The notes below the pieces were generated by a model. That model made no database searches. It saw only the letters and a list, made by a program, of their open reading frames with translations, and was not told where the DNA came from. Position numbers and translations under genes: made by a program. From an uncultured Pseudomonadaceae bacterium (GTDB lineage Bacteria; Pseudomonadota; Gammaproteobacteria; Pseudomonadales; Pseudomonadaceae), in contig CANRHT010000284.1 of the NCBI GenBank assembly GCA_947630465.1, positions 1-12,099 on the forward strand: DNA of 12,099 bases, in the 5' to 3' direction. Below, piece after piece: positions 1 to 12,099 of this stretch; position 1 is the stretch's first letter; the number at the start of each line of letters is the position of its first letter.

Positions 1-15
1 TTCATAATCTGACAC

Positions 16-29
16 CGTGATAAGTCACG
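16..29. repeat. short perfect inverted repeat downstream of the leftmost gene
   Basis: CGTGA (16-20) and TCACG (25-29) flank a 4-nt loop, 14 bases beyond the stop codon of the leftward gene. No T-run follows on the - strand, so it is at best a weak or Rho-type 3' end structure, and it may be chance. Confidence 0.2.
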
Positions 30-42
30 CTACTATAGCGCC

Positions 43-312
43 TTAAAGTGTGTCCGGTTTCATTAAACCACTACAGAGGCCCTTTAAGAGTGGACCTGTA
101 AATCTACTTTCGGCTTTTGTTTTGGATCGTTCGCCTGTCTCCAGCTCTTGAATGGCAGCTAGAACCTCTCTAGGGTTGAGTTCCGGTATGCTGCTAAGGC
201 GCTCTTGCATTTGCTTAATTAAAAGTTGGCTGTATCTATTGTTGGGAGCATATCCATCAATACCAATTACTGTTGCAAAGTCTTTGATACTTAGATGTCC
301 TAGATTACTCAT
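43..312 (-). CDS. hypothetical protein, phage-associated, 89 aa
   Basis: Unrecognised small protein read leftward, divergent from the terminase operon. The ATG at 312 is preferred over the in-frame ATG at 336 (8 residues longer) because it is preceded by a purine-rich Shine-Dalgarno (AGAGGGAGGG), whereas the upstream ATG has none. The protein begins MSNLGHLSIKDFATVIGIDG, is predicted mainly helical, and ends with FTGPLLKGL followed by a short tail. The C-terminal motif loosely resembles the F-x-x-P-L-x-G-L-(W) motif of some uncharacterised prophage proteins, but I cannot assign a function. It has no signal peptide or membrane segment. Its opposite orientation to the late genes suggests separate regulation. 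That it is a real gene rests on its Shine-Dalgarno and protein-like composition. Confidence 0.55.
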   Translation of the reverse strand: MSNLGHLSIKDFATVIGIDGYAPNNRYSQLLIKQMQERLSSIPELNPREVLAAIQELETGERSKTKAESRFTGPLLKGLCSGLMKPDTL

Positions 313-355
313 ATTGAGCGCCCTCCCTCTCAGCATAATAGGTGCGAATACTATA

Positions 356-380
356 CCACCTCTCCGTAGGTGGCTTTTTT
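356..380 (+). terminator. intrinsic terminator-like hairpin upstream of the terminase genes
   Basis: A perfect 6-bp stem, CCACCT (356-361) with AGGTGG (368-373), has a 6-nt loop and is followed by C and six T (375-380). It is oriented to stop + strand transcription, yet the gene to its left lies on the - strand, so no visible gene ends here. It could act on a transcript starting within or left of the divergent gene, or be a promoter-proximal leader terminator for the late operon. The same CCACC/GGTGG stem recurs inside the large terminase gene. Confidence 0.55.
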
Positions 381-391
381 ATGGATAAAAC

Positions 392-445
392 ATGAGCACT
401 AAGAAAAAGGCGGTCACCGCTCGCGGTGGTCGTAAAGCAACCTAA
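392..445 (+). CDS. possible 17-aa basic peptide
   Basis: The frame encodes MSTKKKAVTARGGRKAT, with seven Lys/Arg in 17 residues. It lies 11 bases after the T-run of the upstream terminator-like hairpin. Only a weak GGA (383-385) stands at Shine-Dalgarno distance, and a 4-codon ORF (MDKT) overlaps its start by ATGA. Part of the coding sequence forms a dyad, CACCGC (415-420) with GCGGTG (423-428). It may be a chance ORF or an RNA structure. Confidence 0.2.
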   Translation: MSTKKKAVTARGGRKAT

Positions 446-496
446 AGAGACCCAAAAAATAAAACACCCCATGCAAACCCTGTGAGGAGTAAGGAT

Positions 497-1021
497 ATGG
501 CACATTGCGGAGCCAAAACCCGCAGTGGCCTACCGTGCAAAAACAGGGCTATGATAAACGGCCGTTGTCGCATGCACGGTGGCAAGGCCACAGTGACACA
601 TAAGGGCAATCAAAACGCCCGAACCCATGGTATCTACTCGGATGCAATTGATGTAGACGAGCAAGAGCTATGGGAGCAAGTAGAGATAGGTAATCTGGAC
701 AATGCAATTCGGATTGCGCATTTACAGCTACGCCGGGCGATGATTGCCCAAAGAGCCGCTGAAGCTGAGGGCGGCTTGGATCTCGACATGGAGAGCACGA
801 CCACTATCGAGTTAGGTGATGAGCCAGAGGGTAGTGAAGAGTCATCACGTAAAAGCAAAACCATACAACGTCAGCGTCGTCCCTATGAAGACATTATCAA
901 TCGTCTATTAGGTCGTATCGGTGACCTAGAAGCGAAACGAGCAGATATTGCCAATAAAGCAGGCCACTCAGATGATGTGGCTGGATTGCTATCCGAGTTA
1001 ATTGAAAAACTACCGACATGA
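497..1021 (+). CDS. terminase small subunit-like protein with HGG motif and CCCH cluster
   Basis: Likely the DNA-recognition subunit of the packaging motor, 174 aa. The ATG at 497 has GAGGAG (484-489) 7 bases upstream, so it is preferred to the GTG at 482. The N-terminus carries C4, C14, C24 and H27 (spacing C-x9-C-x9-C-x2-H), then HGGK and the GNQNARTHGIYSD segment. This is the layout of the HGG-type phage proteins commonly found directly before large terminase genes. A charged, acidic Ser/Glu-rich segment (about 100-120) is followed by a helical C-terminal region (about 130-160) suited to oligomerisation. The stop overlaps the large terminase start by ATGA, so translation is probably coupled. 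The role follows mainly from position and the N-terminal motif. A metal-binding N-terminus is inference. Confidence 0.75.
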   Translation: MAHCGAKTRSGLPCKNRAMINGRCRMHGGKATVTHKGNQNARTHGIYSDAIDVDEQELWEQVEIGNLDNAIRIAHLQLRRAMIAQRAAEAEGGLDLDMESTTTIELGDEPEGSEESSRKSKTIQRQRRPYEDIINRLLGRIGDLEAKRADIANKAGHSDDVAGLLSELIEKLPT

Positions 1022-2337
1022 AGACAGGCAACTTACTACTAGATCGCCAGTTAGCGCGTTGGTACCCATTAAAAGATCACCCTGTGCAGCTGGCCTTAAT
1101 TGACGCGGTGCCAAATGGTATTCGCTTTCCTTTAGTACCGGCAGGGCGACGTTCTGGCAAGACGGAACGATTTAAGCGTTTTTTGGTTAAGCAGGCCAAC
1201 AGAGAAATAGGCCAGTACTTTGCCGCAGCCCCAACTCATGACCAGGCGAAGAAAATTTTCTGGGATGACTTAAAGGCATTCACGTTATCGTCATTGCATA
1301 CAAAGCGGCCTAGTGAATCGGATCGCATTATCTATTTACCAAATGGTAGTGAGATTCATGTCATTGGCTTAGATAAGCCGCAGCGTATTGAAGGTATCCC
1401 ATGGGCGGGGGGTGGCATCGATGAGTTCGCAGACGTTAAGTCTGACGCATGGGAAGCAAATATACTACCAGCCCTAAATACAGTTAACCCCACCAATCCT
1501 GACTATAGGGCTTGGGCATGGCTGCTAGGCGTGCCGGATGGACTGAACCATTATTACGACCTTTGTCAGAGGGCTGAGTCTGGGCAAGATCCAAATTTTG
1601 CTGTTTTTCACTGGAAGTCGGCTGAGATTTTGCCTGATGATGTGATTGTTGCAATGAAGCGGGCCATGTCTGAGAAGCAGTTTCGGCAGGAGTTTGAGGC
1701 ATCGTTTGAAACAGCAGCAGGCCGAATCTATGAGGATTATGGAAAAGACAACCATACGGATGAACGCATTAAGCCATATGAGGCCCTGCTTTGGATGCAT
1801 GACCAGAACTACACGCCACTATCGTCGGCAGTTGGAGTAAGGCGGGGCAATAGTCTGTATCTGCTTGATGAGATTGTCTTAACGAGCGCTGTATCAAGGC
1901 AGTCCGCAATTGAGTTTGTAGAGAAATTTAAGAACCACCAAAATAAGGTGGTTTTTTTGTATGGGGACCCAGCGGGCAGAGCAGGGGAAAAACACGGTCA
2001 CGCCTCTGACTATACGGATATTGAACAGGTGCTACGTACTAATGGGTGGAAGTGTATTCGCAAACTTAAACCAGCACACCCTGCTATTAAGGATAGGCAA
2101 AACGCCGTGCGAGGCAAGATTCGTAGCGCTGATGGCTCTGTTTCCTTGTACGTGAATCCTGTTACAGCAAAGTGGTGCGACAAGGGCTTAGCTACGGTCC
2201 AGTTGAAAGAGGGCTCTAGTTTTCAAGAAGACGATAAAAACAAATATCAACACATTACTACCGCAATTGGCTACTGCATTGATTATGAGTGGCCTTTAGA
2301 TAGGAAAGTTGCCATTCAGAGGGCATTACAAATATGA
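1018..2337 (+). CDS. phage terminase large subunit (ATPase/nuclease)
   Basis: ATP-driven DNA packaging motor and endonuclease that docks on the portal; 439 aa, a usual length. The N-terminal ATPase domain shows Walker A GRRSGKTE (43-50) and Walker B GGGIDEFA with D135 and E136. The C-terminal RNase H-like nuclease domain shows MHDQNYTP (D262), LYLLDE (D284) and GDPAG (D317). The late HITTAIGY segment (412-419) sits where related terminases usually have H-x-x-D-A-x-G-Y, and Thr415 occupies the Asp position, so the catalytic set may differ here. The gene overlaps both neighbours by ATGA. A strong terminator-like hairpin lies within the coding sequence at 1933-1958. The assignment is secure. Confidence 0.96.
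   Translation: MKTGNLLLDRQLARWYPLKDHPVQLALIDAVPNGIRFPLVPAGRRSGKTERFKRFLVKQANREIGQYFAAAPTHDQAKKIFWDDLKAFTLSSLHTKRPSESDRIIYLPNGSEIHVIGLDKPQRIEGIPWAGGGIDEFADVKSDAWEANILPALNTVNPTNPDYRAWAWLLGVPDGLNHYYDLCQRAESGQDPNFAVFHWKSAEILPDDVIVAMKRAMSEKQFRQEFEASFETAAGRIYEDYGKDNHTDERIKPYEALLWMHDQNYTPLSSAVGVRRGNSLYLLDEIVLTSAVSRQSAIEFVEKFKNHQNKVVFLYGDPAGRAGEKHGHASDYTDIEQVLRTNGWKCIRKLKPAHPAIKDRQNAVRGKIRSADGSVSLYVNPVTAKWCDKGLATVQLKEGSSFQEDDKNKYQHITTAIGYCIDYEWPLDRKVAIQRALQI
1933..1958 (+). terminator. intragenic terminator-like hairpin in the large terminase gene
   Basis: A perfect 7-bp stem, AACCACC (1933-1939) with GGTGGTT (1947-1953), has an A-rich 7-nt loop and is followed directly by five further T (1954-1958). 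It has all the hallmarks of an intrinsic terminator on the coding strand, but lies at about codons 306-314 of the large terminase, just before the nuclease GDPAG motif. Translating ribosomes would normally keep it from folding. Whether it terminates transcription is unknown. Confidence 0.5.
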
Positions 2338-3764
2338 GCAACAAACAACCTGTAGACCAAAGGCTACCGGCACTGACTGCTATGGCGGTTAACTGGCCTG
2401 TGATTGATGCGTTGCGTGGTGGTACCGCTGCAATGCGCCAGGCAGGCATTAAGTATTTGCCAAAGCGTCGCATGGAAGAGCCAGACGACTATAAAGAGCG
2501 TTTAGGCCGTGCAACGTTAAGTCCCTCTTTTGTGGATGCGGTAGATAGCATGGTAGGGCGTGTTTTCACAAAGCCCATCTCGATTAGTGATAGCGTGCCA
2601 GAGCAGATCCGCGTTTTACTTGAGGACGTGGATACTGAGGACCGTAACCTGCATGCCTTTGCTCGTGACTGGATGGATGATGCCATTAGTTATGGCATTA
2701 GCCATGTGTTAGTGGATATGCCGCCTAATACGGCTAGAACACAGGCCGAAGAAAAAGCCTTAGGTATCCGGCCGTATGGGGTTTTGGTTAAGCATGATCA
2801 AATACTAGGCTGGCGCTCTAAAGCACAAGGTGGCGGTGTTGTGCTGACACAGGTGCGCATACGTGAGGTGATCGAGGAGGAAGACGGGCCTTACGGAGTG
2901 AAAGAGGTCGAGCAAATCCGCGTGCTTGAAATCGGACACTATGAGCTTCACCGAAAAGACAAAGAGGGTGCTTGGTTTGTTTATGAGCGCGGTAACACTA
3001 CGCTGGATCGAATCCCGTTGATTACCCTGTATGCAAATCGCACCGGCTTTATGTTGGCTACACCACCGTTGCTTGAACTCGCTTGGTTAAACGTCAAGCA
3101 TTGGCAAAAGCAAAGCAGCCTTGATACGTTGATTGAGACGGCCTGTGTGCCCATTCTGGCAACCATTGGAGTACAGCCTAAATTTGATGAAAACGGCAAT
3201 GAAAAGCCGGGTATTGTGATTGGAGCTAAGTCGGGGATTGATATTCCGTTTGGTGGTGACATTAAGTACGTGGAGCATTCAGGCGCTGCGATTGAGTCAG
3301 GGCGTAATGATCTCAAAGACCTTGAGGAGCAGATGCGGATTGCAGGTGGCCACTTGCTTAAACCTGATTCAAGCGTCATGACAGCAGCACAAGCTAAGGT
3401 CGAAAATGCTAAGGAAGTATCACGCCTTGGCATGATTGCTCAAAACCTAGAAGACTGTATTGATCAGTTGCTAGGGCTAATGGGCGAATGGATGAAGCTG
3501 GCTGTTAAGCCTGGCAACGTGCAAGTCCACGTTAATCTTGATCCTGATAGTGCACCCGCTGAAAGCATGGGTGTTTTGATAGGCATGTACAACGTGGGAG
3601 CATTAAGTCGTCAGGGTCTATTTGACGAGGCCAAGCGACGTGGGCTTATTAGCGATGACACCACATGGGAGCAAGAGCAAGCCAAGATCGAAAGTGACGG
3701 GCCTGAATCAGGAGAAGTCGCAAGACTTCTAGCAGAGTTTAAACAAACTCAAGGCGGTGACTAA
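2334..3764 (+). CDS. phage portal protein (DUF4055 family)
   Basis: Forms the ring at the unique capsid vertex through which DNA passes and to which terminase and neck attach; 476 aa. The N-terminal region has the family pattern W21-x2-ID-x-L-RGG, then an AG-x-KYLP segment near residue 40, a Tyr-rich basic stretch, and VDSMVGRVFTKP around residues 71-82. An acidic HVLVDMPP segment follows near residue 125. The C-terminal third (SSVMTAAQAK onward) is helical, as expected for portal stem and wing helices. The gene begins by ATGA overlap with the large terminase and ends by TAATG overlap with the head morphogenesis gene. Family and position agree, so the call is strong. Confidence 0.92.
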   Translation: MSNKQPVDQRLPALTAMAVNWPVIDALRGGTAAMRQAGIKYLPKRRMEEPDDYKERLGRATLSPSFVDAVDSMVGRVFTKPISISDSVPEQIRVLLEDVDTEDRNLHAFARDWMDDAISYGISHVLVDMPPNTARTQAEEKALGIRPYGVLVKHDQILGWRSKAQGGGVVLTQVRIREVIEEEDGPYGVKEVEQIRVLEIGHYELHRKDKEGAWFVYERGNTTLDRIPLITLYANRTGFMLATPPLLELAWLNVKHWQKQSSLDTLIETACVPILATIGVQPKFDENGNEKPGIVIGAKSGIDIPFGGDIKYVEHSGAAIESGRNDLKDLEEQMRIAGGHLLKPDSSVMTAAQAKVENAKEVSRLGMIAQNLEDCIDQLLGLMGEWMKLAVKPGNVQVHVNLDPDSAPAESMGVLIGMYNVGALSRQGLFDEAKRRGLISDDTTWEQEQAKIESDGPESGEVARLLAEFKQTQGGD

Positions 3765-4822
3765 TGCCTAATAGCATTGATCGTAAAATCGCTGAGCTAC
3801 TCACGGACGCGAATATCGACTCGCTACGTTATGCGTCAGGTCAGTGGAGTGATATTGAGTACAAAATACGTGCCTTGCTTAAGGAGGTGCGTAAAGCGCT
3901 GATTAACGCTGATGTTCGAACTAAACGGGATGCGGAAAAGCTGATTCGCGAAGTCTCTAAAATCATTAGTCAGGGCTATGGGGCTATTTCTGCTGAGCAA
4001 TTGCTGGCATTAGAGGCATTGGTGCCTATTGCGTCAAAAAGCACGGCTGCAGCAGTGAATACGGCCATTGGTGCAAAACTCCTAAAGCAGCATAAGCGTA
4101 TTGCTCTCAAGGCGGCTGATGTATTGATACAAGGCGCACCGTCAACGGATTGGTGGGCCAGTCAAGCCTATACCGTGCAAAAGCGGTTTTCGCAGGTGGT
4201 GCGAACAGGCGTAGCTAGAGGCCTGACTGTGGAGCAAATGGCACGTGCTGTAGTGGGACGTGGCCCTAATGAAGAATCGTTGCCCGGCGAGGGCGTGCTT
4301 GATGTAGCGCTTCGGGATTCACGCTCTTTAGTACATAGTAGTGTGCAAACAGTGCTAGCAGAAGGGCGCCGAGCGCTGTATCAGTCAAATAGCGATATTG
4401 TGATTGGCACAAGACAGCTCAGTACGTTAGATAGTCACACTACGATTCAGTGCCAAGTGCGTGATGGGCTAGAGTGGACGCTGGATGGAAAGCCAGTGGG
4501 CCACAAGGTGCCGTACAACGGCGGTGTTCCTGTGCACTGGGGTTGTCGTAGTAGTGAAACGCCCGTGCTCAAACCCATCGAGATTAATGGGGTGAAGCTG
4601 CAGGGGTTTCGAGGTTCACAACGAGCTAGCACGGACGGACCTGTCAGCTCAGAGTTGAATTTTGAGCAATGGCTTGAGGGTAAGAGCAAACGCTTTCAAG
4701 AGGAGGTATTAGGTAAAGGACGAGCAGAACTATGGCGAGAAGGCAAAATTACCTTTGCCGATTTACTAGATTTACGAGGGGCCCCGTTAACGCTTAAGCA
4801 GTTGCGGGAAAAATACGAGTAG
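3764..4822 (+). CDS. phage head morphogenesis / minor head protein (SPP1 gp7 / Mu F-like)
   Basis: Minor capsid protein that associates with the portal and assists head assembly or DNA ejection; 352 aa. The conserved C-terminal module is present: LDSHTT with D223, C230 within IQCQVRDG, and P-V-H258-W-G-C261-R262. This matches the L-D-x-x-T...C...P-x-H-x-x-C-R pattern of the family, a probable metal-stabilised site, with His225 in place of the more common Arg. A FEQWL...FQEEVLGKGR segment and an LTLKQLR end follow, also typical. The long N-terminal part is helical. It starts by TAATG overlap with the portal gene, and a GAAA-looped terminator lies 20 bases past its stop. Confidence 0.9.
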   Translation: MPNSIDRKIAELLTDANIDSLRYASGQWSDIEYKIRALLKEVRKALINADVRTKRDAEKLIREVSKIISQGYGAISAEQLLALEALVPIASKSTAAAVNTAIGAKLLKQHKRIALKAADVLIQGAPSTDWWASQAYTVQKRFSQVVRTGVARGLTVEQMARAVVGRGPNEESLPGEGVLDVALRDSRSLVHSSVQTVLAEGRRALYQSNSDIVIGTRQLSTLDSHTTIQCQVRDGLEWTLDGKPVGHKVPYNGGVPVHWGCRSSETPVLKPIEINGVKLQGFRGSQRASTDGPVSSELNFEQWLEGKSKRFQEEVLGKGRAELWREGKITFADLLDLRGAPLTLKQLREKYE

Positions 4823-4842
4823 TACGAAATGATATGGATAGA

Positions 4843-4872
4843 GCCGCTTTAGGAAACTAGGGTGGCTTTTTT
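4843..4872 (+). terminator. intrinsic terminator-like hairpin with GAAA tetraloop
   Basis: A 10-bp stem, GCCGCTTTAG (4843-4852) with CTAGGGTGGC (4857-4866), includes three G-U pairs and closes a GAAA (GNRA) tetraloop. Six T follow (4867-4872). It lies between the minor head and scaffold genes and may lower or pass transcription between the packaging and capsid blocks. A small TGCC/GGCA stem (4875-4885) follows before the next Shine-Dalgarno. Confidence 0.7.
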
Positions 4873-4905
4873 ATTGCCTGCGGCAGATAAGAAAAAGGGT
4901 GAACT

Positions 4906-5658
4906 ATGAAATTGAAGTTAGATGAAAACGGTCATGCTGTCTTGCGAGAGGGTAAGCCGGTATATGTGCATGAAGATGGCAAAGAAGTGGTTTTTGATGC
5001 CATTGATGCAACGGCAACTATTAATCGATTGAACATTGAGGCGCAAAAGCATCGAGAAACGAATCAATCTTTAGAGACACAGGTGAAAGCCTTTGAGGGG
5101 ATTGAAGATCCTAAAGCAGCTATCGAAGCGTTACGTACGGTGGCAAACCTTGATTCTAAAAAGCTAATCGATGCCGGTGAAGTCGATCAAGTGAAGACGG
5201 AGATTAGCAAAGCGTATCAAAGCCAGATTGATGAAATTAAAACAGCTAAAGATCAATTAGAGCAGCAACTTTATGCTGAAAAGATTGGTGGTGCTTTTTC
5301 ACGCTCCAAGCTAGTGGCTGAAAAACTAGCGATTCCGGTGGATTTAGTTCAAGCGGCATTTGGCTCGGCATTCAAGATCGAGGAGGGCCAAGTCGTTGCT
5401 TATGACGCGCACGGTCAAAAGATTTATAGCCGCGAAACACCTGGCGCTTTAGCAGGGTTTGACGAGGCATTAGAGGTGCTAGTGAATGCCTACCCCCACA
5501 AAGATCAGATTTTAAAAGGCTCAGGACAGTCGGGTAGTGGTGCGCGACAAGGGGGTGATGGGGGTCAAACGTTGAAGCGTTCAGAGATGAACACGCAGGA
5601 CAAGGCCGCGTTCATTCAAGAGCACGGTCAAGACGCGTATTTAAAACTTTCTAAATAA
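4906..5658 (+). CDS. scaffold-like capsid assembly protein
   Basis: Probable internal scaffold for procapsid assembly, 250 aa, directly before the major capsid gene as is usual for scaffolds. Residues about 35-63 and 93-128 are charged, heptad-like helices (coiled coil), followed by a conserved-looking block (about 133-203) with FSRSKLVAEKLAIP and an AYDAHGQKIYSRETPG segment. A flexible Gly/Ser-rich linker (205-220) precedes a small basic and polar C-terminal helical segment, which in scaffolds often contacts the shell. It resembles the uncharacterised family recently numbered DUF6651, named from memory. The ATG at 4906 follows AAGGGTGA. No protease motif is visible, so how it leaves the head is not clear. 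Confidence 0.72.
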   Translation: MKLKLDENGHAVLREGKPVYVHEDGKEVVFDAIDATATINRLNIEAQKHRETNQSLETQVKAFEGIEDPKAAIEALRTVANLDSKKLIDAGEVDQVKTEISKAYQSQIDEIKTAKDQLEQQLYAEKIGGAFSRSKLVAEKLAIPVDLVQAAFGSAFKIEEGQVVAYDAHGQKIYSRETPGALAGFDEALEVLVNAYPHKDQILKGSGQSGSGARQGGDGGQTLKRSEMNTQDKAAFIQEHGQDAYLKLSK

Positions 5659-5669
5659 AGAGGTGAATG

Positions 5670-6626
5670 ATGGGAACCACAGTTAATAACGATATGGTGA
5701 TTTACAACCGTCTCGCACAGACGGCGTACTTGGAGCGACTTCAAGACAATCTGGATGTGTTTAACACCGCGTCAAATGGTGCGATTCTGTACCGAAACGA
5801 AATTATTGAAGGCGATTTCGATAAAAAAGCCTTCTACAAAGTGGGCGGCAGCATTGAGCACCGTGATGTGAACTCAACAAACAAGGTCACGCCTAAGAAA
5901 ATTGGTGCTGGCGAAGCGGTGGGTGTGAAGTGTCCGTACAAATACGGGCCTTATGCGTCGACTGAAGAAGCATTTAAACGTCGTGCACGTACCCCTGAAG
6001 AGTTCGCTATGCTGATCGGTCAGGATATGGCTGATGCACTCATGGAAGGCCGTCTTAAGTACGCCTTAGCAGCACTTGATGCTGCGATTGGTGGTAACGC
6101 TGCGATGGTCGCTAAGGGTGATATTGCGACAGACGGGCGTAAAGCGTTAACCCGCGGGATGCGCACCTTTGGTGACAAGTTTGGTCGTATTGCGCTTTGG
6201 GTCATGAATTCCGATACGTACTTCGATATTGTTGATGACGCATTAACCAAGCAGATTTATGGCGAATCTGAAATTGTGGTTTACGGTGGTCTGCCAGGCA
6301 CTATGGGTAAGCCTGTGCTCGTAACCGACCAAGTGCCGACCGATAAAGCGTTTGGCTTACAAGGAGGTGCCATTCAGGTGGTTGAGTCTCAGGCCCCGGG
6401 CTTCCGCACTTGGGATATTAACGACGAGGAAAACTTGGCGATTGGTATCCGTGGTGAAGGTACCTTTAACTTGGAGCTCATGGGCTACAGCTGGAAAGAC
6501 ACGGTAGGCGGTGCTAATCCAACGCTTGCAGCGATTGGTGCGGCAGCTAACTGGCAGAAGCATGCAGGCAGCAACAAGATGACTGCAGGTGTTCTTCTGG
6601 ATTTAGCGGCCTCAACTGAGCCTTAA
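5670..6626 (+). CDS. phage major capsid protein (gp13-like, HK97 fold)
   Basis: Main shell protein, 318 aa. Two ATG codons occur in tandem at 5667 and 5670. The second is preferred because the AGAGGTGA Shine-Dalgarno ends at 5666, leaving it only 3 bases while the first has none. The protein starts MGTTVNNDMVIYN and has family-like landmarks: an E-loop/N-arm region with EIIEGDFDKKAFYK, GEAVGVKCPYKYGP, a helical ALAALDAAIGGNA segment, WVMNSDTYFDIVDDAL, and GLPGTMGKPVLVTDQVP. There is no N-terminal cleaved delta domain, consistent with a separate scaffold gene. A UUCG-looped terminator follows 20 bases past the stop. The role is secure; the exact subfamily is from memory. Confidence 0.9.
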   Translation: MGTTVNNDMVIYNRLAQTAYLERLQDNLDVFNTASNGAILYRNEIIEGDFDKKAFYKVGGSIEHRDVNSTNKVTPKKIGAGEAVGVKCPYKYGPYASTEEAFKRRARTPEEFAMLIGQDMADALMEGRLKYALAALDAAIGGNAAMVAKGDIATDGRKALTRGMRTFGDKFGRIALWVMNSDTYFDIVDDALTKQIYGESEIVVYGGLPGTMGKPVLVTDQVPTDKAFGLQGGAIQVVESQAPGFRTWDINDEENLAIGIRGEGTFNLELMGYSWKDTVGGANPTLAAIGAAANWQKHAGSNKMTAGVLLDLAASTEP

Positions 6627-6646
6627 TCTACGGAATTTGGGGCGAC

Positions 6647-6669
6647 AAGGAGCTTCGGCTCCTTTTTTT
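6647..6669 (+). terminator. intrinsic terminator after the capsid gene, TTCG loop
   Basis: A perfect 7-bp stem, AAGGAGC (6647-6653) with GCTCCTT (6658-6664), closes an extra-stable TTCG tetraloop, and T runs through 6669. It is the best-formed terminator in the window and sits directly after the most highly expressed structural gene. It may set capsid mRNA excess over the connector genes or protect the 3' end. Confidence 0.8.
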
Positions 6670-6681
6670 ATGGAGGCGTGA

Positions 6682-7068
6682 ATGCGTCTTTTGTATACAA
6701 AACGAATTACAGGGCTGCCTGAAGGCTTCTCTATTCGCAATCCCGATTACTTTCTGAAACCTGAAAACGGTGTGGGGCACGTGATTATTGAGGGCAAATA
6801 CCCTGCCATTGTCGAGGCTTATGAAAAGGAGGGTGTGCCCGTTGAGGCGGTAGGCAGCAAGGCAGCTGAACCTGTAGCGGCTCCAGATTCGGCCGCTAGT
6901 GATGCCGATAAAGCCGAGGCGGAAGTTGTTGGGCTAGGTCAGTCTACGGTTAAGGAGCTAAGCGATATGAGCGTGGACGAGCTGAAAGCTTATTTGACCG
7001 AGATAGGTATTGGGTTTGCGGCTAAGGCCACTAAACAGCAGTTGCTAGAGCTAGCTAAGGAGGTTTAA
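6682..7068 (+). CDS. small head-associated protein with C-terminal HeH/LEM-like domain
   Basis: A 128-aa protein just after the capsid gene. The N-terminal domain (1-57) is compact and beta-rich, with a GHVIIEGKYPAIVEAYEKEG segment. A low-complexity Ala/Asp/Pro linker (58-86) separates it from a C-terminal helix-extended-loop-helix segment (about 93-128), with pattern LSDMSVDELKAYL...K-A-T-K-Q-Q-L-L-E-L. HeH/LEM domains often bind DNA or protein, and this layout is frequent in small proteins between capsid and connector genes of siphoviruses. GGAGGCG stands 5 bases before the ATG. The next gene starts immediately after the stop. A decoration or connector accessory role is inferred from position only. 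Confidence 0.65.
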   Translation: MRLLYTKRITGLPEGFSIRNPDYFLKPENGVGHVIIEGKYPAIVEAYEKEGVPVEAVGSKAAEPVAAPDSAASDADKAEAEVVGLGQSTVKELSDMSVDELKAYLTEIGIGFAAKATKQQLLELAKEV

Positions 7069-7440
7069 GTGTCTATTGAGCAAGAAATTCAAAACAAAGG
7101 CTTAACAGCGCCACGCATTACTCCAGATGATATTGAGGCGAACATCGCAAGTGAGCACTACTTTACTGGATTTGACGGTGCAATGCATCGAGGCGAGTAC
7201 GCTAAGTATGTGGGAGATTGGGAGGTCCCGCGAACTATTGAGGCGCTGGGGCTGCTTACTTTTTGTGTCTTGGTGCTACGTAACGGTTTTACGGTTACGG
7301 GCGAGTCGGCTTGCGCTAGCCCTGAAAATTTTGATGCTGAAATCGGGCGCAAGATTGCTCGAGCTAATGCAGTCAATAAAATTTGGCCGCTAATGGGTTA
7401 TCAGTTAAAGCAGCAGTTATATAAAGCGCAGGAGGTTTAA
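7069..7440 (+). CDS. N4 gp49 / Sf6 gene 66 family phage protein
   Basis: A 123-aa protein starting at GTG, supported by AAGGAGGT (7057-7064) 4 bases upstream; its start abuts the preceding stop. It has the family signature across most of its length: RITPDDIEANI (16-26), a Cys in LLTFCVLVLRNGF (62-74), TGESACASPENFDAEIG (77-93), then ARANAVNKIWPLMGYQL (98-114). The family is widespread in phages, sometimes near structural genes and sometimes elsewhere, and its biochemical role is not established. Here it lies in the head-completion block. Assignment to the family is confident and its function is open. Confidence 0.82.
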   Translation: MSIEQEIQNKGLTAPRITPDDIEANIASEHYFTGFDGAMHRGEYAKYVGDWEVPRTIEALGLLTFCVLVLRNGFTVTGESACASPENFDAEIGRKIARANAVNKIWPLMGYQLKQQLYKAQEV

Positions 7441-7442
7441 TC

Positions 7443-7919
7443 ATGGGTCTAGTGGTTGAGGATGGTACTGGGCTAGCGCAAGCCGATAGCTATGTCAGCA
7501 TAGAGCAGGCCGATGTGTACATGTCTACCATGGGTCACGACGCATGGGCTACAGCAACCCAAGCTGATAAGGAGAAGGCACTGCGCCAAGCTACTCAATA
7601 CGTAGACAGCCGCTACCGATACAAGAATCAGCCACTAAAGTCAGAGCAATCACTTGAGTGGCCTCGTATTGGCTTGCCTTGGCCGATTAAACGAGTGTTG
7701 GATGCAACGTGTGAGTTAGCTGTCCGAGGATTAACAGCGAGCTTATACGCAGATGTGGCTCCTACTGATGCAGTCAAAAGCGAAACGATTGGGCCGATTA
7801 AAACGGAGTATCAGGAAAGTAAAAACGGTGGGCAGGTGCAATACGCCCTTGTTGATGACTTGTTGCGGCCGTTAGTGGCCACGGGTCAGCTGACGGGCAT
7901 TCGCTTGGAGAGGGGGTAG
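7443..7919 (+). CDS. head-tail connector-type protein (putative DnaT-like family)
   Basis: A 158-aa protein with a strong Shine-Dalgarno AGGAGGT (7430-7436) 6 bases before the ATG. The N-terminal pattern (VVEDGTGLAQADSYVS, then ADVYM, a Trp-containing helix, and KEKALRQATQYVDSRY near 43-58) and SLEWPRIGLPW are characteristic of the phage family labelled putative DnaT-like ssDNA-binding protein. In this gene position the family acts as the adaptor or head-completion protein that binds the portal ring. The C-terminal half (LLRPLVATG) is helical. The DnaT label is historical, and nothing here suggests a replication role. Confidence 0.78.
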   Translation: MGLVVEDGTGLAQADSYVSIEQADVYMSTMGHDAWATATQADKEKALRQATQYVDSRYRYKNQPLKSEQSLEWPRIGLPWPIKRVLDATCELAVRGLTASLYADVAPTDAVKSETIGPIKTEYQESKNGGQVQYALVDDLLRPLVATGQLTGIRLERG

Positions 7920-7921
7920 GT

Positions 7922-8155
7922 ATGGAGCAGGTACTACGAAGCATTGAGCGACGCAATCGAGGTTGGCTTGCGGCTGGGAACGTCCCGCCTTTACGGGTTT
8001 ATTTGGATGGGGTTGAAATCAATCGCGTGACTGCGATCCATAGACGTAAAGGCATAGTAGAGGTGGCTGACAACCCCGCTAGGTTAGACCGTTGGAAAAA
8101 GCGAGTTGTTACTAGGCGTTTGTATGGCCACGTTACCGTGGAGCCTATCACATGA
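7922..8155 (+). CDS. small hypothetical protein, 77 aa, in the connector block
   Basis: Not recognised. It follows the preceding stop by 2 bases and ends by ATGA overlap with the next gene, so it is firmly inside the head-tail joining operon. GGGGGT lies just upstream of its ATG. The protein is strongly basic and probably folds as a small mostly beta domain after an N-terminal helix (residues 1-18), with LRVYLDGVEINRVTAIHRRKG and a final YGHVTVEP strand. It has no Cys, no membrane segment and no signal peptide. Position suggests a minor connector or stabilising protein, which is inference. Confidence 0.7.
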   Translation: MEQVLRSIERRNRGWLAAGNVPPLRVYLDGVEINRVTAIHRRKGIVEVADNPARLDRWKKRVVTRRLYGHVTVEPIT

Positions 8156-8514
8156 GCATTTACGACCGTGCAGCAGCAACAGCAGAGCGTTTGTTAAAAC
8201 GATATGGCGCACCAATGGTACTGAAACGAACCGTGGAGGGTGATTACGATCCGTCTACTGGGTCTAGCTCAAACGTGACACAAGAGCATGTAACGACAGG
8301 CGTCATGCTTGAATATGCGCAGCGTGATGTGGATGGCACTTTAATTCAGCACGGAGACCAGCGAGTTTATCTCAGTCCGGACTTGGTTGTAACTCCAGTG
8401 ACGGGCGACACGCTGAGGTTTAACGGTTCGTTTTTTACCGTTGTTGTGTCTCGGCCTTTAGCGCCTGCCGGTAAGACCGTTTTGCATGATGTGCAAGTGC
8501 GAGGTGTGCGATGA
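8152..8514 (+). CDS. phage head-tail joining (head completion) protein
   Basis: A 120-aa protein between the adaptor-type and tail-completion genes, the usual place of the stopper or head-tail joining protein. An N-terminal helix (DRAAATAERLLKRYGAPMVLKR) leads into an all-beta domain: DYDPSTGSSSNV, TTGVMLEYAQRDVDG, GDQRVYLSPD, TGDTLRFNGSFFTVVVSRPLAPAG. This pattern of beta-barrel connector proteins, with a near-C-terminal P-L-x-P-A-G-x-x-V, is typical of siphovirus stoppers. Start and stop overlap both neighbours by ATGA. The family is judged from fold pattern and order, not from a diagnostic active site. Confidence 0.75.
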   Translation: MSIYDRAAATAERLLKRYGAPMVLKRTVEGDYDPSTGSSSNVTQEHVTTGVMLEYAQRDVDGTLIQHGDQRVYLSPDLVVTPVTGDTLRFNGSFFTVVVSRPLAPAGKTVLHDVQVRGVR

Positions 8515-8963
8515 GTGGAAGCTTTTCGTTAGCAGTGCGTAAGTTCGTGGAGCAGGCTAAGGGCAATATGGACGAGGTAAAGCGCTCAGTTGTCTTGCAG
8601 TTAGCTTCGGCGATTGTAGAACGCAGCCCTGTGGGTGATCCAAACAACTGGGTCTCAAAGCCCCCGCCGGGCTATGTAGGCGGACATTTTAGGGCTAACT
8701 GGCAAATAGCCTTAGACCGGCCCGCTTCTGGTATTTTGAATGAAATCGATGCACAGGGAATTGCAACCAAAAACCGTTTGACTGCAGAGGTCGAAAGCAT
8801 TTATGCAGGCTCAGTAGCGCATATTACTAACAACCTGCCTTATGGACCACGCTTAGAGTTTGAGGCATGGTCTAGCCAAGCGCCGCAGGGCATGGTGCGC
8901 ATTACGGTGGCTGAGTTTCAAACAATGGTTGATAACGCCGTTAAGGAGGTTACGTCCAAATGA
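8511..8963 (+). CDS. HK97 gp10-like tail completion/neck protein
   Basis: A 150-aa protein of the neck. Recognisable conserved elements are ERSPVGDPNNW (about 37-47), SKPPPGYVGGHFRANWQ (about 49-65), HITNNLPYGPRLEFEAWSSQAP (residues about 104-125) and QGMVRITVAEF. The last two are hallmarks of the HK97 gp10/lambda-Z-like family acting at the tail end that meets the head. An N-terminal helical region precedes them. It overlaps the previous gene by ATGA. A perfect AAGGAGGT (8943-8950) near its 3' end serves the next gene. Confidence 0.85.
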   Translation: MSGSFSLAVRKFVEQAKGNMDEVKRSVVLQLASAIVERSPVGDPNNWVSKPPPGYVGGHFRANWQIALDRPASGILNEIDAQGIATKNRLTAEVESIYAGSVAHITNNLPYGPRLEFEAWSSQAPQGMVRITVAEFQTMVDNAVKEVTSK

Positions 8964-9370
8964 TGCAATCTCAAATTCGGGCGGCCCTAGAGGTAAGGCT
9001 TGATGCCTTTGCTAAAGAGGAGGGGCTGCGTGTCGCCTGGGAGGGCAGAACGTTCAAACCAATTACTAGGCAGTCGCACTTACGAGCATTTGTTATGCCA
9101 GCTAGTTCAGACAGTAATGACTTAGCAGGGCAGCACAGGCTGTATCGAGGAGTCTTCCAAGTTGATTTGGTGATGGTGAGTGGTACTGGTATGGGCGATA
9201 TAGAAAGGAAAGCGGCTCAAGTTATTGCTCACTTTCCAAAAAATCTGCGGTTGCCGGTCGAGAATCAGTTTGTACAACTTATCTCTGTCATGAGCATGGG
9301 GCCGAAGTTACCACAAGATGGTTTTATTGCCGTGCCGTTGACTTCTTACTATCGAATGGATGTGATATGA
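8960..9370 (+). CDS. tail terminator-like protein (DUF4128 family)
   Basis: A 136-aa protein expected to cap the tail tube at the head-proximal end and fix tube length, as lambda gpU does. It has the family pattern: a helical start with QIRAALEVRLDAFA, then VAWEGRTFKP, YLRAFVMP-like HLRAFVMPAS, GQHRLYRGVFQVDLVMVSGTGMGDIERKAAQVIAHFP, and a C-terminal VPLTSYYRMDVI strand. Start at the first of two tandem ATG codons (8960), 9 bases after AAGGAGGT. It overlaps both neighbours by ATGA. Confidence 0.8.
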   Translation: MMQSQIRAALEVRLDAFAKEEGLRVAWEGRTFKPITRQSHLRAFVMPASSDSNDLAGQHRLYRGVFQVDLVMVSGTGMGDIERKAAQVIAHFPKNLRLPVENQFVQLISVMSMGPKLPQDGFIAVPLTSYYRMDVI

Positions 9371-9807
9371 GCGAGCACGTTTCACTAGCCGTTGGTACTA
9401 CCGTTTCTATTTCCCCCACATTACCCTCTACTTACGATGTCGCTGGGTATCGGGCGCTTACGTATACGCCCATAAAAGGGGTTCGCGATGCAGGTGATAT
9501 TGCCGAGCAGCATGTCACTATTACTCGTGCGCCCATACACCTGAACTATAGCTACCAAGAGCGGGTGGGACGAGTCCTACCGTCTTTATCGTGGGAGATT
9601 CTTCGATTAAAGAATAACTCAGGGCAGCAGATGTTGTTAGATGCGTTTTTGGGAGACGCTCAAGCATTTCAGATTGAGCATGCGGATGGCACGCAGCTGT
9701 ATTTCAGCGCCACAGTAAAGGGCCGTACCCGAGTTATTAAAGAGGGCTCTACGTTATTAGCGTATCGAATTGAGTTAGATGTTCAACGAGAAGTGATCGA
9801 GGTTTAG
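9367..9807 (+). CDS. phage tail tube-like protein, first copy
   Basis: A 146-aa protein directly after the tail terminator, the usual place of the tail tube. It has mostly beta character: GTTVSISPTLP (10-20), an ALTYTPIKGVRDAGDI loop (30-45), HVTITRAPIHLNYSY, then the helix-containing SLSWEILRLKNNSGQQMLLDAF, FQIEHADGTQLYFSATVKGRTRV and a terminal LLAYRIELDVQREVIEV. A beta-sandwich with one helix fits tail-tube proteins. It is followed by a terminator, a Bro-N gene and then a second, longer tail-tube-like gene. Which of the two forms the main tube is not clear. Confidence 0.68.
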   Translation: MSEHVSLAVGTTVSISPTLPSTYDVAGYRALTYTPIKGVRDAGDIAEQHVTITRAPIHLNYSYQERVGRVLPSLSWEILRLKNNSGQQMLLDAFLGDAQAFQIEHADGTQLYFSATVKGRTRVIKEGSTLLAYRIELDVQREVIEV

Positions 9808-9837
9808 AGCGGGTTAGCAGTCCGTTTTATTGTTTTT

Positions 9838-9860
9838 AGCTCCTTAATTGGAGCTTTTTT
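9838..9860 (+). terminator. intrinsic terminator between the first tail gene and the Bro-N gene
   Basis: A perfect 6-bp stem, AGCTCC (9838-9843) with GGAGCT (9850-9855), surrounds a TTAATT loop and is followed by T through 9860. The next ATG is only 17 bases later, so a Bro-N promoter downstream of it has no room. Either the Bro-N message is read through this site, or its promoter lies upstream of the hairpin. Confidence 0.72.
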
Positions 9861-9876
9861 GTTTATAGGTACAAAG

Positions 9877-10377
9877 ATGAAAGAACTTATGTTTCAAAAC
9901 CAACCTATTAGATTGGTTGAGGTTGATGGAAAAAAATGGGCTAGTGCTGCGGATATTGCTCAAGCTCTAGGTTACTCAAGGGCTGATTCGGTAACGCGTT
10001 TATACGACAAACATAAAGCTGAGTTTTCTGAGTCAATGACGCAAATTGTCGAGACCACTGGTTCGGGGGTCTCGGGAAACCTTATTGTTAGAGCTCGAGT
10101 TTTTAGTTTACGTGGGGCGCATCTTATAGGTATGTTTGCACGTACAAAAAAAGCTCAAGCATTTCGTCGTTGGGTATTAGATATTATTGAGCATCACCAG
10201 GTGGCCCCATCTCTAATCCAAGAGTGGTACGAAGCTAAAGCGGCTCTGGATGCACAAGAGCAGTTTGCCAGCTTGTGTGGCAAGGGTCTTAGTGAGCACC
10301 GGCGTAAGAGGCCGCCGATAGCGCAGCGACTAAATCTAGTTACGAAAAAACTTCAGCCCTCATTGCAGTTTACTTAG
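9877..10377 (+). CDS. Bro-N domain protein (phage antirepressor-like), moron candidate
   Basis: A 166-aa protein. The ATG at 9877 has AGGT 6 bases upstream and is preferred over an upstream in-frame TTG. The Bro-N fold pattern is clear: MFQNQPIRLVEVDGKKWASAADIAQALGYSRA (5-36), a VTRLYDKHKAEF helix, and VRARVFSLRGAHLIGMFARTKKAQAFRRWVLDIIE (71-105). No KilA-C or ANT C-terminal domain is evident. A helical tail (111-137) is followed by a basic CGKGLSEHRRKRPP segment and an amphipathic end. Bro-N proteins bind DNA, and many are antirepressors or regulators. It is an odd resident of a tail operon, between two tail-tube-like genes and flanked by terminators on both sides, so it was probably inserted. 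Structural use is unlikely. Confidence 0.82.
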   Translation: MKELMFQNQPIRLVEVDGKKWASAADIAQALGYSRADSVTRLYDKHKAEFSESMTQIVETTGSGVSGNLIVRARVFSLRGAHLIGMFARTKKAQAFRRWVLDIIEHHQVAPSLIQEWYEAKAALDAQEQFASLCGKGLSEHRRKRPPIAQRLNLVTKKLQPSLQFT

Positions 10378-10399
10378 CCGCCCTATAGGCGGTTTTTTT
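10378..10399 (+). terminator. intrinsic terminator after the Bro-N gene (first of tandem pair)
   Basis: A CCGCC (10378-10382) / GGCGG (10388-10392) stem with CTATA loop is followed by seven T (10393-10399). It begins directly at the Bro-N stop codon. A-T and G-U pairs could extend the stem by two. Confidence 0.75.
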
Positions 10400-10403
10400 A
10401 TAC

Positions 10404-10428
10404 CCATGGCATTGGTCATGGTTTTTTT
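10404..10428 (+). terminator. second tandem terminator-like hairpin before the second tail gene
   Basis: A CCATG (10404-10408) / CATGG (10417-10421) stem with an 8-nt loop is followed by seven T (10422-10428), only 5 bases after the preceding T7 tract. It is weaker than the first hairpin. Both tracts end with the shared sequence GGTTTTTTTAT. Confidence 0.5.
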
Positions 10429-10442
10429 ATTGGAGAAGCCTA

Positions 10443-11084
10443 ATGGCAGTTCAATTACCAGATGGTTCGATGGTTTCGTTAGCGGTGGAGTACCAACCCG
10501 CTGTTAAGGTTATCGCAGCCACAAATGCAGAAAAAGCCGTTTTAACACTGGCGAGTGGCCATGATGTTGATGAAGGGGACTTGTTTGAGTTGGTGTCAGG
10601 CTGGTCCGGTGTGACAAACCGCGTTTTTAAAGCGGAGGACGTGAGCGGCGACACAGTGACGATTAAGGCAGACACCTCTGATCTGAGACGATTTAAAGCA
10701 GGGGCAGGTATTGGAACACTACGAAAAATCACGAAGTGGGAGGAAATTCAGCAGATTTTAAACTTTGAAGGGCAGGGAGGAGAGGCGCAGTTTGTGCAGT
10801 ATGAGTTCTTAAACAGCGATATTGAAGGGCAGATTCCTAGTAAATACAGCGCCCAGTCAATCTCAATCAGCATTGCTGATGATGAAAGCCTTCCGGGTTA
10901 TCAAGCATGGTTAGCTGCGTCTGAAACACGATCTATTCGTGCATTGGAGTTATTGCTGCCCAATGGTTCACAGATTTTCTATAACGGCTACCCATCCATG
11001 AACCCGACGCCAACGACCACTAAAGGTCAGGTGATGGCGGTTGCTGCCTCGTACTCCATTAACGGGCGTCCAGTTCGTTACTAG
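10443..11084 (+). CDS. phage tail tube protein, second copy (TTP_3-like)
   Basis: A 213-aa protein with GGAG 7 bases upstream of the ATG. Residues about 35-60 (ASGHDVDEGDLFELVSGWSGVTNRVFKAE) and the following VSGDTVTIKADTSD, FKAGAGIGTLRKI, and FLNSDIEGQIPSKYSAQSISISIADDESLPGYQAWL blocks match the pattern of siphovirus tail-tube proteins of the TTP_3 type. The C-terminus carries beta strands around LLPNGSQIFYNGYPSMNPTPT. It likely polymerises into the tail tube around the tape measure. The presence of a second tube-like gene upstream may reflect a two-component tube or a cap/tube pair. Confidence 0.8.
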   Translation: MAVQLPDGSMVSLAVEYQPAVKVIAATNAEKAVLTLASGHDVDEGDLFELVSGWSGVTNRVFKAEDVSGDTVTIKADTSDLRRFKAGAGIGTLRKITKWEEIQQILNFEGQGGEAQFVQYEFLNSDIEGQIPSKYSAQSISISIADDESLPGYQAWLAASETRSIRALELLLPNGSQIFYNGYPSMNPTPTTTKGQVMAVAASYSINGRPVRY

Positions 11085-11109
11085 GCTTAGCTCTTATTGT
11101 TTTGAATGT

Positions 11110-11134
11110 GCCTTGCTGACTGCGAGGCTTTTTT
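11110..11134 (+). terminator. intrinsic terminator between tail tube and tail chaperone genes
   Basis: A 7-bp stem, GCCTTGC (11110-11116) with GCGAGGC (11122-11128), has one G-U pair, a 5-nt loop, and is followed by six T (11129-11134) and then a C and five more T. It separates the abundant tail tube message from the low-abundance chaperones, where reduced expression makes sense. Confidence 0.72.
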
Positions 11135-11152
11135 CTTTTTATTAGGTGTTGT

Positions 11153-11473
11153 ATGGCTAAAAAACAAACATTTTCTCTAAATCCTGATCCTACCTTTACC
11201 ATTGCCGTTAAGATTCCGGTGGCAGGGGGTAAAACAACCGCTATTGATGTGACCTATAAGCACATGACGCGCACAGAAGTCGATGAATACCTAGAGCGTA
11301 ATAAAGATCGTGATGATGTGGAGTCAGCGATGGATATTATGGCGGGCTGGGGGTTGACCGAGGAGTTCAACCAAGAGAACGTGGCGCGATTGTTTGAAAA
11401 CTATGGGGGTTCTGGGCGTGCCGTGATCCAGACCTACTTACGTGAAATTTGGGGTGCACGCGAGGGAAACTAA
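11153..11473 (+). CDS. phage tail assembly chaperone, G-like frame
   Basis: A 106-aa protein, the equivalent of lambda gpG, which helps polymerise tail tube around the tape measure. It starts at ATG 11153 with AGGTG close upstream. The N-terminal half is beta-rich (MAKKQTFSLNPDPTFTIAVKIPVAGGKTTAIDVTYKHMTRTEV), followed by a helical region with DVESAMDIMAGWGL and ENVARLFENYGGSGRAVIQTYLREIWGA. It ends ..EGN-stop, and the last three sense codons form the slippery heptamer G GGA AAC, which lets ribosomes shift -1 into the next frame. Its position after the tail tube is as in lambda-like siphoviruses. Confidence 0.85.
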   Translation: MAKKQTFSLNPDPTFTIAVKIPVAGGKTTAIDVTYKHMTRTEVDEYLERNKDRDDVESAMDIMAGWGLTEEFNQENVARLFENYGGSGRAVIQTYLREIWGAREGN

Positions 11474-11793
11474 AAGCCATTGCACAAGCGCTCTATAGTT
11501 CAGGAGTGACAGAGGAGCAGGCTGAGCAGCTTGCTGCCTTTGGCCTGTCGCTTGATGATTTCGAGCAAGAAACGATAGAGATCTGGCCTGAGAATTTGTT
11601 GCCTATGCAGGTCTTTCAGGCAATGGGCACGCAATGGCGAATGGGATTTAATGGGCCGATAGGCTTGGACTACAAGGTGCTGCCGATGATGATCAAGCAG
11701 CTTGGAGTGCCTAAAAAGGAACGTAAGCGGGTATTTGATGATGTGATGGTGATGGAAAGGGCGGCGTTGGAGGTGATGAGGGAGGAAGGCTAG
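11449..11793 (+). CDS. T-like portion of tail assembly chaperone (DUF1799-like), made by -1 frameshift
   Basis: An open frame -1 to the preceding gene, entered at 11470 (CTA). It has no credible start: the only early candidates are a TTG at 11449 lacking a Shine-Dalgarno and a GTG at 11506 with a Shine-Dalgarno too close. The expected product is a fusion of the 106 upstream residues plus 107 encoded here, 213 aa in all. Landmarks are WPENLLPMQVFQAMGTQWRMGFNGPIGLDYKVLP and VMVMERAALEVM, the pattern of phage DUF1799 proteins that follow G-like genes. In lambda the GT fusion binds the tape measure through T and the tube through G. Confidence 0.85.
   Translation: MGCTRGKLKAIAQALYSSGVTEEQAEQLAAFGLSLDDFEQETIEIWPENLLPMQVFQAMGTQWRMGFNGPIGLDYKVLPMMIKQLGVPKKERKRVFDDVMVMERAALEVMREEG
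11464..11470 (+). promoter_or_regulatory. programmed -1 ribosomal frameshift site GGGAAAC
   Basis: Slippery heptamer of form X XXY YYZ in the correct register for the upstream gene (codons gaG GGA AAC then TAA). After a -1 slip the tRNAs re-pair on GGG AAA and reading continues CTA AAA GCC into the downstream ORF. It differs only in the last base from the lambda G/T slippery site GGGAAAG. A GGGGTG (11451-11456) lying 7 bases upstream could act as a stimulatory internal Shine-Dalgarno. No strong downstream stem-loop is clear. Translational use is inferred from the precise arrangement. Confidence 0.85.
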
Positions 11794-11808
11794 GCTAGAA
11801 GTAAATGT

Positions 11809-11838
11809 TTGACCGGTTGCAATCATGTGGTGTAGGAT
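11809..11838 (+). promoter_or_regulatory. candidate sigma70-type promoter
   Basis: TTGACC (11809-11814) matches five of six -35 bases. An 18-bp spacer leads to TAGGAT (11833-11838), which matches four of six -10 bases. It lies 15 bases past the stop of the chaperone frame, in a region with no long ORF, and would give a transcript starting near 11845. The match alone is moderate. Confidence 0.4.
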
Positions 11839-11841
11839 GGT

Positions 11842-11926
11842 AGCTCTTAACCCAACGCAGGGTGTTAGGCTCTCAAGATGTGCTTGATTGAGCGGTTAGC
11901 GCCCATATATAAGTCATATGGACTTA
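11842..11926 (+). promoter_or_regulatory. structured leader region with alternative hairpins
   Basis: Successive potential stems: AGC-TAA-CCC (11842-11853) with GGG-TTA-GCT (11860-11871), with bulges; TCAAG (11873-11877) with CTTGA (11883-11887), looped by ATGTG; and two mutually exclusive perfect stems, CCATAT (11903-11908) with ATATGG (11916-11921), and TAAGTC (11910-11915) with GACTTA (11921-11926). This looks like a foldable 5' untranslated leader. No known riboswitch class is recognised. Confidence 0.3.
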
Positions 11927-11931
11927 GAGTT

Positions 11932-11958
11932 TTAATCTTAAGGAGAGGATATGATTAA
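11932..11958 (+). promoter_or_regulatory. inverted repeat enclosing Shine-Dalgarno and start codon
   Basis: TTAATC (11932-11937) is complementary to GATTAA (11953-11958). The 15-nt loop holds AAGGAG and the stem covers the end of the ATG. Such a stem could restrict ribosome access to the 18-codon ORF until melted. It is A/T-rich and therefore weak, so it may be temperature- or ligand-sensitive or chance. Confidence 0.25.
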
Positions 11959-12007
11959 TTTACTGGCCACTAATGCTGCTGCGATGGAACAGGATTTCGG
12001 CTACTAA
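11951..12007 (+). CDS. candidate 18-aa peptide ORF with strong Shine-Dalgarno
   Basis: The frame encodes MINLLATNAAAMEQDFGY. AAGGAG lies 6 bases upstream of the ATG, a better ribosome site than many structural genes in this window have. The peptide is short, hydrophobic at the start and acidic near the end. It could be a leader peptide or a truncated remnant, or an initiation site decoupled from a lost gene. There is no homology I can recognise. It lies where a tape measure gene would normally begin. Confidence 0.35.
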   Translation: MINLLATNAAAMEQDFGY

Positions 12008-12017
12008 TTTTTATAAT

Positions 12018-12068
12018 TTGTAAGCTACAATGAAAAGGCATCTTTGAAATTCTGTATAGTACATAGAA
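12018..12068. repeat. two TGTA-N3-TACA dyads in the AT-rich end
   Basis: TTGTA-AGC-TACAA (12018-12030) and TGTA-TAG-TACA (12053-12063), the latter inside a wider imperfect dyad TTCT...AGAA (12050-12068). Centres are 34 bp apart, about three helical turns. They could be operator half-pairs. No regulator is assigned. A TATAAT (12012-12017) partly precedes the first. Confidence 0.3.
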
Positions 12069-12099
12069 CTGTGTAATTTTGATAAAAACCCCCTTAATT

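Follow-up and report, generated by a model that had tools for sequence, protein, structure and literature searches.

Frameshifting in the tail assembly chaperone genes of phages is reportedly a kind already known from Xu, Hendrix and Duda in 2004. Among the closest known systems is phage lambda, where the two genes following the major tail gene are joined into a G-T fusion by a -1 shift on a heptamer of the form GGGAAAN close to the end of G; the lambda heptamer is GGGAAAG, and the stop lies 15 nt further on. In lambda, as described in PMC5009743, G associates with the tape measure protein, and G-T recruits the major tail protein through its T part. Sites at which the heptamer touches the stop codon have already been published as predictions: between gp18 and gp19 of Burkholderia phage KL1, annotated as a joined CDS, GGGAAAC directly precedes TGA (PMC3483164), and Acinetobacter phage Loki carries an A6C heptamer in the same position between gp12 and gp13. 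Loki T matches KL1 T. The heptamers AAAAAAC and GGGAAAC also appear in print for phiCbK-type phages, and a chaperone frameshift is described for phage Solomon, which has structural proteins resembling those of T1. Shift rates of 6% and 7% were measured, according to an excerpt from the GeneTack authors, for two genes of an HK97-like tail chaperone cluster, and serve as a rough guide (PMC3711429). Outside tail assembly, the insertion sequence IS1 has a bacterial AAAAAAC in register within the insA-insB' overlap, but its stop lies 15 nt downstream and its product is a transposase; we take IS1 to be the insertion sequence cluster for which AAAAAAC shifting has been proven. Such an AAAAAAC cluster is named as a proven case in PMC4066793.

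The window analysed here, a whole contig of 12,099 bases from a draft genome that is 76% complete in 308 contigs, carries a run of phage structural genes, in which an overlapping pair of reading frames, the second in the -1 frame, lies downstream of the major tail gene according to the gene map and profiles. The features of this region are as follows.

Gene order in the run: terminase, DUF4055 protein, major capsid protein, tail completion/neck protein, tail terminator, major tail protein, then the G/T pair.
10443 to 11084, forward strand: gene for the major tail (tube) protein, next upstream of G (PF08813 Phage_tail_3, E 4.7e-42; phrog_584 major tail protein, E 1.6e-62).
11110 to 11128, forward strand: terminator-like hairpin between the major tail gene and G, a possible attenuator (pattern scan, consensus match only).
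11153 to 11473, forward strand: G, tail assembly chaperone of 106 aa, ending in R E G N and the stop (PF08748 Phage_TAC_4, E 5.1e-26; phrog_17368 positions 8-105 of 213).
11451 to 11456, forward strand: GGGGTG, Shine-Dalgarno-like, 7 nt before the heptamer (duplex -6.0 kcal/mol; family-level synonymous control p 0.18).
11464 to 11470, forward strand: slippery heptamer G GGA AAC in the register of G (direct reading; same heptamer class at the stop in 128 of 149 loci).
11471 to 11473, forward strand: TAA that ends G and directly abuts the heptamer (0 nt between them; direct reading; adjacency in 72 of 86 clusters at 70% identity).
11470 to 11793, forward strand: T part, read after the -1 shift as CTA AAA GCC and onwards, 107 aa plus stop, DUF1799 (PF08809, E 9.1e-30; phrog_17368 positions 104-210 of 213, contiguous with G).

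The locus is very probably a programmed -1 ribosomal frameshift of the lambda type, in a G/GT tail assembly chaperone pair of a tailed phage; this high confidence concerns the frameshift itself, and the role of the stop codon is graded separately below. The last codons of G are CGC GAG GGA AAC TAA, the -1 frame stays open between 11446 and 11793, and a shift would join 106 codons (11153-11470) to 107 codons (11470-11790) in a product of 213 aa. An earlier note on this DNA had read the same register, the same contact between GGGAAAC and TAA, the same open DUF1799-like frame and the same fusion length, all of which are borne out. Its description of the site as lambda-style holds for the joining of G to T by a -1 shift at GGGAAAC and does not extend to the heptamer or to the distance of the stop, in both of which lambda differs; the lambda G and T proteins presumably also belong to a family other than Phage_TAC_4 and DUF1799. 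Both Pfam matches lie far above the cut-off (91.7 bits against 21.1 for Phage_TAC_4; 103.2 against 26 for DUF1799), and a single 213-position profile, phrog_17368, spans both frames, as would be expected of a family of fusions. In PHROGs and in many RefSeq phage entries the G and T frames both carry the label 'tail length tape measure protein', although they are the chaperones rather than the tape measure. Neither G nor T had an NCBIfam match or a meaningful sequence match among solved structures. Used as a query, the 213-aa fusion found 0 of 140 candidates at E <= 0.001, a result that counts against a commonly deposited fusion and says nothing on expression.

Relatives of T were gathered from phage records (20 fetched of 1093 with a T match), viral contigs and genomes, one set being the best 80 of 543. 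T was matched in 143 of 144 records and G in 118, the window and its own copy (L008) both being counted. In each of these 118, T is in the -1 register and GGGAAAC, AAAAAAC or GGGAAAT stands in register, touching the stop in 110 and separated from it by one codon in 8. Among the 25 loci lacking a G match, the heptamer lies at 0 nt in 16, at 3 nt in 3 and at 9, 27, 51 or 54 nt in 4; of the remaining two, one has AAAAAAG at 18 nt and the other (L111) has no upstream open reading frame. In a wider set of 149 rows, which includes the window, leaves out its copy and adds 8 phages, RRRAAAY stands at 0 nt in 128 (as GGGAAAC, AAAAAAC or GGGAAAT), at 3 nt in 11 and farther on (9-54 nt) in 4, with AAAAAAG in 1 and none in 5; one of these last (L051) is an artefact of the choice of reading frame and has AAAAAAC at 0 nt by the other count. 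These loci are neither independent nor a random draw and contain near-duplicates (L001/L024, L005/L102, L016/L017), hence they were also grouped into 86 clusters at 70% identity, with the heptamer at 0 nt in 72, at 3 nt in 5 and elsewhere in 4, AAAAAAG in 1 and none in 4. No control reading frame ended in XXXYYYZ before its stop (0 of 622; at least 120 aa, stop to stop, taken from the two strands of the relatives' loci and including many that are not genes), and set against the 128 of 149 loci this indicates that the junction is not due to chance.

Two loci (L038, L040) have GGGAAAT against TAA, the only AAT heptamers in the 149 rows. The coliphages HK578, HK639 and SRT8 share the DUF1799-type T and have AAAAAAC against the stop, but among their enterobacterial relatives four fetched phages of Klebsiella, Escherichia and Dickeya (L149, L150, L151, L153) lack the heptamer; by our reading they carry a different slippery motif within the same family, an A_AAG or A_AAA tetramer lying against the stop or close to it.

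The bases of the heptamer are held beyond what the encoded protein calls for. In the 81 of 86 clusters with RRRAAAY (four without a heptamer and one with AAAAAAG were left out, a selection that favours the result), the glycine codon at the heptamer is GGA in 36 of 36 (4.7 expected given codon usage in these genes), the lysine codon is AAA in 45 of 45 (21.0 expected) and the asparagine codon is AAC in 80 of 81 (53.2 expected). The preceding codon ends in the base X in 81 of 81 clusters against 31.3 expected, a partly circular figure given that clusters were chosen by their heptamer; the GGA and AAC figures are fairer, under the same cluster selection. The nearest named relative of T is in a locus of Paenalcaligenes hominis DSM 26613 (L024; T 86% identical). 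Between the window and this locus, 14 of 21 differences in the 60 nt upstream of the heptamer fall at third positions of G, and 34 of 56 in the 318 nt downstream fall at third positions of T; the pattern of differences thus changes frame at the heptamer. In HK578 (L022) and one further locus (L107), G and T overlap by only 7 nt, so a shift is possible only on the heptamer itself. Directly past the shift point, all 15 of the T proteins aligned have the same lysine and leucine.

Alternative origins of the T product were weighed against this pattern. T might be translated independently, by re-initiation or from a weak start coupled to termination of G, and the T frame of the window does contain a TTG at 11449, before the heptamer, and a GTG at 11506, from which the product would keep the whole DUF1799 match (begins 11539); the first ATG, at 11605, lies inside that match. 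The TTG has no Shine-Dalgarno-like bases just upstream, and the AGGA before the GTG abuts it without spacing. The claim that the T frame lacks a usable start was therefore fair insofar as its candidates are weak, and too strict insofar as the GTG keeps a slight chance. The P. hominis T frame contains no open reading frame of at least 80 aa beginning with ATG, GTG or TTG, and in 43 of 82 clusters the T frame is free of these codons up to 15 codons beyond the heptamer; moreover, the conserved lysine and leucine lie upstream of the GTG, and the heptamer codons are fixed beyond coding need. Existing annotation favours an independent start on its face. Among the DUF1799-type phage records fetched, 19 of 20 are annotated, and T is given its own start in 16, placed 18-165 nt past the G stop in 12, at the stop in 1 and before it in 3; it is absent in 3 (HK639, egaa, tunus), and a joined CDS appears in none of the 19. 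These records bear out the expectation that standard gene finding would mis-annotate the T frame. We regard independent initiation as improbable. Slippage of RNA polymerase on an A run, in place of the ribosome, would suit the AAAAAAC relatives, which have runs of at least six A, but in the window and in 36 of 81 clusters the heptamer is GGGAAAC or GGGAAAT and offers no more than three A, and register and T frame are kept nonetheless; this reading is very improbable. Equally so is a sequencing error or a decayed gene, which the fragmented draft assembly might have suggested: the same junction recurs in isolate genomes and sequenced phages, both frames show an excess of differences at third positions, and the junction shared by the relatives already refutes such an origin. 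Against a programmed ribosomal frameshift stand the poor shifting of GGGAAAC in E. coli, the lack of database hits for the fusion, and the absence from the window of a clear 3' stimulator and of a visible tape measure gene.

The GGGGTG had been proposed as an internal Shine-Dalgarno stimulator. Its position 7 bases before the heptamer is correct, and a first look at 72 clusters gave stronger Shine-Dalgarno-like pairing located 2-6 nt ahead of the heptamer (means of -2.9 to -3.3, control windows -1.45); however, the pairing is no stronger than under synonymous recoding (-3.39 versus -3.22 kcal/mol, p 0.18), with 4 of 72 loci at p < 0.05 on resampling. Amino-acid content accounts for the motif, and its role as a selected stimulator is not supported. 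Downstream structure in 80 nt shows a weak family-level excess over the same 72 clusters (mean z -1.03 versus -0.21 in the downstream control, p 2.4e-05; z < -2 in 21 of 72 versus 8 of 72). The window itself has no clear 3' stimulator in this 80-nt span (z -0.5) and no Rfam match at gathering scores.

Stop-adjacent heptamers extend to a second chaperone family. Phage_TAC_18, the T family of KL1, which is only remotely related to DUF1799, has one in 32 of 39 loci (43 surveyed, 4 lacking a T match; KL1 counted twice, as L154 and L166). The layout shared by DUF1799 and TAC_18 may be one old inheritance rather than convergence. In TAC_7, where heptamers were found in 26 of 30 loci and are mostly TTTTTTN, none of the 26 is at 0 nt and 4 are at 3 nt, G being taken here as the reading frame that covers the middle of the locus and not by profile. 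The same definition of G was applied to five TAC_13 loci, which gave GGGAAAG at 18 nt, no heptamer, and AAAAAAC at 0, 3 and 21 nt; the TAC_13 loci L229, L231, L232 and L233 hint that AAC may accompany near stops in another family. TAC_2 yielded a single match, below the cut-off.

The part played by the adjacent stop is a separate matter. The earlier note had suggested that the UAA could raise frameshifting by slowing decoding, which is doubtful, since in a bacterial system frameshifting fell when a stop was placed directly behind the HIV slippery site and disappeared when RF2 was supplied in excess (PMC4373837). Natural stop intercodons are named in the same text for Rous sarcoma and barley yellow dwarf viruses (PMC4373837), although these are RNA viruses read by eukaryotic ribosomes. 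A conserved stop may instead tune or gate the shift. GGGAAAC and AAAAAAC rank as low-efficiency heptamers in the E. coli reporter tests of Sharma et al. (PMC4066793), who suggest that bacterial ribosomes may check A-site pairing even after the shift, penalising the change from AAC to AAA (PMC4066793). Because the stop touches the heptamer, we propose that slippage may occur once translocation has carried both tRNAs into the E and P sites and brought the stop into the A site, where the release factor would compete. Slippage in this state would, by our own reasoning, relieve the penalty on AAC to AAA, and it would explain why AAC, despite its bad re-pairing in a monitored A site, is kept over the more efficient AAG; such post-translocation slippage is possible, though we would not call it probable.

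Tentatively, the stop could then be a working part of the signal, RRRAAAC plus stop being a unit selected in a large and old group of chaperones: the P-site tRNA-Asn would slip with the stop in the A site, the decoding centre would not check the poor re-pairing from AAC to AAA, and the ratio of G to G-T would depend on how strongly release factor 1 or 2 competes. There is about an even chance, however, that the stop touches the heptamer only as the end of G, takes no part in the shift and belongs to an inherited layout, for the stop could be kept just because G ends there. An hhalign comparison suggests remote homology between the T proteins of DUF1799 type and those of TAC_18 type (probability 94, E 9.7e-08), and common ancestry could explain the layout; the leucine-coding CTN after AAA also restricts the next G codon to TNN. 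In addition, displaced stops occur, at 3, 9, 27, 51 and 54 nt, and within TAC_18 the stop is adjacent in 1 of 6 divergent genome loci versus 31 of 33 from viral contigs and KL1. Against simple inheritance, a quick T tree requires at least 22 changes of stop codon identity and at least 13 switches between the XXX classes GGG and AAA, yet 72 of the 82 clusters with a heptamer keep the adjacency, which itself changes at least 9 times; the TAC_7 loci, with another heptamer, show no adjacency at all. A role for the stop is in turn weakened by the 11 loci of the wider set with the stop one codon on and the 4 with it 9-54 nt on, and IS1, with AAAAAAC so far from its stop, is a counterexample to a strict link between AAC and stop. 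A group-wide rule by which a heptamer inefficient in E. coli is held against the stop was not found in print within the open-licence literature searched.

Several observations concern the surroundings of the pair. The hairpin before G could set the expression of G relative to the major tail protein, and the HK639 and phiPMW records have a terminator annotated in the equivalent gap. An antirepressor-like gene (BRO-N / ORF11CD3) lies within the tail gene run (9859-10377, forward strand), flanked by terminator-like hairpins at 9838-9855 and 10376-10394, and looks like an inserted extra gene. Between the tail terminator and this gene, a 146-aa protein (9367-9807, forward strand) went unmatched in Pfam, PHROG and NCBIfam at the thresholds applied. 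No tape measure gene was present in the roughly 300 bases left after T (11794-12099), as the contig ends at 12099, and none was recognised by eye in the reading frame list for the 3 kb after T in the P. hominis locus. The same list, read without a profile search, contains on the reverse strand at about 4901-5915 an antidote-like helix-turn-helix frame and a HigB/RelE-like frame.

Collectively, the site is an ordinary example of a kind already known. The sequences themselves show its anatomy and register, its conservation, the selection on its codons and the frame switch; that the shift occurs, at what rate and with what function, we infer. Most ribosomes would read G to the UAA and produce the 106-aa chaperone, and a minority would slip back one base on G GGA AAC, tRNA-Gly moving from GGA to GGG and tRNA-Asn from AAC to AAA, and continue with CUA AAA GCC to yield the 213-aa G-T fusion. 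By analogy with lambda, G would coat the tape measure protein, the fusion would recruit the major tail protein through its T part, and neither would remain in the virion. Many phage annotations could be put right by a rule of RRRAAAC plus stop, T having been given its own start in 16 and left out in 3 of the 19 fetched records. In nature, GGGAAAC and AAAAAAC, inefficient in reporters, are kept almost without exception and mostly against the stop, so that the part of termination in bacterial -1 frameshifting becomes directly testable on natural sites. If the stop is indeed a working part of the signal, the ratio of G to G-T would link tail assembly to the termination capacity of the host.
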